Positions 1 through 64,000 of a stretch of 64,000 nucleotides of DNA are shown here, one piece after another. Made by a program: the position numbers and the translations under genes. Numbering within the stretch: position 1 is the first letter of the stretch; the number at the start of each line of letters is the position of its first letter. This stretch comes from Bacteroidia bacterium (GTDB lineage: Bacteria; Bacteroidota; Bacteroidia; J057). The notes below the pieces were generated by a model. The model saw nothing but the letters and a program-made list of their open reading frames with translations, was not told the origin of the DNA and searched no databases. Location: contig JAUIGE010000009.1 of the NCBI GenBank assembly GCA_030430205.1, forward strand, positions 124,001-188,000, read 5' to 3'.

Positions 1-458
1 AGGAAAGCTTTTTTGCGCACATGGAAGAAATTGATTTCTGCTGGCGGGCAAAAAACCATGGCTACAAAATTTTTGTAGCTCCTGAGAGCGTAGTTTACCA
101 CGTTGGAGGGGGTACCCTCCAGAAAAGCAATCCCAGAAAAACATTTCTCAATGTGAACAACAGCCTGGCGATGATGTACAAAAATCTGCCTGCCCGGCAG
201 CGTTTTCCCAAGATTTTCATTCGCCTGGTGCTGGATGGGGTATGGGGTGTAAAGTTGCTTACAGAAGGAGAATTCAAGCATATCGGAGCCATTCTTAAAG
301 CGCATTTTGCCTTTTATGGGCAGTTGGGTTTTTGGCGAAAAAGGAGAAAAGAAATATATGCGCAAGCGCCTCAGGAGATTCCGCCCAGCGGCTATTTCAA
401 TAAAAGCCTCGTCTGGCAGCATTTTGCAAAAGGAAAAAAGAAATTCAGTGACCTGTAG
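1..458 (+). CDS. Glycosyltransferase family 2, C-terminal part (5' end outside window)
   Basis: The reading frame is open from the first bases of the window and ends at TAG 456-458, so the gene begins upstream. The visible part starts with a FFAHMEEIDFCWR stretch followed by a GY and a VYHVGGGT motif. This is the typical acidic 'ED-x-DLCWR...GY...V.H.GG' end of GT-A fold family 2 glycosyltransferases, where the Glu/Asp residues act in acceptor activation. The remaining ~100 residues are basic and amphipathic, with no clear membrane span. The donor and acceptor cannot be told from this fragment. Such enzymes act in the cytoplasm or at the inner membrane on polysaccharide or glycan synthesis. 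It converges on the TonB/PKD gene downstream. Confidence 0.8.
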   Translation, partial: ESFFAHMEEIDFCWRAKNHGYKIFVAPESVVYHVGGGTLQKSNPRKTFLNVNNSLAMMYKNLPARQRFPKIFIRLVLDGVWGVKLLTEGEFKHIGAILKAHFAFYGQLGFWRKRRKEIYAQAPQEIPPSGYFNKSLVWQHFAKGKKKFSDL

Positions 459-464
459 CTCTTA

Positions 465-493
465 AAAAATGAAACCCGGCAGCCTGCCGGGTT
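465..493 (-). terminator. Rho-independent terminator for the TonB/PKD operon
   Basis: A perfect 10-bp inverted repeat (arms 473-482 and 484-493, core CCCGGCAG/CTGCCGGG) lies between two convergent genes. Read on the minus strand the hairpin is followed by a run of six T (the A run at 463-469 on the plus strand), the expected form for a terminator of the minus-strand gene ending at 568. On the plus strand there is no T run, so it would serve the glycosyltransferase only weakly. Confidence 0.75.
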
Positions 494-567
494 CCTCCAT
501 ACCAATTAGGAATGTCATACTAATTAATAGATGTGTATGTACATTCTTAGAAAGCCACAAATTTTTA

Positions 568-1878
568 TCAGCCATTGTCCAGGTCAAAGCTGATGCGCAG
601 AGATTTGTAAACAGGCACTTTTTTCCCGTTTTGCTCTCCGGCAGCCCATGTAGGCATAGCTTCAATCATGCGGACGACTTCTGCATCATAGGGGTTACCC
701 AGGCCTTTTACGACATGTGGATTTTTGGCTTTTCCATTTTCATCCACAATAAAACGAACCGTAACTTTCCCTGATTTCTGATTGGAACTGGCCACCCGAG
801 GGTAGCGCAGGTTGCGCTGTATATAGCGACTCAGGCCTCTGTTTCCACCTGGAAACTCCGGCATCTTGCTTGCAGCAAAGAAAGGCTGGCTGTTATCAGC
901 ACCCGTAGCGGGGCTTGTATTGTTATTGCCAGCCGTGCTGGCTGGAGAGGCAGTCCTGTTGGTTGTGGGCCTTTCAGCCAAAGAAGTCTCAGGAATAGAG
1001 GGTTTATTGGCAGAAATAGCAGTTGAACTCAAAGAAGAAACTTCATTCAAAACAGGCGCATTATCCTCCAGACTTGAAATTTCGCCTCTTTCATTTGAGG
1101 CTACCAAAGGCTCTTCTAATTGAATCGCATTGGGATCCTCTATGGTGATAGGATAGGTAGCATAAATTCTTCTGGGCACGCCATCGCCGGAAGCGCGTAA
1201 CGTAATCACATATACCCCTGGCTTATCATAGCTGATGCGCGCTGTGCGCTCTATATCCTGACGGGTCCCGTCTCCAAAATCCATTTCATATTTGATATCA
1301 GACCGGAAGTTTAGGACCTGAATATTCAGGGTTTTGCCTATAGAGCGATCGCCTCTTACCCGAAATCCGAAATCGTTGGAAATCTGATCGCTATTATCTT
1401 CCTCATTGGCCGCAGGCATAGATTCTCCGTCATTTCCGAGAGCCACCTGCAAGGCATCGTCTACTGCTGATATCGTAGCATCATCCCCTTCTTCATCGCT
1501 GAAAAGGTCTGAGTTTGAAACCACATTAAATTGCCAATCCGTAGATCGGGAAATCAAAGATGCATATTCATTATAGGACACAACCGTGTCTCTGCGATCT
1601 TCTCCCGGATATCGAATCACCATGTGGTTATTGCCTCCGGTAAAAAAGGCCCTGACTTTATCATCCGTCAGTTCAGTTGCATAGAAGCTCCTAAATTTAG
1701 GGCTTTGTTCAGCTGAGGCGCCCATCTGCTGGTTCAGCATTTTGGGAACGAGTATCGCGCTGCCTGCAGCTACTATCCCGACAGCCCCCAGAAGAAAAAG
1801 CTTCGTTCTGCGACGTTTGCGTTCTTTCTTTTCAAGAGCTTGTAGGTAACCGTTAGATTGAGTTGCACTGCTTTTCAT
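568..1878 (-). CDS. TonB C-terminal domain protein with PKD-like domain
   Basis: A 436-residue single-pass membrane protein. A basic cytoplasmic N-terminus (residues 1-26) precedes one hydrophobic span (27-45). The periplasmic part holds a PKD-like beta-sandwich at about 185-248, with the signature DFGDGT near 200 and a GVYVITL strand. A Ser/Thr/Asn-rich linker follows (250-330), then a TonB C-terminal domain (340-436) with MPEFPGG, the LRYP motif and an IVDENGK turn. TonB_C domains contact outer-membrane partners, so this may couple the inner to the outer membrane. There is no Pro-rich spacer of the classic TonB kind, and no ExbB/ExbD genes are nearby. The start codon lies one base after the stop of the upstream gene, implying translational coupling. 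The partner is unknown. Confidence 0.75.
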   Translation of the reverse strand: MKSSATQSNGYLQALEKKERKRRRTKLFLLGAVGIVAAGSAILVPKMLNQQMGASAEQSPKFRSFYATELTDDKVRAFFTGGNNHMVIRYPGEDRRDTVVSYNEYASLISRSTDWQFNVVSNSDLFSDEEGDDATISAVDDALQVALGNDGESMPAANEEDNSDQISNDFGFRVRGDRSIGKTLNIQVLNFRSDIKYEMDFGDGTRQDIERTARISYDKPGVYVITLRASGDGVPRRIYATYPITIEDPNAIQLEEPLVASNERGEISSLEDNAPVLNEVSSLSSTAISANKPSIPETSLAERPTTNRTASPASTAGNNNTSPATGADNSQPFFAASKMPEFPGGNRGLSRYIQRNLRYPRVASSNQKSGKVTVRFIVDENGKAKNPHVVKGLGNPYDAEVVRMIEAMPTWAAGEQNGKKVPVYKSLRISFDLDNG

Positions 1879-1879
1879 C

Positions 1880-3757
1880 TTAAATATTTAGGTTTTTTCT
1901 GAATTCTTCATATACCCTAGGCTTCAACAAGCCCTTAAATACCTCATGGAGCTTCTGGGTCATCTCACTCACCGAGCAATCCTCGGAGGTAAAACCTACA
2001 AACTTGATCTCGGTACTTCTTTTCAATAACCCCTCCTGCACCACCAGGATATTAAAGTCTGCCAGGTTGGTATGAGGGACAGGGAGCCCTTTCACTTCAT
2101 CAAATACCCGCAGGATAAACTTGAGGTCCTTGCTGCTCAGCTTGGCGAAACTTTCGCGTTTGTCCATGCCGGTTTTCTTGATAAATTCTTTGAGGGTATT
2201 TCTGGGGATAAAATCCCGATAATAATATTTCCCTTCCAGGGCATCTTTTATTTCGCTAAGCTCCTGATAATAAATCAGTTCCTTCTGGTATAAGCGCTCA
2301 AAGCGAGCCACTTTTTCAGGGTTTGCCATGGCGTTGGCATCCAGCAAACGAATCACTTTATTGGCAGCGCTGCCCTTGAGTGATGCTTTTTTCGTTGCAA
2401 ATTCAGGATCTACCAAAACGCCCTTGATGTCAAATATCTCCTCCAGGCTTTTGAGTTTGCTTCCATTCACGCTATTGCTGGTCGCAGGCAGGTTGGAGCG
2501 AACCACCATATTGGTGGAGGAATATTCACTGTATGCGGGTGTTTGCAATGAAGCACTGCTGAGAGCTTCCTGTATATTCCAAACAATCACCTCTTTGGGC
2601 ATATTCAACTTGGCACCCAGGGCCACATATTTCTCTTCGTATTCATCTTTTTTAGAAGAATTGGTGCACTGCCTTCTGATAGCTTCCAACAATTTATCCC
2701 GCTCTGCTTTGAGGCGCTGCTCCCGCTCCAGGGCTTTTCTTCTCTCCTCTTCTTCGAGCCGAATTCGCTCCATTTCCTCCCTTTGTTTCTTGCTTTCAAC
2801 CGCCGAATGGCCCAGGCCTTTGATGATGGAAAGGTAATCTCCATCCCAGCCGTTTCTGCCAGGAGCAAGCAATTTGGATCCCAATTGCAGATCTTTATTG
2901 AGGTAATCGCGGAATACGCGGTTGTCAAGGTAGTCACCTAGCAGAACCACTTTTTTAACTCCCAGGCTTTCAATTTCCTCCTTGGAAAGCTTCTCTTTGA
3001 GACTAGCTACATTGGAGGCGCTTACCTCCTCTTGCCGGCGGGCTGTCATCCCGAGCTCAGCTTTGATCGTCACCTTGCCCGCGGAGCGGTTAACCCGGAA
3101 GGTCTGATCGCTAAAGCCTTTTTCAAGGCTGCTGTTGACCTGGCTTTGAAGTTGCTCTTTGGTTTTAGCATCCAGGGCCAATCCGGCCTGCGTAAACTGC
3201 TTCATCACCTCATTATAAATTTCAGAAGCTGCAGCAAACTGGCCTATTTCTTTAAAGGAAATATAGCGCAAAGCACCAGCTCCCTCTGACTTTCCATTAA
3301 GTTTGGCACCTGTCGGGATGTTGCAATAGCATACATTGAGATGCTCATCCAATGCTTCCAAAACAATGCAACTTTCTTCCGCTAAAGCAGTGCTTCCGTT
3401 CACTCCTCTGATATAGGAAATGGGCAGATGCTCTACATGAAAAAGTTCAAATTTTGCAGTTAGTTTTTTCTTAAAAAAATCAACTACATCACGGGTTTCA
3501 TAAAGTGATCCATCCTTTTTTTGATTTCCAACCGCAAAAGCTACAGCTGTTGGAATAAGCTCTTCAACAGATTTTCCATTATTCCGCTGAAATTGCGCGT
3601 ATGCGTTGGCGACTTTATCCAATCCGGCCTCCAAGGCCTGGAGCATGGGTTTACCTGCATAATCCAGGTATTTGCGTGTCCCAAAAGACAGAAGTTCGTT
3701 CTTCTCTCCATGTACACCTGCCAACAGTTTGCTCCGTGTTAAAATGATGCTTAGCAT
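1880..3757 (-). CDS. Uncharacterised coiled-coil protein, possible degenerate Hsp70/actin-like N-terminal domain
   Basis: 625 residues with no signal peptide or membrane span, so probably cytoplasmic. I do not recognise the family with certainty. Residues 1-290 have the pattern of an Hsp70/actin-fold protein: an IPTAVAFAVG strand near 68, a hydrophobic strand near 130-145 where the phosphate-binding loop would lie, and VKKVVLLGDYLDNRVFRDYL near 267-286. The last resembles the 'V.LVGG......' adenosine-loop strand of Hsp70, but its Gly-Gly is GD here, so nucleotide binding may be lost. Residues 320-365 form a highly charged coiled coil (EEEERRKALEREQRLKAERD). The remaining C-terminal ~260 residues are helical and featureless. 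The gene is first in a two-gene operon with the TonB/PKD membrane protein, one base apart, suggesting the two products work together across the inner membrane. The Hsp70 assignment is inference. Confidence 0.6.
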   Translation of the reverse strand: MLSIILTRSKLLAGVHGEKNELLSFGTRKYLDYAGKPMLQALEAGLDKVANAYAQFQRNNGKSVEELIPTAVAFAVGNQKKDGSLYETRDVVDFFKKKLTAKFELFHVEHLPISYIRGVNGSTALAEESCIVLEALDEHLNVCYCNIPTGAKLNGKSEGAGALRYISFKEIGQFAAASEIYNEVMKQFTQAGLALDAKTKEQLQSQVNSSLEKGFSDQTFRVNRSAGKVTIKAELGMTARRQEEVSASNVASLKEKLSKEEIESLGVKKVVLLGDYLDNRVFRDYLNKDLQLGSKLLAPGRNGWDGDYLSIIKGLGHSAVESKKQREEMERIRLEEEERRKALEREQRLKAERDKLLEAIRRQCTNSSKKDEYEEKYVALGAKLNMPKEVIVWNIQEALSSASLQTPAYSEYSSTNMVVRSNLPATSNSVNGSKLKSLEEIFDIKGVLVDPEFATKKASLKGSAANKVIRLLDANAMANPEKVARFERLYQKELIYYQELSEIKDALEGKYYYRDFIPRNTLKEFIKKTGMDKRESFAKLSSKDLKFILRVFDEVKGLPVPHTNLADFNILVVQEGLLKRSTEIKFVGFTSEDCSVSEMTQKLHEVFKGLLKPRVYEEFRKNLNI

Positions 3758-4203
3758 GAGTCCTTGGAAATTGTTTAATTGTGTTAGTTAAATAAAAAAT
3801 AAATCATGTATTTACCATAAGAACCTGTATAACAGATACTTAAATAATTTTCTTTATGTAAAACCTGGATATAATAATCCCCTACATCGAAGGTCAAATC
3901 CTCGAAAAAACTTAACTTGCTCCGCCTTCAAAAAAATTTGCGGAGGAAAAACTGTACGCTGAACTATCGTCGGTTAAAGGAGTCTGGGAGTATTCTTCAG
4001 AGTCTAAATCAGAAGATGAAAAAAGGATGATTACCTTTCTCTTAGCCAAAGTTTCAAAAACCATTCCAAAAATATTTTTTCCCTTCTGGGGCCATAAAGA
4101 ATAAAAAGGATTAATACTCTTTTTTTGCTTAAAATAACTTACCAGCCACTATTTCCAAGAGAAAAAACCTACTAAAAAAATAAATATCCAAAATAAAAAT
4201 ACA
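3758..4203. other. AT-rich intergenic region between divergent genes
   Basis: 446 bases between the divergently transcribed coiled-coil gene and the PfkB kinase. It is AT-rich at both ends, as expected for back-to-back promoters, but I could not find a full TTTG/TAnnTTTG pair on either strand. A 6-bp hairpin (CTCCGC near 3920 with GCGGAG near 3940) lies in the middle. An open stretch without a start codon occupies 3916-4104 and is listed separately. Nothing else is recognisable. Confidence 0.5.
3916..4104 (+). pseudogene. Possible gene remnant without a start codon
   Basis: A 62-codon plus-strand frame between TAA 3913-3915 and TAA 4102-4104 has protein-like composition: charged helix-forming residues, then a hydrophobic/aromatic C-terminus ending PFWGHKE. 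There is no ATG, GTG or TTG near its beginning; the first ATG is more than halfway in. It could be the tail of a decayed gene or a chance open frame in an intergenic region. No family is recognised. Confidence 0.2.
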
Positions 4204-5178
4204 TTGAAAGACCTGATCAAATCATTTCTGCTAAAGAATAAATCCCTAAACATACTTGTAGTCGGCGATGTCATGGTCGACCAATACCTATGGGGTAAAA
4301 TGGAGCGAATCTCTCCCGAGGCACCAGTGCCTATCGTTGATATAGCGGCAAGAGAAAGGCGTTTGGGTGGAGCCGCCAATGCCGCCTTAAACCTGATAGC
4401 CCTGGGAGCCAGGTGCAGCCTTTGTGGAATAGTGGGTCAGGATGAGGCCGGGAATGCCTTGCGCAATCTGGCAAAGGAATCCAGCCTGGATACCTCGTTT
4501 CTTTTCCCCATTCAGGATCGAAAAACCACCCTGAAAACGCGCATCATCTGCGCCGGTCAGCAGGTGCTGAGGGTGGATGAAGAAGTCCGAACTGCTATCC
4601 CGGGAGAACTTGAAGCAGAAATTTGGAACAAATTGGAAGCTCGCCTACAGGAATTTGACGGTATTCTATTTTCGGATTACGATAAGGGCTTTCTTTCATC
4701 AAGCCTGATTCAGGCCATCATCCAACGAGCAAATGAGCTCGGAATCTCAAGCATGGTGGACCCGAAGTTCAAAAACTTCTGGCAGTATCGCGGCTGTAGC
4801 CTGTTCAAGCCCAATTTGAAAGAATTGAATGAAGGCCTTGGCCATCAACTCGCAAAGGACGATTTCAGGGGGATTGAAAATGCTATCGAGGAATTGAGAA
4901 CACAAATGCCCCATCAGCATACGCTGATTACCCTCAGCGAACAAGGCATGCTGCTGCTTTCGCAGGATGGGCAAGTGGCCCATTTAGCTGCGCATAGGCG
5001 TGAAATCATAGATGTTTCGGGAGCGGGGGATGCCGTGATGGCGGTGGCTGGGTTGGCGCTGGCGGGCGGATTTTCCGTCCTGGAAGCGGCCAGGCTCGCA
5101 AATATTGCGGGGGGATTGGTATGTGAAGAAATAGGCGTGACGCCTATCAGGCCGGAGAGGCTGTTGGGCAGTTTATAG
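4204..5178 (+). CDS. PfkB-family kinase, D-glycero-beta-D-manno-heptose-7-phosphate kinase-like
   Basis: 324 residues, read from TTG 4204 because the conserved N-terminal block NILVVGDVMVDQYLWG starts at residue 16 and there is no upstream ATG. Family features in order are GDVMVDQY, then ERISPEAPVP (the hallmark of the HldE/RfaE kinase domain), the GGAANAALNL sugar-binding motif, and the PfkB signature 2 DVSGAGDAVM near residue 275, whose Asp is the catalytic base. The ERISPEAPVP block separates it from ribokinase and fructokinase. The HldE-type reaction is ATP-dependent phosphorylation of heptose-7-phosphate at C1, in ADP-heptose supply for lipopolysaccharide. The nucleotidyltransferase half of bifunctional HldE is absent. 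Its last six bases overlap the convergent small gene. Confidence 0.8.
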   Translation: MKDLIKSFLLKNKSLNILVVGDVMVDQYLWGKMERISPEAPVPIVDIAARERRLGGAANAALNLIALGARCSLCGIVGQDEAGNALRNLAKESSLDTSFLFPIQDRKTTLKTRIICAGQQVLRVDEEVRTAIPGELEAEIWNKLEARLQEFDGILFSDYDKGFLSSSLIQAIIQRANELGISSMVDPKFKNFWQYRGCSLFKPNLKELNEGLGHQLAKDDFRGIENAIEELRTQMPHQHTLITLSEQGMLLLSQDGQVAHLAAHRREIIDVSGAGDAVMAVAGLALAGGFSVLEAARLANIAGGLVCEEIGVTPIRPERLLGSL

Positions 5179-5523
5179 GGTCTCAGCTAACAATCGCAAA
5201 ATAACCACGCAGGAAAATAAGCCTGTCCAAAAAACAAACCAGCCTTTTCGCTTGCGTTCGCGGTTTTCATTAAAACTATAAGAAGCTTCCACTTCTTCTA
5301 TGGTCATGGGATCTATTTGTAAGATATCTATCGCCAGATCATAATCCTCCTCTTTTACCTCCAGGAAAATCCAATCCGCCGTATCCGGACCTTCAACCAT
5401 CCACTCTCCTCCTTCCCCTATGACGGTATGACAGTCCACCCCCTGGGCCTTCAACTCTTCAGCGGCCAGGTTTGCTTCCCGGGGGTTAGAGAAACCCGCT
5501 ATGATTAACCAATTTTCTTCCAT
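5173..5523 (-). CDS. DUF2007-like small membrane protein
   Basis: 116 residues when started at ATG 5523 (MEENWLIIAGFSNPREANLA). A longer start at 5589 adds 22 basic residues that look non-family. The N-terminal ~75 residues have the beta-alpha-beta pattern of DUF2007 ('putative signal transducing protein'): a Trp-containing first strand, a helix with EANLAAEELKAQGV, and a later strand WIFLEVKEEDYDLA. A basic stretch RERKRKGW and one C-terminal hydrophobic span (about 97-113) follow, giving a tail-anchored layout with the domain in the cytoplasm. Function is unknown. Its TAA stop overlaps the end of the convergent kinase gene by six bases. Confidence 0.65.
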   Translation of the reverse strand: MEENWLIIAGFSNPREANLAAEELKAQGVDCHTVIGEGGEWMVEGPDTADWIFLEVKEEDYDLAIDILQIDPMTIEEVEASYSFNENRERKRKGWFVFWTGLFSCVVILRLLAETL

Positions 5524-5576
5524 AATCTGCTCAATAATAAAATTCCTTTTCCTAAAATAACGATTCCAGATAGGGC

Positions 5577-5607
5577 TTTGTTTACCCAAGTCTGAATAAA
5601 ATCTTTG
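5577..5607 (+). promoter_or_regulatory. Bacteroidota-type promoter for the nucleoside transporter
   Basis: A TTTG element at 5577-5580 is followed after 19 bases by AATCTTTG (5600-5607), one mismatch from the TAnnTTTG -7 consensus. The spacing matches the 19-21 bases usual for the primary sigma factor of this phylum. Transcription would begin about 40 bases before ATG 5653. Confidence 0.5.
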
Positions 5608-5652
5608 TCTAAATCATTCAAAATGCTAGTTTTAATGAATTAACCCACCAAT

Positions 5653-7494
5653 ATGAAATTTAGCAATCTTCTAATTAAAACCGTGTTTCTTTTTTGTTGC
5701 CTTTTCATTAGCGGCAAGTTATTATCGGCGGAAGACATTTTAGCTGATACACTTTGTTTTTCCTGGAAAGTGGCTGGCGATTCTCCTGAATTGAAACAAG
5801 ATTTTGGTGAAGGGATTGAACTCAAAAAAGATGGTACATATCAAGTCCGTTATTACAGCAAAAAAGCGGATAGGCTCCTTCATAAGGCAGATTCTGTTTC
5901 TTTCGAAGGCCATTGGAAACTGCTAAAAGGTGATACCCTTTTGCTCATCCAGGAGCGCATTCCTATCATTTCAGGTATTGACTCTGTCGCTTATGAGGTT
6001 TCTGAAAACGGAAATCCTTCATTGACCTTTTTTTCAAAAGGTGCTGAGGTGGTTATTCAGGGTTTGAAAGAATTGGAATCTGAAAGGAGGATAAGCAAAT
6101 TTCATGTCCACATTGACGAAACCTCTAACCTTCTGTTGACATCTGCTGATGGCCAGGAAGTAAAACTCTATAGCAGGTTGGTTTTGGTCCCACCGCCTTT
6201 TGAATTCATGAATATCTTGAGGGGGCTTATTGGTATTTTATTCGTTTTGGCATTTTGCTGGGTGTTCAGTACAAACCGCAAAGCGATTGACTGGAAATTG
6301 GTAGGAGCAGGTATTTTTCTACAATTGACTTTCGCACTGCTTGTGCTCAAAGTGGAGATTGTTGGCAAAATCTTCCAGGCGGTTGTAAACGGCTTTGTAG
6401 CCGTGCTCAATTTCACCAAAGCAGGCACAGAATTTTTATTTGGGGCACTCCACGCTCCTTCGGAAAGTTGGTCTGTGATATTTGCATTCCAAATCCTCCC
6501 TATCATCGTCTTCTTTTCTGCCGTTACCTCTTTGCTTTATTATTTAGGCATCCTTCAACGAATAGTATATGGTTTTGCATGGGTAATGAGCAAAACCATG
6601 AGGCTGTCCGGGGCAGAAAGCCTTGCTGCTGCGGCCAATATATTTTTAGGCCAAACGGAAGCTCCTCTGCTGGTAAAGCCCTATCTCGAAAAAATGACCC
6701 GATCAGAAATCCTTTGTCTGATGGGAGGCGGAATGGCTACCATCGCCGGGAGTGTCTTTGCCGCTTATGTAAGTTTCCTGGGAGGTACTGACCTTGCGAT
6801 GCAACAACTTTTTGCCAAACATCTCCTTACGGCATCCATTATTGCGGCTCCTGGAGCCATTGTCGCAGCAAAAATGCTGTTGCCAGAAACAGAAAAAGTC
6901 AATACTGACTTAATGGTCTCAAAGGACAAGATCGGCTCCAATGTTCTGGATGCCATCACCAATGGCGCCACCGAAGGAATGAAACTCGCCGTCAACGTAG
7001 GCGTCATGCTCCTTGTATTCATCGCTTTTGTAAAAGGGATGAACTTCTTTTTAGGAGACGTTGTTGGAGATTTACTGGGGTTAAATGAGATGGTTGCCAG
7101 TTCGACAAACGGCAAATTCGATCAATTTGGTCTGGAGTACCTTTTTGGGATCGTTTTTGCGCCTATCGCCTGGCTACTGGGAGCCGCAGCTGAGGACATG
7201 CTGGTAGTGGGGCAGTTATTGGGGGAAAAAACGATAGTAAATGAATTTATAGCCTATAAATCTCTGAGTACAGTTAAAGATGCCGGCATATTAACCAATT
7301 ATAAATCCATAATCATTGCCACCTATGCCCTTTGTGGCTTTGCGAACATCTCCTCTATCGGTATTCAAATTGGGGGAATCGGGTCCCTGGCTCCCGGTCA
7401 AAGAAAAACCCTTTCTCAACTGGGGGTGAGAGCCCTGATTGTAGGGACAATGGCAGCCTTTCTCACGGCTTCTATTGCTGGCATGTTGTCTTAG
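5653..7494 (+). CDS. Concentrative nucleoside transporter (NupC/CNT family) with extracytoplasmic N-terminal domain
   Basis: 613 residues. The N-terminus is a signal peptide-like segment (1-25, LFCCLFISGKLLSA). A soluble beta-rich domain follows (about 30-180) with lipocalin-like patterning such as KKDGTYQVRYYS and FEGHWKLLKGDTLLL. From residue 188 the protein is a CNT transporter: several membrane spans, the family motif GQTEAPLLVKPY at 333-344, a GGMATIAGSVFAAYV segment and the GGIGSLAPGQR C-terminal block. CNT proteins import nucleosides using a cation gradient across the inner membrane; Glu336 of GQTEAPL is a known substrate-contacting position. Ordinary bacterial NupC is about 400 residues, so the extra ~185 residues are a fusion or extension. 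It probably stands alone in its transcript with its own promoter. Confidence 0.88.
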   Translation: MKFSNLLIKTVFLFCCLFISGKLLSAEDILADTLCFSWKVAGDSPELKQDFGEGIELKKDGTYQVRYYSKKADRLLHKADSVSFEGHWKLLKGDTLLLIQERIPIISGIDSVAYEVSENGNPSLTFFSKGAEVVIQGLKELESERRISKFHVHIDETSNLLLTSADGQEVKLYSRLVLVPPPFEFMNILRGLIGILFVLAFCWVFSTNRKAIDWKLVGAGIFLQLTFALLVLKVEIVGKIFQAVVNGFVAVLNFTKAGTEFLFGALHAPSESWSVIFAFQILPIIVFFSAVTSLLYYLGILQRIVYGFAWVMSKTMRLSGAESLAAAANIFLGQTEAPLLVKPYLEKMTRSEILCLMGGGMATIAGSVFAAYVSFLGGTDLAMQQLFAKHLLTASIIAAPGAIVAAKMLLPETEKVNTDLMVSKDKIGSNVLDAITNGATEGMKLAVNVGVMLLVFIAFVKGMNFFLGDVVGDLLGLNEMVASSTNGKFDQFGLEYLFGIVFAPIAWLLGAAAEDMLVVGQLLGEKTIVNEFIAYKSLSTVKDAGILTNYKSIIIATYALCGFANISSIGIQIGGIGSLAPGQRKTLSQLGVRALIVGTMAAFLTASIAGMLS

Positions 7495-7548
7495 AAGATT
7501 TGAAAAAAAACCGTATCTTTCTTTCACACAATTCATATTCTACTCAAT

Positions 7549-7878
7549 ATGCGGTTTTTACTCCTTCTCCTCTTTTGCAGCTCCTTTGCCTACGCGCAAA
7601 TACAGGTAACCGAACCACCCGCGACACCCAAAAATGAATGGGCTCCTGTAGCCCCCACCTATCAATTGTACCTCGATAAGCCGATACATAAGATAATAAA
7701 TGTCGAATACCTGGATGGCACGCCTTTAAAGCATGATTTGGGAAAGGATAAAGAAACCGTTTACCTGCTTGATTACCACAAAAGAGGGGGCGTAAAGGTA
7801 GAAGCCGAAAATGAAAAAGGCGAACGCCTGGAATTTAGGCGAAGCCCCTGTGTCATAGACCCTGTGATACAGAGTTAG
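7549..7878 (+). CDS. Small exported protein of unknown function
   Basis: 109 residues starting with a clear signal peptide (MRFLLLLLFCSSFAYAQ, cleavage after AYA). The mature ~90 residues begin with a Pro-rich segment and continue as short beta strands (YQLYLDKPIHKIINVEYLDG), giving a small periplasmic or secreted protein. I recognise no family. It lies 54 bases after the nucleoside transporter and 66 bases before the aldolase on the same strand, so co-transcription is possible. Confidence 0.6.
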   Translation: MRFLLLLLFCSSFAYAQIQVTEPPATPKNEWAPVAPTYQLYLDKPIHKIINVEYLDGTPLKHDLGKDKETVYLLDYHKRGGVKVEAENEKGERLEFRRSPCVIDPVIQS

Positions 7879-7944
7879 TTTTCTTCATGGTTAGTGTCAA
7901 AAGAAATGGATAACTTGCGCGAAAATTTAATTCACGCAATTTCC

Positions 7945-8595
7945 ATGAAATTTTTTATTGATACCGCAGACTTAGACGAAATCCAGGAAGCAGCCGATAT
8001 GGGTGTTTTGGATGGGGTAACCACCAATCCTTCGTTGATGGCCAAAGTAGGGGTAAGTGATGTGAAATCTCACTACCTCAAAATCTGTGAAATGGTTGAT
8101 GGAGACGTTAGCGCAGAAGTTATTTCTACAGACTATGCAGGCATCGTCGCTGAAGGCCGGGAACTGGTTAAAATACACCCCAACATCACCGTAAAGGTTC
8201 CTATGATCCAGGACGGGGTAAAAGCCATCAAAACCCTGGCTTCCGAAGGCATAAAGATCAATTGTACCCTGATTTTCAATGCTGCGCAGGCGCTTGTCGC
8301 GGCCAAGGCAGGGGCCAAATATGTAAGTCCTTTTATCGGAAGATTAGATGATATCGGCCAGGATGGAATGGACCTCATCGAGCAGATTCGTGTCATCTTT
8401 GATAACTACAAGATTGAAACCCAGATTCTAGCTGCCAGCGTGCGTCACCAGCAGCATCTGCTGTCATGCATGCTGTTGGGAGCAGATGTGGCGACCATGC
8501 CTTTTAACGTTATCGATAAAATGATCAAGCATCCGCTTACGGATTCGGGCCTGGAAAAATTCCTGGCAGATCATGCCAAAATGGTCAATCGCTAA
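7945..8595 (+). CDS. fsa: Fructose-6-phosphate aldolase / transaldolase-like protein
   Basis: 216 residues from ATG 7945. The MKFFIDTAD start is the standard beginning of this family; an upstream GTG would add 17 atypical residues. Class I aldolase features of the TalB/FSA group are visible: GVTTNPSLM (24-32), the Schiff-base Lys84 in [19 protein letters not shown], and [11 protein letters not shown]. The length matches short MipB/TalC-type proteins rather than ~315-residue TalA/B. These enzymes either transfer dihydroxyacetone in the pentose phosphate pathway or cleave fructose-6-phosphate. Sequence alone does not decide, but many short members in this phylum are annotated as transaldolase. 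Acts in the cytoplasm. Confidence 0.87.
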
Positions 8596-8616
8596 GCGAT
8601 TGCAGGAGGGTTGGGA

Positions 8617-9186
8617 TCACATAAACGTTTCTATACGTTTGAGTTCCCACTCCTCCCCTTTCAGGGATATTTTTACAGATACACACACTTCTTTTTCATA
8701 GGAAAAAACCATATCTGCCCCATTTGCCAAATGGATTTGGTAGTGGTTGTGGTCTAATTTGTATAAAGGACTCATTTGCCCTTCTGATTCTATAAAAACA
8801 GACTCCGCCAGGGGTTTCTCACAAAAAAGTTTTGCCAGACTCGTCCTTGCCCAGGAGCCTTTCTGTGGGCAGTATTGGCCGTCTTTTATGATATGGTAAA
8901 AAAGCCCATCCCCTTTTATGTTCATCTGATTATTCGTTGAACGAACGGCGGCAGATTGCAAATTTCCACACTCAAACTGGCTTGTAATGCTGGAAATTTC
9001 CAGAGGAAATCCTTCCAGGGCCCCCAATTGAAAAGCATAGGTGAATTTCTGATCCTGATTTACCACCCAAACCTTTGCATAATTCAGGGTAATGCCTTCC
9101 TGCTGAATGGCAAAATTGATTTGTTGGGAAGTCCCTGAAATCCAGGGAAGGAGAAGCAAGCAAAAAAAGAAAAGTAGATTTTTCAT
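8617..9186 (-). CDS. Exported protein of unknown function
   Basis: 189 residues. The N-terminus is a signal peptide (MKNLLFFFCLLLLPWISGTSQQ), so the product is periplasmic or secreted. The mature part is beta-rich and contains five cysteines that could pair in the periplasm. It carries no recognised motif. It converges on the aldolase gene with a 21-base gap that holds no hairpin I can see. Its start codon lies 179 bases from the divergent lipoprotein gene. Confidence 0.6.
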   Translation of the reverse strand: MKNLLFFFCLLLLPWISGTSQQINFAIQQEGITLNYAKVWVVNQDQKFTYAFQLGALEGFPLEISSITSQFECGNLQSAAVRSTNNQMNIKGDGLFYHIIKDGQYCPQKGSWARTSLAKLFCEKPLAESVFIESEGQMSPLYKLDHNHYQIHLANGADMVFSYEKEVCVSVKISLKGEEWELKRIETFM

Positions 9187-9365
9187 GGCTTTGAGGAGCT
9201 TTTAGGGTAAAAGAATTGAGCACCTTTTCCCACAAGTTCATCATTGATGGTAAAATATTATTGCTCTTTTCGATGAATGGCTACTTTTTAAGAATGAATC
9301 CGTTGAATGATTGTGTGAATCAGCACCTTTCAATTATATTAGGTGTCTATTATTTGTTTACCACT

Positions 9366-10214
9366 ATGAAAAAATTTGTTTTACTTATTTGTTGCCTGGC
9401 TGTGATTTCCTTTTTGTCTTCCTGTCAGGAAGATGAACCCAGCCTCCCTTTGGTATTGACAATTACCCCCAGTGGATCAAATGCCATTCCCCCCGGCAAA
9501 ACCCTTTTGTTCACCGCCAATGCTGACGTCAGTTGGGAGGTTCCTGATGAAACAGGCGGAACCATCACAGATGGCGGCGTTTATGTAGCCCCCAACAAAA
9601 TAGGCACTTTTACCATCCTTGCTACCAGCAAAGAAGATCCTACCATTAGGGCTACCTCGAGGGTTTATGTCACCCAGTCACATGAAATGTTTAGCAAAAT
9701 CAAAAGAGGGGGCTATGTGATGCATTTTCGTCATGCAGAGGCCAATGTGGGACAGGATAAATTGACCACGCACGGCCAATGGTGGAAAACCTGCAGATCA
9801 GATTCCGCTCGCCAGATATCTGAGCAGGGGCTTGAAGATGTTAAGAAAATCGGGCAGGTATTGCGTGGCCTAAATGTTCCTATTGATTCAGCCCTTACCA
9901 GCGAGTTTTGTCGCTGTAAGATGTCGGCCGATACCATGGGACTTGATATTCCTACCACCAAGGTTCGCAGCCTGACCTACTTTGCCTATGGGGAGACTTA
10001 TCGCCATGAGCGACTACACAAGTTGATCAATGAGCAAAAAGTAGGAGTGAATCACAACATGATGTTTGTTTCTCATTCCTATGCCCAAGGCTCCACCTAT
10101 CCTCCTATTAACCAAGGAGATATGGATATTTTCCTTCCCAATGGAAATGGCGGAGAACCTACCTATGTAGGCAGGATTTCGCTAGGTGCTTTTTTGGAAT
10201 TGTATAGAGACTAG
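9366..10214 (+). CDS. Lipoprotein with Ig-like and histidine-phosphatase-like domains
   Basis: 282 residues from ATG 9366; the open frame extends 50 codons upstream, but the lipoprotein signal (MKKFVLLICC...LSSC, lipobox Cys near 20) fixes this start. Residues 30-105 form a bacterial Ig-like domain (ITPSGSNAIPPGKTLLF, then GGVYVAPNKIGTFTILATS). The C-terminal half has histidine phosphatase motifs: HFRHAEA (catalytic R-H-A-E in place of RHGE), LTSEFCRCKMSAD corresponding to the 'S.l.R..qTA' helix, and FVSHSYAQG with the second catalytic His. Known family members remove phosphate from small molecules; here a surface-anchored phosphatase is inferred. The final TAG overlaps the convergent gene's stop within one CTAG. 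Confidence 0.72.
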   Translation: MKKFVLLICCLAVISFLSSCQEDEPSLPLVLTITPSGSNAIPPGKTLLFTANADVSWEVPDETGGTITDGGVYVAPNKIGTFTILATSKEDPTIRATSRVYVTQSHEMFSKIKRGGYVMHFRHAEANVGQDKLTTHGQWWKTCRSDSARQISEQGLEDVKKIGQVLRGLNVPIDSALTSEFCRCKMSADTMGLDIPTTKVRSLTYFAYGETYRHERLHKLINEQKVGVNHNMMFVSHSYAQGSTYPPINQGDMDIFLPNGNGGEPTYVGRISLGAFLELYRD

Positions 10215-11749
10215 CTTTCTCTTACAACCTCCTTGGGAGGCTCACTTTCCAGGCGATTCAGTTTAAGGAAGGTTTCATAATAGCTGTTGCCTTCCAGTTT
10301 GGCATGAAGCCATGCGATGTAATCTATGGGCATGTTTGAGCCGACCTCTTGTTTGCCACTTTCAAGGAAAGAGCGAATCCGCTTTTTGATTTTTTCCTGT
10401 TTGAAGGCATCAGGCTCCAACACAATGGCACTGAGAATAGAGATAAAAGCCTTTTCCTGAACGTTTTCCTCCTTGCTGATAACTGTCCTCAAGCTTCTCT
10501 TCAACGTCTTTAGCCGCAAGTGCGCATAATTCCAGTCTTCCTGGTCAATGCGAATCATGATTTCAGCAATAGATAAACCCAATCGAATAGGATACGAAAG
10601 AGCCTGATAGGCAGAGGTATGCAACAAATGATTCAGGTTGCGTGTCGCCATATCATAATTCGAAGTATTAAAATAAAAAGTAACCAGGCTTATATATATA
10701 TAAGGCGTGTAATATCTGAGAGATTCATCATTTCTACTTTTCAAATCTTCCAGCAAGTCAATAGCCTTTGCGTTCTGGTCTGAGCTGGACCAGGTTGCAA
10801 CCAGGGCCATGTAATAGGTCCAGATATAATTGTTGTAGTACAATTTATTATAGTCCAATAAAGCGCTATTCAGCTCTTCCAGGCCACTTTCTGCTTCTTT
10901 AAACTTCCCAACTTTGTTAAGGGTATTGATTATCCAAACGAGAAGGATTATCTTTTCGCGGTGATTGGATTTATTGAAAAATCCCTCCTTACTAAAGTTT
11001 CGGTAGCTCTCTTTTAAATAGGATTCCAGACTTACATAGTCTTTTTTCTGCTGAAGAATAGAGCGTACGACCCGGTTAATTTCGATCTTTACGGCTTCTG
11101 TCTGATCTTGAGGAAGCAGCTTAAATTGCTCTTGTAAACGCTCCAACTCCCCCAAAACATTGGTTCCCAAACCCGAAAAATTGGTGCGGTGGAGTTGGTA
11201 ATTGATGTTGGCCAGAAGGTACTCTACCTGCTGGATTCCCGCATATTCTTCATTGCGTTTTACTTTCAGATCAATATAATGCTGTGGATTGATTTCATAG
11301 TAGTATTTGCTCAGGGAGATGATTTCATCATAAATCAGGTTGAGCAAATTGTATGAAGCGCTGTCAATTGCTTGCTTTTCTGCCTTTTGCAGGTAGTAAA
11401 AAGAGAGCCTGTAGTTTGCCTTGTAATAAAAAATTCGGGCCAGCATGATGGTTCCCAAAACCGTCATTCGCTTGTCAACCCCCAGGTGAAATTCTATCAG
11501 GCTTTTTTGCAAATTATTGATTAAGCGATTTTTGAGTCTGTAATAAGCATTCTTGTTATTTGGCGGATATAATTTGGAGACTATCGCATCATCGTGCTCC
11601 TCATATTTGCCACTTCTGATGTAATCATAGAGCTTTAACATCTTTTTTTCGAACTTATCAGCACCTATGCGTTTCTCGAAAATTTTGAAGTTTCTTGCTT
11701 CCTGTTTGTTAAGACTCTGGATAATTTCTGTAAGGCGATTCATTTGCAT
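10211..11749 (-). CDS. Helical-repeat (TPR-like) protein of unknown function
   Basis: 512 residues without signal peptide or membrane span. The N-terminus (LTEIIQSLNKQEARNFKIFE) is a recurrent start for a family I have seen in this phylum but cannot name functionally. The rest is nearly all alpha helical, with TPR-like pairs rich in aromatic residues (YYKANYRLSFYYLQKAEKQA, YYNNYIWTYYMALVATW). This suggests a cytoplasmic scaffold. Two starts are possible, 11749 or the ATG two codons later. The stop codon overlaps that of the convergent lipoprotein gene by four bases. It is divergent from the T9SS cargo gene. Confidence 0.6.
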   Translation of the reverse strand: MQMNRLTEIIQSLNKQEARNFKIFEKRIGADKFEKKMLKLYDYIRSGKYEEHDDAIVSKLYPPNNKNAYYRLKNRLINNLQKSLIEFHLGVDKRMTVLGTIMLARIFYYKANYRLSFYYLQKAEKQAIDSASYNLLNLIYDEIISLSKYYYEINPQHYIDLKVKRNEEYAGIQQVEYLLANINYQLHRTNFSGLGTNVLGELERLQEQFKLLPQDQTEAVKIEINRVVRSILQQKKDYVSLESYLKESYRNFSKEGFFNKSNHREKIILLVWIINTLNKVGKFKEAESGLEELNSALLDYNKLYYNNYIWTYYMALVATWSSSDQNAKAIDLLEDLKSRNDESLRYYTPYIYISLVTFYFNTSNYDMATRNLNHLLHTSAYQALSYPIRLGLSIAEIMIRIDQEDWNYAHLRLKTLKRSLRTVISKEENVQEKAFISILSAIVLEPDAFKQEKIKKRIRSFLESGKQEVGSNMPIDYIAWLHAKLEGNSYYETFLKLNRLESEPPKEVVRES

Positions 11750-11783
11750 GTTTGAGTTTGTAATATCATACTTACTAAATGTA

Positions 11784-11813
11784 TTTCAACTATGCAAGAG
11801 AACCGTATTTTTG
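11784..11813 (+). promoter_or_regulatory. Bacteroidota-type promoter for the T9SS cargo gene
   Basis: TATTTTTG at 11806-11813 matches the TAnnTTTG -7 consensus exactly. TTTC at 11784-11787, 18 bases upstream, is one mismatch from the -33 TTTG. The start codon is about 33 bases downstream. Confidence 0.5.
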
Positions 11814-11846
11814 TTAATAGTTAGGTAAGTTAAATAGAAAGGAACT

Positions 11847-12596
11847 ATGAGAATTGTCAACTTGCTCTTGACGATTGTTTTGATTTTAGGAATGGTGTCT
11901 TTTTCAAAAGGCCAAACTTATGATCTAGAATTGTTAAATGTATCTATTCCGAATACTGTCGTTGTGGGACAGATGGTTCCCGTTTCGGGAGATCTCAAAA
12001 ACAACGGCCCGGATGCTTTTCTTGCAGACAGTGGTTTTATCACCATGAATGTACATGCAAGCTACACACCGGTACCCGACCCTTATGTAGTTGAAGAGGA
12101 AAGTTCTTTCAAAGTATTGATAAGCAGGATTGATGCTGACTCTACCATACCTTTTTCAGGTGAATTTTTGGCAGATGTCACCAATTTCAGAGCTGGTCAA
12201 AGTGGGATTTCGGTTATTGTATGGCCCAGATTAGGCAACAATGAAGGGAGTGACTCCCATCTCGAAAATCACTACTACATCACTACAGTGAGATCTGTAG
12301 ATAGCAGTAGCATCCTGAATTCGATTGATCCACAGCTTTTATTGGCTTCTCAAGTCAACTTATATCCCAATCCTGCCAGTGATTATCTACAGATAGAACT
12401 GCCAGAGGAGATGGAGGGCACCCTTTCAATGCTTTCTATGAGCGGACAGACGATCGAGCAAATAGATATACACAGCTATCAGCTCAGCTATCGCATCGAT
12501 CTGAAAGACTTTGATGGAGGCTCAGGTATCTATCTGCTTACCTTCTCAGGAAAAGGAAAATCATGGTCTAAAAAATTGATTATCCAAAAGGATTAA
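11847..12596 (+). CDS. Secreted protein with CARDB-like domain and type IX secretion (Por) sorting tail
   Basis: 249 residues. A signal peptide (1-22, MRIVNLLLTIVLILGMVSFS) exports it by Sec. Residues 25-145 resemble a CARDB/adhesion-like beta sandwich (VVGQMVPVSGDLKNNGPDAF, an ideal-patterned 'excess strand' motif). The C-terminal ~80 residues are a type A sorting domain: VNLYPNPASDYLQIELP, then GIYLLTFSGKGKSWSKKLIIQ. In this phylum the tail directs passage through the T9SS outer-membrane channel and is removed, with the product released or anchored to the surface. No enzymatic motif is visible. The gene is monocistronic with its own promoter and terminator. Confidence 0.85.
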   Translation: MRIVNLLLTIVLILGMVSFSKGQTYDLELLNVSIPNTVVVGQMVPVSGDLKNNGPDAFLADSGFITMNVHASYTPVPDPYVVEEESSFKVLISRIDADSTIPFSGEFLADVTNFRAGQSGISVIVWPRLGNNEGSDSHLENHYYITTVRSVDSSSILNSIDPQLLLASQVNLYPNPASDYLQIELPEEMEGTLSMLSMSGQTIEQIDIHSYQLSYRIDLKDFDGGSGIYLLTFSGKGKSWSKKLIIQKD

Positions 12597-12640
12597 TAAT
12601 ATATCGTTCTTTACACATATTTGGAATTACACGTCGGAAA

Positions 12641-12670
12641 AGTGGCCCAAGATTGGGCTGCTTTTTTTTT
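12641..12670 (+). terminator. Rho-independent terminator after the T9SS cargo gene
   Basis: A 9-bp stem with two G-U pairs (AGTGGCCCA 12641-12649, TGGGCTGCT 12654-12662) is followed by about nine T to 12669. Confidence 0.85.
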
Positions 12671-12736
12671 GTTTTTCACTTAGGGTTCTTCCCTCTCAAA
12701 TCCCACTCATCAAGCGGAAATTCAAGGATTTATTCG

Positions 12737-12744
12737 TATCTTTG
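12737..12744 (+). promoter_or_regulatory. -7 element upstream of gyrB
   Basis: TATCTTTG fits TAnnTTTG exactly, 54 bases before the gyrB start. No TTTG was found at the expected -33 position, so only the -7 half is supported. Confidence 0.45.
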
Positions 12745-12798
12745 AAGGTCTGCAAAGAATGATAATTCACTATTTTTCACCTAGAGAAAATCTATTTT

Positions 12799-14748
12799 AT
12801 GAGTGAGACGAATCAGCCCAACAGGGAGTATTCAGCAAGTAATATTCAAGTATTAGAAGGTATAGAACATGTGCGCAAGCGCCCCGCCATGTACATTGGG
12901 GATGTCGGAGAGCGAGGTCTCCATCACCTGGTCTATGAAGTTGTAGATAACTCCATTGACGAGGCCATGGCTGGCCATGCCCATGTAATATCAGTGGGTA
13001 TCCACGAGGACAATTCTATCAGTGTTACTGACGACGGTCGGGGTATTCCCGTGGATGAGCACGAAAAAGAAGGGCTTTCAGCCCTGGAGCTCGTCATGAC
13101 CCGTCTGGGTGCAGGGGGTAAATTTGACAAAGATTCTTATAAAGTTTCTGGTGGACTTCACGGCGTCGGGGTTTCCTGTGTGAATGCCTTGTCCAAAAAT
13201 TGCTTTGTAGAAGTCCATAGAAATGGAAAGGTATACCGGCAGGAATATGAAATGGGCAAAGCCCAGGGAAAAGTTACCGTTATAGGTGAGACCGATAAAA
13301 CAGGTACCCACACCCAATTTTGGCCCGATGGCAGTATTTTCACTGTGTTGGAGTATAAGTATGATACACTTGCCTCCCGCCTGCGCGAGCTGGCATACCT
13401 CAACAGAGGCGTAAAAATTACGCTGACAGACTACCGGGAACTTATTAAGGGAGAACCCCTCGTAGAGGTTTTTCACTCCGAAGGCGGACTAAAGGAGTTT
13501 GTTGAGTACCTCAACAAAGGAAAAGAAGCACTTCATGATGAGCCCATCTATATAGAAGGTATCGATGACTCAGGTACAACCCCCGTGGAGCTTGCCCTCC
13601 AATACAACAACACCTACCGTGAGAATATTCACTCTTATGTGAATAACATCAATACCCATGAAGGAGGAACGCATGTTTCCGGCTTCAAAAAAGCGCTTAC
13701 CAGAAGCCTCAAGGCTTATGCAGAGCAGGAAGGCTTTCTCAAGAAAGTGAAATTCCAGGTTTCTGGAGATGACTTCCGGGAAGGCCTGATGTGCATCATT
13801 TCTGTGAAAGTACAGGAGCCGCAATTTGAGGGGCAGACAAAAACCAAACTGGGAAATAGCGATGTTTCCGGTACAGTGGAGTCTATCGTAAATAAAAAAT
13901 TGTCTGAATTCCTGGAAGAAAACCCTCAAATCTCCAAGCGAATCCTCCAGAAAGTCATCCTGGCTGCTGAAGCACGTCACGCTGCCAAAAAGGCCCGCGA
14001 GGCCGTTCAAAAAAAGAATCAGGGATTTGGCGGAGGACTTCCCGGCAAACTTGCCAACTGCTCCAGCCGCAAGGCTGAGGAGTGTGAAATATACCTGGTG
14101 GAGGGTGACTCTGCTGGCGGTAGCGCCAAGCAGGCAAGAGATCGCCATTTTCAGGCGATTTTACCCCTAAGAGGAAAAATCCTCAACGTAGAAAAAGCAC
14201 ATCCGTCTAAAATCTACGATAATGAGGAGATCAAGAATATCATCACCGCCCTGGGTATCCCCAATATCGGTCAGGAAACCGAGCTTTCGCTCGAAAAACT
14301 GCGCTACCACAAAGTCGTCATCATGACGGACGCCGATATTGACGGTAGCCATATTCGTACCCTCCTTTTGACGCTTTTCTTCCGCTATATGCATGACCTG
14401 ATAGAAGCCGGGCATATTTATATTGCTCAACCGCCGCTTTATCAGGTAAAAGCAGGGAAAAAACGCAAGTACTGCTGGACAGAAGAGCAGCGCAAAGCCG
14501 CTATTGATGAGTTTACCGGAGGAGATGAAAGCAAGGTAACCATACAGCGATACAAAGGATTAGGTGAAATGAACCCCGATCAGCTATGGGATACAACCAT
14601 GGACCCGGGGACAAGAACTCTCCAAAGAGTGAGTATTGACAGCGCAGCGGAAGCAGATCGTATCTTCACTACCCTGATGGGAGATGAAGTCGCTCCGCGA
14701 CGTGCCTTCATCGAGCGAAACGCAAAATATGCAAATATTGATATCTAA
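12799..14748 (+). CDS. gyrB: DNA gyrase subunit B
   Basis: 649 residues, the usual length for GyrB in this phylum. The GHKL ATPase domain shows the N-box EVVDNSIDEAMAG, the G1 box DDGRGIPV and the G2 box KVSGGLHGVGVSCVNALS. The transducer follows, with QPLL-type region QYNNTYRENIHSYVNNI. The Toprim domain has EGDSAGGSAKQ and the DxD metal site MTDADIDGSH, and the C-terminal block GLGEMNPDQLWDTTMDP completes the A-subunit contact region. GyrB hydrolyses ATP to drive negative supercoiling in the A2B2 gyrase. Conserved GyrB features (YSASNIQVLEG...PAMYIGDV, LHHLVYEVVDN) favour gyrB over parE. gyrA is not in the window. Confidence 0.95.
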   Translation: MSETNQPNREYSASNIQVLEGIEHVRKRPAMYIGDVGERGLHHLVYEVVDNSIDEAMAGHAHVISVGIHEDNSISVTDDGRGIPVDEHEKEGLSALELVMTRLGAGGKFDKDSYKVSGGLHGVGVSCVNALSKNCFVEVHRNGKVYRQEYEMGKAQGKVTVIGETDKTGTHTQFWPDGSIFTVLEYKYDTLASRLRELAYLNRGVKITLTDYRELIKGEPLVEVFHSEGGLKEFVEYLNKGKEALHDEPIYIEGIDDSGTTPVELALQYNNTYRENIHSYVNNINTHEGGTHVSGFKKALTRSLKAYAEQEGFLKKVKFQVSGDDFREGLMCIISVKVQEPQFEGQTKTKLGNSDVSGTVESIVNKKLSEFLEENPQISKRILQKVILAAEARHAAKKAREAVQKKNQGFGGGLPGKLANCSSRKAEECEIYLVEGDSAGGSAKQARDRHFQAILPLRGKILNVEKAHPSKIYDNEEIKNIITALGIPNIGQETELSLEKLRYHKVVIMTDADIDGSHIRTLLLTLFFRYMHDLIEAGHIYIAQPPLYQVKAGKKRKYCWTEEQRKAAIDEFTGGDESKVTIQRYKGLGEMNPDQLWDTTMDPGTRTLQRVSIDSAAEADRIFTTLMGDEVAPRRAFIERNAKYANIDI

Positions 14749-14751
14749 TAT

Positions 14752-14784
14752 AAAAGTGCTTATTTGTCCAAAATAAGCACTTTT
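14752..14784. terminator. Bidirectional terminator shared by gyrB and the L,D-transpeptidase gene
   Basis: A perfect 14-bp inverted repeat (arms 14752-14765 and 14771-14784, loop GTCCA) has an A run at one end and a T run at the other, so it reads as a terminator on both strands. The arms include the stop codon and last codons of the minus-strand gene (ends 14760), so the hairpin is partly coding. Confidence 0.8.
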
Positions 14785-15374
14785 ACTCCCTTTCCTACCC
14801 TTTCATACAATTCAATTACATCCGAATTTTTCATCCGGACACAACCATGCGATGCCGGTTTTCCGAGCATGCCTTCTTCTGGCGTACCGTGGATATAGAT
14901 ATAGCGTTGGTAAGAATCTACTTTTTTCCCCTGGGCATTATAGCCTTTATTGATTCCCTCCTCCTCTCCTTTCAGCCAAAGAATACGTGTCGTGACATCG
15001 TCCACCTCAACGTCTGTACTATCTGTATAAATTCTTGCAATTTTGCCTGTAAATTGGCGTGCCTTAAGGATGGCACCTTCTTGTAAGCCATCTCCATATT
15101 TGGCTGCTATGGTATGAAGCCCTGTCGGTGTTTTATTGCTGCCACTCAGGCTCCCCGCACCCAAAGCGGCCGTAGAGACGATATACTCTCTTTCCACTTT
15201 CCAATCCTGGATGTGATACATTTTTTGATCTTTGATGGATACATACAAAAACTCACCAAAGGCTTGCTTATTATAATGGTCCGCCGTGTAGGCTCGCAGA
15301 AAATCTATCATATCAATAGCAGGGGTTGAAAAAAAGAAACTCGTAGCAATCAGCAGGGTAAAGAGGCTTTTCAT
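14760..15374 (-). CDS. L,D-transpeptidase (YkuD domain), exported
   Basis: 204 residues. A signal peptide or anchor occupies 1-20 (MKSLFTLLIATSFFFSTPA). The YkuD domain spans about 40-203: VSIKDQKMYHIQDWKVEREY, then the KTPTGLHTIAAKYG segment, YIYIHGTPEE with the conserved His, and the catalytic SHGCVRMKNSDVIELY, where Cys is the nucleophile and His/Arg assist. These enzymes make 3-3 crosslinks in peptidoglycan or attach proteins to it in the periplasm. Short single-domain forms of this type are common in Bacteroidota. It converges on gyrB, with a hairpin overlapping the 3' end. Confidence 0.88.
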   Translation of the reverse strand: MKSLFTLLIATSFFFSTPAIDMIDFLRAYTADHYNKQAFGEFLYVSIKDQKMYHIQDWKVEREYIVSTAALGAGSLSGSNKTPTGLHTIAAKYGDGLQEGAILKARQFTGKIARIYTDSTDVEVDDVTTRILWLKGEEEGINKGYNAQGKKVDSYQRYIYIHGTPEEGMLGKPASHGCVRMKNSDVIELYERVGKGVKVLILDK

Positions 15375-15469
15375 ATGGTTTGTGTATTTTCTAATTCAAG
15401 ATACAAACTTATGCATTGAATTAATTATTGTGAATTAAACCTTTGGCAATTTGATTCATCTAAAAGCAA

Positions 15470-16024
15470 ATGGTCAGTTTGAACGAACAAAGTCTTGTTG
15501 CAGCCTTACAAAATCCGGCTAGCCGGGAGCGAGCTTTCAACCAAATGGTTGAAGCTTATCAGGAGATGCTGTATTATCATATCCGCAGAATGGTCATAGA
15601 CCATGCCGATGCCGATGATGTACTACAAAATACTTTTCTGAAAGCCTGGCGCTTTCTGGATCGTTTCAGGGGTGATTCAGCACTGAAAACCTGGCTGTAT
15701 AGGATTGCTACCAATGAGTCACTTAGCTTTCTGAATAAGCAGAAAAAGCATCACTTTCAGGATGTAACAGAAATACAGGATGATCTGCGGCATAGCCAGG
15801 GACCAGGACGAGCAGCAGATGGAGCCGAAATACAAAAGCGATTACAATCAGCCATAGAACAATTGCCCGCAAGACAGAGGGCTGTCTTTAGTATGCGGTA
15901 TTTTGAGGAAATGAAATATGATGAAATATCGGAAATACTGAAAGTATCCGTAGGCGCATTGAAGGCGAGCTATCATCATGCTGTAAAAAAAATAGAATCG
16001 AGGCTGCGGGAAGAAGCAAGCTAA
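15470..16024 (+). CDS. ECF-type RNA polymerase sigma factor
   Basis: 184 residues. Region 2 (about 25-95) contains DHADADDVLQNTFLKAWRFLDRF and TWLYRIATNESL, which bind the polymerase clamp and the -10 DNA. Region 4 (about 128-178) contains LPARQRAVFSMRYFEEMKYDEISEIL and an HTH ending VGALKASYHHAVKKIE for the -35 DNA. A polar linker of about 30 residues separates them, as in group IV sigma factors. Twenty-three bases downstream is a membrane protein likely to act as its regulator, followed by a Spy-like exported protein. This is the arrangement of an envelope-stress regulon. Target genes are unknown. Confidence 0.9.
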   Translation: MVSLNEQSLVAALQNPASRERAFNQMVEAYQEMLYYHIRRMVIDHADADDVLQNTFLKAWRFLDRFRGDSALKTWLYRIATNESLSFLNKQKKHHFQDVTEIQDDLRHSQGPGRAADGAEIQKRLQSAIEQLPARQRAVFSMRYFEEMKYDEISEILKVSVGALKASYHHAVKKIESRLREEAS

Positions 16025-16047
16025 GAAATGGAACAAAATATGTCGAA

Positions 16048-16644
16048 ATGAAAACAGAAAAGGATACATGGAGGCAGGAGTTGCAGGAAGCAGGGGCAAC
16101 GCAATTGCTTGCCTGGAAAGGCAAAGCCATTTTTAGCCCTCCGCCAAATTATTTCACTGACTTCCAGTTAGGATTACAGAATAGAATGGCAGATGAGACG
16201 GTCATCGGGCATGACAGCATGCTTTCTCAAATCAACAAAAAAGAGCCTTTTGAGGCTCCAGAGGGATATTTTGATGATTTTGGAAACCGCTTGCAGGGCA
16301 AGCTTAAGCAGGCCAATCCTGAGCAGGCTCAGGTAAAAAAACTACAGCCCTCCTGGAGGCCCGCCAGTATAGCAGCAGCTATTTTGATTTTCATCGCAGG
16401 AAGTTGGCTGATTTTTGCTCCGCCTCTTCAGGCTGATCCATTTGCAGGAATTAATGAAGAGGAGTTGGCAGCATTTATCGAAACGGAAGGCGTAGATGCC
16501 TATACCCTGGCCGAAGTTTTTGACATTTCTCAAGTAGAAATGTTGGAGGCGTCTCAGCTTTCAGAAGATGAAATAACAGATTTTTTGGAGGAAAATGACT
16601 GGACAGAGCAGGACCTGGAAGAATGGATTTTGGAAGAAATTTAA
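16048..16644 (+). CDS. Single-pass membrane protein, probable anti-sigma factor
   Basis: 198 residues. One hydrophobic span (about 107-125, IAAAILIFIAGSWLIFA) divides a cytoplasmic N-terminal half from an acidic periplasmic tail. The N-terminal half has two copies of a P-x-x-YF-x-D-F motif (PPPNYFTDFQLGLQNR near 31 and APEGYFDDFGNRLQG near 70). This motif is found in small membrane partners of Bacteroidota ECF sigma factors, and the two copies may be binding helices. There is no zinc-binding ZAS motif. The tail is very rich in Glu/Asp (LEENDWTEQDLEEW). Its position between the sigma factor and a Spy-like protein supports an anti-sigma role, but this is inference. Confidence 0.65.
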   Translation: MKTEKDTWRQELQEAGATQLLAWKGKAIFSPPPNYFTDFQLGLQNRMADETVIGHDSMLSQINKKEPFEAPEGYFDDFGNRLQGKLKQANPEQAQVKKLQPSWRPASIAAAILIFIAGSWLIFAPPLQADPFAGINEEELAAFIETEGVDAYTLAEVFDISQVEMLEASQLSEDEITDFLEENDWTEQDLEEWILEEI

Positions 16645-16674
16645 ATGAAAATAATGTTAATCTTGACAAAGGAC

Positions 16675-17154
16675 ATGAAAATAAAAGCAAACATACTATT
16701 CTTTGCCATGCTGATATGCAGCAGCGGTTTGATCTTCGGGCAAAGGAATATGGATATGAATAATCCCAAAATAGATCAGCTTAGGATCGGCTTTCTGACT
16801 GAAAAAATCAACCTGACAAGCAAAGAAGCTGAAAAATTCTGGCCGCTGTATAACGAATACAGAAAGGAACTTCAAATGACCCAGGGGAAAACGCGGCTCA
16901 AAATACAGGAAATCAAGCTGAGCATTGGTAGTTCTTCTGATAAGGAGCTCGAAGAGTTGGCAGACGAACTGATAGAATTGAAATTTAAGGAAGCTGAAAT
17001 CTCCAGGAAATTTTATCCCAAATTCAAGGGCGTTTTGCCTATCGAAAAAGTACTCAAATTCTATCAGGCGGAAGAGGAGTTTCCCCGATGGGTGCTTAAG
17101 CAAATTAGACAAAATCAGGGAACGCCACCCAATCGCATGAATCGAAACAAATAA
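16675..17154 (+). CDS. Exported Spy/CpxP-like (LTxxQ-type) periplasmic protein
   Basis: 159 residues from ATG 16675, preceded by AAAGGA. An ATG at 16645, immediately after the upstream stop, would add ten residues before the signal peptide. The signal peptide is MKIKANILFFAMLICSSG. The mature part is all helical with the pattern IGFLTEKINLTSKEAEKFWPLYNEYRKE, related to the LTxxQ helix of Spy/CpxP periplasmic chaperones and stress sensors. A second helical hairpin (KELEELADELIELKFKEAEISRKFYPKFKGVLP) completes the fold, with a basic C-terminus. In CpxP/Spy systems such proteins bind misfolded proteins or a sensor. The operon suggests a sensor or effector for the ECF sigma pathway. Confidence 0.75.
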   Translation: MKIKANILFFAMLICSSGLIFGQRNMDMNNPKIDQLRIGFLTEKINLTSKEAEKFWPLYNEYRKELQMTQGKTRLKIQEIKLSIGSSSDKELEELADELIELKFKEAEISRKFYPKFKGVLPIEKVLKFYQAEEEFPRWVLKQIRQNQGTPPNRMNRNK

Positions 17155-17171
17155 CCGCTTACAACCAACAG

Positions 17172-17207
17172 AAAAGGCCGCTTCCTATAAGAAAGCGGCC
17201 TTTTTTT
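17172..17207 (+). terminator. Rho-independent terminator of the sigma-factor operon
   Basis: A perfect 12-bp inverted repeat (AAAAGGCCGCTT 17172-17183 with AAGCGGCCTTTT 17193-17204) runs into seven T. The convergent DUF349 gene ends 16 bases away and may also use this hairpin. Confidence 0.85.
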
Positions 17208-17222
17208 ATTGAATCAGATTGC

Positions 17223-19565
17223 TTATTCAGCGGGTTTTTCTTCTTCAGCTTCCGGCTCTTCGGCTTCCGGCTCTTCGGCTTCGACCGCTTCAGTATCTTC
17301 TGCCTCAGTGGCTTCCGGAGTATTCTCAGCTTTTGCCTCCACTGGAGCTTCCACTTTTGCCTCTACATTCTCCTCTACTTCTTCTTCAGCCTCCTCCGGT
17401 TTTGGATTTCTAAGCATTTCATTCAGTTGCTTCAACTGCTTACGCATATCTTCCAGGGCACGAGTTTCTTTGTCAATCTCCTTCTGGATTTGGTTACGAA
17501 GACCGTCACCGCTTTTTCCTTTGGAAATAAACTGAATGTTGGTGCTGTATTGCTCGACTTTTTCTCTTACAGCATCCATCTTGCGACGAAGCTTGTCTAT
17601 TCTACCCTTTAGTGCCCGGCTACGCTTATCTTCTGGAAGGGACTCCACTTTTTCCTTCAGTTTCACATAGTTGCTCCGGTCGCGGTTTCCGCGCAGGTCA
17701 TCAAAAAACTGGTCTATTTCTTTACGAAATTCTTTCCAGATGGTATCCTTATCTTTATAAGGAACCCGCCCGATGGCCTTCCACCTCGCCTGAATATCTT
17801 TCACCAACTCGATCGCCTTATCTGAGCCGCCTGCTTCCTCAACAGAAATTTTGCGAACTTCTTCGATAAGCTCTTTCTTGCTGTTCAGATTTTCCTCTTC
17901 TTCATTTCTGCGGCTTGAATAATGCTCCCTACGGGCATTAAAGAAGACATCACATGCTGCACGAAAACGTGCCCAAAGCTTATTGGAGTAACGCTCGGGA
18001 ACCGGCCCTACTTTTTTCCATTCCTCCTGGAGAGTCCGCAGCTCTTTGGCAGTTTTCTCGAAATCCTCGTTATCTTTTATGGCTTCCGCCTTTTCACAGA
18101 GCTCTCTCTTCCTCTCCAGGTTCTCGTTCCTTTTTTCGTCTAATTGACGGAAAAAATCAGCTTTTTTCCCAAAAAAAGCATTGCCTACATTTCTGTATTC
18201 CTTCCATAGCTCACTGTTCACCTCTTTAGGTGCAGGGCCAATCTCTTTCCATTTTTCCTGTAGCTCGCGAAGTTTATCGGTGGCATGGTTCCACTCTTTG
18301 GGTTTTTCGGACTGATACTCTTCATAGGCCTTCATTTGCTCCAAAAGCTCACGCTTTTGATCTTCATTCTCTTTTTTCGCCTCATCCTGATTTTCAAAAA
18401 ATTCACGGCGGATGGCAAAAAACTGTCCGGTGATTTCTCGGTAAGAATCATTGATCCTATCGAGATCTTCCCTGGGCACATGGCCTACAGAGCGCCAGCG
18501 CATTTGAATATCTGTCAACAGATCGTTCTTCGATACCCATATATCGCGGTTTTCGCGCTCTTCTTCCTCTGGAATAATGGTTTGCAATTCTTCCAAAAGC
18601 CTTTCCTTCTCCTGCAGGTTGATCTGACGATCGTAATCGCGCAGCTGAAAGTGGAGTTCGCGGTTTTTGTAAAAAGTATCCAGTAAAAAGCGATATTCCC
18701 TGAAAAGCTCCTCCATGTCCTCACGCTTGACATAGCCTACTTTTTTCCAGGCACTCTGGATTTCGCGCACTTCATCGATTTTGTTCACATCCTCTGTGTC
18801 AACAATTTCTTTGAGGCTGGAAATCAGCTTGCGCTTTTTCTCAGAGTTGGTTTCTTTGATTTCATCTTGCGCAGCCTGATACTCGGAGCGTTTCTTATTG
18901 AAACGAGCCAGAGCGGTAGAGAAGCGGGCAAGTACCTCGGGAGGCTGCTCGGCTTTTTCTCTCAAGCCATCAAAGGCTCGCTTGATCAACCCTACTCTGC
19001 GTATATAGGGTCGTACTTCCTCCGCTTTGTAAAAATGATCCAACATAAAGATCATCTCATGCGGACTGGCAGACTCTATTAATTGGTCAAGATTGGTTTC
19101 ATTTTCCAGAATCTGGTCTATCTGCTGAAGCATGGCTTCCTCAGAAAAATTCTCTCCCACTACCAAGGGACTATCGTCCTCGGCCTCTTCTCCTACTTCT
19201 GCAGCAACTTCTTCAGCCGCCTCTGCCTCTACAGCAGCTTCTGCTACAACTTCTTCGGTCGTTTCCACTGCTGCATCAGCTTTTGCTACTACTTCTTCAG
19301 TAGTAGCTTCTTCTACAGCAGTTTCTTCGGCAACGATTTCCGCTACAGCTGGAACTTCAGGTTCTTCTTCAACTTCAGCAACTGGCTGTTCAACAGCATC
19401 CTCTACAGTTTCCTGCGAGGAAAGATCTTCCTGGATAGTTTCATTTTCTTCTTTCAGAGTTTCCTCTGTGGAATCAGAGACGGGAGTAGCCTGTGTTGTT
19501 TGCTCAGGGGCTTCATTCTCCTCATTTCCGTCTTGATTCAGCTCGATCGGATCAGTAGACAACAT
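17223..19565 (-). CDS. DUF349 repeat protein with acidic low-complexity tails
   Basis: 780 residues, cytoplasmic. The first ~135 residues are Glu/Ala/Val-rich (EEVVAEAAVEAEAAEE). The core carries five DUF349 units around residues 268-303, 353-390, 433-470, 511-548 and 591-626, each with the pattern IQxxWKxxGxVPxxDxxxLWxxFRxxxDxFF followed by a charged helix. A coiled coil follows (655-720), then a second Glu-rich tail in which EAEEPEAEEPEAEEE reflects a 15-bp DNA repeat. DUF349 proteins are widespread in Bacteroidota but have no settled function. The design suggests a long helical scaffold. The gene is convergent to the sigma operon and lies upstream-in-order of lysS (lysS is transcribed first, 84-base gap). 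Confidence 0.85.
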   Translation of the reverse strand: MLSTDPIELNQDGNEENEAPEQTTQATPVSDSTEETLKEENETIQEDLSSQETVEDAVEQPVAEVEEEPEVPAVAEIVAEETAVEEATTEEVVAKADAAVETTEEVVAEAAVEAEAAEEVAAEVGEEAEDDSPLVVGENFSEEAMLQQIDQILENETNLDQLIESASPHEMIFMLDHFYKAEEVRPYIRRVGLIKRAFDGLREKAEQPPEVLARFSTALARFNKKRSEYQAAQDEIKETNSEKKRKLISSLKEIVDTEDVNKIDEVREIQSAWKKVGYVKREDMEELFREYRFLLDTFYKNRELHFQLRDYDRQINLQEKERLLEELQTIIPEEEERENRDIWVSKNDLLTDIQMRWRSVGHVPREDLDRINDSYREITGQFFAIRREFFENQDEAKKENEDQKRELLEQMKAYEEYQSEKPKEWNHATDKLRELQEKWKEIGPAPKEVNSELWKEYRNVGNAFFGKKADFFRQLDEKRNENLERKRELCEKAEAIKDNEDFEKTAKELRTLQEEWKKVGPVPERYSNKLWARFRAACDVFFNARREHYSSRRNEEEENLNSKKELIEEVRKISVEEAGGSDKAIELVKDIQARWKAIGRVPYKDKDTIWKEFRKEIDQFFDDLRGNRDRSNYVKLKEKVESLPEDKRSRALKGRIDKLRRKMDAVREKVEQYSTNIQFISKGKSGDGLRNQIQKEIDKETRALEDMRKQLKQLNEMLRNPKPEEAEEEVEENVEAKVEAPVEAKAENTPEATEAEDTEAVEAEEPEAEEPEAEEEKPAE

Positions 19566-19649
19566 AATTATTTATTTCAATTGGGATAAGATAGCTTAAA
19601 GCTTTTGGTGAATATGGTAATTTGCTTTATCCTAGACAAAAAACGGTAA

Positions 19650-21401
19650 TTAATTTGATCGGCCCAAACTTTCGGCAGCATCAATCCAGGATTGTACTTC
19701 CTCTTTAGTAGGATTTGTCAAACCCATTTTCATTTTTTTATTCGCAGAACAAATATTCTGATGTAATTTATTGACTTGTGCCATGGCCAGGGCCTCTGTT
19801 GTAAGGATGCCGGAATTATACAACAATTGGACCAGTTCAGCATTCACGCCCAATGCTATAAAATCTTCCGGCCTGGCGGTTTTTATTTTCTTTTCCGGCT
19901 TCATCTGCGGAAAAAACAAGACATCCTGTATGGAGGGCTGGTTGAGCATAATCATGCTCAAACGATCAATACCGATCCCCAATCCCACCGTCGGTGGCAT
20001 GCCAAACTCCAGGGCGCGCAAAAAGTCCTCATCAAGGACCATAGCCTCATCGTCACCCCGCTTACCCAATTCCAGCTGCTCTTCGAAACGCTCACGCTGA
20101 TCAATGGGGTCATTGAGCTCCGTGAAAGAATTCATGATTTCCTTGCCATTACAGATGGCCTCAAAACGCTCTACAAGTCCTTCCTTGCTTCTGTGTTTTT
20201 TCGCAAGGGGGCTCATTTCTACCGGATAATCGGTGATAAAGGTAGGCTGTATCAGAAAAGGCTCTACCTTTTCCCCAAAAATTTCATCTATCAATTTAGC
20301 CCTGCCCATGCTGTCATCGGTGGGCACTTTCAGTTCCCTACAGGTTTTTCGAAGCGCCTCCTCATCCATTTCAGAGATGTCTACACCCGTAAAGCTTTCG
20401 ATGGACTCATACATGGTATAGCGTTTCCAGGGTCTTTTAAAACTGATGAGGTTTTTCCCCACCTGGATCTCAGGGCTCCCACTCACAGCTATAGCGACTT
20501 TTTCGAGCATTTCTTCGACCATATCCATCATCCAGAAATAGTCCTGATAAGCTACATACAGCTCTACCTGGGTAAACTCAGGATTGTGAAAGCGTGACAT
20601 GCCTTCATTGCGGAAATCTTTGGAGAATTCGTAGACGCCATCATAGCCCCCGACTATCAGCCGCTTGAGGTAAAGCTCATTTGCGATGCGCAAATAAAGC
20701 GTCATATCCAGGGTATTGTGATGCGTTTTGAAAGGGCGCGCTGCGGCACCGCCATAAAGAGGCTGCAAAATAGGCGTCTCTACCTCCAGATAACCACGCT
20801 CATTGAGGAAGTCCCGCATCGCCTGCACCATGGCAGTTCGCTTACGAAAAACCTTGCGCACCTCCGGATGCACGATCATGTCCAGGTAGCGCATGCGATA
20901 GCGCTGCTCTGTATCCTTGAGGGTGTCGTGGATGGTGCCATCCTCTTCTATCTTGGGAAAGATAATGGGGCGTAGCACTTTGGATAAAAGGATAAATTCT
21001 TTAACAAAAACAGACTTCTCGCCTGTCTGGGTAATAAAGGCATGTCCTTTAATCCCTATGATATCGCCTAGAGAAAGCAGTTTCTTAAAAACCGTATTGT
21101 AGAGCGTCTTGTCTTCGCCAGGACATATCTCATCCCTGTTAAAATACAATTGAATGCGGCCCGTGCTATCTTCAAGCTCTGCAAAAGAGGCTTTTCCCAT
21201 GATCCTGACTGAGGCCAGACGGCCTGCTAAAGAAACAGCTTCGAAGCCCTCTTTACCTGCTTCAAAATCAGCTTTTATTTGGGCTGATTTATGCGTAATA
21301 GGATATGCAGCAGCTGGATAAGGGTCAATCCCGAGCTCTTTGAGTTGCTTTAATTCATCGCGCCTTTGAGCTTCCTGATCAGAGAGTATGCGTTGAGACA
21401 A
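19650..21401 (-). CDS. lysS: Lysyl-tRNA synthetase (class II) with C-terminal extension
   Basis: 583 residues, longer than the ~505 of the E. coli enzyme. An OB-fold anticodon-binding domain (about 50-150, [23 protein letters not shown]) precedes the class II core: motif 1 [21 protein letters not shown], motif 2 [21 protein letters not shown] and motif 3 [14 protein letters not shown]. It ligates lysine to tRNA-Lys. After the usual end near [10 protein letters not shown] there are about 78 extra residues (506-583) with [23 protein letters not shown], resembling a helix-hairpin-helix (DUF4332-like) module, and a basic KKMKMG stretch that could touch tRNA. The start is ATG 21401, with a -7 promoter element 34 bases upstream. 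Confidence 0.94.
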
Positions 21402-21769
21402 AATTCTTTCTATTTGATAGTTTTAAAATCCACGCAAAGGTAGACAAAATCTTATTCAAGAGGAAAATAAGAACGACAGAGTATGGAGATTTCCGGTATT
21501 GGAAAATAAGAGGTGAATTGTTGTCCATGGGCTTACGGTAAGCAGGGTAATACATGAACAATCTATTGCAAAGTTGGAGGCACCGGTTCCTCAATTAAGG
21601 ACGGATGCTCACTTTGTGCCTACCCTGGCCTTCTTTTTTTGTGATCCCATCGAAAGTTAATTTTTGGGAAATATTCCTTCCTCTGCTTTCTCTTTTGACC
21701 GCCGCCATTACTTCCCTGTTAGTATTATTCTAAAATTGGAGAATTGTAATTTTTGAATTACTTTCAGCC
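21402..21769. other. Intergenic region between lysS and the FIST gene
   Basis: 368 bases between divergent genes. It holds the lysS -7 element (21435-21442). A small GCTTAC/GTAAGC palindrome lies at 21531-21543. An AT-rich stretch before the FIST start contains TAATTTTTG (21748-21756), one base longer than TAnnTTTG and possibly its -7 element. I see no open frame or RNA gene with support. Confidence 0.5.
21435..21442 (-). promoter_or_regulatory. -7 element of the lysS promoter
   Basis: TACCTTTG on the minus strand matches TAnnTTTG exactly and shares the TACCTTTGCG form with the rpmI promoter at 51778-51785. No TTTG occurs at the exact -33 distance. Confidence 0.55.
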
Positions 21770-22912
21770 ATGCAAAGTTTTACCATTCAGGCAGCCACCA
21801 CTGAATCACTCCACTCTCAACTATTGTCTTTTATCCTTACTGAAAATATTAAGCCTACGCTGGCTTTGGTTTTCTGTGCCCCTATCCATAAACCCGAAAA
21901 TATTTCTTCCGTTTTTCAATCTCACAATATCGCACTCTGTGGTGCGACCACAGCAGGTGAAATCATAGATTCAGTTATACTCGAAGACAGCATTGTCTGC
22001 ATGTTATTTGAACTCGATGAGGCTTATTTTGAAGTTTCTCTGTATGAGAAACAAGATCGATCGATGTTTGAGATCTCTCAGATAATGGGAAAAAAAGCCA
22101 CCAAAAGATTCAGCAATCCCTCTGTCCTGGTCCTCGGAAGTGGATTAGAAACAGATGGAGAAGCAATTATAAAAGGACTCAAAACCGAATTGGGAGAGAT
22201 GGCTACCATCTATGGAGGCCTGGCAGGAGATAACTTTCAGATGGATTCTACCTTTGTTTTTAGCAAGGATAAAAAATCCGATCAAGGCATTTCAGGGATT
22301 ATTTTCGATGGAGATAAGATCAGAATGGAGGGACTTGCCGCATCTGGCTGGCAACCTGTAGGCATAGAAAAAACAATCACACATGCCGAAAACAATGTTG
22401 TGTTTACCATAGATGATGTGCCTGCTCTGGAGGTGTACCAAAACTATTTTGGGTTTTCTTCCGAGTTGGATCCCCGCAAGGACATTGTCAATACGATGGG
22501 GGTTCAATTTCCCCTACTTCTGAACCGGGATTATGGAAAGTTTGTGATACGCTGGCCTATCATGGCCAATCCGGATAACAACTCTCTGATCTTCGCGGGC
22601 AGTCTCCCCCAGGGCGCAAAAGTTCGCTTTTCTATACCGCCCAATTTTGATATAGTCAAAAAGATCATCGAGGAAAATGAGGAACTGCATGAGCACTTCC
22701 CAAATCCAGACGCGCTGATTCTTTTTTCATGTAAGGCACGGCATGTCGCTTTGGGACCGTTGATCAAAGAGGAAGTAGCAGGGCTCAAAAATTTGTGGAA
22801 AGCCCCACTAATTGGTTTTTTCACCTATGGTGAAATAGGATCTCTCACCGGATGTCCCAGCGATTTTCACAACGAAACATGTTCTTTGGTACTGCTAAAA
22901 GAGATCAATTAA
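21770..22912 (+). CDS. FIST domain sensor protein
   Basis: 380 residues, soluble. The FIST_N domain (about 25-215) shows TLALVFCAP, the [11 protein letters not shown] segment and [19 protein letters not shown] (about 225-370) shows [27 protein letters not shown] and the C-terminal [16 protein letters not shown] modules are proposed to sense small ligands such as amino acids, and are usually fused to or next to signalling proteins. Here the hybrid histidine kinase begins two bases after the stop codon, so the two are surely co-translated and probably form a two-protein receptor-kinase. Confidence 0.88.
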
Positions 22913-22914
22913 GC

Positions 22915-24351
22915 ATGGAAAACGGGTTAAAGGAATTATTCGACTATACCAATAAGGTTCATTTACCTTCAGAAGAAGCAAATGAGCTATACAAAAAAAT
23001 AGAAACGGTAGAAAAAGCGTATGAAATCATCGATTTCAAATTCAAACGAACCCTGGTAGAAAAACAAGCCATCATTCAATTTCTATCTAAAGTATCAGAT
23101 GACCTGACCCAAAAAATGGAGGAGGTCAATCAGAAAAACGAAGCCCTAAAGGAAGCTCAAAAAGCGGCAGAAGCGGCCAATCAGGCCAAAAGCCGGTTTT
23201 TAGCGACAATGAGCCATGAGATACGCACGCCCATGAATGGCTTTTTGGGCATGCTGCAATTGCTTGAACAAACCCATTTGGATAGCGAGCAATTCGATTA
23301 TGTTCATACCATAAAAAAAAGTGGTGAGGACATGTTGCATCTGATTAGCGACATCCTGGATTTTTCTAAAATTGAAGCTCAAAAATTACAGTTGGAAGAG
23401 GCTTCATTTCCCCTAAAAGAAACACTGTATGACGCGGAAAACCTCTTCCGACCGAAAGCCTCCGAAAAAGCTTTGTCCCTTCGGGTGCAAATTGAGGAAG
23501 GAATCCCTGATTGGGTGATCGGTGATGCTACGCGTTTGCGGCAAATTCTAAATAACCTGATCGACAATGCGATCAAATTCACTTCTCAGGGTGAGATTAT
23601 TTTAGAGGGAAAAGTGCTTTCTGTGAAAGATGAAGTAGCAAGATGCTTATTTACCGTCCAGGATAAGGGGATTGGTATTTCAGCCGAAAAATTGACGCGC
23701 TTATTTCAGCCCTTCATCCAGGCGGATAACTCTATCGGGAGAAGATTTGGAGGATCTGGATTGGGGCTTTCTATATCCTATGAACTGGCTAACCTGATGG
23801 GGGGCAGTCTATCTGTAAAAAGCAAAATAGGAGAAGGCAGCACTTTTTACCTGGAGTTACCGATGAAAATCGGTAGGCGCCCTGAAGGAATAAAAAAGGA
23901 CGCTTTGCTAAATGAGGAAAACTACTTAGATGAAAAAATGGGAGTGAAATACCCTGCCAACATATTGATTGTTGAAGACAACCCGATAAATCAACTCCTG
24001 GCAAAAACCGTTTTGGAAAAACTAGGGTACCAAATTAGCCTTGCCGATGACGGCTATAAAGCAGTCGAACAGGCCACACACCAGTCCTACGACCTCATTT
24101 TTATGGACGTACAAATGCCCGGAATTGATGGTTTGGAAACTACCAAACGGATCTTATCAATTCCGGGCTTACACCATTATCCGACCATTATCGGAATGAG
24201 CGCCAATGTCTCAAAGGAAGACAGACTGTCTTGTCAGCAGGTGGGCATGCAGGATTTTCTGCCCAAACCCTTTAAGCTGAAAGAAATCGAAACCCTTTTG
24301 AAAAAATGGCTACCCGCTATTATTTCACAAAAAGCATCTCACGATACTTAG
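22915..24351 (+). CDS. Soluble hybrid sensor histidine kinase with receiver domain
   Basis: 478 residues from ATG 22915; an upstream in-frame ATG at 22852 lies inside the FIST gene. There is no membrane span. An N-terminal coiled coil (25-95) leads to HisKA with the phospho-acceptor His101 in [11 protein letters not shown]. The HATPase domain carries the N-box [11 protein letters not shown]1 DKGIGIS and G2 [11 protein letters not shown]-terminal receiver domain has [11 protein letters not shown], the phospho-acceptor Asp in [11 protein letters not shown] and the Lys in LPKPFKL. There is no HPt or output domain, so phosphate probably passes to a separate HPt protein. Input is expected from the FIST protein. 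The final 32 bases overlap the end of the convergent glutamine synthetase gene. Confidence 0.92.
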
Positions 24352-26506
24352 GCAGAGACCAAAGCTCATCTGGGACCAACATTTCCAGAGAATCTATGGC
24401 AGAGCGTATTTTTTCGAAGTAAGGAAAAACATCCTCAGCGTAAGCCTTCGCCTCTGCTGTTGCATCAGCTTGCTTATCCGCCTTTTCTCTGGCTTTCGCC
24501 AGTTCTTCGCCCAAATCAACTATGTCATTGATATAACCGCCGATTTTTTCAACAATTTTCACCTGAGCAGCAACTACCTTTTTATTGAGACCAGCATCCG
24601 CAGCCGCTTCGATATTAGACAAAAGCGTACGCTGGTAGTTTACCGCAGGCGGTATCGCAGCAGTCAACCCCATGTCAGCCATCAGATCCGCCTCAATTTT
24701 GATCTTGTTGAGGTAGTTTTCGATGAATACTTCATAGCGGGCATGCAATTCTTCTTTACCAAAAATACCGTTATTGAAAAATAGGTTAACAGCTTTTTCT
24801 GACAAATAAGCGTCCATCGCATGAGGGGTTTGCTTGACATTTGCAAGGCCCCGTGCTTCGGCTTCTTTTACCCATTCATCACTATATCCATCTCCCTCAA
24901 AGCGAATCGCTTTACTCGTTTTGAGAAATTCTCTTATCACATCCAGCATCGCAGCTTCTTTCTTGCGGCCACGCTTGATCTTTGCATCAACCTTTTTCTT
25001 GAATTCCTGCAGCAACTCTGCAACAGCAGTGTTGAGAACGATCATCGGGCGTGCACTATTGGCAGAAGAGCCCACCGCGCGGAATTCGAATTTATTGCCT
25101 GTGAAGGCAAAGGGAGAGGTACGGTTACGGTCGGTATTATCGAGGAAAAGTTCGGGTATTTTACTGATACCCAGCTTCATATAAGCCGATGGCTGGTCTT
25201 TTTTGCGCTTGCGCGAAGGCGAGACAATCTCGTCCAGCATTTTGCTCAATTGGGAACCGATGAAAACAGAAACGATGGCAGGAGGAGCCTCATTGGCACC
25301 GAGGCGGTGGTCATTTCCGGCTGAGCTGATGCTGGCACGCAGGACATCGGCATATTCATAAACAGCTTTTATCACGGTGCTGAAGAAAACCAAAAACATG
25401 AGGTTTTCCTGCGGATTGGAGCCGGGAGTAAGCAGGTTTTTACCTGTGTCTGTTCCCATGGACCAGTTGTTATGCTTTCCGGATCCGTTGATCCCTGCGA
25501 AAGGTTTTTCGTGCAGCAATGCCCGCAATTTATGTTTGCGGGCGATACGGTCAATCAAATCCATCAGGATTTGTCCATGGTCCACCGCGACATTCATCTC
25601 CTCAAAGCGAGGCGCACACTCAAACTGGCTGGGAGCGACCTCATTGTGGCGGGTTTTTAGAGGAATACCCATTTTGAGAGCTTCAAACTCCAGCTCATTC
25701 ATAAAAGCAAAGGCGCGCTCAGGAATCGCTCCAAAGTAGTGATCGTCCAATTGCTGCCCTCTGGCAGGAGAAGCTCCCATGAGCGTACGTCCGCTCAAAA
25801 TCAAATCAGGGCGCAGGTTGTAATAAGCCTCGTCCATCAGGAAGTATTCCTGCTCTGCTCCCAGGGTAGGCACTACCCTTTTGATGCGTTTGTCAAAGAA
25901 ATTACATACGTCTACCGCAGCCTTATCCAAAGCGGCCATTGACTTGAGCAAAGGAATTTTGTAGTCCAGAGATTCTCCGGTATAGGAGACAAAAATCGTG
26001 GGGATACAAAGCGTCTTTCCATAAGTAGTTTCGAAAATAAAGACAGGCGAACTACAATCCCAGGCCGTATATCCCCTTGCTTCGAAGGTGCTTCTCAAGC
26101 CACCATTGGGGAAGGAAGAAGCATCCGGCTCCTGCTGAGCCAATTCATCTCCCGAAAATTTGTCAATGGCTTCTTCATCGGCAAACTCCAGAAAAGAGTC
26201 ATGCTTTTCTGCTGCCATACCCGTAAGGGGTTGAAACCAGTGCGTGAAGTGAGTAGCTCCTTTGTCGAGCGCCCAGGCCTTGATAGCGCTGGAAACAGGA
26301 TCGGCGATCTCGCGATCAATGGTAGCTCCATGCTCCATGGCAGCCAACAACTTCTTGTACACCTCTTTTGAGAGGTAATGCTTCATCACAGTTTTGGAGA
26401 AGACATTTTCTCCAAAAATCTCGCTCGGACGAGCCTTGCGAGTGATGGGAGGCACCGGTATGCGGTTTTGGATCGTCTGCAATGCAGAAAAACGGGGGTT
26501 TGCCAT
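24320..26506 (-). CDS. glnN: Glutamine synthetase type III
   Basis: 728 residues, the length of GSIII rather than ~470 of GSI. Motifs include FGENVFS near the N-terminus, the glutamate-binding loop [30 protein letters not shown], and [24 protein letters not shown], which contribute ATP, metal and substrate residues. A long C-terminal helical region ([16 protein letters not shown]...) follows. It makes glutamine from glutamate, ammonia and ATP, as a dodecamer in the cytoplasm. GSIII is the common form in Bacteroidota. The adenylylation Tyr of GSI is not expected here. No PII or amtB gene is nearby. The end of the gene runs 32 bases into the convergent kinase gene. Confidence 0.95.
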
Positions 26507-26545
26507 TTTTTTGTCGGTAATCTTAAGTGAATTTTAAAATTTGAG

Positions 26546-26553
26546 CAAAAATA
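26546..26553 (-). promoter_or_regulatory. -7 element of the glnN promoter
   Basis: TATTTTTG on the minus strand matches TAnnTTTG exactly, 40 bases before the glnN start. No TTTG at the -33 distance was found. The 291-base gap to the next gene is otherwise AT-rich and holds only a terminator. Confidence 0.45.
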
Positions 26554-26712
26554 AGGAGCAAAAATCAATAAATCCTATTTTTTCACCACCAATATTTAAA
26601 AACAAAGCCAAAAACACCCCCAAAATATTTTAACCCACAAATAATCAACAGAAAAGCCCTTTTATACCAACCCATTTTCTGTTCCAAGAAAACCATCTTT
26701 CAAAAAACAAAA

Positions 26713-26742
26713 AAAGGAAGAAGCAAAACAGCCTCTTCCTTT
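26713..26742 (-). terminator. Rho-independent terminator after the BioD/DRTGG gene
   Basis: A perfect 9-bp inverted repeat (26713-26721 AAAGGAAGA, 26734-26742 TCTTCCTTT) is followed on the minus strand by a T-rich run (T7-G-T6). Confidence 0.75.
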
Positions 26743-26797
26743 CATAAACAATTGAATAGCTCTAAATAAATGTCTTTCAAGCAGCTTTTTCCAAAAC

Positions 26798-27898
26798 TTA
26801 GCTTTTTATTTTATCCATAATCGGCGTCAAATCGACATACTCTTTAAACAATTCTACGGCCTTTTGCACCTTCCAGGGTGTCCTTGTGTTAATTTTCACT
26901 TCGATTTTGCTGATTTTGATAACAGATTCATAGGTATCGAAGAAAGACCGGATCACGGGTATCTTATGGTAGGTGATGTAATCTTCATGGTCTTTTTTCA
27001 GGCTTCCTTTACCTGTGATGATGATGCCAGCCAGGGGTGTTTCAACCAGCGCGTGCTGCTCAGAAAACTGCTTGATGCGACGGATCGCATCATCAAATCG
27101 CCGCACACTCACCACCAACAATTGGTTGGAAAGGCGACGCAGATCCTCCATTTCAATCAATGATCCCGCAATGATATCCTTCACCCGATTGTCCATCTGG
27201 TCATCATTGTAAATCGGCTGCCCTTTGATGGCTTTGCAAATCGTATCCATCAGCGGAAGGCCCAACTCTTCTTCATAGGGAATGATTCCCAAAATGGGGA
27301 TGCCCCATTGGTCCAGTTTTTTGCCCACATAATGACGGATTTTATCCATTTTATCCTTGCGGGTTTTGTTGATGATAACCCCGATGATCGGGATATTCAT
27401 ATCCTGAAAAACCCTGAGGTTCAGGTCTAATTTGTCAATGGTATTGCCGATCCCGGCTTCCACGACCATGATAAGTCCTGCATGGACCATTTCTGCAACA
27501 ACAGAGTTGGAGACATCTGCCACAGCGCCTACACCGGGATGCCCCGTTCCTTCGTAAACGACGATATCATGTCGCTCATCCAGCACCCGGGCAGCATTCA
27601 AAATGGCCTCTTTCAGGTTAAAAGCTTCGGGATTATCCAGGTAATCGGTGGTATCACCAGGGCCCAGGATGACCGGGCTATGGATTTCAGGCTCAATATC
27701 AAAACCCATAAACTGAGCAAACAGCGCAGTATCTTTATCAACCCGCTCATCCATTTTGGTGACGAATTTTTGTCCAACGGGCTTACAGTAGCCCACATTA
27801 ACACCCACAGATCGCAAACTGTGGATCAGGCCCAGGGTGGAAGTGGTCTTCCCAACGTGTTGGCCAGTGGCTGCTACATAGACAGATTTGAATGGCAT
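26798..27898 (-). CDS. BioD-like P-loop NTPase with DRTGG domain
   Basis: 366 residues. The N-terminal ~220 residues are a dethiobiotin-synthetase-like P-loop domain: VAATGQHVGKTTSTLGLIHSL carries the Walker A motif, then IVVYEGTGHPGVGAVADVSN, and VIINKTRKDK near 175. Residues ~230-340 form a DRTGG-type domain (ITGKGSLKKDHEDYITYHKIPVI). This two-domain layout is the N-terminal half of long phosphotransacetylases (Pta), but the acyltransferase half is missing, so it is a stand-alone regulator or unknown NTPase. The gene follows the CoA-transferase on the same strand (66-base gap) and ends at a terminator, which may hint at a link with acyl-CoA metabolism. Confidence 0.78.
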   Translation of the reverse strand: MPFKSVYVAATGQHVGKTTSTLGLIHSLRSVGVNVGYCKPVGQKFVTKMDERVDKDTALFAQFMGFDIEPEIHSPVILGPGDTTDYLDNPEAFNLKEAILNAARVLDERHDIVVYEGTGHPGVGAVADVSNSVVAEMVHAGLIMVVEAGIGNTIDKLDLNLRVFQDMNIPIIGVIINKTRKDKMDKIRHYVGKKLDQWGIPILGIIPYEEELGLPLMDTICKAIKGQPIYNDDQMDNRVKDIIAGSLIEMEDLRRLSNQLLVVSVRRFDDAIRRIKQFSEQHALVETPLAGIIITGKGSLKKDHEDYITYHKIPVIRSFFDTYESVIKISKIEVKINTRTPWKVQKAVELFKEYVDLTPIMDKIKS

Positions 27899-27964
27899 GT
27901 ACTGAAATTGATTTTTCTCTTAGTATAAAAACAAGTAAGTGTAATATGAAGCTAACAAAAAAAA

Positions 27965-29119
27965 CTATCCCACCACATTTTTTGACATCAAGCCATCTAT
28001 AAACTTTTTATCCAGGGCTAAATCTCTTTCTAATATTTGCCTGCTATGCTCTCCCAGGTGAGGCGGCGGCAGCAATCGCCTCCTCTCCTCCCCTACAAAA
28101 GTCCTCAATCCTTTTATCCCGTCCTCTTCCAGGATAAGAGGCTGTGCCTGTTCCAGTTGCATGGCTTCATGCACTTCATTAACAGCTCCCAGCGGAATTT
28201 GCCGCGCTTCACAAGCTGCCAGCAGCTCATGTCGTGGCCATAGGCCTATCCTGACCTGCAGCAGCTCCAACAAAGCTGCTTTGTTTTTCAGTCGCTCTGT
28301 ATTCGTTGTAAAACGAAGGTCTGCTGGCAGTTCCAGCAAGGCGAGCAGCGCCTCAAACTGTCGGTCATTGCCGATGGCCGGAACCACCGGCAGCTTGTCT
28401 GCCGTGTAGAAAATGCTGCCATAAGGCACAATATTGGGATGTTCGGATCCGAGAGGCTGGGGTTTATGGCCTGCCACCAACCAATTGGTGGCCTGGTTGG
28501 CCAGGGAGGCAAGGGCTGATTCTATCAGCGAAATCTGAACAAGGCTGCCTTCGCCTGTTTTCAGGCGCTTGATCAGGGCCAGCAAAAGGCCCTCTTTCAG
28601 CTGATGACCTGCGAGTATGTCCATCAATGCCACGGGCATTTTGCACATGCCATTTCCTTTTTCTCCATTGAGGTAGGTGAATCCTGCTTCAGCCTGAATG
28701 ATGGCATCAAAGGCTGCACGGCTAACTGCCGGGCCGTACCCGTTGATTTCGGCGCAGATGAGTTGCGGGTTGAGTTGTAAGAGCGTGGAGGCGTCCACGC
28801 CCAGGCGCTCGGCGGTGCCGGGGATGTAGCTGCTGACCACGACATCCGCTTTGCGGATGAGGGGGTAAAGGATGTCCTTTGCTATGTTTTTTTTGAGATC
28901 AAGGGCAAGAGATTCCTTGCCCCAGTTGGCGGCACAAAAGTAGGCCGGGCGGTCCGTTTGAGGAGATTCACTGGCCAGATGCCAGCTGCGGGTCAGGTCG
29001 CCTCCGCTTCGCAGGTTTTCAACTTTGATTACGCGTGCCCCCTGTTCTGCCAGGAACATGCCCACCGAGGGGCCCGCAAGCACGCTGGCAAGCTCGATGA
29101 CAAGTAGATCCTCAAGCAT
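27965..29119 (-). CDS. Class III CoA-transferase (CaiB/BaiF family)
   Basis: 384 residues. Family features in order are DLLVIELASVLAGPSVGMFLAEQGARVIKVE at the N-terminus, the ANWGKESLALDLKK segment, SYIPGTAERLGVD, and AAFDAIIQAEAG, where the Asp is the catalytic residue forming the acyl-enzyme anhydride. The C-terminal domain ends with LPPPHLGEHSRQIL. These enzymes move CoA between acyl groups in the cytoplasm; the substrate cannot be told. The stretch 28.6-29.1 kb looks more GC-rich than its surroundings. The start codon lies seven bases after the upstream lipoprotein's stop codon, so they are probably co-transcribed. Confidence 0.9.
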   Translation of the reverse strand: MLEDLLVIELASVLAGPSVGMFLAEQGARVIKVENLRSGGDLTRSWHLASESPQTDRPAYFCAANWGKESLALDLKKNIAKDILYPLIRKADVVVSSYIPGTAERLGVDASTLLQLNPQLICAEINGYGPAVSRAAFDAIIQAEAGFTYLNGEKGNGMCKMPVALMDILAGHQLKEGLLLALIKRLKTGEGSLVQISLIESALASLANQATNWLVAGHKPQPLGSEHPNIVPYGSIFYTADKLPVVPAIGNDRQFEALLALLELPADLRFTTNTERLKNKAALLELLQVRIGLWPRHELLAACEARQIPLGAVNEVHEAMQLEQAQPLILEEDGIKGLRTFVGEERRRLLPPPHLGEHSRQILERDLALDKKFIDGLMSKNVVG

Positions 29120-29126
29120 ATTTTAT

Positions 29127-30530
29127 CTAAACACCTCCGTCCAGCAATTGGCGCAGATCCTGCACAGTGGCTATCTTTTTGTCAACCTGGTGTAGCTTAA
29201 AAGTAAAGGCTTCCTTGCCTTTGGCCTGATCGAAGGTCTCACTGTCAAGCATATAAAAATGCTCACTTTTGCCTATAGCAAGAATTTGGTTCCTGGCTGA
29301 AGGCATATAGCGAAAATTTTTCCACTGATCCTGAGGATAGGCTACTACAATTTTTTCTTCCGGCAAGACCAGATATACCATGCTAAAGTCCGAATCTATG
29401 CTTTGAGTTCCTTTGACAGAAGGCCTGAAGTCAGCAGCCAAAACAGCAAATTGTGTAGGAGAAATAGGCAAATCCCAGTTATAATAGCCAAATTGGTTAA
29501 TGGCACACTTGCGGAGCATCTGTGAGCGGGAGGCAAAAGCGGCATTCTCTCTGTCATAAGCAGCCTTCAATTCCTTGTAAATTTTTTCGGCCTCCATATA
29601 ATCTACCAAAGCCATCTCATAGTCGCGTATTTCCATCACAGGCTTTACAATTACCTTCACTTTTTGCTCATCATCCCGCAGATGAAGCATATAAAGGCCT
29701 CTATTCCGATCATAAGATTCGAGGGTAACGGCGGGCCATGTTTTTTTGTTAACCCATACTTCTTTGGAAGCATCCAGGCTTCCTCCCCGGCTTATTCCTG
29801 CATAAACCCATTGCAAGCCAAAATAGCTGGCCAATTCGGGCAGGTGGTCAGTCCGCACAGCATAGTTGAACGGTATATCCGTAGGGCTGATTTTTCCAGG
29901 TTTTACCGGTGGCAAAGGCAGTTTACCTCTTCGCTGGCTGGAAGCCGCAACTTCTTTGGGCTGCGCCTCACGGCTCAGGACAAACTTCCACCTGTTATCT
30001 TCTTCATTATAATGGTAAAGATTGAATGGCCCTTGAGACGGGCTGGGCATAACGATCTCAATGGATTTTCCTTCTGCGAGGAAAAGCGGTTCGCCATTTT
30101 TGCTTGCCCGAATTTCGAGCATACCCGTTGAACGCATAAAATTGCGAAGGCCTGCCGAGTCAAAATGCATAGATAAACCACTGAGGAAGATCTCTCCTAT
30201 ATCCTGAAATTCGCGGTAATTGAGGCTTACAGGCCCGGTGACGGCTCCCCCTTCGGCGTCGATGACGGCATGGGCGGGCACAATGAGCTTTGTCCCATTG
30301 GGAAGATTGATGGTGCCACCCTCATGGGCCTGCCAGTTGTAGGGTTTGGAAGAAACTTCCAACCCTTCCAGAGGGGAAGTTATTTTATCTGCTACGGCTT
30401 CGGGTTTGTTGCCAAACACCTCTTCCACCGTAGGGGGATCTTCTGTTGTGCGCATGCTGTCATCCGAAGCACAGCTGCCAAACAAAATCAAAAGACCTAT
30501 AAAGGAAAGGTAAACACGGAGCTTAAACAT
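29127..30530 (-). CDS. Lipoprotein, paralogue of the gene at 33381-34742
   Basis: 467 residues from ATG 30530. The lipoprotein signal MFKLRVYLSFIGLLILFGSC fixes the start; the open frame runs 27 codons further upstream. Residues 60-160 hold a repeated-family domain with INLPNGTKLIVPAHAVID, GPVSLNYREFQDIGEIFLSG and STGMLEIRASKNGEPLF. This has a ZU5-like look, a G-rich strand followed by a P-rich 'IPA' turn. The C-terminal part has YNWDLPISPTQFAVLAADF and VYLVLPEEKIVVAYPQDQWKNF. The same blocks occur in the same order in the paralogue 3 kb away, with the WG-repeat gene between them. It is probably attached to a membrane facing the periplasm or surface. Function is unknown. Confidence 0.7.
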   Translation of the reverse strand: MFKLRVYLSFIGLLILFGSCASDDSMRTTEDPPTVEEVFGNKPEAVADKITSPLEGLEVSSKPYNWQAHEGGTINLPNGTKLIVPAHAVIDAEGGAVTGPVSLNYREFQDIGEIFLSGLSMHFDSAGLRNFMRSTGMLEIRASKNGEPLFLAEGKSIEIVMPSPSQGPFNLYHYNEEDNRWKFVLSREAQPKEVAASSQRRGKLPLPPVKPGKISPTDIPFNYAVRTDHLPELASYFGLQWVYAGISRGGSLDASKEVWVNKKTWPAVTLESYDRNRGLYMLHLRDDEQKVKVIVKPVMEIRDYEMALVDYMEAEKIYKELKAAYDRENAAFASRSQMLRKCAINQFGYYNWDLPISPTQFAVLAADFRPSVKGTQSIDSDFSMVYLVLPEEKIVVAYPQDQWKNFRYMPSARNQILAIGKSEHFYMLDSETFDQAKGKEAFTFKLHQVDKKIATVQDLRQLLDGGV

Positions 30531-30725
30531 AATTGCAAGGAAGGAAATGAGTATACTTGAATCAAAAAAAACAGGAATTACATGTTTTGGAGTACAAGAG
30601 GGATAATTCAAAAGTCACTTTCAATAAAACCAGGAGTGATTAAACCAAAATATTTTCAAGCAAAAATCGCGCCCCAATCAATTCATTTTAGAATATGTAA
30701 GAAAATGAGAAGTTTTTCACCTAAA

Positions 30726-33353
30726 TTATGGCTTAAATTGTTGATTCTGAAAAATCCAACCTCCTTTTTGATCAATATAGTGTACAGCTCCCATCCCATA
30801 AAGAATGTAAGTTTTCCCATATTCGTGAGGTCGAATATCATCATAATTCAAGGGAATTAAGAGCTCTCCACTTTGCGAGATCAAGCCATATTGCCTGGGA
30901 GATTGGCATAGGGTCACGCCTTCGGAAGGTGTTCGAATTTCGGTTTGCTTTAATTTTTGGAGGTGGGAATGCAGGGGTGTTTGCTCTCCCATGAGTAAGG
31001 CTGGACCTTCAGGCAGTGAATCCCGTTTTTTTCCCTGAAAATCAAAATAAAGGAAGTGGCCATTCTTCTTCGCCACCAGACAAGCCGGGCCAATCTCCAT
31101 GCGCTGAAAGCGCATGCCCAGCACTTTTTGCCCCAGGCTGTCAATGACGCCATATTTCCGCCTCTTGCGGACAACAGCCAGGCCCGGGGCCTGGAAGACA
31201 AAAGCCGTCCTATACCGAGGCTGAATCAGCCAGGAGCCATCCTGTTGCAAATAGCCGTAGCGCCGCTTCTGACGAACAGGAGCGAGCCCGTATGCAAATG
31301 ATTTGCAATGCTCAAATCCTTTCATTTTCCAATTGCCTTCGCGGTCAATAAACCCCCAGCCATGGCCTCTTGCCGCCACAGCGGCCATGCTTCCGTGAAA
31401 ATCATTGACCCGCGTGAATAGGAAAGGCGTTATTTCCCCTCCATTCCTATCCCTGAATGCAAACAACTCTTCTTCATTTTGAATCCAAAACCTTCCCTCA
31501 TGCACATCGCCGCTTTGAATCCCATTTTTTTCAAATAATAAATGGCCTTCTTCATTGAAATAGCTGAATTTCTTCCTGTTCTGACTAACCACAAACAGCT
31601 CTGTCCCCGGAAGCCGATAGAGGCTATCATAGGTCGGAGGGAGTTGCACTTTCAACAAACTGTCCACCATGCCCCATTTACCGCCCGACTCAAAAAAGGC
31701 CATTCCTCCTTCAAAGGAAGTCAGATACGAAATGGTTTTAGGGTAAAAAGGCTTTACAAAGCTGCCGTTCTGGCGCAGAATAGCCAACTTCCCCTCCCGA
31801 AAACTGACAACCGCCAGGCCATGGTGAAAAGGCCCGATCTTCTGGACCTGCCCAAATAATTTTGCCTGCCCGCGCAGGTTGAGCAGGCCCTGGGTGAAGT
31901 CGCCCTGGCGAACCCTTGCAACAGGCATTTTATCAAAATCCGTGATTTCGATATGTGAATAGACAGGCTTTGTCAGCCACCTCCCTCGCTTGTGATCGAC
32001 AAGCGCGAAGCGAATGAGTGAGGATCCTCGACCGATTTCTATCTCTTTTTCTATCACCGTGATACCCTTTTCTGGAAGGGGAATAACCGAACGAATCCCG
32101 CCTTTGATCACAAATTCCCCGCTTTCTGGATGCTTCCAGGCCCAGAAGCCATTTCTCTGAAACCAGCCGTAGGCTGAAAAGGGCTGCTGATTTTGCCCTG
32201 CAAAAGCTGGGCTTACATCCTGGCGGGCGCTGCGCCCCTCCACCAAAAGCCGCATGCGACGAACCGGCCTGCCGGCAGAATCGAAAGGGATTTGTTGCCA
32301 GCTTTCGTCTGCTTTTTGCAGACGGGCCATATCATCATAGAGTTGAATACGTGCGTATTGAGGCTCGGCGAGCATCTCGCCGAATAGATTGATAATGCCC
32401 AGGCTGTTGCCGGACTGGACGATCGCCAGGCGATCATCAAAATGGCCGGGCAGGCTAAAAGTTGGCGGAAAAAGCAGGGCTTTTTGCTTGTCCAGAACAC
32501 CCCAGAGATTGTTTTGCTTTACCCATATATACCCACTGCTATCTACAGCATAGTCTTCATAGAGAGGGGGTGTTAGGATGTTTTTGTCCCAATCCATCAA
32601 GCCATAAGGCTGATTGATACGGATTTCAGGATCGCTTATATAGCCGATATGGTCATTTGTGAGCCGACAAATGAAGGTATCCCGGAAGCTTAACAGCAGC
32701 TTTCCTTCCAGGTCAAAAACCTCCGAACCCTTCTCCCTGGTTCCGACAACCCAGTTGCTATCCTGTATCTCCACATATTGAAAAGGATTTGGAAAAAGCT
32801 TTTTTCCCTCCATATCAGCCAGGAATAACTGGCTGTCACGAGTCACCACAAGCAGATTCCCGGAGAGAATGCGGATGCCTTCAAATGGCTCTTTGGAAAT
32901 AGAACTGTCGCCATTTTCCACAATCCAAAGCCAGTTAATGAAGCCTTTCGCCCATTTGTTGCCTGCCAGGCGCAAGTGGTAGGGATCAGATAGGTGAAAA
33001 AGCTTTTTTCCTGCCTGATCCCAAATAAATATGCTATCGTCTTGTATTCCCCAAAAATAGCCTTCAAAATGAAGGGGTTTGATAAAGACAATGCTGTCAA
33101 GCAAGGGAGCAATTATTTCTCCCTTTTCAGCATGAAAAACGCCTTTTTTATCTCCTTTTTGTACATAGAAAAAAGGCAAAAGCTCTCCAAAATAGCGGTC
33201 ATCTACCACATCGTATACAGGCGGAATTTTCCACTCTCCACCGGAATCTACCATGCCCCATTTCATGCCCTGGTTGGCAGGATAAAGGGAAATTTGAGCA
33301 GAGAGCTGCATACAAAGCAGCACAAGCAAGCAAGTGATTGAGCAGGCTTTCAT
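30726..33353 (-). CDS. Large exported WG-repeat protein
   Basis: 875 residues with a signal peptide (MKACSITCLLVLLCMQLSAQ). It has many WG (KWG) beta repeats along its length, for example MKWGMVDSGGEWKIPPVYD (29-47), QPYGLMDWDKNILTPPLYE, NLWGVLDKQKALLFPPTF, GKWGMVDSLLKVQLPPTYD, GWGFIDREGNWKMKGF, RRYGYLQQDGSWLIQPRY and RQYGLISQSGELLIPLNYD. Each repeat reads 'G.v[DN]..G...i.P.Y' and such arrays probably form an elongated beta structure for protein binding. The 195-base gap to the downstream lipoprotein holds no terminator hairpin. It sits between two paralogous lipoproteins on the same strand, suggesting a shared surface role. Confidence 0.82.
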   Translation of the reverse strand: MKACSITCLLVLLCMQLSAQISLYPANQGMKWGMVDSGGEWKIPPVYDVVDDRYFGELLPFFYVQKGDKKGVFHAEKGEIIAPLLDSIVFIKPLHFEGYFWGIQDDSIFIWDQAGKKLFHLSDPYHLRLAGNKWAKGFINWLWIVENGDSSISKEPFEGIRILSGNLLVVTRDSQLFLADMEGKKLFPNPFQYVEIQDSNWVVGTREKGSEVFDLEGKLLLSFRDTFICRLTNDHIGYISDPEIRINQPYGLMDWDKNILTPPLYEDYAVDSSGYIWVKQNNLWGVLDKQKALLFPPTFSLPGHFDDRLAIVQSGNSLGIINLFGEMLAEPQYARIQLYDDMARLQKADESWQQIPFDSAGRPVRRMRLLVEGRSARQDVSPAFAGQNQQPFSAYGWFQRNGFWAWKHPESGEFVIKGGIRSVIPLPEKGITVIEKEIEIGRGSSLIRFALVDHKRGRWLTKPVYSHIEITDFDKMPVARVRQGDFTQGLLNLRGQAKLFGQVQKIGPFHHGLAVVSFREGKLAILRQNGSFVKPFYPKTISYLTSFEGGMAFFESGGKWGMVDSLLKVQLPPTYDSLYRLPGTELFVVSQNRKKFSYFNEEGHLLFEKNGIQSGDVHEGRFWIQNEEELFAFRDRNGGEITPFLFTRVNDFHGSMAAVAARGHGWGFIDREGNWKMKGFEHCKSFAYGLAPVRQKRRYGYLQQDGSWLIQPRYRTAFVFQAPGLAVVRKRRKYGVIDSLGQKVLGMRFQRMEIGPACLVAKKNGHFLYFDFQGKKRDSLPEGPALLMGEQTPLHSHLQKLKQTEIRTPSEGVTLCQSPRQYGLISQSGELLIPLNYDDIRPHEYGKTYILYGMGAVHYIDQKGGWIFQNQQFKP

Positions 33354-33380
33354 GAGAAAAAAGATTGAGGAAAAATGACA

Positions 33381-34742
33381 TTAAGGAGCAAAAAACTGTG
33401 CGATTTCGCCGGGAAAAGCGACCCTCCTACCCTTCTGAAGGGTAAATATGCTTTGGGCTCCGCGCTGAAGCTGCGCTTTCAGCTCATCGTCATTCAGGAT
33501 CGCCAGCCTGTCGTCTGGCAAAACAGCAACCACCATGCTCTTCCAATGGGGAGAGTAGGTAAATTCTTTCCACTGATCCCGGGTAAATTTGACCGCCACA
33601 GGCGCATCGGGGATAATCAGGTAAACGGTTTCAGGCCTTTCCCCATTTTCCAGCCTAAAATCCGCTGCGAGTACTTCCAGATTGCCCTTTTTGAGGATCA
33701 GATCCCAGTTGTATATGCCAAATGTCCGGATACCTGAATAGAAACTGTTGGCTGCCGCCTGGGCAGCGGCTTGCTGGGTTTGTTGGGCATATTGGGCCTG
33801 GAGCCGTTTTCTTTCTTCTTCATTTTGGCTGTAGGCCTGCATGGCCCTGCGATAGGCTTTGCCTTCGAGGACAGGCTTTACAAGCAGGCGGGCCTTTTTG
33901 CCTTTATTTTTCAGCGCTAAAAAGTAATAATGGGTTCCCCCAATAGTCCTGGCGCGTGTCACTTTTACGTCCTCCCAGGCTTCTCCGAAAATCCATTCAT
34001 TTTCTGCTACTTTCAACACCCCATCTTCGGATAGTCCGGCATCCTGCCAAAGCACGTTTTTGTACTCCGCCAATTCCGGATAGTTTTGATAGTTGGTTTT
34101 AAAATCAAATATAACCGCCTCGTTGTCAGCCTTTTCAGGCTTTATCCACGCTTTGGGGATGTCCCTGAATCCCCCCTGCTCTCCATTAGATGACTCCGAA
34201 GAAGCCGTTTTCAGGTATTGCCAATTGTTGTCTCCGCTCTCATTCAATTTGTAAAAATTGTAGGAGCCGCTTTTGGCGGAATTCATCCTCAGTTCGATTT
34301 CCTTGCCTTCGGCAATGAAGACAGGCTTGCCCTCCTGCGCTGCGCGCATTTCAAACATGCCAGCGGAACGCAGGATGTGGCTGCTACCAGCAGAATCGTA
34401 GCGCATCGGGATGCCCGAGCGGAAGATGTCCGCTGCCGAGTGAAACTCGCGGTAACTTAGCTCAACCTTGCCCCTGACGGGCTTGCCGTCGGCATCTACC
34501 AACGATCCCGCCGGGATCTTTATCAGGCTTCCGCCTGGTGTTTGGATTTCCACAGCTTCTTCAGCTTGTAGCTGAAAGGATTCGAATGGGATGGCCCAGG
34601 ATTCATTGGGGAGGGAGGGGAGTTTCGGGTTTTGGGTTTCGGGTTTCGGGTTTTGGGTTTCGGGAGAGGAGTTGTTGCTGCATGCAGCAAAAAATATCAG
34701 CATGGTGCTGATGAGCAGGATGTTGAAGGTTGGGTTTTTCAT
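33381..34742 (-). CDS. Lipoprotein, paralogue of the gene at 29127-30530
   Basis: 453 residues. The signal ends in IFFAAC (lipobox Cys near 21), followed by a linker made of two PETQNPK heptapeptides encoded by a 7-bp DNA repeat. The N-terminal domain (60-165) has IQTPGGSLIKIPAGSLVDADG, GKVELSYREFHSAADIFRSGIPM and LRSAGMFEMRAAQEGKPVF, clearly alignable with the paralogue. The C-terminal part has an Ala/Gln-rich helix (QAQYAQQTQQAAAQAAA), then YNWDLILKKGNLEVLAADF and VYLIIPDAPVAVKFTRDQWKEF. It is first in a run with the WG-repeat gene (27-base gap). Exported to a membrane; function is unknown. Confidence 0.7.
   Translation of the reverse strand: MKNPTFNILLISTMLIFFAACSNNSSPETQNPKPETQNPKLPSLPNESWAIPFESFQLQAEEAVEIQTPGGSLIKIPAGSLVDADGKPVRGKVELSYREFHSAADIFRSGIPMRYDSAGSSHILRSAGMFEMRAAQEGKPVFIAEGKEIELRMNSAKSGSYNFYKLNESGDNNWQYLKTASSESSNGEQGGFRDIPKAWIKPEKADNEAVIFDFKTNYQNYPELAEYKNVLWQDAGLSEDGVLKVAENEWIFGEAWEDVKVTRARTIGGTHYYFLALKNKGKKARLLVKPVLEGKAYRRAMQAYSQNEEERKRLQAQYAQQTQQAAAQAAANSFYSGIRTFGIYNWDLILKKGNLEVLAADFRLENGERPETVYLIIPDAPVAVKFTRDQWKEFTYSPHWKSMVVAVLPDDRLAILNDDELKAQLQRGAQSIFTLQKGRRVAFPGEIAQFFAP
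34623..34664 (+). repeat. Six-unit heptad array (TTTCGGG/TTTTGGG), G-quadruplex-capable
   Basis: Six units of 7 bp place GGG at 34627, 34634, 34641, 34648, 34655 and 34662, each separated by TTTC or TTTT. Six evenly spaced G3 tracts with 4-base loops satisfy the usual G-quadruplex pattern on the plus strand, the template strand of the lipoprotein gene. On the coding strand the array spells two PETQNPK peptides. Confidence 0.9.
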
Positions 34743-34833
34743 ATCGGAATTGGGAAAAAGTGTTACATAAAAGATTCATTCTTTTCAGATATAACGCTTT
34801 TTGAAAGAAAAGATACATAAAACCTTTCTCCGC

Positions 34834-35919
34834 CTACTTCAACTTCTCCCTCAGCTCCTCTACAGCAAGCCGCGCCTCCGGGAATTCCGGATTGGCAGCC
34901 ACGGCCTTTTGATAGTGCATCAAAGCCGTTTCCAGGTCCTGGTAGTATTCATTGATGCTGCCGAGGTAAAAGTGCGCCTGGGCGTGGGTGCTGTCTATTT
35001 GGATGGCTTTGGTGAAATCTGCAAGCGCCAGATCGAGGCGCTCAGCCAAAAAATAACAATGTCCACGGTAAAAATAAGGCTCTGCAAAAGTGGCGTTTTC
35101 GCCTTTGTTAATGGCGATATAAAAGGCCTCTACGGCCTGGTTGATTTCATCTTTGAAACGCTCATGCTCTGCGCCCAGGGTGATCGCGCGGCGGTAGTGA
35201 TAGGCGCCTTTGTTGTAGTTTGCAAGGGGATGCAAAGAATTGATTTCCAATAGTTTGCGATTATAATCCAGGGCCTGGGTTTCATTGCCCAAATGTCCCA
35301 TCCACAGGTCGTGGAGTTTGAGTAGGGCCTTGTCATTGTTTTCATCTATGGAAAGAGCTTTTTGGTACCAGCTATGCGCTTTGCGGTAGTTTTTACGGTT
35401 TTCTTCCAATAAGCCCAAGGCAATGGGATAAATAGGATCCAGAGTATCCATGCCTGCGGCTTTCTGATAATAGCCCATCGCCAGGGGAAAATCCCCTTTG
35501 AAAAAGGCAATCTGCCCCATCTGATAATAGGTATCAGGATTTCCGCTGCCATAATTGGCAGCGAGCTCAAACTGATAGGCGGCGAGGCCGGTATCGCCCT
35601 GGGTCATGCCATAGTATCCCCGCAAATAATGCAGCTCAGGGCTGTCGTCATATATATTTAAAGCCGTGCGGATATCGCTCACGGCACTATCCAGCCTGCC
35701 CTTTTGAAAATACAAAAGGGAGCGATCCTTCAATAATGCCCAATTGTCGGGGCTTCGTCTTAACTCGCGGCTCAGGGCCGCGATGCGGCCCTCTATACCC
35801 GGCTGCGCCGTAGAATCAGCCAATTTTATCGGCTGTGGTTTGTTATGCTGTGGCTTGTCTGTCTGACAAGCCAGCATGCAAAAAATCAGGATGAGGGAAA
35901 CACCAAATATTTGTCTCAT
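34834..35919 (-). CDS. TPR-repeat lipoprotein
   Basis: 361 residues. The lipoprotein signal is MRQIFGVSLILIFCMLAC with lipobox Cys18. From residue 45 the protein is a chain of about seven or eight tetratricopeptide repeats, for example ALLKDRSLLYFQKGRLDSAVSDIRTAL, YQMGQIAFFKGDFPLAMGYYQKA, HSWYQKALSIDENNDKA and AHFYLGSINEYYQDLETALMHYQKA. It should be a membrane-anchored periplasmic scaffold. The start codon overlaps the tilS stop in an ATGA, so the two genes are translationally coupled, though no functional link is obvious. Confidence 0.85.
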   Translation of the reverse strand: MRQIFGVSLILIFCMLACQTDKPQHNKPQPIKLADSTAQPGIEGRIAALSRELRRSPDNWALLKDRSLLYFQKGRLDSAVSDIRTALNIYDDSPELHYLRGYYGMTQGDTGLAAYQFELAANYGSGNPDTYYQMGQIAFFKGDFPLAMGYYQKAAGMDTLDPIYPIALGLLEENRKNYRKAHSWYQKALSIDENNDKALLKLHDLWMGHLGNETQALDYNRKLLEINSLHPLANYNKGAYHYRRAITLGAEHERFKDEINQAVEAFYIAINKGENATFAEPYFYRGHCYFLAERLDLALADFTKAIQIDSTHAQAHFYLGSINEYYQDLETALMHYQKAVAANPEFPEARLAVEELREKLK

Positions 35920-37274
35920 ATCATTTCAACTAGCAGGATTCGTTCAGTTCTCTCCGTCAGTCTGACGGAATCAGCAATGCGAAAGTCCGAAAGAAGGAGG
36001 ACTTTCGTGCTATCTTCAAGTACAAAAGCCTGCCGCTTTTGCACACTTGTATATTTTTCATCGACAAAAATGTCGCTGAGTTTTTTGTGGCCAGCCATTC
36101 CCAATGGCTGCATATAGTCTCCTTCGCGCCATGCGCGGAGGCTTAGCGGAAACCGGAGCTTGTCAAAATCAAGGTAAAAATGCCTGCGGTTGCTTAATTG
36201 GGGCTTGCCAGAAAGCAGAAATGAAAGGCGAAGCTGCACATTTCCCCAGTTCCATACTTTAGGCAGATGCTGCATTTCAGGCGCTTTGATCTGAATTGTT
36301 TCTGTAGGCTTTTCCGCTTCCTTTCCCCAACTGAGGCCATTTCGAAGCCTTCGCAGGCAGTTTTCCCCCACCCAAAGGACTTTACCGACCTGTGAATCCA
36401 GGAGGTCCACACCTTGCCACAACAGGTGCCCATGGAGTCCCCATTTTCCCAAAATATGGGCCAACAGCAAAGGCAGCTGCTCCTTTCCCCAGCTATCCAC
36501 AAAGGGTCGCCAGTCTATTTGCTGAATGCTATCCTCTTCCTCACTTAGCAAACAGGATTTCATCCATTGATCGAGCAAAACATCCAAAAAAGCTTTTTGC
36601 TTTTCATAGAGCTGCTGCTTGCTCCGCAACTGCTCATCGGCTCTGGGGTTGAAATCCCGCAAAACGGGGCGAATGATATTCCGCACCTGGTTGCGGAGGT
36701 AATCGTTTTTGAGGTTGGATGAGTCAATGGCATAGGCCAGGTTATTGGCCTGTAAGGCTTCGAGGATCTCCTCTCTGCTGATTTCGAGCAGCGGTCGTAT
36801 GAAGCGCCCGCGCTTAGCGGGTATTTTTTGAAGGACCTCAGCGGCATTGCCGGTGAGCAGGGAGAGCAGGGCCTGCTCGCTTTGGTCGTCTGCCTGATGT
36901 GCCAGGGCACATCTATGGTAGCCTTCTTCATCCATGATTTTTTCGAAAAAATCATAGCGAATACGCCGTGCTACCACCTGCAGGGAATCTTTTCCCGCCC
37001 CGACCTGGCTTTTCGTTTCCAGCTTTTTTACAAAAAGGGGTACTTCCCAGTCTGCTGCATATTTCCGCACAAGCGCCTCTTCCTGATCTGATTCTTGTCC
37101 CCTCAATTGGTAATTGATGTGTACCAAAGCGATTTCATACTTCAGCTTTTGCAGGGCAAAAGCCAAAAAAACAGAATCCGGCCCGCCACTGATCGCAAGC
37201 AAAATGCGGTGATCACTTTCACACAAGGTATGGCGCTCGATAAAGCCTGATATGCGTTGTAGCAGGGAATTCAA
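35916..37274 (-). CDS. tilS: tRNA(Ile)-lysidine synthase
   Basis: 452 residues. The N-type ATP pyrophosphatase domain has the PP-loop LAISGGPDSVF (27-37), then LVHINYQLRGQESDQEE and the ALAHQADDQSEQALLSLLTGNA block. IRPLLEISREEILEAL and DSSNLKNDYLRNQVRNIIRPVL are the tRNA-contacting segments that mark TilS. The C-terminal TilS_C domain has FPLSLRAWREGDYMQPLGMAGHKKLSDIFVDEKY. TilS converts C34 of the AUA-reading tRNA-Ile to lysidine, an essential step. It heads a two-gene transcript with a TPR lipoprotein and is divergent from the exported protein at 37468. Confidence 0.93.
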   Translation of the reverse strand: MNSLLQRISGFIERHTLCESDHRILLAISGGPDSVFLAFALQKLKYEIALVHINYQLRGQESDQEEALVRKYAADWEVPLFVKKLETKSQVGAGKDSLQVVARRIRYDFFEKIMDEEGYHRCALAHQADDQSEQALLSLLTGNAAEVLQKIPAKRGRFIRPLLEISREEILEALQANNLAYAIDSSNLKNDYLRNQVRNIIRPVLRDFNPRADEQLRSKQQLYEKQKAFLDVLLDQWMKSCLLSEEEDSIQQIDWRPFVDSWGKEQLPLLLAHILGKWGLHGHLLWQGVDLLDSQVGKVLWVGENCLRRLRNGLSWGKEAEKPTETIQIKAPEMQHLPKVWNWGNVQLRLSFLLSGKPQLSNRRHFYLDFDKLRFPLSLRAWREGDYMQPLGMAGHKKLSDIFVDEKYTSVQKRQAFVLEDSTKVLLLSDFRIADSVRLTERTERILLVEMI

Positions 37275-37334
37275 TTTTAATTGCTTTGGCTGATCTGGTG
37301 AATATTTGAAGCCTTAAAGTAAGGGTATTTTGCG

Positions 37335-37363
37335 CAAAAATAGGCATTTCTTACAAGGACAAA
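37335..37363 (-). promoter_or_regulatory. Bacteroidota-type promoter for tilS
   Basis: On the minus strand TATTTTTG (37335-37342) fits TAnnTTTG exactly, with TTTG (37360-37363) 17 bases upstream, a little shorter than the usual 19-21. It lies about 60 bases before the tilS start. Confidence 0.5.
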
Positions 37364-37467
37364 GCAGCTATTGACCGCGCATTCTGTGACATACACTAAT
37401 CAAACTCTCAGTTCGTTTCACTTATCAAAGTAATCCAAGAACCATTTTTATTTCAAACCAACATTTT

Positions 37468-38691
37468 ATGAGATACGGCAAAGTAATTTTTTTTGCTATC
37501 CTACTAAATCTGAGCCTGTTTCCCTCCCTTTTTGCTCAAAAGGCTTCTCTTGCGGCGGTAGAATCCCGCCTGAAAGGCATGGCATTGGACATCCTGACGC
37601 ATGACTCGCTGAGGCACAAAATCAGCGTCAACAAGCAGTTTGCCAAACTCTTGATAGAAACTCTCAAAAAACCTGAAAGTTATTCCTATAATTTTGACAG
37701 CCTGCAATCCATCTCCATCCTTCGTGCGGAGGATAATAGCTTCAGGATTTTCACCTGGCATATAGTGGACAGGAATTTCAATGAATACGAAGGCGATCAG
37801 TACTATTATTACTTTGGTCTGGTGCAGCGAAAGTATGTAAATGAGCAGGGCAAAACGCAATATTTCGTTATTCCATTGCTGGAAACCCGGGAGGTGGTTC
37901 CAGAGATGGAGCACATGGTTCTCAACAATGAAAACTGGCTGGGCGCACAGTATTATTTGCCCAAATACCGCAAAAGCATTCCAAAATATACCCTCAAAAT
38001 TGCGCCCCCGGATACAGCCAACACCTATGTGATAGGCCGCGATCAGCCGGATCGCTTCAAGAAAAGGAAACAGGATTTTTACCTGTTGTTTGGTTGGAAT
38101 GGCTTTGACAACCGCACCAATTATAAGGTGCTGGATGTGATATACTTTGACCAGGAAGATCCTGAGAAAGTCCATTTTGGGGCGGAGACTTTTATTTATC
38201 AAAAAGTAGTGGGAGAATTTTTTGACCAGCGCTCTCAGCAACAGAAACAGAAGAAAATATTTATCTCCAAGCATCGATTGCTGTTCAAATACTCAGACAA
38301 TGCTCCTTTTTCGCTGAATATGGCTTATGTAAAACAAGGCGTATTCAGGAAAAAAGAAATGATTGTATTTGATCATTTATCTGAGGGCAGCAGCCCGGGG
38401 ATGCAGGTGCGGGCCAGTTGGGAGATCGGCCCGGATGGTTCTTATGATGCGATGGGTTTTGTGAAAAAAAGTGGCGGCTATTTTCAGTGGTACAGTGATG
38501 TATCCCTGGCCGAAAAATATAACCGCAAGCTGAGCCGGGAACAGCAAAAAATATATGGGGTTTACCATCCTGATGATAAAATTCAAGCAAAGATAAGCCA
38601 GAAGGCAATCAGTGAGCAGGCAAAGCGCGAAAAAGAGCGCCTGAAAGAGCAAGGAATAGATTTGGATAAAAAGAAAAAGAAGAAGGAATAA
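37468..38691 (+). CDS. Exported protein of unknown function
   Basis: 407 residues. The signal peptide is MRYGKVIFFAILLNLSLFPSLFAQ. The mature part is a mostly beta protein rich in Tyr and Phe (YEGDQYYYYFGLVQRKY, FYLLFGWNGFDNRTNYKVLD, KISKHRLLFKYSD-type strands). The C-terminus is charged and lysine-rich (REKERLKEQG then a run of six Lys), which is unusual for an exported protein. I recognise no family; LFGWNGFDN and VIYFD blocks are distinctive for a search. It is divergent from tilS and followed by the DUF3276 gene, which has its own promoter. Confidence 0.65.
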   Translation: MRYGKVIFFAILLNLSLFPSLFAQKASLAAVESRLKGMALDILTHDSLRHKISVNKQFAKLLIETLKKPESYSYNFDSLQSISILRAEDNSFRIFTWHIVDRNFNEYEGDQYYYYFGLVQRKYVNEQGKTQYFVIPLLETREVVPEMEHMVLNNENWLGAQYYLPKYRKSIPKYTLKIAPPDTANTYVIGRDQPDRFKKRKQDFYLLFGWNGFDNRTNYKVLDVIYFDQEDPEKVHFGAETFIYQKVVGEFFDQRSQQQKQKKIFISKHRLLFKYSDNAPFSLNMAYVKQGVFRKKEMIVFDHLSEGSSPGMQVRASWEIGPDGSYDAMGFVKKSGGYFQWYSDVSLAEKYNRKLSREQQKIYGVYHPDDKIQAKISQKAISEQAKREKERLKEQGIDLDKKKKKKE

Positions 38692-38701
38692 GGGAAAAAG
38701 A

Positions 38702-38732
38702 CTTGCGTTAAGAAGGATTATTTATATTTTTG
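38702..38732 (+). promoter_or_regulatory. Bacteroidota-type promoter for the DUF3276 gene
   Basis: CTTG (38702-38705, one mismatch from TTTG), a 19-base spacer and TATTTTTG (38725-38732, exact TAnnTTTG) precede the start codon by 31 bases. This is the best full promoter match in the window. Confidence 0.6.
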
Positions 38733-38763
38733 CTCGAAACTGTAAACCTAAAATTACATCATC

Positions 38764-39186
38764 ATGGATGACTTGAAAGGGAGAGATGAGGTGTATTCTG
38801 AAAAAATCAGAGCTGGAAAGCGCACCTATTTTTTTGATGTAAGATCTACCCGATCAAACGACTATTACATTACCATCACCGAAAGCAAACGGAGGTTCAA
38901 TGGCAGAGGCTATGACAAGCACAAAATTTTCTTGTACAAAGAAGATTTCAACAAATTCCTCAATTCATTGAACCAAACTATCGATCATGTAAAATCAGAA
39001 CTTCTTCCTGATTATGATTATGATGAGTTTACCCGAAGACCTTATGATGATGAAAATGAGGAAGACGGAGAAGAAAGGAAGTTTTCAACAGAAAACACTT
39101 CTTCCAAAAATGGAGACACTTCAGAGCTTGTGGTTGACACCCTGGATACAGAAGAAGAGGAGTTGTCAACGAGTTGGGAAGATTAA
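38764..39186 (+). CDS. PUR-alpha-like DUF3276 protein
   Basis: 140 residues. Residues 5-80 match the PUR domain of bacterial DUF3276 proteins: EVYSEKIRAGKRTYFFDVRST, DYYITITESKRRF and HKIFLYKEDFNKFLNSLNQT. In these proteins the whirly-like fold binds single-stranded nucleic acid. The C-terminal 55 residues are acidic and disordered (DYDYDEFTRRPYDDENEEDGEE), longer than in the short Bacteroides forms. It is cytoplasmic, monocistronic, with a good promoter and strong terminator, which suggests an abundant product. Confidence 0.85.
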   Translation: MDDLKGRDEVYSEKIRAGKRTYFFDVRSTRSNDYYITITESKRRFNGRGYDKHKIFLYKEDFNKFLNSLNQTIDHVKSELLPDYDYDEFTRRPYDDENEEDGEERKFSTENTSSKNGDTSELVVDTLDTEEEELSTSWED

Positions 39187-39210
39187 TCGAATCCATTTGT
39201 AAGAAATGAA

Positions 39211-39237
39211 AAAAGCCGCCTCAATGAGGCGGCTTTT
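39211..39237. terminator. Bidirectional terminator between the DUF3276 and thioredoxin-like genes
   Basis: A perfect 13-bp inverted repeat (39211-39223 and 39225-39237, core GCCGCCTCA/TGAGGCGGC) begins with AAAA and ends with TTTT, so it can serve both convergent genes (stops at 39186 and 39242). Confidence 0.8.
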
Positions 39238-39241
39238 GCTT

Positions 39242-40081
39242 TTACAGGCCTGCTATCAGGCTCCTAAGATCGATGATCTCCGTGTCAATAGCAGCGATAT
39301 GCTGCATCGGATTCGCATAGGCATCAGCCTCTTCAGCTGACTCATATCCTCCCAGGATAAGCATGTAGTAATCACGACCCCGGATTACTTCCTTGTAGGT
39401 GAAAATGGCTCCGTGCCAAAAATGTTCATACTTTTGAACTTCCCATTCCAAATGGTTGATGTTCGTAAAGCGTCCTACCTTAATCCCAAAATTCTCTTCC
39501 GCCTTACGATCTGACGGATCGTATGCAACAAGTACCTGAGCAGCCATGGGGGCAGGTTTTCGCCCCTCGACCTGTAAACTTCCCTCCTGGGCTACATTTG
39601 TGCCATCTCTCCAGGTCTCTCCCTGGGTGAGCACCGGCTCTGCATGTGTCCTGATCAGCTGATCTATCTGCTGATACAAATCCTGACCTGACATATAGCC
39701 GAAAAACTGTCCCCATGCCTGACCGGCCGAGCCGAATACCAGGATGGTAGGAAAACCCTTCACGCGATAATGCTGGATCAATGCCTGCGCATAAGCGCCA
39801 GCCATTGCATCTACATGATAAACCAGAAAATGAGAAGACACATACTTCACCAATGGATCATAGGTGAATGTTTGGCTTTCTAGCTGTTGGCACTCCAAAT
39901 GCTCAGGAAGACTGAAATAAATGACGTAAGGAAGGTTCTTTTGAGCTGCTTCCTGACGCAGATTTTCCAAATCTCCAGCAAAAAAGGAGATGCTGGGGCT
40001 GGCTCTCAAAATGTAGCCACTAGACATAGACAGGAGTAAAAATGAGGTGAGTACTGAAATTACAGAGCGTAAACTAAGCAT
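39242..40081 (-). CDS. Exported thioredoxin-fold protein with SPOR-like C-terminus
   Basis: 279 residues. A signal peptide or anchor covers 1-27. Residues 35-150 are thioredoxin-like: LPYVIYFSLPEHLECQQLE, YVSSHFLVYHVDAM, and the cis-Pro loop VKGFPTILVFGS. The redox CxxC is missing: only one Cys remains (HLECQ), so disulfide exchange in the usual way is unlikely. Residues 185-275 read like a SPOR domain (IKVGRFTNINHLEWEVQKY ... YYMLILGGYESAEEADAY), a module that binds denuded peptidoglycan. A periplasmic structural or chaperone role near the cell wall is inferred. The 216-base gap to dnaB is AT-rich and shows no gene. Confidence 0.72.
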   Translation of the reverse strand: MLSLRSVISVLTSFLLLSMSSGYILRASPSISFFAGDLENLRQEAAQKNLPYVIYFSLPEHLECQQLESQTFTYDPLVKYVSSHFLVYHVDAMAGAYAQALIQHYRVKGFPTILVFGSAGQAWGQFFGYMSGQDLYQQIDQLIRTHAEPVLTQGETWRDGTNVAQEGSLQVEGRKPAPMAAQVLVAYDPSDRKAEENFGIKVGRFTNINHLEWEVQKYEHFWHGAIFTYKEVIRGRDYYMLILGGYESAEEADAYANPMQHIAAIDTEIIDLRSLIAGL

Positions 40082-40297
40082 GGGTGTTGTGTTTAATGAG
40101 GGCTATAATCTACAGTGGAGAACAATTACATAGGTAATTTTACGCATTTAGCTTCTACCAAAAAATACGTATCAGTAAAAATTCTTACAAGTTCAACTGA
40201 TGGCCAAAAGATTTATATGGGCGAATAATAAAGGCTTGCAAGAATAAACACCAATTCAATATATTACTATTTTGGTATTATTCCAAATATCTAACAT

Positions 40298-42871
40298 CTA
40301 AAAAGGTACATCCAGGCTGTCATCCGGGCTGTTGGATTGATTGATCTTGGATTGAAAAGTGATGGTATTTCCACTTTGTCCGCTCACATCACCTAATTGG
40401 CCATAGGCAGATTGGACCTCTGTATTGGCATTGAATCCCCAGTCGGTAAACTTACCGTACTTCCCTATGAATTGTAATTTCACGGTTCCTGTGGGACCAT
40501 TTCTTTGCTTGGCAATGATGAGTTCGGCAAGTCCCTGTGTGGAGTTACCTTCTTCATCTGTCTCAAAGCCATAATATTCGGGACGATAGAGGAAAGCAAC
40601 CATATCGGCATCCTGCTCGATGGAGCCTGATTCCCTCAGGTCACTTAGCATGGGGCGCTTATCTCCGCCCCGGGATTCAACTGCACGACTCAGCTGAGAG
40701 AGTGCAATGACACATACATCCAATTCTTTGGCTATGATCTTCAGGGAGCGGGAGATTCCCGCGATTTCCTGCTCACGGTTACCGCCTTTAGCGGTGCTAC
40801 CTGTCATCAACTGGAGATAGTCGATCATGATGATGCCGATGTCCCGTTCGGCTTTCAGTCTTCGCGCCTTGGCGCGTAAGTCAGTGATGGACAAACCGGG
40901 AGTATCGTCAATATATATAGGAGCTTTGCTCAGCCCTCCTATGCGTGTGATAAGCTGTTTCCACTCATAATCTTCCAATCGTCCTGTACGGACTTTTTGG
41001 GCATCCAGCTCGGCTTCTGTGGTGATCAGACGTTGGGTAAGCTGCACACCAGCCATCTCCAGGGAGAATAATGCTACCCCTGTATTGAAACGAACAGCAG
41101 CATTTCGGGCAAGGGTTAGCGTTAGGGCCGTATTATGAGTTACAGTCATGTCTTCCAAACAAAATAACCCATCCGCTCCTTCTAACTCAAAGCCGTAATA
41201 GTCATCTACCTTGTCAAATTCCACTGAAATTCCCGTCACCTGCCAATCGCGATTCACAGTATAAGGATTTCCCATTTTCCTGGGAATACGAACAGGAATC
41301 TCATCAATGCTTCCAGAGAAACGAACCCTCCAGACATCTGCCTCATATCCTATTTTCGCAATGGTTGCTTTCTTCTTTCGGATAGAAGTTTTGTACCCCA
41401 GGCTGTCACATAAAAACTTTATCTGTCGAGCCAGGGATTCATCCTTTTGTGAAATCTCATAGCCGTTATGCTTGGCGTAATAGTGACCATCACTATCGAT
41501 AAGACCAGCAAGGAGTAATAGTCTATTTTCTTTTGAATTGATTAAAAACCGGGAGGGAATATGCTTTTCCTGAATCAAATCCATCTTGCGCAATTCTGCC
41601 TGCAATGATGGTCCCTTATGACCCATAGGACCCGCTACAATGGCATGCATTGCCACTTTTTCCGGATGCTTATAGGTATGTAATTCCATATTCAACTCAG
41701 AGGCATAGGCCTCTAAAAAAGAAATGACTTCTTCATCCTGATTGGCAATTCTTATATCACTTTTCCTTCCGTCGCCAAGCCAAAGTCCCAAAAAATAGGG
41801 ATCGAATGGCAGATCCTTTGTTTCAAAATCAACCGCTACCTTATACCCCTTATAATTTGATTGAAATTTCGAAGATTTTTGGAGGTAGTCTTTTACCGAA
41901 ATATTCAGGATTTCGCCTTTTATAAAACCACCCTCTCGCCGACTTCTTTTAAGAGAAAGTAAATGGCTTTCATTAACCCGATAATCTATTCCCTGATTTT
42001 GACGGACCCAATACATCTTTTCCCTTCCTGTAGCAATGGATTTGACTCTTCGAGGCTGAGAGTCTGGTCCCATAAGCAAATCGCCGGTACAGATTTCTTC
42101 CACTTTTTTCAACTGCCCATCAAGCATCAATACTTTGGTCCCTTTTCCCAGACACTTTCCCATAGCAGGCCTTGCCGCAATAATCACCATATCTGTCCGC
42201 TGCCAGCCCGCTGTCATGGCGTCCAGCTCTGTGAAACCTGAAGGGATGCCTGTCACCCCGCTGTCTTTTCCGCGGATTTCTTCCAGGCGCTCCAGTGTCT
42301 CCATCACGAGTGTATCCATGGAGGAGTAATTTTTCCTCAACTGGCTTTCTGATACCTCAAAGACCTGCTGCTCTGCACGGTCAAGTAATTCGAGCGCATC
42401 AGTGGTGGGGTCGTATGCTTTTTCGAGGGTATCTCCACACATCGTTATCAGGCGGCGGAGGAGGTATTTTTCCGCCACTATGCGTGAGTGAAATTCTATA
42501 TTAGCTGAGGAAGCGACATTGGAGGTGAGCTGGGCGAGGTAATAGGCTCCGCCTATCATGTCGAGTTTGCCGGCTTTGCGCAAAAACTCTTTGACCGAAA
42601 GGATGTCTATGGGTTCAGATCGTTGAAAAAGCGTTTGAATCGCTTCGTAGATCTCCCGATTGGCTGTTTTGTAAAACATATCGGGAGTAAGCGCATCAAT
42701 AACCCTATGCAATGCATCCTTTTCCAGCAGCAAGGCTCCCAAAACAGCTTCTTCCATTTCCAGAGATTGGGGGGGCACCTTGCCAATATTGGCTTCAGGG
42801 CCGGGAGCCATATTGTAGACTTTCCCCTCTTGCGCCTTTCTATCGGAATTACGGGATGCGTTATCAGCCAT
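40298..42871 (-). CDS. dnaB: Replicative DNA helicase DnaB, interrupted by an intein
   Basis: 857 residues as translated; removal of the 341-residue intein (240-580) leaves a 516-residue DnaB. The N-terminal primase-binding domain (30-130) has PPQSLEMEEAVLGALLLEKD. The RecA-like motor begins with TGIPSGFTELDAMTAGWQRTDMVIIAARPAMGK and resumes after the intein at TALTLTLARNAAV. It continues with the SLEMAG motif, the Walker B strand IIMIDYLQLM, ALSQLSRAVESR, and the DLRESGSIEQDADMV arginine-finger region. DnaB is the hexameric helicase of the replication fork. The intein splits the Walker A motif between GK and T, so no ATPase is possible until splicing. Two DnaA-box-like sites lie upstream. 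Confidence 0.96.
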   Translation of the reverse strand: MADNASRNSDRKAQEGKVYNMAPGPEANIGKVPPQSLEMEEAVLGALLLEKDALHRVIDALTPDMFYKTANREIYEAIQTLFQRSEPIDILSVKEFLRKAGKLDMIGGAYYLAQLTSNVASSANIEFHSRIVAEKYLLRRLITMCGDTLEKAYDPTTDALELLDRAEQQVFEVSESQLRKNYSSMDTLVMETLERLEEIRGKDSGVTGIPSGFTELDAMTAGWQRTDMVIIAARPAMGKCLGKGTKVLMLDGQLKKVEEICTGDLLMGPDSQPRRVKSIATGREKMYWVRQNQGIDYRVNESHLLSLKRSRREGGFIKGEILNISVKDYLQKSSKFQSNYKGYKVAVDFETKDLPFDPYFLGLWLGDGRKSDIRIANQDEEVISFLEAYASELNMELHTYKHPEKVAMHAIVAGPMGHKGPSLQAELRKMDLIQEKHIPSRFLINSKENRLLLLAGLIDSDGHYYAKHNGYEISQKDESLARQIKFLCDSLGYKTSIRKKKATIAKIGYEADVWRVRFSGSIDEIPVRIPRKMGNPYTVNRDWQVTGISVEFDKVDDYYGFELEGADGLFCLEDMTVTHNTALTLTLARNAAVRFNTGVALFSLEMAGVQLTQRLITTEAELDAQKVRTGRLEDYEWKQLITRIGGLSKAPIYIDDTPGLSITDLRAKARRLKAERDIGIIMIDYLQLMTGSTAKGGNREQEIAGISRSLKIIAKELDVCVIALSQLSRAVESRGGDKRPMLSDLRESGSIEQDADMVAFLYRPEYYGFETDEEGNSTQGLAELIIAKQRNGPTGTVKLQFIGKYGKFTDWGFNANTEVQSAYGQLGDVSGQSGNTITFQSKINQSNSPDDSLDVPF
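41132..42154 (-). mobile_element. DnaB intein with LAGLIDADG homing endonuclease domain
   Basis: 341 in-frame codons inside dnaB. Cys1 (codon 42152-42154) follows the extein ...ARPAMGK and opens block A (CLGKGTKVLML). Block B is DYRVNESHLLSL, with the conserved His but Asn in place of the usual Thr of TxxH. The two LAGLIDADG helices are LGLWLGDG (about 361-368 of the precursor) and LLAGLIDSDGHY (453-464), with both acidic catalytic residues present, so the endonuclease may be active. Block F is YYGFELEGADGLFCLED and block G ends TVTHN; the last Asn (41132-41134) cyclises and the first C-extein residue is Thr. All splicing residues are present. The insertion at the P-loop Lys-Thr is a classic intein site. 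Confidence 0.95.
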
Positions 42872-42970
42872 TTTAGCCAGGAATTATGGGTGAAATGTGT
42901 TGGTCAGTCCATAAATAATCAGAACATTAAAGGTAAATAAAAGGAAGGGTTTAAAACAGGAATTGCGCAC

Positions 42971-43013
42971 TTATCCACCTTTTGTTGAGAAAATAAGAAA
43001 GGAATGTGGACAA
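42971..43013. promoter_or_regulatory. Two DnaA-box-like 9-mers upstream of dnaB
   Basis: TTATCCACC (42971-42979, plus strand) and TGTGGACAA (43005-43013, which is TTGTCCACA on the minus strand) are each one mismatch from the DnaA box TTATCCACA and lie in opposite orientations. They sit 100-140 bases before the dnaB start in a 143-base gap. A near -7 element (TACCTTTA on the minus strand, 42928-42935) lies between them and the gene. DnaA control of dnaB is inferred. Confidence 0.4.
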
Positions 43014-43014
43014 G

Positions 43015-44178
43015 CTACTCACGGGCATGAGCTACCTGGGAGATGCCTCCATTTTTGATTTCATACTTCATATTGCCAATGGCCATTCGCTCTCCGGGCT
43101 TGAGTTCACGCAATTCTTCCAGGTCCTCGCTGATGGTATGCAGGCTACCGCCTGACTGATAAGCGATTTTTACATAATCGGTATTGATGTAATTATCTTC
43201 CTCTATCCCACAGAGAATGACATGAACGGGTTTGTCAAGCATGCTGAGCAAGGCAATATCCCGCACATCACTTTTGTTATCGGCGATAAGGACCACATCC
43301 TGGTAGCCCTCCAGCATCTGCATCGCTTTCAAAAGCGCTTCCAGGTCGTTTTCTTTTGTATCCCCTCCATCTCCCTTCAGCATGACCTTTTCCATGGTCA
43401 AAACGATTTTGTCCAATTCATTTGCAGCGGCACAGTAAATACCGCCCGTTTTTCCAATCACTTTTTGCTGCTGCTTTTTCATGTTCCCATCATTGAAAAA
43501 GACCATGTGTCTGGTCTGATTTTGATTGTACAGGAGGTTTTGCTTGTGCCACAGCACCAATTGAGCTCCATATTGGTACATACTTCCTGTCCAGTCTACG
43601 ACTACCAGCATATCCTTCCATTCGGGGTGACGCGCTATTACTTTAATAACCGTCGAATCCCGGGAAATGGCAGCACCTGTCATGAGGGCTTGCAGGTCTT
43701 GGGGAGATTTGACATCGTCGATGATCTGGTAGGATTTGGGGCGGTACTTGATAACAAAACCATGGAAAAAACGCTTTGCTTCTCCTTCGGTCTTGCACCG
43801 TGTTTGGAGGATCATATTCCAGCGAATATTTTTGTCCAAAAGCGTGGAATCCAGCTCGATAAGGGCATTGAGCCTGTCAGTCAATAACTGATCATAATCG
43901 GTTCGCCAGCGCGAAAAATCACTCGGGTATTTGGTAAATACCAGGTCTATCTCATAGGGGAGATTTTCTCCCTGAAGCTCCAGCCAATTGGCTGGTTTTT
44001 GGATGGCCGCTTCGGCATAGGCAAACTCAAGCTTTGCCTGCAAGGCAAAAGGGTCAGCCTGGTAGACAGGCAATTCTATATGCTTAAAGGGGATTTGCCC
44101 GGGTGTAATGCGGCCTGAGCTCGTCAGGCATGCAAAAATGAGCATGAGGAGGAGATAATGGCTTTTTGGAGTCTTCAT
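43015..44178 (-). CDS. Exported protein with von Willebrand factor A domain
   Basis: 387 residues with an N-terminal signal peptide (1-22). Residues 25-185 are a uniquely conserved-looking N-terminal region of unknown fold. The VWA domain (about 205-360) shows the MIDAS motif DMLVVVDWTGSMYQYG (D-x-T-x-S), the KGDGGDTKENDLEALLKAM segment supplying the metal-binding Thr, and DVVLIADNKSDVRD. VWA domains with an intact MIDAS bind a divalent cation and a protein ligand. Export means the ligand is periplasmic or surface. A TACATTTG (-7 consensus) on the minus strand at 44189-44196 would give a leader of only a few bases. The gene is followed by dnaB with DnaA-box-like sites between. Confidence 0.75.
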   Translation of the reverse strand: MKTPKSHYLLLMLIFACLTSSGRITPGQIPFKHIELPVYQADPFALQAKLEFAYAEAAIQKPANWLELQGENLPYEIDLVFTKYPSDFSRWRTDYDQLLTDRLNALIELDSTLLDKNIRWNMILQTRCKTEGEAKRFFHGFVIKYRPKSYQIIDDVKSPQDLQALMTGAAISRDSTVIKVIARHPEWKDMLVVVDWTGSMYQYGAQLVLWHKQNLLYNQNQTRHMVFFNDGNMKKQQQKVIGKTGGIYCAAANELDKIVLTMEKVMLKGDGGDTKENDLEALLKAMQMLEGYQDVVLIADNKSDVRDIALLSMLDKPVHVILCGIEEDNYINTDYVKIAYQSGGSLHTISEDLEELRELKPGERMAIGNMKYEIKNGGISQVAHARE

Positions 44179-44291
44179 ATGCTGGCGTCAAATGTAATTT
44201 AACTTAAAAAATATCCAGCAGAAACAGAAACACAAAAGCCTAAACGGTCTTTTACATGGGCCTAGCCGCTCTCATTTGCTCATTAGCGGTA

Positions 44292-46559
44292 TTAAAGGAC
44301 CTGGCCGGGAGCGCGCCACAATTCGGTGATTTGGTTCAACAAATCTTCCGGCTTAAACGGTTTAAAGACAAAGCCATCGAAGCCATGTTTGCGGATCCAA
44401 TCCTTTTCTTTGTTGACTACGGAAGCCGTCAGGGCTACGATGGGGATATTGGCTTGTTGAGGATCATCCAGCAGTCGTATGAGTCGGGTTGCCTCCAATC
44501 CGTCCATTTCAGGCATCTGTATATCCATGAGAATCAAGTCATAAGGCTTTTCTGAAAGTCTTTCTATGGCCTCTTTTCCATTCGCAGCGATCACCAGACT
44601 CGCCCCCCAGTTTTCCAAAAATTTCCTGGCAACCAATTGGTTCACGAGATTATCTTCTGCCAACAAAACAGAACAGTCCTGCAATGCCCCCCGATGATTG
44701 GGAGAAGCGGTATTGGGACTTTTAATGGAATTTTCCTCCTGTAATTCCAGTTCAAATGAAAAAGTACTGCCGATGCCCACTCCGCTTTCAAGCTTTAACT
44801 TCCCTCCCATTAATTCTACCAATTTCTTTGAAATAGTTAACCCCAGGCCCGTACCTCCATACTTTCGGCTTATTTCACTTGAGGATTGGGTAAATCGTTC
44901 AAAAACCAATTTTTGGTGGTCCGGGCTAATCCCAACCCCTGAATCTTTTACCTCAAACAAAAAGCGATCTTTTCCTGCACGCCTGACGGAGAATTTCACA
45001 AAGCCTTCATTTGTGAATTTTATGGCATTGGAAATCAGGTTATTCATCACCTGATTGATCCTTACAGGATCTCCTATGACTCCAATAGGCAAATCAGCAT
45101 CAAAGCTCCATTCGAAATCAAGTGATTTTGCTTTCGCTTCCAAAATAAGGGACCGGCACATGACATCCAGGCTCTCACCTAGGTTAAAGGGGATTTTTTC
45201 GATTCTCAGATTTTGAGAATCTATTTTATTATAATCCAGGATGTCATTGATGAGCGCCAACAGATGATTGGCAGAGGCCTTTAGGATATCCAGGTTTTCT
45301 TTTTGTTGAGGTCGGGGATTTTCCTGCAATAGAATATTGGTGATGCCTATCACCCCATTGAGAGGCGTGCGGATCTCATGGCTCATCATAGAAAGAAATT
45401 CTTCCTTGGCTTTGGAAGCCCCTTCTGCAAATTCCTTTGCATTTCGCAGTTCCTCGGTTTGCTTTTGAAGGGCAATATTGGCTCTTTTTCTTTGCTGAAG
45501 GGAATAAAACAGCATGAAAGAAATAATGGTAATAAAAGCCAATGCCGTCATCAGGAACATCCTTTGGAGATTTCTCCGCTCCAGCTCCTTGCGCAGGATC
45601 TCCTGTTCATGGTTTTTGAGCTCTATATCAAAGCGTTTATTCAAAAATTGCATTTCTTTATCCCTCTCCACATCAAAATAACTTTTCTTCAGGTTATCAT
45701 ATTCCCTGTTTTTTTCAATCATTTTATCCCATTCTCCTTTGTGTAAAAGGAGAGATATTTCAACCTCCATCAAGCGCAGCATATGCTCTTCGGTTCCCCT
45801 TTTCAAGGCCATTTCATTGCCTTTTTCGATCTGCTTCTCCGCTTCAGAGAACTCTTTTAACTCAAAGTGAACCTGAGCCAATCGGACGCACAATTGCAGC
45901 AGGCGGACAGAATCTTCCCTGTTATTGGCTTCAGGCAACAAACTTTCGGCTTTGTATAAAAACTCCAATGCCTTTGCATGCTCTTTTAGCTCATAATGCA
46001 TCAAACCCAAATTAAAGTAACTCACCAGCCTGAGTTCAGTCAGTACTGATTGGGATGAGTAAGCATCTGCTTTTTGAGTATCCTCAATGATTTTATGGAA
46101 TTGGACTTTTGCCTCATTAAACTCATTCTTTTTCCAATGAATGAGAGCCAGATTATTTAGGATTTTAAGTTGCCATAGGGTATCTCCTAATTGAGAATAC
46201 ATATTCTTGGCCTCAAGAAGGTAATCGTAGGCACGTTGGAGATCATTATTGATGAGATAAATGGCACCCAGGATGTTGTTAAAGGAAGCTAAAAGAAGAG
46301 AATCCTGCTCTTTTTCAGCAAGCCAATATCCCATTTGGGCATATTGCAGGCTTTTGGGATAATCGCCATAGGAGCGATATATCTTAGCGACGAGCTCAGA
46401 TATCCGGGCTGAATCTGCGGTGGAAGCGTCCAAAAATGCGTGATTTAAGCTATCCAGCAGTTGTGTTTCGCTTTTCCCGATTGATTGTGAGCAAAAAGTT
46501 AAAACAAAAAAGGTAGTAAGAAGTGTGAATCTAAAAGGCAAAAAAATCCTGGCTTGCAT
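44292..46559 (-). CDS. TPR-sensor hybrid histidine kinase with receiver domain
   Basis: 755 residues. A signal peptide (1-28) is followed by a periplasmic-type TPR region (about 35-300, for example AQMGYWLAEKEQDSLLLASFNNILGAIY and YFNLGLMHYELKEHAKALEFLYKAE). One membrane span lies at roughly 335-357 (FLMTALAFITIISFMLFY). In the cytoplasm a coiled coil leads to HisKA with the acceptor His in [11 protein letters not shown], then HATPase (NLISNAIKFT, GVGIS, GGTGLGLTI). The C-terminal receiver has LLAEDNLVNQ, the acceptor Asp in LMDIQMPEMDG and Lys in FKPFKPE. Such TPR hybrid kinases are common in Bacteroidota. There is no output domain. It is divergent from the DUF58 gene with a 181-base gap. 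Confidence 0.92.
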   Translation of the reverse strand: MQARIFLPFRFTLLTTFFVLTFCSQSIGKSETQLLDSLNHAFLDASTADSARISELVAKIYRSYGDYPKSLQYAQMGYWLAEKEQDSLLLASFNNILGAIYLINNDLQRAYDYLLEAKNMYSQLGDTLWQLKILNNLALIHWKKNEFNEAKVQFHKIIEDTQKADAYSSQSVLTELRLVSYFNLGLMHYELKEHAKALEFLYKAESLLPEANNREDSVRLLQLCVRLAQVHFELKEFSEAEKQIEKGNEMALKRGTEEHMLRLMEVEISLLLHKGEWDKMIEKNREYDNLKKSYFDVERDKEMQFLNKRFDIELKNHEQEILRKELERRNLQRMFLMTALAFITIISFMLFYSLQQRKRANIALQKQTEELRNAKEFAEGASKAKEEFLSMMSHEIRTPLNGVIGITNILLQENPRPQQKENLDILKASANHLLALINDILDYNKIDSQNLRIEKIPFNLGESLDVMCRSLILEAKAKSLDFEWSFDADLPIGVIGDPVRINQVMNNLISNAIKFTNEGFVKFSVRRAGKDRFLFEVKDSGVGISPDHQKLVFERFTQSSSEISRKYGGTGLGLTISKKLVELMGGKLKLESGVGIGSTFSFELELQEENSIKSPNTASPNHRGALQDCSVLLAEDNLVNQLVARKFLENWGASLVIAANGKEAIERLSEKPYDLILMDIQMPEMDGLEATRLIRLLDDPQQANIPIVALTASVVNKEKDWIRKHGFDGFVFKPFKPEDLLNQITELWRAPGQVL

Positions 46560-46740
46560 ATCTAACTAATGATTCTACTTCACTCGACAAGATTTCAAAG
46601 TAGACAGATAAAAAATGAAAGAAAAATATAAACCGGGATTTTAATGAATTAAACAAGTCATTTCCACAACTTTTTTGATTGTAATAACTTAAGTACTTTT
46701 AAAACTTGTTTGTTTTTACCAATCTGAATGAAAACCCCAA

Positions 46741-47682
46741 ATGGCAACAAAACCCATAAAATACCTGGATCCGCTTGTCGTAAGCAGGCTCAAAAATATT
46801 GAGATCAAAGCCAAGCTCATTGTAGAAGGATTTATCACTGGCATGCACAGAAGCCCTTATCATGGTTTTTCGGTTGAATTTGCCGAGCACAGACCTTACA
46901 ATGCAGGCGAGTCCCTGCGCAATATAGACTGGAAGGTCTATGGAAAAACAGACAAATTATTCTCCAAACGCTACGAAGAGGAGACCAATCTGCGCTGTCA
47001 GGTAGTCATGGACATCAGTGACTCCATGCGCTATCCCCAGCCAGGAAAAGGCGTCAACACCCTAACCAAATTGGAATATGGAGCCTATCTCGCTGCAGCC
47101 TTGCAATACCTGATGATCGGTCAACGAGATGCCGCAGGGCTTACCTTGTTTGATGAAGACATCACTTTTGCGGCACCTGCAAAATCCAAGTACTCATGGT
47201 TGGTACCTATGTTCAAAGAGTTGGAAAGGGTAGCTGAAAGCAAAGATTTTTTCACCCATAAAACCGCCACAGCTGAGGTCCTGCACAAAGTCGCAGTCAA
47301 GTTCAACAGAAGGTCCTTTGTTGTTTTGATAACCGATTTATTTAGCCAGGCTAACCAAATGGAGGAGCTTTTTCAGGCCCTTAAGCACCTTCGTCACCAA
47401 AAGCACGAAGTCCTGGTTTTCCACTTGCTTGACAAAAGGACAGAGGAAGATTTTGATTTTCCCAATCGTCCTATCATCCTGAAAGACCTGGAAACAGGAG
47501 AGCGCATTGAAGTGCGACCCAATGAGATTAGGGGCCAGTACAAGGAAATGATGCGGGATTTTAAAGCCACCTTCAAGCAAAAATGCTACGAATTTATGAT
47601 TGACTTTGTCGAAGTGGACATCGCCCAGTCTTATGACAAAGTCCTGACGGACTACCTGGTGAAGAGGCGAAGCCTGAAGTAG
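46741..47682 (+). CDS. DUF58 domain protein (VWA-like)
   Basis: 313 residues, no signal peptide or span. The typical DUF58 start YLDPLVVSRLKNIEIKAKLIVEGFITGMHRSPYHGFSVEF is followed by HRPYNAGESLRNIDWKVYGKTDKLFSKRYEEE, the defining DUF58 block. A VWA-like part then has VVMDISDSMRYP (MIDAS D-x-S-x-S), GQRDAAGLTLF and SFVVLITDLFSQ. These proteins usually pair with a MoxR AAA+ ATPase and membrane VWA proteins in BatA-type clusters; none of those is adjacent here, so the partner is elsewhere. A heptad repeat begins at the base after the stop codon. Confidence 0.88.
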   Translation: MATKPIKYLDPLVVSRLKNIEIKAKLIVEGFITGMHRSPYHGFSVEFAEHRPYNAGESLRNIDWKVYGKTDKLFSKRYEEETNLRCQVVMDISDSMRYPQPGKGVNTLTKLEYGAYLAAALQYLMIGQRDAAGLTLFDEDITFAAPAKSKYSWLVPMFKELERVAESKDFFTHKTATAEVLHKVAVKFNRRSFVVLITDLFSQANQMEELFQALKHLRHQKHEVLVFHLLDKRTEEDFDFPNRPIILKDLETGERIEVRPNEIRGQYKEMMRDFKATFKQKCYEFMIDFVEVDIAQSYDKVLTDYLVKRRSLK

Positions 47683-47724
47683 GAGAGACGGGAGGCGAGA
47701 GGCGAGAGGCGAGAGGCGGGATGT
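47683..47724 (+). repeat. GAGAGGC heptad array abutting the DUF58 stop codon
   Basis: Six 7-bp units (GAGAGAC, GGGAGGC, three exact GAGAGGC, GGGATGT) begin at the base right after TAG 47680-47682 and fill most of the gap to the convergent cytochrome b5-like gene. No role is assigned. Confidence 0.85.
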
Positions 47725-47737
47725 TTGAGGAAAATTT

Positions 47738-47977
47738 TTAATTTTCCAATTTTCCTATGGCTTGCATCCGTGCAAAAACTTCCTCGGCATGTGGTGCATC
47801 CGCGAGCTCATCAGTCAGGTCCTGACCTGCCCAATGCCCATAATGAATCCCAGTCCGCCAATGGCGGCTGGGAGTAACTTCATAGATGATGCCTTTGTAG
47901 GCTATCCAGATTTCATCGCGATCCGAGCCGTTGCGGGAAGCCAGTTGGCTTCGGGTGTAGGAGGGAAGCTTTTCCAT
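47738..47977 (-). CDS. Cytochrome b5-like heme-binding domain protein
   Basis: 79 residues from ATG 47977 (MEKLPSYTRSQLASRNG); an ATG at 48001 would add eight residues. Features of the bacterial cyt b5-like family are YTRSQLASRNGSDRDEIWIAYKGIIYEVTPSRHW, then GIHYGHWAGQDLTDELADAPHAEEVFARM. The two His ligands in this family lie in the HYGHWAGQDLT and DAPHAEE segments. There is no signal peptide or membrane span. Stand-alone small forms occur in several anaerobe and Bacteroidota genomes; their electron partner is not known. The next gene on the same strand upstream is asd, 119 bases away, with an inverted repeat between. Confidence 0.8.
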   Translation of the reverse strand: MEKLPSYTRSQLASRNGSDRDEIWIAYKGIIYEVTPSRHWRTGIHYGHWAGQDLTDELADAPHAEEVFARMQAIGKLEN

Positions 47978-48010
47978 GGGATTTGTAAAGAATTGAGACA
48001 CTGATTTAAC

Positions 48011-48068
48011 CTGATTTTACTGATTTACACATGTTGTAATCCCAAACCGTGTATATCAGTAAAATCAG
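48011..48068. repeat. Imperfect 20-bp inverted repeat between cyt b5-like gene and asd
   Basis: Arms 48011-48030 (CTGATTTTACTGATTTACAC) and 48049-48068 pair with one mismatch across an 18-base loop. The flanks repeat the theme (CTGATTTAA at 48001, CCGTGTCC near 48078). It does not end in a T run, so it is not a standard terminator. The wording resembles interspersed non-coding repeats I have seen in Bacteroidota genomes. Confidence 0.8.
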
Positions 48069-48096
48069 TCCTATTCCGTGTCCATTCTTTTTGTTA

Positions 48097-49089
48097 TCAA
48101 ACGCCAATTTTGGCGTTCTCTTCCAGCTTTTTGGCGATTTGAACCGCATTGGTAGCGGCGCCTTTTCGCAGATTATCTGCGACCACCCACATATTCAATC
48201 CGTTTTCAACGGATTCATCGCGGCGGATACGCCCGACGAAAACCTCGTCATGGCCGTGTGAATCGCGCAGCGTGGGATACTGTAGCTGTGAAGGATCATC
48301 TTTGAGGATGACGCCTTCCATCTCGCTGAGAAGTCTGCGGACTTCGCTTATCTCGAAAGCTTTTTCGAACTCAATATTGATCGATTCAGAATGCCCTCCA
48401 ACCACTGGCACACGCACCGCAGTGGCAGTGATGCGAATGCTATCGTCGCCCAGGATTTTGCGGGTTTCGTGAACCAGCTTCATTTCCTCCTTGGTATAGT
48501 CGTTTTCGAGGAAAACATCACAATGTGGCAGCACATTCAGATCTATGGGTTGTGGGTAGACCATGGCGGCCTCTTTGCCGGCGCGCTCGGCCATCATCTG
48601 GTCAACGGCTGCTTTGCCTGTGCCAGTCACACTTTGGTAAGTGGAGATTACGAGGCGCTTGATTTTGAAAGCGCGATGAAGAGGAGCCAAGGCCAACACC
48701 ATTTGTATGGTGGAGCAATTGGGATTGGCGATGAGTTTGCTGTCACCGACAGCGTCAATATTCACCTCAGGTACCACGAGGGGTACCTCGGGGTCCATCC
48801 GCCATGCGGATGAGTTGTCGATAACCACGGTGCCTACGGCAGCGAAATCTTTGGCAAATTTCAGGCTGGTGCTACCTCCGGCAGAAAACAGGGCATAATC
48901 AGGTCTTGCCTTAATGCCGTCTTCCATGCTCACGACTTTATACTTTTTCCCTTTGAACTCAATCTCTTTACCTACTGATTTGGCCGAAGCCACGGGTACC
49001 AGTTCATCTACTGGGAAATCCAGTTCGGTCAAAACGCGCAGCATCTCTGTCCCAACCAGGCCTGTTACGCCTACAACTGCAACTTTCAT
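48097..49089 (-). CDS. asd: Aspartate-semialdehyde dehydrogenase
   Basis: 330 residues. The NADP-binding start is MKVAVVGVTGLVGTEMLRVL, with the phosphate-contacting SAKSVGKEIEFKGK. The catalytic Cys125 lies in ANPNCSTIQM, the substrate Arg in TAVRVPVV, and the catalytic His233 in GGHSESINIEFE. It reduces aspartyl-phosphate to aspartate semialdehyde, the branch point to lysine, diaminopimelate, threonine and methionine. Length and motifs match the bacterial enzyme. No other genes of this pathway are adjacent. Confidence 0.95.
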   Translation of the reverse strand: MKVAVVGVTGLVGTEMLRVLTELDFPVDELVPVASAKSVGKEIEFKGKKYKVVSMEDGIKARPDYALFSAGGSTSLKFAKDFAAVGTVVIDNSSAWRMDPEVPLVVPEVNIDAVGDSKLIANPNCSTIQMVLALAPLHRAFKIKRLVISTYQSVTGTGKAAVDQMMAERAGKEAAMVYPQPIDLNVLPHCDVFLENDYTKEEMKLVHETRKILGDDSIRITATAVRVPVVGGHSESINIEFEKAFEISEVRRLLSEMEGVILKDDPSQLQYPTLRDSHGHDEVFVGRIRRDESVENGLNMWVVADNLRKGAATNAVQIAKKLEENAKIGV

Positions 49090-49156
49090 AATGAATTAAT
49101 GATTTGTTAAAATTTTGGCAAGATTACTAAAATTCACCTACCAATCCTTCAATAAA

Positions 49157-50251
49157 TTAGACAAATTTACCTGTCTGAATATCTTTAAGTTCTCCTACTA
49201 TCTTTTTAATAAACTGCTCATCATCTTTTTTACAGACCAAAAGCGCATCGCCTGTATCGACGATAATCATGCCTTCGACACCATTTGCAACGATGATTTT
49301 TTTGTCATTTTCTGAGTGTACCACATTGTCATGAGAATCAAACAGCATGATGTTTCCATGAGATGCATTGCCGTTTTCATCCTTCAGGGAGTTGGCATGC
49401 ACAGACCCCCAGGTCCCCAGATCACTCCAACCCAGATCTGAAGGGATGGTATAGACCATATCCTGCTTATCTGCTTTCTCCATGATACCGTAGTCCATGG
49501 ATTCAGGCTTGCACATTTCATAAACGCTTTTGATAGCATTTACCTCATCCTCTGTATAATAAGCAGAACTGATTTCAGAGAAAAGGTCTGCCATATCAGG
49601 CAAGAAGTCCTGAAAGGCCTTTTGAATGGTGTAACTCGAAAAGAGAAAAATGCCGCCATTCCAGAGGTAATCTCCACTTTTTATGAATTCCTTGGCTATT
49701 TCCAGTTTAGGTTTCTCCGTAAAGGTCTTCACTTTATAGTAGCCCAGATCCAATTCATCCTCCATATATTGGATATAGCCATAACCTGTATCAGGCCTTG
49801 TAGGCTTGATGCCCAGGGTCATGATGATGGCATTTTCCTTTACTGCTGTGAGGCCTCGCTCGATATTTTGCTGAAAAATATCTTCCTTTTCGATCAGGTG
49901 ATCAGCAGGAGCGATGACATAATTGGCATAGGGATCCTTCTGGCTAATTTTGTAGCATGCATAGGCCACACATGGAGCGGTATTTCGCCCTACTGGCTCA
50001 AGCAAAATCTGGTGATCTGAGAGGGCTGGCAGTTGCTCTTTAACAAGCCCATAGTAGCTATCATTGGTGACTACATATATATTTTCGGCTGGGATAAAGC
50101 GGACAAAACGGTCAAAAGTCTCCTGTATCAGGCTTCTTCCTCGTCCTAAGACATCATGAAACTGTTTCGGAAAGGTTTGGCGGCTCATAGGCCAAAAGCG
50201 GGAGCCAATGCCACCTGCCATGATGATGACATAGTTGTTTGATTGATTCAT
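49157..50251 (-). CDS. manC: Mannose-1-phosphate guanylyltransferase
   Basis: 364 residues from ATG 50251 (MNQSNNYVIIMAGG); an in-frame ATG at 50305 would add 18 residues before the family start. The nucleotidyltransferase signature is MAGGIGSRFWPMSRQTFPKQF, with the Lys-containing EPVGRNTAP, then YVIAPADHLI, KPTRPDTGYGYI, FTEKPKLEIAKEF, WNGGIFLF and the C-terminal SDLGWSDLGTW. It makes GDP-mannose from GTP and mannose-1-phosphate for glycans. It is the short form without a fused phosphomannose isomerase. Confidence 0.92.
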   Translation of the reverse strand: MNQSNNYVIIMAGGIGSRFWPMSRQTFPKQFHDVLGRGRSLIQETFDRFVRFIPAENIYVVTNDSYYGLVKEQLPALSDHQILLEPVGRNTAPCVAYACYKISQKDPYANYVIAPADHLIEKEDIFQQNIERGLTAVKENAIIMTLGIKPTRPDTGYGYIQYMEDELDLGYYKVKTFTEKPKLEIAKEFIKSGDYLWNGGIFLFSSYTIQKAFQDFLPDMADLFSEISSAYYTEDEVNAIKSVYEMCKPESMDYGIMEKADKQDMVYTIPSDLGWSDLGTWGSVHANSLKDENGNASHGNIMLFDSHDNVVHSENDKKIIVANGVEGMIIVDTGDALLVCKKDDEQFIKKIVGELKDIQTGKFV

Positions 50252-50372
50252 GGGCAAATTTTTGATTGCTAAGGAATAAGGTTTGTATGTGCTTAGGCTA
50301 GGCAATAATTTGGCCCAAATTACCTAATTTTTCTCCAAAAAATTTCTCCTTAACAAAAGATTCACACAATTC

Positions 50373-51044
50373 TCAGTTTGCAAGTTGAAACTGTAGTCCC
50401 AAATTCCAAAGAAAGGGATTATAATCTGTTTGTATAGCCCCAGACAAACTTTTAGGAGAGATAGAAATGCCCATTTGGGTGTAGACCCTTAGTCTTTCCC
50501 CACCAATCCCGAAGGAAAACATTGGCTCCAAAAAGAAGACCCTTCTTTCTTCCGTGACGCTTCTCATTGGCAGAAAAAGTTCTGTCATCCTCATAGTCAA
50601 AGCTCCTTCAGTAATATCTCCTTTCCAGCCGATGGAAGGCTGGAGGTAGAGTTTATTCAAACGGCCATCGTAACCGGGTGAACTAACCCTGCCGGTCCCA
50701 AAGCCTGCAAAGACTTCCGCGATTCCGTTTTCCCCAAAAGTGGTATAATACCCTGGAAGTATATCCCAATTTACTCCATTGCTTTCATCTGAATATACGG
50801 TAGAACCGATAGAGTAGGAATAGGTGTTTTTGAAAGCATTTAAGGTAGTAATAAGCGCGAAGTTATCACTGAGGGCTACTCCAGCCTGTAGGTTTCCGGC
50901 TCTCCCGGAATAGGAAGCACTTACTTTAGCTTGCCCTGCTTCGCTGAAAAGGGCTGGTTGTGAAGGGGTGGGATTATAGGTGGGCGCGCAAGCATTAAAA
51001 ATGCAAAGAGTCAACAGCAAAAGGAAAAAGAGGTAGGTTTTCAT
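50373..51044 (-). CDS. Lipoprotein with outer-membrane beta-barrel-like pattern
   Basis: 223 residues from ATG 51044. The lipoprotein signal MKTYLFFLLLLTLCIFNAC fixes this start; the open frame extends 18 codons further. The mature part is made of alternating hydrophobic beta strands with turns (KVSASYSGRAGNLQAGVALSD, NFALITTLNAFKNTYSYSIG, LRVYTQMGISISP) and ends in an amphipathic strand WNLGLQFQLAN. This resembles small outer-membrane barrel proteins, although a lipidated start with a barrel is less usual. No family is named. It follows rplT on the same strand after a terminator. Confidence 0.65.
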   Translation of the reverse strand: MKTYLFFLLLLTLCIFNACAPTYNPTPSQPALFSEAGQAKVSASYSGRAGNLQAGVALSDNFALITTLNAFKNTYSYSIGSTVYSDESNGVNWDILPGYYTTFGENGIAEVFAGFGTGRVSSPGYDGRLNKLYLQPSIGWKGDITEGALTMRMTELFLPMRSVTEERRVFFLEPMFSFGIGGERLRVYTQMGISISPKSLSGAIQTDYNPFLWNLGLQFQLAN

Positions 51045-51068
51045 AGATATTGTTTTTGAACAATATGC

Positions 51069-51096
51069 AAAAAAAAAGGGAGCGCAACGCGCTCCC
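51069..51096 (-). terminator. Rho-independent terminator after rplT
   Basis: A perfect 8-bp G+C-rich inverted repeat (51078-51085 GGGAGCGC, 51089-51096 GCGCTCCC) is followed on the minus strand by about nine T (the A run at 51069-51077). Confidence 0.9.
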
Positions 51097-51126
51097 ATAA
51101 ATTATCTCTCTTCTCTGCTCTCTATT

Positions 51127-51471
51127 CTACTTCACCGTATCAACCACCGCCTTAAAAGCATCAGGATGATTCATGGCGAGATCTGCGAGCACTTTACGGT
51201 TCAGTTCAACACCAGAGGCGTGTACTTTTCCCATAAATACGGAGTAACTCATGTCATGCTGACGTGAGGCAGCATTGATACGGGCGATCCACAGAGAGCG
51301 GAATACGCGTTTTTTCTGACGACGGTCACGATAAGCATAGAGCCAACCTTTTTCAATTTGGTTTTTGGCTACCGTCCAAACATTTTTTTTACGGCCCCAA
51401 TATCCTTTCGCGAACTTCATCATTTTTTTCCGTTTCGCGCGGGAGGCAACGTGGTTTACTGATCTAGGCAT
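51127..51471 (-). CDS. rplT: 50S ribosomal protein L20
   Basis: 114 residues, full length for L20. It starts [26 protein letters not shown] and contains [43 protein letters not shown], the conserved 23S-rRNA-binding core. L20 is an early assembly protein. It is encoded 72 bases after rpmI as expected, but infC is not upstream of rpmI. In other bacteria L20 represses the operon by binding the leader; I see no clear mimic structure in the gap. Confidence 0.96.
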
Positions 51472-51543
51472 TTTTTTAAAAAATAAAGCAGGCTATTCAC
51501 CCACATTGTTTAAGATTAAGAAAAAGTGGAATACTGCAGTTCC

Positions 51544-51744
51544 TTATTTGAGGTAAGGTAACATGGCTTCCATGCGATCTTCATCGCTAGGATTCACTAC
51601 AGAGTAGTGACGGAGCTTAAGCTTCTGCTTCTTCGTTTTCTTTGTCAGGATGTGGTTTTTGAAAGCATGCTTTCTTTTCAACTTTCCTGAGGCGGTTCTT
51701 TTGAAACGCTTCTTTGCCCCGGAGTTAGACTTCATTTTTGGCAT
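51544..51744 (-). CDS. rpmI: 50S ribosomal protein L35
   Basis: 66 residues, typical for L35: [32 protein letters not shown], strongly basic, with the family's RTASGKLKR motif and a C-terminal [22 protein letters not shown]. It is first in a two-gene transcript with rplT and has its own promoter 34 bases upstream. Confidence 0.95.
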
Positions 51745-51777
51745 GACAGTAATAATTATTTACAAAAATTTGAACCG

Positions 51778-51785
51778 CAAAGGTA
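51778..51785 (-). promoter_or_regulatory. -7 element of the rpmI-rplT promoter
   Basis: TACCTTTG on the minus strand matches TAnnTTTG exactly, in the same TACCTTTGCG context as the lysS promoter. The divergent VOC gene begins 31 bases away, so the two transcripts' control regions overlap. Confidence 0.55.
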
Positions 51786-51815
51786 GCTAAATTTGTACGA
51801 AAAGAAAGACATCCC

Positions 51816-52478
51816 ATGCAAATTCACGAAATTTTCCTCTACACCCCTAGCCCCAAAAAGCTTGAAACATTTTACTGTGATCTTTTAGGCTTTGAAAGAA
51901 CAAGTTCTACGCCTCAGGCTTTCAGCTTTCGGGCTGGCAAAAGTATCATTCATTTTTCAGAAAAAGAAGATATTCCCATTTATCATTATGCTTTTAATAT
52001 CCCTGAAAATCAGCCGCTTGAAGCATTATCCTGGTTGAAAAAACGGACAGCGATCATTCTCAATGGAGAGGCCGAAATCATAGATTTCGACAATTGGAAC
52101 GCACATGCGATTTACTTCGCAGATCCGGCAGGCAATATCGTCGAATTCATCGCCCGGCACGATTTGCCCAATGCTTCGGAAGCAGCTTTTTCCATAAAAA
52201 GCGTCATCAACCTAAGCGAAATCGGCATGGTAAGCCCTGATGCACCCGCATCCTATAACAAGCTCCGGGAGCTGATAGGCGTACAGCCCTACAGGCAACA
52301 TACAGATCGTTTTGCTGCGATGGGGGATGAAAACGGGTTGTTTATTGTCGTCCCGAATAATCGAAATTGGTTTCCGACGGAGGTGCCATCCGAGGTAGCG
52401 GATTTTAGGGTCATTGGCAGCCATGGAGGGAATGTTTTTTCCCTTAGCTACTCCAGGAGCGGAATTTTCGCCACATAA
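51816..52478 (+). CDS. VOC-family (glyoxalase/dioxygenase fold) protein
   Basis: 220 residues, soluble. A first beta-alpha-beta-beta-beta module (1-115) reads MQIHEIFLYTPSPKKLETFYCDLLGFERTSST, then SIIHFSEKEDIPIYHYAFNIPEN and IYFADPAGNIVEFIAR. The metal residues expected in VOC enzymes (His, Glu) may be His4 and Glu113 of NIVEFIAR. A second half-module (125-215, VINLSEIGMVSPDAPASYNKLRELIG) completes the fold. The reaction cannot be inferred. The last 31 bases overlap the convergent response-regulator gene. Confidence 0.75.
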   Translation: MQIHEIFLYTPSPKKLETFYCDLLGFERTSSTPQAFSFRAGKSIIHFSEKEDIPIYHYAFNIPENQPLEALSWLKKRTAIILNGEAEIIDFDNWNAHAIYFADPAGNIVEFIARHDLPNASEAAFSIKSVINLSEIGMVSPDAPASYNKLRELIGVQPYRQHTDRFAAMGDENGLFIVVPNNRNWFPTEVPSEVADFRVIGSHGGNVFSLSYSRSGIFAT

Positions 52479-53449
52479 AAGCCGTCTTCCTCATAAAATT
52501 CCGGCTGCTGGTCAGAAAGAAAACCGTAGCGGTCGCGCAGGTTTTGCAAGCCGATTCCTGTAGAAATCACATCCCCTCCTGCACGCAATTGCAGGTTGTT
52601 GCCCATGATGAGGTGGCCGGAAGGCAGGATAAAAATCTCTATGGTCAAGGGATTTTCCCTCGAAATGATGTTGTGCTTGATGGCATTTTCAGCCAGGAGC
52701 TGAAGTGTAAGAGGGGGCACCAGTTTTTGAGTGTAGTCCGGGGGAACCTCGATTTTCAATTTCAGGTTGTCGCCAAAGCGGGTTTGTTGCAGAAAGAAAT
52801 AATCTTTCATGAATTGCATTTCTTCCTCCACAGGCACCAGCGCCTGGTCTTTGTGCTCCAGGACATAGCGGTAGACCTTGGTCATTTTGGTGATAAAATC
52901 TTCCGCCTTATCCGGATCATCATAGACCAGGGAAGCCAGGGCGTTGAGACAATTGAACAAAAAATGGGGATTTACCTGATTTTTAAGTGTCTCAAATTGA
53001 GAAAGGATGTTTTCCTTAGACTGACGTTCAGTCTTGATAATCAGCTCATTACGCTCCTCCGCGAGTTCGCGGTTTTCCATCTTGAGGCGATACGCCTCCA
53101 GGGCATTGTCGAGGATGAGCTTGAGCTCATCATGCTTCCAGGGCTTGGCGATATAGTAGTATATCTTGCCTTTGTTGACGGCATTTACGATGGCGTGCAT
53201 ATCGCTGTAGCCGGTCATGACCATGCGTATGGGGTCGGGAAATTCTTTCAGCACTTTTTCAAACAACTCTACCCCTGTCATCTCAGGCATACGCTGATCA
53301 CTGATCACCAGATCAATAGCCTGAGATCGCAATATCTCAAGGGCTTCCTTTCCGCTTTGGGCAGTATAAATATCATAATAACGCCGAAAGGAGGCCTTGA
53401 ATGAGACCAGGTTCTGGCGTTCGTCGTCTACGTATAGGATGGAGAACAT
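52448..53449 (-). CDS. Receiver domain fused to LytS-type histidine kinase
   Basis: 333 residues, soluble. The receiver (1-115) has LYVDDERQN, the acceptor Asp51 in LVISDQRMPEMTG, MTGYSD and the Lys in IAKPWK. A coiled coil (120-155) leads to a His_kinase (LytS/YehU family) domain with the acceptor His162 in NQVNPHFLFNCLNALASL and the ATPase N-box ENAIKHN. The N-terminal receiver means the kinase is itself a response target, since a receiver usually sits on the regulator, not before a kinase. No LytTR partner is adjacent. The next gene upstream encodes a close relative of its receiver fused to a cyclase, separated by a spacer made of short repeats. Confidence 0.88.
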   Translation of the reverse strand: MFSILYVDDERQNLVSFKASFRRYYDIYTAQSGKEALEILRSQAIDLVISDQRMPEMTGVELFEKVLKEFPDPIRMVMTGYSDMHAIVNAVNKGKIYYYIAKPWKHDELKLILDNALEAYRLKMENRELAEERNELIIKTERQSKENILSQFETLKNQVNPHFLFNCLNALASLVYDDPDKAEDFITKMTKVYRYVLEHKDQALVPVEEEMQFMKDYFFLQQTRFGDNLKLKIEVPPDYTQKLVPPLTLQLLAENAIKHNIISRENPLTIEIFILPSGHLIMGNNLQLRAGGDVISTGIGLQNLRDRYGFLSDQQPEFYEEDGFYVAKIPLLE

Positions 53450-53455
53450 GGGGTT

Positions 53456-53511
53456 GATTTGCAGATTAGCAGATGAGTTGATGAGTAGATTTGAGGATTA
53501 GAAGATGGGGA
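53456..53511. repeat. Octad array (GAT every 8 bp) upstream of the LytS-type gene
   Basis: GAT[T/G] recurs at 53456, 53464, 53472, 53480, 53488, 53496 and 53504, exactly 8 bases apart, with variable second halves (GATTAGCA, GATGAGTT, GATGAGTA, GATTTGAG, GATTAGAA, GATGGGGA). It starts six bases from the start codon of the kinase gene, so it would form the mRNA leader. Confidence 0.85.
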
Positions 53512-53542
53512 TGATGTCCTGGAGGATGAGTCGAGACAGATT

Positions 53543-53577
53543 GGAACTCGAAACCCGAAACTCAAAACCCGAAACTA
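53543..53577. repeat. GAAACCC-type heptad array at the cyclase stop codon
   Basis: Five 7-bp units (GGAACTC, GAAACCC, GAAACTC, AAAACCC, GAAACTA) end with the cyclase stop codon (CTA on the plus strand, 53575-53577). On the minus strand the unit is TTTCGGG/TTTTGAG, the same motif family as the array at 34623-34664. Confidence 0.85.
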
Positions 53578-54657
53578 ATAAACCACCTCATAAACCCTGA
53601 TGGGTTCTTTTTTTCCTTTTACCATAACGGGTTCGAGGGGTTTGGTTTGGAAGCGGTTGGCTGTTTTTTCAAATACGGAATCGCTGATATAAATCGTATT
53701 GGCTTTGGTTTTGGTCAGGGTTTCGATGCGCTTACCGGTGTTGACGGTGTCACCTGTCAGGGAATATTCCATGCGGTCTTCGGAGCCGAGATTCCCGGCG
53801 ATGACTTCGCCGCTGTTGATACCGATGCCGATTTCGATCTGGCGACCAAAACGCTCGCTATACATTTCATTGAGCTCCATGATCTTTTCGATCATCTTTA
53901 TGGCGCAGCAGACAGCTTTGTACTCGGCATCTTCGATGGCCACAGGCGCGCCAAAGGCAGCAAAGACCTCATCCCCCACAAACTGATTGACAGCGCCTCC
54001 GCATTCTTTTACGACCTCCGTCATCACGGAATAATAATCATTTAAAAAGCTTACCACCTCTCTGGGAGCGAGTTCTTCACTGAGATTTGTGAAGCCTCTG
54101 ATATCACAAAACAGGACCGCAATTTTCCGGCATTCACCTTCAAAAATAGAATCATCAGCGGATTGAAGTGCCTTCTCCACCACGGTTTCCGGCACATATT
54201 TCATGAAGAGTTTCAGGGTCTTTTCCTGCTCTTCTACCTTGTAATGCAATTCAGAAATGAGGGTTTTGTTTTTCTGTTGGAGGGTGTACATGTGGCGGGC
54301 ATTCTCGATGGTCATCCGCAATTCGTTTTCATCCCAGGGCTTGGTGATGTATCGAAAAACGCGGCCATTATTGATGGCATCAATGATGGCTTCTACATCG
54401 CTGAACCCCGTCAGCACCATCCGAATGGCATCCGGATATTTGGGAAGAATCTCTTCGAGAAACTGAACGCCGGTCATTTTGGGCATGCGCTGATCAGTGA
54501 TGATCAGGTGGATTTTTTCATTCCGCATAAGCTCCAATCCCTCCTCAGCGCTATTGGCTGTAAATACCTTGTAATCTCTTCTAAAGGTAGCTTTAAAGGA
54601 AATAAGATTTTGGGATTCATCATCTACATATAGGATATTAAAGTCATGTTTTGGCAT
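53575..54657 (-). CDS. Receiver domain fused to class III adenylate/guanylate cyclase domain
   Basis: 360 residues, soluble. The receiver (1-115) has LYVDDESQN, acceptor Asp55 in IITDQRMPKMTG, LTGFSD and ITKPWD; it closely matches the receiver of the kinase gene downstream. A coiled coil (120-150) joins a class III cyclase domain (165-345). The metal Asp residues are D185 (FCDIRGFT) and D229 (QFVGDEVFAAFGAP), and the transition-state Asn306 and Arg310 lie in GDTVNTGKR, so catalysis looks possible. The substrate-choosing Lys of adenylate cyclases is Gln225 and the second determinant is Ser299, so ATP or GTP choice cannot be read directly. Output is a cyclic nucleotide, controlled by phosphorylation. 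Confidence 0.9.
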   Translation of the reverse strand: MPKHDFNILYVDDESQNLISFKATFRRDYKVFTANSAEEGLELMRNEKIHLIITDQRMPKMTGVQFLEEILPKYPDAIRMVLTGFSDVEAIIDAINNGRVFRYITKPWDENELRMTIENARHMYTLQQKNKTLISELHYKVEEQEKTLKLFMKYVPETVVEKALQSADDSIFEGECRKIAVLFCDIRGFTNLSEELAPREVVSFLNDYYSVMTEVVKECGGAVNQFVGDEVFAAFGAPVAIEDAEYKAVCCAIKMIEKIMELNEMYSERFGRQIEIGIGINSGEVIAGNLGSEDRMEYSLTGDTVNTGKRIETLTKTKANTIYISDSVFEKTANRFQTKPLEPVMVKGKKEPIRVYEVVY

Positions 54658-54693
54658 AGGCTGAAGAGACTTTGAATTTAATTTGAGAGATTC

Positions 54694-54723
54694 ATTGATA
54701 AAGACGCGATTTATGTATATTTG
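54694..54723 (+). promoter_or_regulatory. Bacteroidota-type promoter for the exported NTF2-like gene
   Basis: TATATTTG (54716-54723) matches TAnnTTTG exactly, with ATTG (54694-54697, one mismatch from TTTG) 18 bases upstream. Transcription would start near 54730, about 50 bases before ATG 54779. Confidence 0.5.
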
Positions 54724-54778
54724 GTCGTTTTTTTAGGTGAAAAACTTACACAACTCCAATTTATTATTTGTAGCTGTT

Positions 54779-55636
54779 ATGAAGCAAATCTATATCTCAG
54801 TACTCAAAGGACTCATTTTTCCCTTGTTGCTCTTCCCCTCCCTGCTCTCTGCTCAAACTCAAAACAATGAGGAAACGCAAAAACTACTTGAAGGTTATGT
54901 CAAGGATTTTGCGGAGGCCTACTCCAAATTACCCGAGTCAAAAGACAAATCTTCTGTATTGAAGTTTTTCTCAAAGAGCATGCAATCTACCATTTTCTAT
55001 TTCAGTGTTTCTGACAATGTCCGGATGCAAAACTCCAGTTTTGAAGGCTTTTCCAAATATCTGGACATGCTAACAAGAAATGAAGGAATGGAAATCAAAT
55101 ACGGTGTCACAAAAATCCTTCAGAATTATGTGAATGAAGGTGTGGCTACGGTGGTAGCCATCATCAATTATGAGATCAAGCAGTCTGATGGCTTGCATGT
55201 CAAAGGGCAGGAGACTGTTACTTTTGCGTGGAAAAAAGTGAATGGAGAATGGCAAATCGTACATTTTACTGTCCTTGGAACCGAAGACGAGAAGCTTCGT
55301 GGCACTTGCCTTTGCGAAATATTCTCTTCATCGGGGGATGAATATGTGGTGCGTACCACGGTACCCAGTGGCCGTAGCTATACCACCGGATTCAATGAAT
55401 TTGAAGCTCAAAAATCAGGTGAGAATATCTTTATCCGGGTAAAAAGTGACAATGCAGTGTTCAAACTCACCCCTGATGGTGAAGTCTGGCAGCAAGATGG
55501 CACCAACAACTCCATCGATAAAGTAAATGAAGTTGCCCGCATTGGAAAAGCAGGTGGCGTGAAAGGAGCGATCCTCCTTGTCATCAAACACCACCTCTAT
55601 CCTGACAAATGCACAAGCATAAAATACAATGACTAA
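54779..55636 (+). CDS. Exported protein with SnoaL/NTF2-like fold
   Basis: 285 residues from ATG 54779; a GTG at 54737 is in frame but would start 14 residues before the signal peptide (MKQIYISVLKGLIFPLLLFPSLLSAQ). Residues 30-165 look like an NTF2/SnoaL-like domain: KLLEGYVKDFAEAYSKLPESKD, then VATVVAIINYEIKQ and GQETVTFAWKKVNGEWQIVHF. The C-terminal 100 residues are beta-rich with a CLCEIFSS segment and two further Cys. The strong hairpin after the stop marks the end of the transcript. Function is unknown. Confidence 0.68.
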   Translation: MKQIYISVLKGLIFPLLLFPSLLSAQTQNNEETQKLLEGYVKDFAEAYSKLPESKDKSSVLKFFSKSMQSTIFYFSVSDNVRMQNSSFEGFSKYLDMLTRNEGMEIKYGVTKILQNYVNEGVATVVAIINYEIKQSDGLHVKGQETVTFAWKKVNGEWQIVHFTVLGTEDEKLRGTCLCEIFSSSGDEYVVRTTVPSGRSYTTGFNEFEAQKSGENIFIRVKSDNAVFKLTPDGEVWQQDGTNNSIDKVNEVARIGKAGGVKGAILLVIKHHLYPDKCTSIKYND

Positions 55637-55672
55637 GCAGAAGATTATTTTCTGAATAAATGTAGTTTTCGT

Positions 55673-55712
55673 GAAAGGCTATGTGATCTTCTCAGGTATC
55701 ACATAGCCTTTC
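55673..55712 (+). terminator. Hairpin terminator after the NTF2-like gene
   Basis: A perfect 15-bp inverted repeat (55673-55687 and 55698-55712, core GGCTATGTGAT/ATCACATAGCC) has a 10-base loop. The T-run after it is weak (TCTTTGTT), so termination is likely but not certain. Confidence 0.65.
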
Positions 55713-55792
55713 TCTTTGTTCATGATTATATTACAATTTCGTAACAACATCTCTAAATAAGCTTACTACCTTCGCTTGGAAAACGCCACTAC

Positions 55793-56962
55793 ATGCCCCC
55801 AAAACCACAAACTCCTCCCAAAACTTCCCAGTCCGCATTCTTTGCGCGGAGTTGGAAGACATTGAGCGTAATTGGCAGGGTTATCATTCCCGTCTTTCTT
55901 TTTCTCTTTTCCATTTACCTTGTAGGAGGAAGTTTTAAACTATTTGAAGGAGGCGCAGAAGAGCTCCTGGGACATAGTAAGAATCCTTTTCTTGCTTTTT
56001 TTATAGGCATGCTGGCGACCGCTTTGATCCAAAGCTCTTCTACGACTACTGCTTCTATAGTAGCGCTTGTAGCTGCGGGAAAATTGGGGTTGGTTCTGGC
56101 GATTCCTTTTGTGATGGGTGCCAATATTGGCACCGCTATCACCAGTACCATTGTGGCCCTTGGCCACATCGGTAATGCCCGGGAATACCCCCGGGCCATC
56201 TCTGCGGCGAGTCTTCATGACATTTTCAATGTCATCACGGCCGTTTTTCTATTCATCCTTGAATATTTTTTCGGGATCCTTTCCTCCCTTTCTATCAGCC
56301 TGAGCCAGGCTGTCAATCCCCAGGAAATAGACATGCTCGATGGGCTCTTTTTTTACCTGAAAGATATTTCACATTACCTGATCAGCCTGACGGCCACGGC
56401 AAGCTTCCCCAAGGGTTCGCCCTGGATATGCCTACCTATCGGCCTTACAGGGCTGTTTTTGTCTATTCGCTTTTTGACCTACACCCTCAAATCCCTGGTC
56501 ATAGGCAAAATAGAGCAAAACCTCAATCGCTATATATTCCTCTTTCCCCTACAATCGCTGTTTTGGGGCTTTATCACGACTGCCGCCGTACAGTCGAGTT
56601 CTGTCACAACCTCGCTTATCGTGCCCCTGGTGGCTACAGGCAAAGTGAGCCTAAAACGGGCTTTCCCCTTCATCATGGGCGCCAATATCGGCACGACCAC
56701 CACAGCGGTCTTTGCGGCCATTTTTATCGGCAGTGAACAGATTGTGGATTCCTCAGCCGCATTGGCGATTGCCTTTGCGCATTTCCTCTTCAATTTCGCA
56801 GGCGTCCTCCTGCTTTTTCCTTTTGCAAAAATTCGAGATTTCCCCGTGATCCTGGCAGAGAAACTGGGCAGCTTGTGCTTTCGAAACAGATTGTATGGGG
56901 TGGTTTATATCGTGGGCTTTTTCTTCATTTTACCCGGCCTACTTATCATTCTTTTCAGGTAA
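55793..56962 (+). CDS. Na/Pi cotransporter family membrane protein
   Basis: 389 residues with about eight to nine hydrophobic spans. The family's inverted repeat is clear: ALIQSSSTTTASIVALVAAGKLGLVLAIPFVMGANIGT in the first half and AAVQSSSVTTSLIVPLVATGKVSLKRAFPFIMGANIGT in the second. The QSSS motifs form the substrate site in the SLC34/NptA group, which moves phosphate with sodium across the inner membrane. It lacks the long PhoU-like tail found in some bacterial members. Its last 24 bases overlap the end of the convergent tRNA nucleotidyltransferase gene. Confidence 0.88.
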   Translation: MPPKPQTPPKTSQSAFFARSWKTLSVIGRVIIPVFLFLFSIYLVGGSFKLFEGGAEELLGHSKNPFLAFFIGMLATALIQSSSTTTASIVALVAAGKLGLVLAIPFVMGANIGTAITSTIVALGHIGNAREYPRAISAASLHDIFNVITAVFLFILEYFFGILSSLSISLSQAVNPQEIDMLDGLFFYLKDISHYLISLTATASFPKGSPWICLPIGLTGLFLSIRFLTYTLKSLVIGKIEQNLNRYIFLFPLQSLFWGFITTAAVQSSSVTTSLIVPLVATGKVSLKRAFPFIMGANIGTTTTAVFAAIFIGSEQIVDSSAALAIAFAHFLFNFAGVLLLFPFAKIRDFPVILAEKLGSLCFRNRLYGVVYIVGFFFILPGLLIILFR

Positions 56963-58360
56963 ATATTTGGGCGCGATCTCATGCATATAGCGGATAGCCG
57001 CTTCGGGCTCATTGGGAATAAGTCCATCCAAAATCGCTTCGCGAATCTCCGTTTTAATCTGGCCTACGGCCCTTCCGGGCTTTAAATCAAAGATTTCCAT
57101 GATCATCTCTCCATTCACGGGCGGTTGCCAGTTGCGCAATTGATCCCGCTCCTCCACTTCGTGTATGCGCTTTTCCAGCAATTCATAATTTTGGAGGTAG
57201 CGCCTCACCTTTGATTCATTTTTGGAGGTGATGTCTGCACGGCAAAATTCGAGCAAGTCGTTCAGGTCTTCGCCGGCTTCGAAGATAATCCGGCGGATAG
57301 CACTGTCCGTGACCTCTTCTGTCACCAGCGCGATAGGCCGCTGGTGCAGGTTGACCAGCTTCTGCACATACTTCATGTGCTCATTTAAGGGAAGCTTCAG
57401 CTTCCTGAATATGCGAGGGACCATGCGCGCCCCCTTGTCCTCATGCCCATGAAAAGTCCAGCCTGCCTGCGGCTCATAGCGTTTACACAGCGGCTTGGCG
57501 ATGTCATGCAAAATCGCTACCCAGCGAAGCCAGAGGTCATCTGACTTTTCGGCGACATTGTCCAGCACCTTCAGCGTATGGTAAAAATTGTCTTTATGCC
57601 CGCGGCCATTCACTACCTCCACGCCATACATCGCATCCAGTTCTGGCAAGATAAGGGGCAAAAGGCCTGTATTAAACAACAATTTGAACCCGACTGATGG
57701 CTTGGGAGACAAAATGATTTTGTTCAATTCTACCGTGATCCGCTCCTGGGATACTATCCTGATCCGATCTTTGTTGTCGGCGATAGCTGCCAGGGTTTTT
57801 TCTTCTATGAAAAAACCGAGTTGGGTGGCGAAGCGAATTGCCCGCATCATGCGAAGGGGATCGTCAGAAAAGGTGATATCGGGATCAGTTGGTGTACGGA
57901 TAATGCCATTTTCCAAATCCTCTATCCCCCGAAAAGGATCGTACAACTCGCCAAAATCATCCTGATTGAGGGAAATAGAAAGCGCATTGATGGTAAAATC
58001 CCTTCTTAGCTGGTCATCCTCCAGGCTTCCTTCCTCTACGATGGGTTTGCGCGAATTTCGCTGATAGCTTTCGCGGCGTGCGCCGACAAACTCCACCTCG
58101 AAGTCTTCGGTCTTGACCATGGCCGTGCCAAAAGTTTCAAAAATCACGACCTCCAGCCCTCCCATTCTTTTCGCAAAAACCTTTGCCAGTTCAATTCCTT
58201 TACCCTCCACCACGATGTCGATATCCTTATCCTTCCCGGGGCGCTGCAAAAGCAAGTCTCTTACAAAACCTCCTATAACAAAAGCGCGCATTCCCAGTTG
58301 CTCACTGCTGTGCTTTAGTTGCTGGAAAATTTCGTGTTGGATATGTGAACTGTAGTTCAT
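56939..58360 (-). CDS. cca: CCA-adding / poly(A) polymerase family tRNA nucleotidyltransferase with HD domain
   Basis: 473 residues from ATG 58360 (MNYSSHIQHEIFQQLK); the open frame runs 48 codons further upstream with non-family sequence. The head domain has FVIGGFVRDLLLQRPGKDKDIDIVVEG, whose GG and D-x-D coordinate nucleotide and metal, then RRDFTINALSISL and DPLRMMRAIRFATQLGF. An HD domain follows (about 250-360: GHKDNFYHTLKVLDNV, AILHDIAKP with the HD pair, HGHEDKGA). The C-terminus reads KPGRAVGQIKTEIREAILDGLI. It repairs or completes the CCA end of tRNA in the cytoplasm. The 24-base overlap with the cotransporter gene is at its 3' end. Confidence 0.92.
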   Translation of the reverse strand: MNYSSHIQHEIFQQLKHSSEQLGMRAFVIGGFVRDLLLQRPGKDKDIDIVVEGKGIELAKVFAKRMGGLEVVIFETFGTAMVKTEDFEVEFVGARRESYQRNSRKPIVEEGSLEDDQLRRDFTINALSISLNQDDFGELYDPFRGIEDLENGIIRTPTDPDITFSDDPLRMMRAIRFATQLGFFIEEKTLAAIADNKDRIRIVSQERITVELNKIILSPKPSVGFKLLFNTGLLPLILPELDAMYGVEVVNGRGHKDNFYHTLKVLDNVAEKSDDLWLRWVAILHDIAKPLCKRYEPQAGWTFHGHEDKGARMVPRIFRKLKLPLNEHMKYVQKLVNLHQRPIALVTEEVTDSAIRRIIFEAGEDLNDLLEFCRADITSKNESKVRRYLQNYELLEKRIHEVEERDQLRNWQPPVNGEMIMEIFDLKPGRAVGQIKTEIREAILDGLIPNEPEAAIRYMHEIAPKYLPEKNDK

Positions 58361-58509
58361 GGGAAGCTTCGAGCGTTCGTATGTTCGTAGGTTTGAGAGT
58401 TTGGGGCTGCGAATATACAAATTCAACTTATTTTTTCCAGAATGAGTTCTTTGTTTGTAATTTTCAGAAATTTTTGAAAATAAGAATCCCGAAATCAATA
58501 CCATTCTTC

Positions 58510-59628
58510 ATGTTTTCAATTCAAACCATAACTCAAAATACACAGCTTCAGGCCATCTCCCATAAAGTCATGGCGGGTCAGCGCATCGATGATGCGGATT
58601 GCCAATATCTCTATGAGGCTGCGCCTGTAGCTTTTTTGGGCATGCTTGCCAACCATGTACGCCAGCAAAAGCATGGGAAAAGGACCTATTTCAACCGCAA
58701 TTTTCACCTGGAGCCGACCAATGTCTGCATCTATGATTGCGCCTTTTGCTCTTATTCCCGCAAAATCAAGAAGCGCTCTGACGGCTGGGAGTTTACGATG
58801 GATGAAATGCTTGACATGGTCAAAAAATACGACGGCCAGCCCGTCACAGAGGTGCACATTGTCGGCGGCGTATTGCCGCAATACGACCTGAAGTTTTACA
58901 TGGACCTTTTTTCGGCAATCAAAGCCCACAGGCCGGAGCTGCATATCAAGGCCCTTACGCCGGTTGAGTACCATTATATTTTCAAAAAAGCGAAGGTCAG
59001 CTATGAAGAAGGCATGAAAATGCTGATCGAATCAGGTCTTGATTCTATCCCTGGGGGTGGTGCCGAAATCTTTGATGAAGAGATCAGGGCCCGGATTGCC
59101 GGAGGCAAGGTATCCTCCGAAGGATGGCTGGAGCTGCACAGGATCGCCCATCATCAGGGCATTCGTTCCAATGCCACCATGCTCTATGGCCATGTGGAGA
59201 GCTACGCGCATCGCGTAGATCACATGCGCAGGCTTCGCGATTTGCAGGATGAAACCGGAGGTTTCCAGACCTTTATCCCGCTCAAATTTCGCAATCAGGA
59301 CAATGAATTGTCCCATCTCCCGGAAGTCTCCGTGATCGAAGACCTCCGCAACTACGCCATCGGGCGTATCTACCTCGACAACTTTGATCATATCAAAGCC
59401 TACTGGCCGATGATCGGCAGGCATACCGCGCAGCTTTCGCTTTCATTTGGCGTCAATGACGTGGATGGGACGATAGATGATACCACCAAAATCTACTCCA
59501 TGGCAGGCTCTGAAGAGCAAAATCCGGCTTTGTCCACAGAGCAATTGGTAGATTTAATTGAAAGCGCTAGCTTTCAGGCACTGGAACGAGATACAGTCTA
59601 TAACGTAGTTAAGGAGTATAACTCATAA
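58510..59628 (+). CDS. mqnE: Aminofutalosine synthase MqnE (radical SAM)
   Basis: 372 residues from ATG 58510; earlier starts at 58345 and within the cca gene would add 55 non-family residues. The radical SAM [4Fe-4S] cysteines are Cys73, Cys77 and Cys80 in NVCIYDCAFCSYSRK. Then come VHIVGGVLPQYDLKFYMDLF, IKALTPVEYHYIF, LDSIPGGGAEIFDEEI, NATMLYGHVESYAHRVDHM and FGVNDVDGTI, all typical of MqnE rather than MqnC. It joins the MqnA product with an adenosyl radical to give aminofutalosine, the second step of the futalosine menaquinone pathway. It heads a close run of six genes that includes mqnA. Confidence 0.93.
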   Translation: MFSIQTITQNTQLQAISHKVMAGQRIDDADCQYLYEAAPVAFLGMLANHVRQQKHGKRTYFNRNFHLEPTNVCIYDCAFCSYSRKIKKRSDGWEFTMDEMLDMVKKYDGQPVTEVHIVGGVLPQYDLKFYMDLFSAIKAHRPELHIKALTPVEYHYIFKKAKVSYEEGMKMLIESGLDSIPGGGAEIFDEEIRARIAGGKVSSEGWLELHRIAHHQGIRSNATMLYGHVESYAHRVDHMRRLRDLQDETGGFQTFIPLKFRNQDNELSHLPEVSVIEDLRNYAIGRIYLDNFDHIKAYWPMIGRHTAQLSLSFGVNDVDGTIDDTTKIYSMAGSEEQNPALSTEQLVDLIESASFQALERDTVYNVVKEYNS

Positions 59629-59652
59629 CCCCTCAATATTTTAGCTTTTCCC

Positions 59653-60276
59653 ATGAAATTATATCTCATACGACACGGAGAAACCGATTTTAACCGCCGG
59701 GGTATCGTCCAGGGTGGCGGCATAGATTCTGATTTGAACGAGACAGGGCGCCAACAGGCGCTCGCTTTTTTTAAGCATTATGCCCATCTGCGATTTGACG
59801 CGATCTACGGAAGTGCGCTCAAGCGCACACACCAAACGCTGGCTCCCTGGATAACGCAAGCGAAGTATTCGCTCCATACATCGCCCGCGCTCAATGAATT
59901 TGGTTGGGGATGGATGGAGGGAAAAAGGCCTGACAAGGCCATGCAGCAGGAATTTCACGAAGTGAAGGAGGCATGGAAAAAGGGCGATTTTGACCGCGGC
60001 ATTGAGGGAGGGGAATCTCCCAACTCAGCCTGGAAGCGTATCAAGCCTTTTTTTGATGAAATCTACCAGAAACACCAGGAGCAACAGATCCTGATCTGCT
60101 CCCATGGTCGTACCAACCGCATCATCCTGGCACAATTGCTGGGGCTGGGGATGGACCGCATGGAAGACTTTGACCATAGCAATACAGGCCTCAATATTCT
60201 TCATTTTCAAGCAGATGGCCAGGTTTCTTCGGAAAAATTAAACCATACAGAGCACCTGGAAATCATCCAGATTTAA
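59653..60276 (+). CDS. Histidine phosphatase (phosphoglycerate mutase-like) family protein
   Basis: 207 residues, soluble. The catalytic motif is LYLIRHGETDFNRRGIVQGGGIDSDLNETGRQQA, with phospho-accepting His9. The second motif is AIYGSALKRTHQTLAPW, and the second catalytic His is in LICSHGRTNRIILAQLL. It could be a phosphoglycerate mutase, alpha-ribazole phosphatase or nonspecific phosphatase; sequence does not decide. It sits between mqnE and mqnA (24-base and 15-base gaps), which raises the question of a link with menaquinone synthesis, but the known futalosine pathway has no such phosphatase step. Confidence 0.88.
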   Translation: MKLYLIRHGETDFNRRGIVQGGGIDSDLNETGRQQALAFFKHYAHLRFDAIYGSALKRTHQTLAPWITQAKYSLHTSPALNEFGWGWMEGKRPDKAMQQEFHEVKEAWKKGDFDRGIEGGESPNSAWKRIKPFFDEIYQKHQEQQILICSHGRTNRIILAQLLGLGMDRMEDFDHSNTGLNILHFQADGQVSSEKLNHTEHLEIIQI

Positions 60277-60291
60277 GCCAATCTTTGAACT

Positions 60292-61074
60292 ATGCTGCGC
60301 ATCGCACTTGTCGAATACATCAATACACGGCCCTTTTTGGATGGGTTAGAGAAACACTTTTCTGCCGAAGAGGTAAGCCTGCTGTGTATGCCACCTGCGG
60401 CCTGTGGTACCGCTTTGCAAAAGGGTGATTGTGATCTGGCTCTGGTGCCTGTGGGCGCTATTCCGGACATGCCTGCCATAGAGATTTTGCCCGACTATTG
60501 TATCGGTGCGGAAGGAGAAGTGGCTTCTGTATTTATCTTTTCACAGGTGCCGCTAGAGGAGGCTGAAAGCCTGGTACTCGATGCGCATTCGCGCAGCTCC
60601 AATGGCCTTGCCCGCATCCTGCTCCAGCACCACTGGAATCTGAATCCCAGTCTGTTACAGCCAAAAAGTCGCAATTTTGGGCAAATCAAAGGCAGTAGTG
60701 CCGGTGTTGTGATCGGCGATCAGGCGATCAGAATGCGTGGGCAATATGCCTATGTCTACGACCTCTCTCTTGCCTGGCAGGAGATGACTTCGCTGCCATT
60801 TGCCTTTGCCGTTTGGGCTGCGCCCAAAGGGAGATTGGATAGCCTTTGGCGCCAGCGCCTGCATGACGCCTTCAAAGAAGGCGTAGAGGGAGCAGCGCAA
60901 AGCGCTGCCCGCTGGGCTGACAAATTTGAGATTGAAGCTGATTTCGCCCAGCAATACCTGACTTCCTACATTGACTTTCGCTTTAATGCACCCAAGCACC
61001 AGGCTTTGAATTTATACCTTCAATTGCTCAGCAAGCTAGCTGTACCCGGACAACATGAACTACATTATATTTGA
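60292..61074 (+). CDS. mqnA: Chorismate dehydratase MqnA
   Basis: 260 residues, soluble, periplasmic-binding-protein-like fold without a signal peptide. The start RIALVEYINTRPFLDGLE fits the MqnA 'YLNT.Pl' motif. Further family blocks are LLCMPPAACGTALQKGDCDLALVPVGAI, SRSSNGLARILLQ, GSSAGVVIGDQAIRM and YDLSLAWQEMTSLPFAFAVWAA, typical of MqnA. It dehydrates chorismate to 3-[(1-carboxyvinyl)oxy]benzoate, the first step of the futalosine pathway. With mqnE two genes upstream it makes the menaquinone route in this genome the futalosine one; mqnB and mqnC/D are not in the window. Confidence 0.93.
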   Translation: MLRIALVEYINTRPFLDGLEKHFSAEEVSLLCMPPAACGTALQKGDCDLALVPVGAIPDMPAIEILPDYCIGAEGEVASVFIFSQVPLEEAESLVLDAHSRSSNGLARILLQHHWNLNPSLLQPKSRNFGQIKGSSAGVVIGDQAIRMRGQYAYVYDLSLAWQEMTSLPFAFAVWAAPKGRLDSLWRQRLHDAFKEGVEGAAQSAARWADKFEIEADFAQQYLTSYIDFRFNAPKHQALNLYLQLLSKLAVPGQHELHYI

Positions 61075-61594
61075 TCTGGAAGCGACATGCTGGGAACAAA
61101 GAGTTCCAGGCAGCCGCAATGAAATCATTGAGATCGGAGCGGTAAAAATTGACGCTGCTGGCCATAAAATGGGTGAATTTTGCAAATTTGTACGACCCAA
61201 ACTGGATCCCATCCTTTCACCCTTTTGCATTTCACTCACACATATCAGCCAGGAAGACATTGATTCTGCTGATCCCTTTCCAAGTGTGGTTCAGGCTTTC
61301 AGAGATTGGATAGGGGAAGCCTATCTGCTTTGCAGCTGGGGATTATATGATAAGAACCAATTCAACCACGATTGTAAACTACATGGGCTTAGTTCAGACT
61401 GGGTCAAACAACACATTAGCCTCAAACATCAATACCCTGATATAAGGGGTGAAGGCAACAAAATGGGCATGAAAAGGGCCCTTGAGATCGAAGGTTTCAG
61501 CCTCGATGGCACACACCATCGAGGTATCGACGATGCCCGAAACATCAGCAAAATATTCCTGAAGTATCTGGGGCAATGGCAATTGCCGATTTAG
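61055..61594 (+). CDS. DEDDh 3'-5' exonuclease, ERI-1/exonuclease family
   Basis: 179 residues. The exonuclease I motif is YIIFDLEATCWE (Asp7, Glu9), motif II is LCSWGLYDKNQF with Asp, and motif III is HHRGIDDARNISKIFL with His and Asp. These are the metal-binding DEDDh residues. The N-terminal start with EATCWE and the overall pattern match the ERI-1/3'hExo-like subgroup that trims RNA or DNA ends. It overlaps the mqnA 3' end by 20 bases in a different frame, so it is translationally coupled to it. It lacks an extra SAP or other binding domain. Confidence 0.85.
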   Translation: MNYIIFDLEATCWEQRVPGSRNEIIEIGAVKIDAAGHKMGEFCKFVRPKLDPILSPFCISLTHISQEDIDSADPFPSVVQAFRDWIGEAYLLCSWGLYDKNQFNHDCKLHGLSSDWVKQHISLKHQYPDIRGEGNKMGMKRALEIEGFSLDGTHHRGIDDARNISKIFLKYLGQWQLPI

Positions 61595-61616
61595 GCAAAA
61601 TTGTATACCTTGTTAA

Positions 61617-62399
61617 ATGAATATTAATTCTCCTAACACACTTCCTAAAATGAAAAAATGGTCATACTGGGCGAAAGCTCATCCTGCTAAAGCACGTTGG
61701 CTGATTGTCCTGGCGGCAATCCTTCTCATCGTCCTGGGAGTAGAAATGGGCTTTGGCCTGGCTGCCTGGGATATGGAGTTGCCTGCGATAGGGATTGTGG
61801 GAGTTTCTGCTGCGCTGATTTTGTTTATGCAATTTTTTCCTAAAAATGTTGGCTATTGGCTTTCGCGAAAATATCACTTTGTCATCTGTATAGGGGCCTT
61901 TTTGACGGCTATTGCTGTTGGAAATCTTTTTATATATGAAGTGGAGAAAATGCCAGAGCCTGAAACCCAGATTCAACAAATTTCTCTCGCTCAAAAAGTA
62001 AATCAAAAAGGCCCTTCTTTGGAGAAAAATCCCCAAAACATCTTTGCCATCGGTTTATTCAAAACCAAAGCGATGATTAAGCATGCCAAAGTGCTGAAGA
62101 GCAAAGTGAAAAGCCTGAAAAAACGCTATCGGACACTACCCAGGGGACTCGCATTTTTTCTGTTCCTGTTAGCAGCATTTGGAGGATTTTGGCTCGCATA
62201 TTTGATTGGGTTTCTAGCCTGCGCATTTGCCTGTTCAGAGGCTATAGCCCTTGCCTTGCTTTTCTTGCTTATAGCTATTTTAGCTGGTGCGGGCACACTA
62301 TTTCTGGTGGGCTACGCCTTCTACAGGCTTTTTGAGTCTAAAGACCATATTCCGAAGAAAAAAAGGCCCCACCCTACATCTGATAATCCCAAAGGCTAA
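61617..62399 (+). CDS. Multi-span membrane protein of unknown function
   Basis: 260 residues from ATG 61617, or 249 from ATG 61650 (MKKWSYWAKAHPAKARW). Hydrophobic spans are near 26-45, 56-73, 84-106, 172-195 and 203-235. The last stretch is split by a CAFACSEAIALALLF run and could hold two spans. A basic amphipathic segment (KTKAMIKHAKVLKSKVKSLKKRYR) lies between the two groups, and the C-terminus is basic and Pro-rich. I recognise no family. It is co-directional with the exonuclease (22-base gap) and the acyl-CoA synthetase (8-base gap). Confidence 0.6.
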   Translation: MNINSPNTLPKMKKWSYWAKAHPAKARWLIVLAAILLIVLGVEMGFGLAAWDMELPAIGIVGVSAALILFMQFFPKNVGYWLSRKYHFVICIGAFLTAIAVGNLFIYEVEKMPEPETQIQQISLAQKVNQKGPSLEKNPQNIFAIGLFKTKAMIKHAKVLKSKVKSLKKRYRTLPRGLAFFLFLLAAFGGFWLAYLIGFLACAFACSEAIALALLFLLIAILAGAGTLFLVGYAFYRLFESKDHIPKKKRPHPTSDNPKG

Positions 62400-62407
62400 G
62401 ATTGCAC

Positions 62408-64000
62408 ATGATTCAAATTCGTTCGCAGGAGGATATATTTAAGCTGGAAAAAACGCCCCTCGCTGCACACAATCTACCCGAAAATACTTTCGACATGCTC
62501 CAACAGGGAGTGGCCATCGCTCCCGAAGCGCCCGCGCTTCATTGGTTTTTGCAGGCAAAAGGCAAAGCCTATACCCAAAAAGAAAGCTACAGCTTTCGGG
62601 AAATGTTGGGTCATATTCGCCAAACCGCGAACTTCTTTCACTCCCTGGGCGTCGAAAAAGACGATGTCGTCTCTTTCATCCTCCCCAATATGCCCGAGAC
62701 GCACTGGACCATCTGGGGCGCAGAATGTGTGGGCATCGTCAATCCCATCAATCCTTTGCTGGAAGCTTCACAGATCGTAGATATTCTTCGTGCCGCAGGT
62801 ACCAAAGTATTGGTCACCCTGGCTCCCTTTCCCAAAACAGATCTTTGGGACAAGGTGGAAAGCCTGCGCGAAGAGGTGCCCAGCCTGGAGAAAGTAGTGC
62901 GCGTGCATCTTGCCGATCACCTCAAAGGCATGACCAAATTGCTCGTCAAGCTGATGAGCCGGAAGAAAATCCGCGATATAGAGGGGCAGGAAGTCATCGA
63001 TTTCAATAAGGGAAGAAGCAGCTTCCCCAAAGACCTGCTGATCTTTGATCGAACGATCAAAGGCGACGATATCGCCTCCTATTTCCATACAGGTGGCACC
63101 ACAGGCCAACCCAAACTCGCTGCCCATACACACAGCAATGAAGTTTTTGATGCCTGGGCGATGATGCTGCATCTGGGCGATGGAGAAGGGAGGGGTAAAA
63201 ATTTCTTTTGCGCCTTGCCGCTATTCCATGTCAATGGGGTGTTCGTGACAGGGCTGGGCCCCTGGTCTATCGGGGCTACTGTCACCCTGGGGCCTCCCCA
63301 GGGGTATCGGACGGTAGGTTTGCTCGCCAATTTTTGGCGAATCGTGGAGCATTATAAGCTCACTTTCTTCAGTGCTGTGCCCACTGTTTATGGCAAATTG
63401 CTGGATGTGCCCGTCGGCAAAGCTGACATCAGCAGCCTCGAATATGCCATTTGCGGGGCTGCGCCTCTGCCTGTGGAAGTATTCAAAAACTTTGAGAAGA
63501 AAAGCGGTGTGCGCTTACTGGAGGGTTACGGCTGTACCGAAGGCACCTGTGCCAGTTCGATCAATCCGCCGCTGGGCGAGCGGAAAGTGGGCTCCATCGG
63601 TATGAGATTTCCCTATCAGGAAATGAAAATCGCCATTTTAGGTCCCGACGGAAGCTTTGAGCGGGAGGCCCAAAGCGATGAAATCGGCGCAGTAATATTG
63701 CGTGGGCCCAATGTCTTCAAAGGCTATAAAGAATCTTTCCACAACGAGCATATCTGGGTGGATAGCGCCGATGGAAAAGGTCTCTGGTACAATACCGGCG
63801 ACCTGGGTCGGCAGGATCAGGATGGCTATTTTTGGCTAACAGGCAGGAAAAAAGAAGTTATCATCCGGGGCGGACATAATATTGATCCCAGGATGATAGA
63901 AGAACCGATGCATAAGCATCCGGCAGTCGCGCTGGTAGCTGCTGTCGCAAGCCCGGATCCGAAAGTTGGGGAAGTTCCCGTCATTTTTGTCCAATTGAAA
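62408..64000 (+). CDS. Acyl-CoA synthetase (AMP-binding family), partial at the window end
   Basis: 531 codons from ATG 62408 reach the window edge with no stop, so the C-terminus is missing. Adenylation motifs in order are DIASYFHTGGTTGQPKLA (the P-loop-like AMP-binding signature), the FHVNGVFVTG segment, YAICGAAPLPVEVF, EGYGCTEGTC (adenine-binding A5 motif), YNTGDLGRQDQDGYF, then TGRKKEVIIRGGHNIDP. The sequence ends shortly after the hinge to the C-terminal domain. It activates a carboxylic acid with ATP and CoA to an acyl-CoA; the acid cannot be inferred. The start is eight bases after the membrane-protein stop, making it the sixth gene in the mqnE run. Confidence 0.9.
   Translation, partial: MIQIRSQEDIFKLEKTPLAAHNLPENTFDMLQQGVAIAPEAPALHWFLQAKGKAYTQKESYSFREMLGHIRQTANFFHSLGVEKDDVVSFILPNMPETHWTIWGAECVGIVNPINPLLEASQIVDILRAAGTKVLVTLAPFPKTDLWDKVESLREEVPSLEKVVRVHLADHLKGMTKLLVKLMSRKKIRDIEGQEVIDFNKGRSSFPKDLLIFDRTIKGDDIASYFHTGGTTGQPKLAAHTHSNEVFDAWAMMLHLGDGEGRGKNFFCALPLFHVNGVFVTGLGPWSIGATVTLGPPQGYRTVGLLANFWRIVEHYKLTFFSAVPTVYGKLLDVPVGKADISSLEYAICGAAPLPVEVFKNFEKKSGVRLLEGYGCTEGTCASSINPPLGERKVGSIGMRFPYQEMKIAILGPDGSFEREAQSDEIGAVILRGPNVFKGYKESFHNEHIWVDSADGKGLWYNTGDLGRQDQDGYFWLTGRKKEVIIRGGHNIDPRMIEEPMHKHPAVALVAAVASPDPKVGEVPVIFVQLK

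Follow-up and report, generated by a model that had tools for sequence, protein, structure and literature searches.

TonB energy transducers are single-pass proteins that end in a TonB_C domain, and classical TonB contacts ExbB and ExbD through a membrane helix that carries a conserved His. In the type IVa pilus inner-membrane platform, a soluble protein of actin fold works with a partner in the inner membrane: PilM binds the N-terminus of PilN and also binds ATP (PMC6325625). Among bacterial pseudokinases, a 2025 review (PMC12599244) describes ActPs2, in which the beta-3 Lys is replaced by Arg, the HRD Asp by Asn and the DFG is lost, and attributes a recruiting, non-catalytic role to the MviN pseudokinase domain (ActPs3). 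The gene pair P0002–P0001, analysed here in a 64,000-nucleotide stretch from a Bacteroidia bacterium (the window; Table 1) and found in a single small family of bacteria, looks like a structural or signalling device that has not been described before.

Both open reading frames (ORFs) are present as first described, and base 1879 alone lies between them, exactly as the earlier note had it. The shared terminator that it proposed has a candidate in a terminator-like hairpin 3' of the pair (495-471, minus strand), with a stem of 11 pairs, 7 of them G-C, followed by the tail ATTTTTT. The terminator scan returned 7 such sites where shuffling gave a mean of 5.2, and the six others have at most 8 pairs and at most 3 G-C pairs. 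P0002 is no chance ORF, because relatives with 27–62% identity occur in 9 further genomes of the family. Searches of Pfam and NCBIfam gave it no match over cut-off, and PADLOC gave none; phmmer/hmmsearch against the PDB returned no significant sequence match, and no viral relatives were found. The whole P0002 profile matched no further genome among 395 drawn from the phylum; since family members would have matched, this sample seems to hold no other carriers. A single-sequence match in genome G018 fell in a low-complexity frame and disappeared with the profile search, and genome G392 gave a match to the N-terminal profile over 30 positions.

Table 1. Features of the P0002–P0001 locus (positions in the window)
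Feature	Position	Strand	Remarks	Basis
Terminator-like hairpin	471..495	-	3' of the P0002–P0001 pair	terminator scan
P0001 gene (436 aa)	568..1878	-	single-pass TonB/PKD protein	ORF, Pfam, hydropathy
TonB_C domain	580..813	-	P0001 residues 356-433	Pfam PF03544, E 8.6e-14
PKD-like stretch	1180..1305	-	P0001 residues 192-233; absent from short relatives	Pfam, below cut-off
Conserved region past membrane helix	1543..1695	-	P0001 residues 62-112; common to paralogues	alignment A7
Predicted membrane helix without His	1744..1800	-	P0001 residues 27-45	most hydrophobic 19-residue stretch
Conserved cytoplasmic tail YLQALEKKERKRRRTK	1801..1848	-	P0001 residues 11-26; proposed docking peptide	alignment of tail-type proteins
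P0002 gene (625 aa)	1880..3757	-	putative pseudo-Hsp70 head, helical arm, linker, pseudokinase tail	ORF, model, relatives
Predicted truncated protein-kinase fold	1883..2464	-	P0002 residues 432-625; full catalytic set missing	model, Foldseek, VIA, hhalign
GFT	1988..1996	-	P0002 residues 588-590; equivalent of kinase DFG, Asp lost	
HTNLADFNILV	2042..2074	-	P0002 residues 562-572; equivalent of catalytic loop HRDLKxxNILV, Asp to Asn	
Low-confidence linker	2462..2548	-	P0002 residues 404-432	pLDDT under 50; alignment
Long charged helix (303-363) and two shorter helices	2552..2851	-	P0002 residues 303-402	DSSP of model
Predicted Hsp70 nucleotide-binding-domain fold	2780..3757	-	P0002 residues 1-326	AlphaFold2, Foldseek, VIA, motif table
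KVVLLG, adenosine-motif remnant	2936..2953	-	P0002 residues 269-274; first Gly kept (G274), second lost	

Residues 1-326 of P0002 are predicted to adopt the fold of the Hsp70 nucleotide-binding domain (NBD). The AlphaFold2 model of P0002 was built from 5 sequences (pLDDT 78.1, pTM 0.47), and its residues 1-326 match Hsp70 NBDs with a Foldseek E of 2.6e-11 and align with Hsp70 in VIA at Z 20.1 over 293 residues (rmsd 4.1); only Hsp70-family entries are among the best 50 matches listed by each program. One entry in the VIA listing is titled merely 'Chaperone Complex'. The structure prediction thus agrees with the actin/Hsp70-like region that the earlier note saw in the sequence and did not give an unrelated fold, whereas the profile search proposed alongside it found nothing: PF00012 matches none of 12 P0002 relatives at E up to 5, the Pfam Hsp70 and kinase models run on the window genome did not pick up the P0002 locus, and hhalign of the N-terminal profile against DnaK/Hsp70-like profiles of the same genomes returned 0.1–3% (best E 0.015, not significant). 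As the Hsp70s of these genomes escape the profile, the Hsp70-like fold rests on a single AlphaFold2 model. Despite the common predicted fold, P0002 has no detectable sequence similarity to Hsp70/DnaK, and recognisable phosphate-1 and phosphate-2 motifs are absent at the corresponding segments in 11/11 relatives covering them, the positions being judged by visual comparison with the known Hsp70 motifs. The adenosine Gly-Gly, described from the outset as lost, is indeed missing in 11 of 12 relatives; G274 is invariant in the alignment, and the second Gly is kept only in L036. Judged by these residues, the phosphate loops look lost and the head is probably a dead ATPase, so that of the 'ATPase-like body' first proposed the Hsp70-like fold stands and the ATPase probably does not. 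In the place of the Hsp70/DnaK substrate-binding domain, P0002 has the helix, linker and kinase fold; the linker grows into long acidic or Pro-rich stretches in several relatives.

The C-terminal third, overlooked at first beside the Hsp70-like region, is predicted to be a degenerate protein-kinase fold, and here sequence-profile and structure evidence agree. The model of residues 432-625 (pLDDT 89.8, pTM 0.83) matches kinases with a Foldseek E of 4.0e-6 and aligns with PknB in VIA at Z 12.0 over 178 residues (rmsd 4.0). Only kinase entries are among the best 50 matches listed by each program, and the best listed matches of a viral library search are mostly kinases, with a few unnamed or other proteins. 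In hhalign, the C-terminal profile against a kinase profile gave 95.3% (E 2e-8), with 0.1–0.3% for three control pairs, and P0002 HxxLxxxNILV falls on kinase HRDLKPSNIMI. That kinase profile holds 12 of 24 segments offered, from 8 genomes (G000, G001, G002, G003, G005, G007, G008 and G013, of which G013 belongs to another family), kept if stop-free and carrying H-x-[D/N]-L-xxx-[N/K]-[IVLMF], a filter biased toward recognisable catalytic loops. At E up to 5, none of the 12 relatives matches a Pfam kinase model. Three weak matches of the C-terminal profile outside the family were set aside: L107 and L109 resemble true kinases, with H-x-D-L-K loops, and L108 resembles a response regulator, the sequences being judged by eye.

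The DFG Asp is kept in 0/12 relatives and the catalytic (HRD) Asp in 2/12, being missing in the other 10; the beta-3 position is Arg in nine and Lys in three, and the Asn of the catalytic loop persists in 11/12. The C-lobe is cut short, because little chain remains past the DFG position. A similarly short kinase fold is found in OspG-type minimal kinases (VIA Z 11.3, 152 of 169 residues aligned, rmsd 3.4, a comparison of shape only); OspG, however, was solved with bound AMPPNP according to its entry title, whereas the catalytic residues of P0002 are lost. In its residue replacements P0002 resembles ActPs2-type pseudokinases as PMC12599244 describes them, yet its C-lobe is truncated. As neither the Hsp70-like nor the kinase-like fold carries its active-site motifs, P0002 looks like a two-headed pseudoenzyme, and as both nucleotide sites appear lost, it would be a binding scaffold, not an ATPase or a kinase. 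Our literature search found no single protein with two unrelated, apparently dead nucleotide-binding folds of Hsp70-like and kinase-like type.

P0001 was described in the earlier note as a membrane-spanning protein with PKD and TonB_C domains. The span and TonB_C stand, with a hydrophobic segment (Kyte-Doolittle mean 2.27) following a basic tail and a TonB_C match of 52.2 bits against a curated cut-off of 24.6, but PKD_4 (E 5.3e-5) and PKD (E 0.0011) both stay under their cut-offs in P0001; PKD exceeds its cut-off in three paralogues (L203, L198 and L201). The P0001-type tail is common to 25 proteins found, 10 beside P0002 and 15 elsewhere, and at three of its positions the commonest residue is Tyr (83%), Glu (84%) and Glu (96%); the tail pattern was derived from the same sequences in which it was counted, and its strict form is missed by 7/25. 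Within the N-terminal module of these 25 proteins, the tail positions belong to the best conserved, though most invariant columns of the P0002-adjacent relatives fall in TonB_C. The tail-profile search gave 31 matches, the surroundings of which were fetched except in five weak cases (G015:C222, G008:C36, G004:C1422 and two from G005); another weak match, G000:C6 (E 0.0015), lies in a CHAT-STAND-TPR neighbourhood. Like TonB, P0001 is single-pass with a C-terminal TonB_C, and one tail-type paralogue adjoins a TonB-dependent receptor, L203 starting 8 bases past a frame that encodes the Plug domain of such a receptor. It departs from TonB in its PKD-like stalk and in its N-terminus, which is unlike that of L182-L184, three classical-looking TonB genes that stand in tandem in the same genome. 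No His occurs in the most hydrophobic 19-residue stretch of any of the 25 tail-type proteins.

At 10 of the 12 P0002 loci whose downstream side is visible, other genomes included, a same-strand P0001-type gene comes next, so that the pairing passes the conservation check set in the earlier note; the spacing ranges from a 1-base overlap to 137 bases (ORF starts as listed), and TonB_C matches number 13 across the 7.2 Mb of the window genome. Two P0002 loci, L032 and L040, have no adjoining TonB gene. Most other neighbours of the pair differ between loci. Two downstream genes are syntenic in 5 loci, which we do not take as functional because they are absent in the window genome. The 10 family genomes that carry P0002 are also the ones with tail-type proteins, and the other 3 family members lack both; G015, of another family, has a weak tail match (E 5.6e-4) without P0002. 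This co-occurrence may reflect common descent inside one family. The rpoB tree, covering 2 of the 3 genomes of the genus without both (the third gave no rpoB match), does not decide between loss and original absence there. PF00069 kinases exceed the cut-off in 13/13 genomes examined.

Taken together, the computation supports both folds, the loss of active-site motifs, the kept pairing, the common tail and the co-occurrence; docking, outer-membrane contact through TonB_C and a signalling or assembly role are what we infer. In the reading that we prefer, with a rough probability of 0.45, P0002 is a cytoplasmic two-headed pseudoenzyme or scaffold that docks on the tail of the TonB-type P0001 and is thereby linked to an outer-membrane receptor. 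The Hsp70-like and truncated kinase-like heads of P0002 would be joined by the long helix and by a linker that is flexible and varies in length. P0001 would cross the inner membrane once and dock on P0002 with its short cytoplasmic tail, in a manner modelled on actin-fold PilM binding the N-terminal tail of PilN, and its periplasmic part (the conserved juxtamembrane region, sometimes PKD, a stalk and TonB_C) would reach a TonB-type receptor in the outer membrane. With tail docking and receptor contact, the pair would thus tie the state of an outer-membrane receptor to, or report it to, a cytoplasmic scaffold. The conserved cytoplasmic tail, the co-occurrence and the TonB-receptor neighbour of one paralogue count in favour of a trans-envelope assembly such as the earlier note had suggested. 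An extension that we consider doubtful makes P0002 a nucleotide-independent pseudo-Hsp70/pseudokinase hub that gathers several TonB- and PKD-tailed membrane proteins by one tail motif, outer-membrane receptor events being sensed or organised from the cell interior without ATP-driven switching.

The two products may instead have only a transcript in common, P0001 being an ordinary ExbB-ExbD-energised TonB and P0002 a soluble scaffold or regulator of others, for example of the Ser/Thr kinases of the family. The two loci without an adjacent TonB gene, the 15 tail-type proteins away from P0002 and the PF00069 kinases present in every genome examined, which a pseudokinase could regulate, fit such operon-mates without contact; against them, pairing persists at 10/12 loci though most other neighbours vary, tail positions are well conserved in 25 proteins, though the invariant columns of adjacent genes are mostly TonB_C, and the predicted membrane helix lacks the His of classical TonB in 25/25. 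We regard this alternative as unlikely, though not strongly so. An ATP-dependent switch, in which P0002 binds nucleotide via non-canonical residues and acts on P0001 as an Hsp70-like clamp or atypical kinase, is distinctly less probable: both folds are predicted, and the retained loop Asn, beta-3 Arg or Lys and occasional catalytic Asp would be in keeping with it, as would the alternative modes of ATP binding that PMC12599244 discusses for two families of bacterial pseudokinases, but the missing phosphate-loop motifs (11/11), the missing DFG Asp (12/12) and the shortened C-lobe argue against it. That the pair is a diverged PilM-PilN or GspL-like part of a platform for type IV pili or type II secretion is disfavoured and would be very surprising. 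The layout is alike, in that a cytoplasmic protein of ASKHA fold precedes a single-pass protein whose N-tail is short; however, P0002 lacks phosphate-loop motifs and has an added kinase-fold tail, P0001 ends in TonB_C, and no pilus family occurs among the four window neighbours scanned with Pfam. The listed fold matches are Hsp70-family, which by itself is compatible with PilM.

The main text of the review PMC12599244 contains 0 occurrences of Bacteroid-, Hsp70 or TonB, and P0002 would add a pseudokinase-like family in a bacterial group that this main text does not name. If P0002 does dock on TonB-type proteins, as our preferred reading has it, it would show that a body in the cytoplasm can be connected to proteins of the TonB kind, and such wiring, if true, bears on how the state of an outer-membrane receptor might reach the cytoplasm.

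The two-gene pair described in the earlier note, encoding P0001, a TonB/PKD membrane protein, and P0002, its soluble partner, is confirmed in the 7.24-Mb genome carrying the window: both ORFs are present, 1 base separates them, and a hairpin resembling a terminator, with a run of T after it, lies beyond. P0001 contains a basic tail followed by a hydrophobic stretch, and in Pfam it matches TonB_C (E 8.6e-14), with a PKD match below threshold. The genes on the upstream side, a pfkB-family kinase gene and a nucleoside transporter gene, are ordinary neighbours.

Features of the gene pair and its upstream neighbours in the window
Feature	Position	Strand	Length	Source
P0001 ORF	568-1878	minus	436 aa	
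P0002 ORF	1880-3757	minus	625 aa	
Terminator-like hairpin with T tail	495-471	minus		terminator scan
pfkB-family kinase gene	4204-5178			
Nucleoside transporter gene	5653-7494			

The guess that the P0002 N-terminus adopts an Hsp70-like fold is upheld on the predicted model. The AlphaFold2 model, built from 5 sequences, has a pLDDT of 78.1 and a pTM of 0.47, with ten-residue blocks averaging 80-93 pLDDT over residues 1-120. The best 50 Foldseek rows for the N-terminal model are Hsp70-family entries, part of them structures of complexes (rmsd mostly 5-8; best E 2.6e-11), and VIA superimposes 293 residues of model 1-326 on an Hsp70 nucleotide-binding domain with Z 20.1 and rmsd 4.1. The link is undetected by sequence profiles, and PF00012 detects P0002 neither among 12 relatives nor in the window genome. 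Comparison by eye with the Hsp70 motifs shows neither phosphate-loop motif in any of the 11 relatives that span those places; of the adenosine motif, 1 of 12 relatives keeps the second Gly and 11 lack it, bearing out the loss of Gly-Gly reported earlier. The window genome also encodes a second Hsp70-like protein of about 829 aa with an intact GIDLGTT motif (G000:C75:158925-160007, L002), which has similar-length counterparts in several genomes of the order.

Besides this head, P0002 appears, on predicted models, to hold a second, apparently dead nucleotide-binding fold. Residues 432-625 modelled alone reach a pLDDT of 89.8 and a pTM of 0.83; the best 50 Foldseek rows are protein kinases (best E 4.0e-6), and VIA aligns 178 residues with M. 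tuberculosis PknB (Z 12.0, rmsd 4.0). Profile-profile comparison by hhalign of 12 P0002 members with 12 kinases of this genome and of related ones gives 95.3% (E 2e-8) and aligns the two catalytic loops correctly, against 0.1-0.3% for three control pairs; Pfam's kinase models find no match in the 12 P0002 relatives. In these relatives the HRD-Asp position is occupied by Asn (7), Asp (2), Glu (1), Gly (1) or His (1), the DFG Asp is missing throughout (12/12), and the beta-3 position is Arg in nine and Lys in three. The P0002 chain stops about 35 residues past the DFG position, and thus much of the kinase C-lobe is missing. Separately, an 885-aa frame in the window genome (G000:C73:36896-38647; L068, L069) carries two tandem kinase-like domains with HGNL in both catalytic loops, versus the usual HRDL; double kinase matches within one frame are seen again in G001 (871 aa) and G016 (880 aa).

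A single-sequence search with P0002 returned matches in 11 of 60 genomes, one of which (G018) is low-complexity and was set aside. Of 22 genomes searched in the order, the P0002 profile matched 10; all of these belong to the window's family, for which 13 genomes were searched. Across 395 genomes of the class, the C-terminal profile found 8 family genomes plus 3 weak outside matches, and the N-terminal profile 8 plus 1 weak outside match; with the whole profile, the window genome was the sole match among 395 genomes drawn from the phylum. The four relatives with database records are metagenome-assembled Bacteroidetes/Bacteroidia.

Conservation of the pairing in other genomes, proposed in the earlier note as a check, is observed: a same-strand P0001-type gene adjoins P0002 in 10 of 12 aligned loci (L029, L030, L031, L033-L039), being broken into two ORFs in L031, and is not a neighbour in L032 and L040. 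The remaining two of the 14 P0002-type loci are L041, cut by a contig end, and L042, a broken copy lacking a P0001-type gene. Neighbours beyond the pair mostly vary by locus. Common to five loci (L032, L034, L036, L037, L038) are two co-directional genes about 180-670 bases downstream, which we take to be 6-phosphogluconate and glucose-6-phosphate dehydrogenase genes. The third, broken P0002-like copy in G005 (L042:7885-11914) keeps fragments of the pseudo-Hsp70 head spread over two frames, of which the second continues as a very long, charged and coiled-coil-like segment; the genes after it presumably encode polysaccharide export and Wzc-like chain-length proteins.

In the P0001-relative alignment, invariant columns fall mostly within TonB_C, and the PKD region is absent from five relatives of 251-270 aa and carried by the others; the tail, helix and juxtamembrane region are common to all ten P0001-type proteins. 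At E up to 0.01, a profile of P0001 residues 1-112 matched 11 of the order's 22 genomes: the 10 P0002-bearing family genomes and, weakly (E 5.6e-4), G015 of another family. It found no match in the three family genomes without P0002. Ten regions around tail matches were fetched, of which L204 proved unrelated on inspection. The 19 loci examined hold 25 proteins sharing this N-terminal tail (E up to 1e-4), 10 adjoining P0002 and 15 elsewhere. Their genes are often in tandem (L195, L196, L197, L199, L202), some products bearing TonB_C and some a PKD-like end only; at L195 and L196 one product has TonB_C and its neighbour is shorter and lacks it. In L203, a tail-type TonB gene starts 8 bases past a frame encoding the Plug domain of a TonB-dependent receptor. 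The strict pattern [YF][IL]xxxExxE fits 18 of the 25 proteins and its second Glu is conserved in 96%, the pattern being derived from the same sequences in which it is counted and relatedness accounting for part of the conservation; none of the 25 has His in the helix stretch. No second P0002 is found among ORFs of the extra regions. G010, whose P0002 (L032) has no adjacent TonB gene, carries two tail-type genes on a different contig. The window genome has 13 TonB_C matches; among eight inspected, including P0001, the tail is seen in P0001 alone, and three tandem TonB genes (L182-L184) have different N-terminal starts.

The second dead-looking fold and the wider tail-sharing family are what is new beyond the earlier note, and we found no system combining Hsp70-like, kinase-like and TonB parts in the set of open-access papers searched. 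According to portions of a bacterial pseudokinase review (PMC12599244), ActPs2 shows the same loss pattern as P0002 and the MviN pseudokinase domain recruits another protein; Hsp70, TonB and Bacteroid- do not occur in its main text. Hsp70 is present in other conflict systems in the consulted portion of PMC7159879, where TonB and pseudokinase have no occurrences. The closest working analogy to the proposed docking is PilM-PilN, in which PilM binds the N-terminus of PilN (PMC6325625). We infer that the shared tail would let these proteins dock on a single common partner, with P0002 the obvious candidate.
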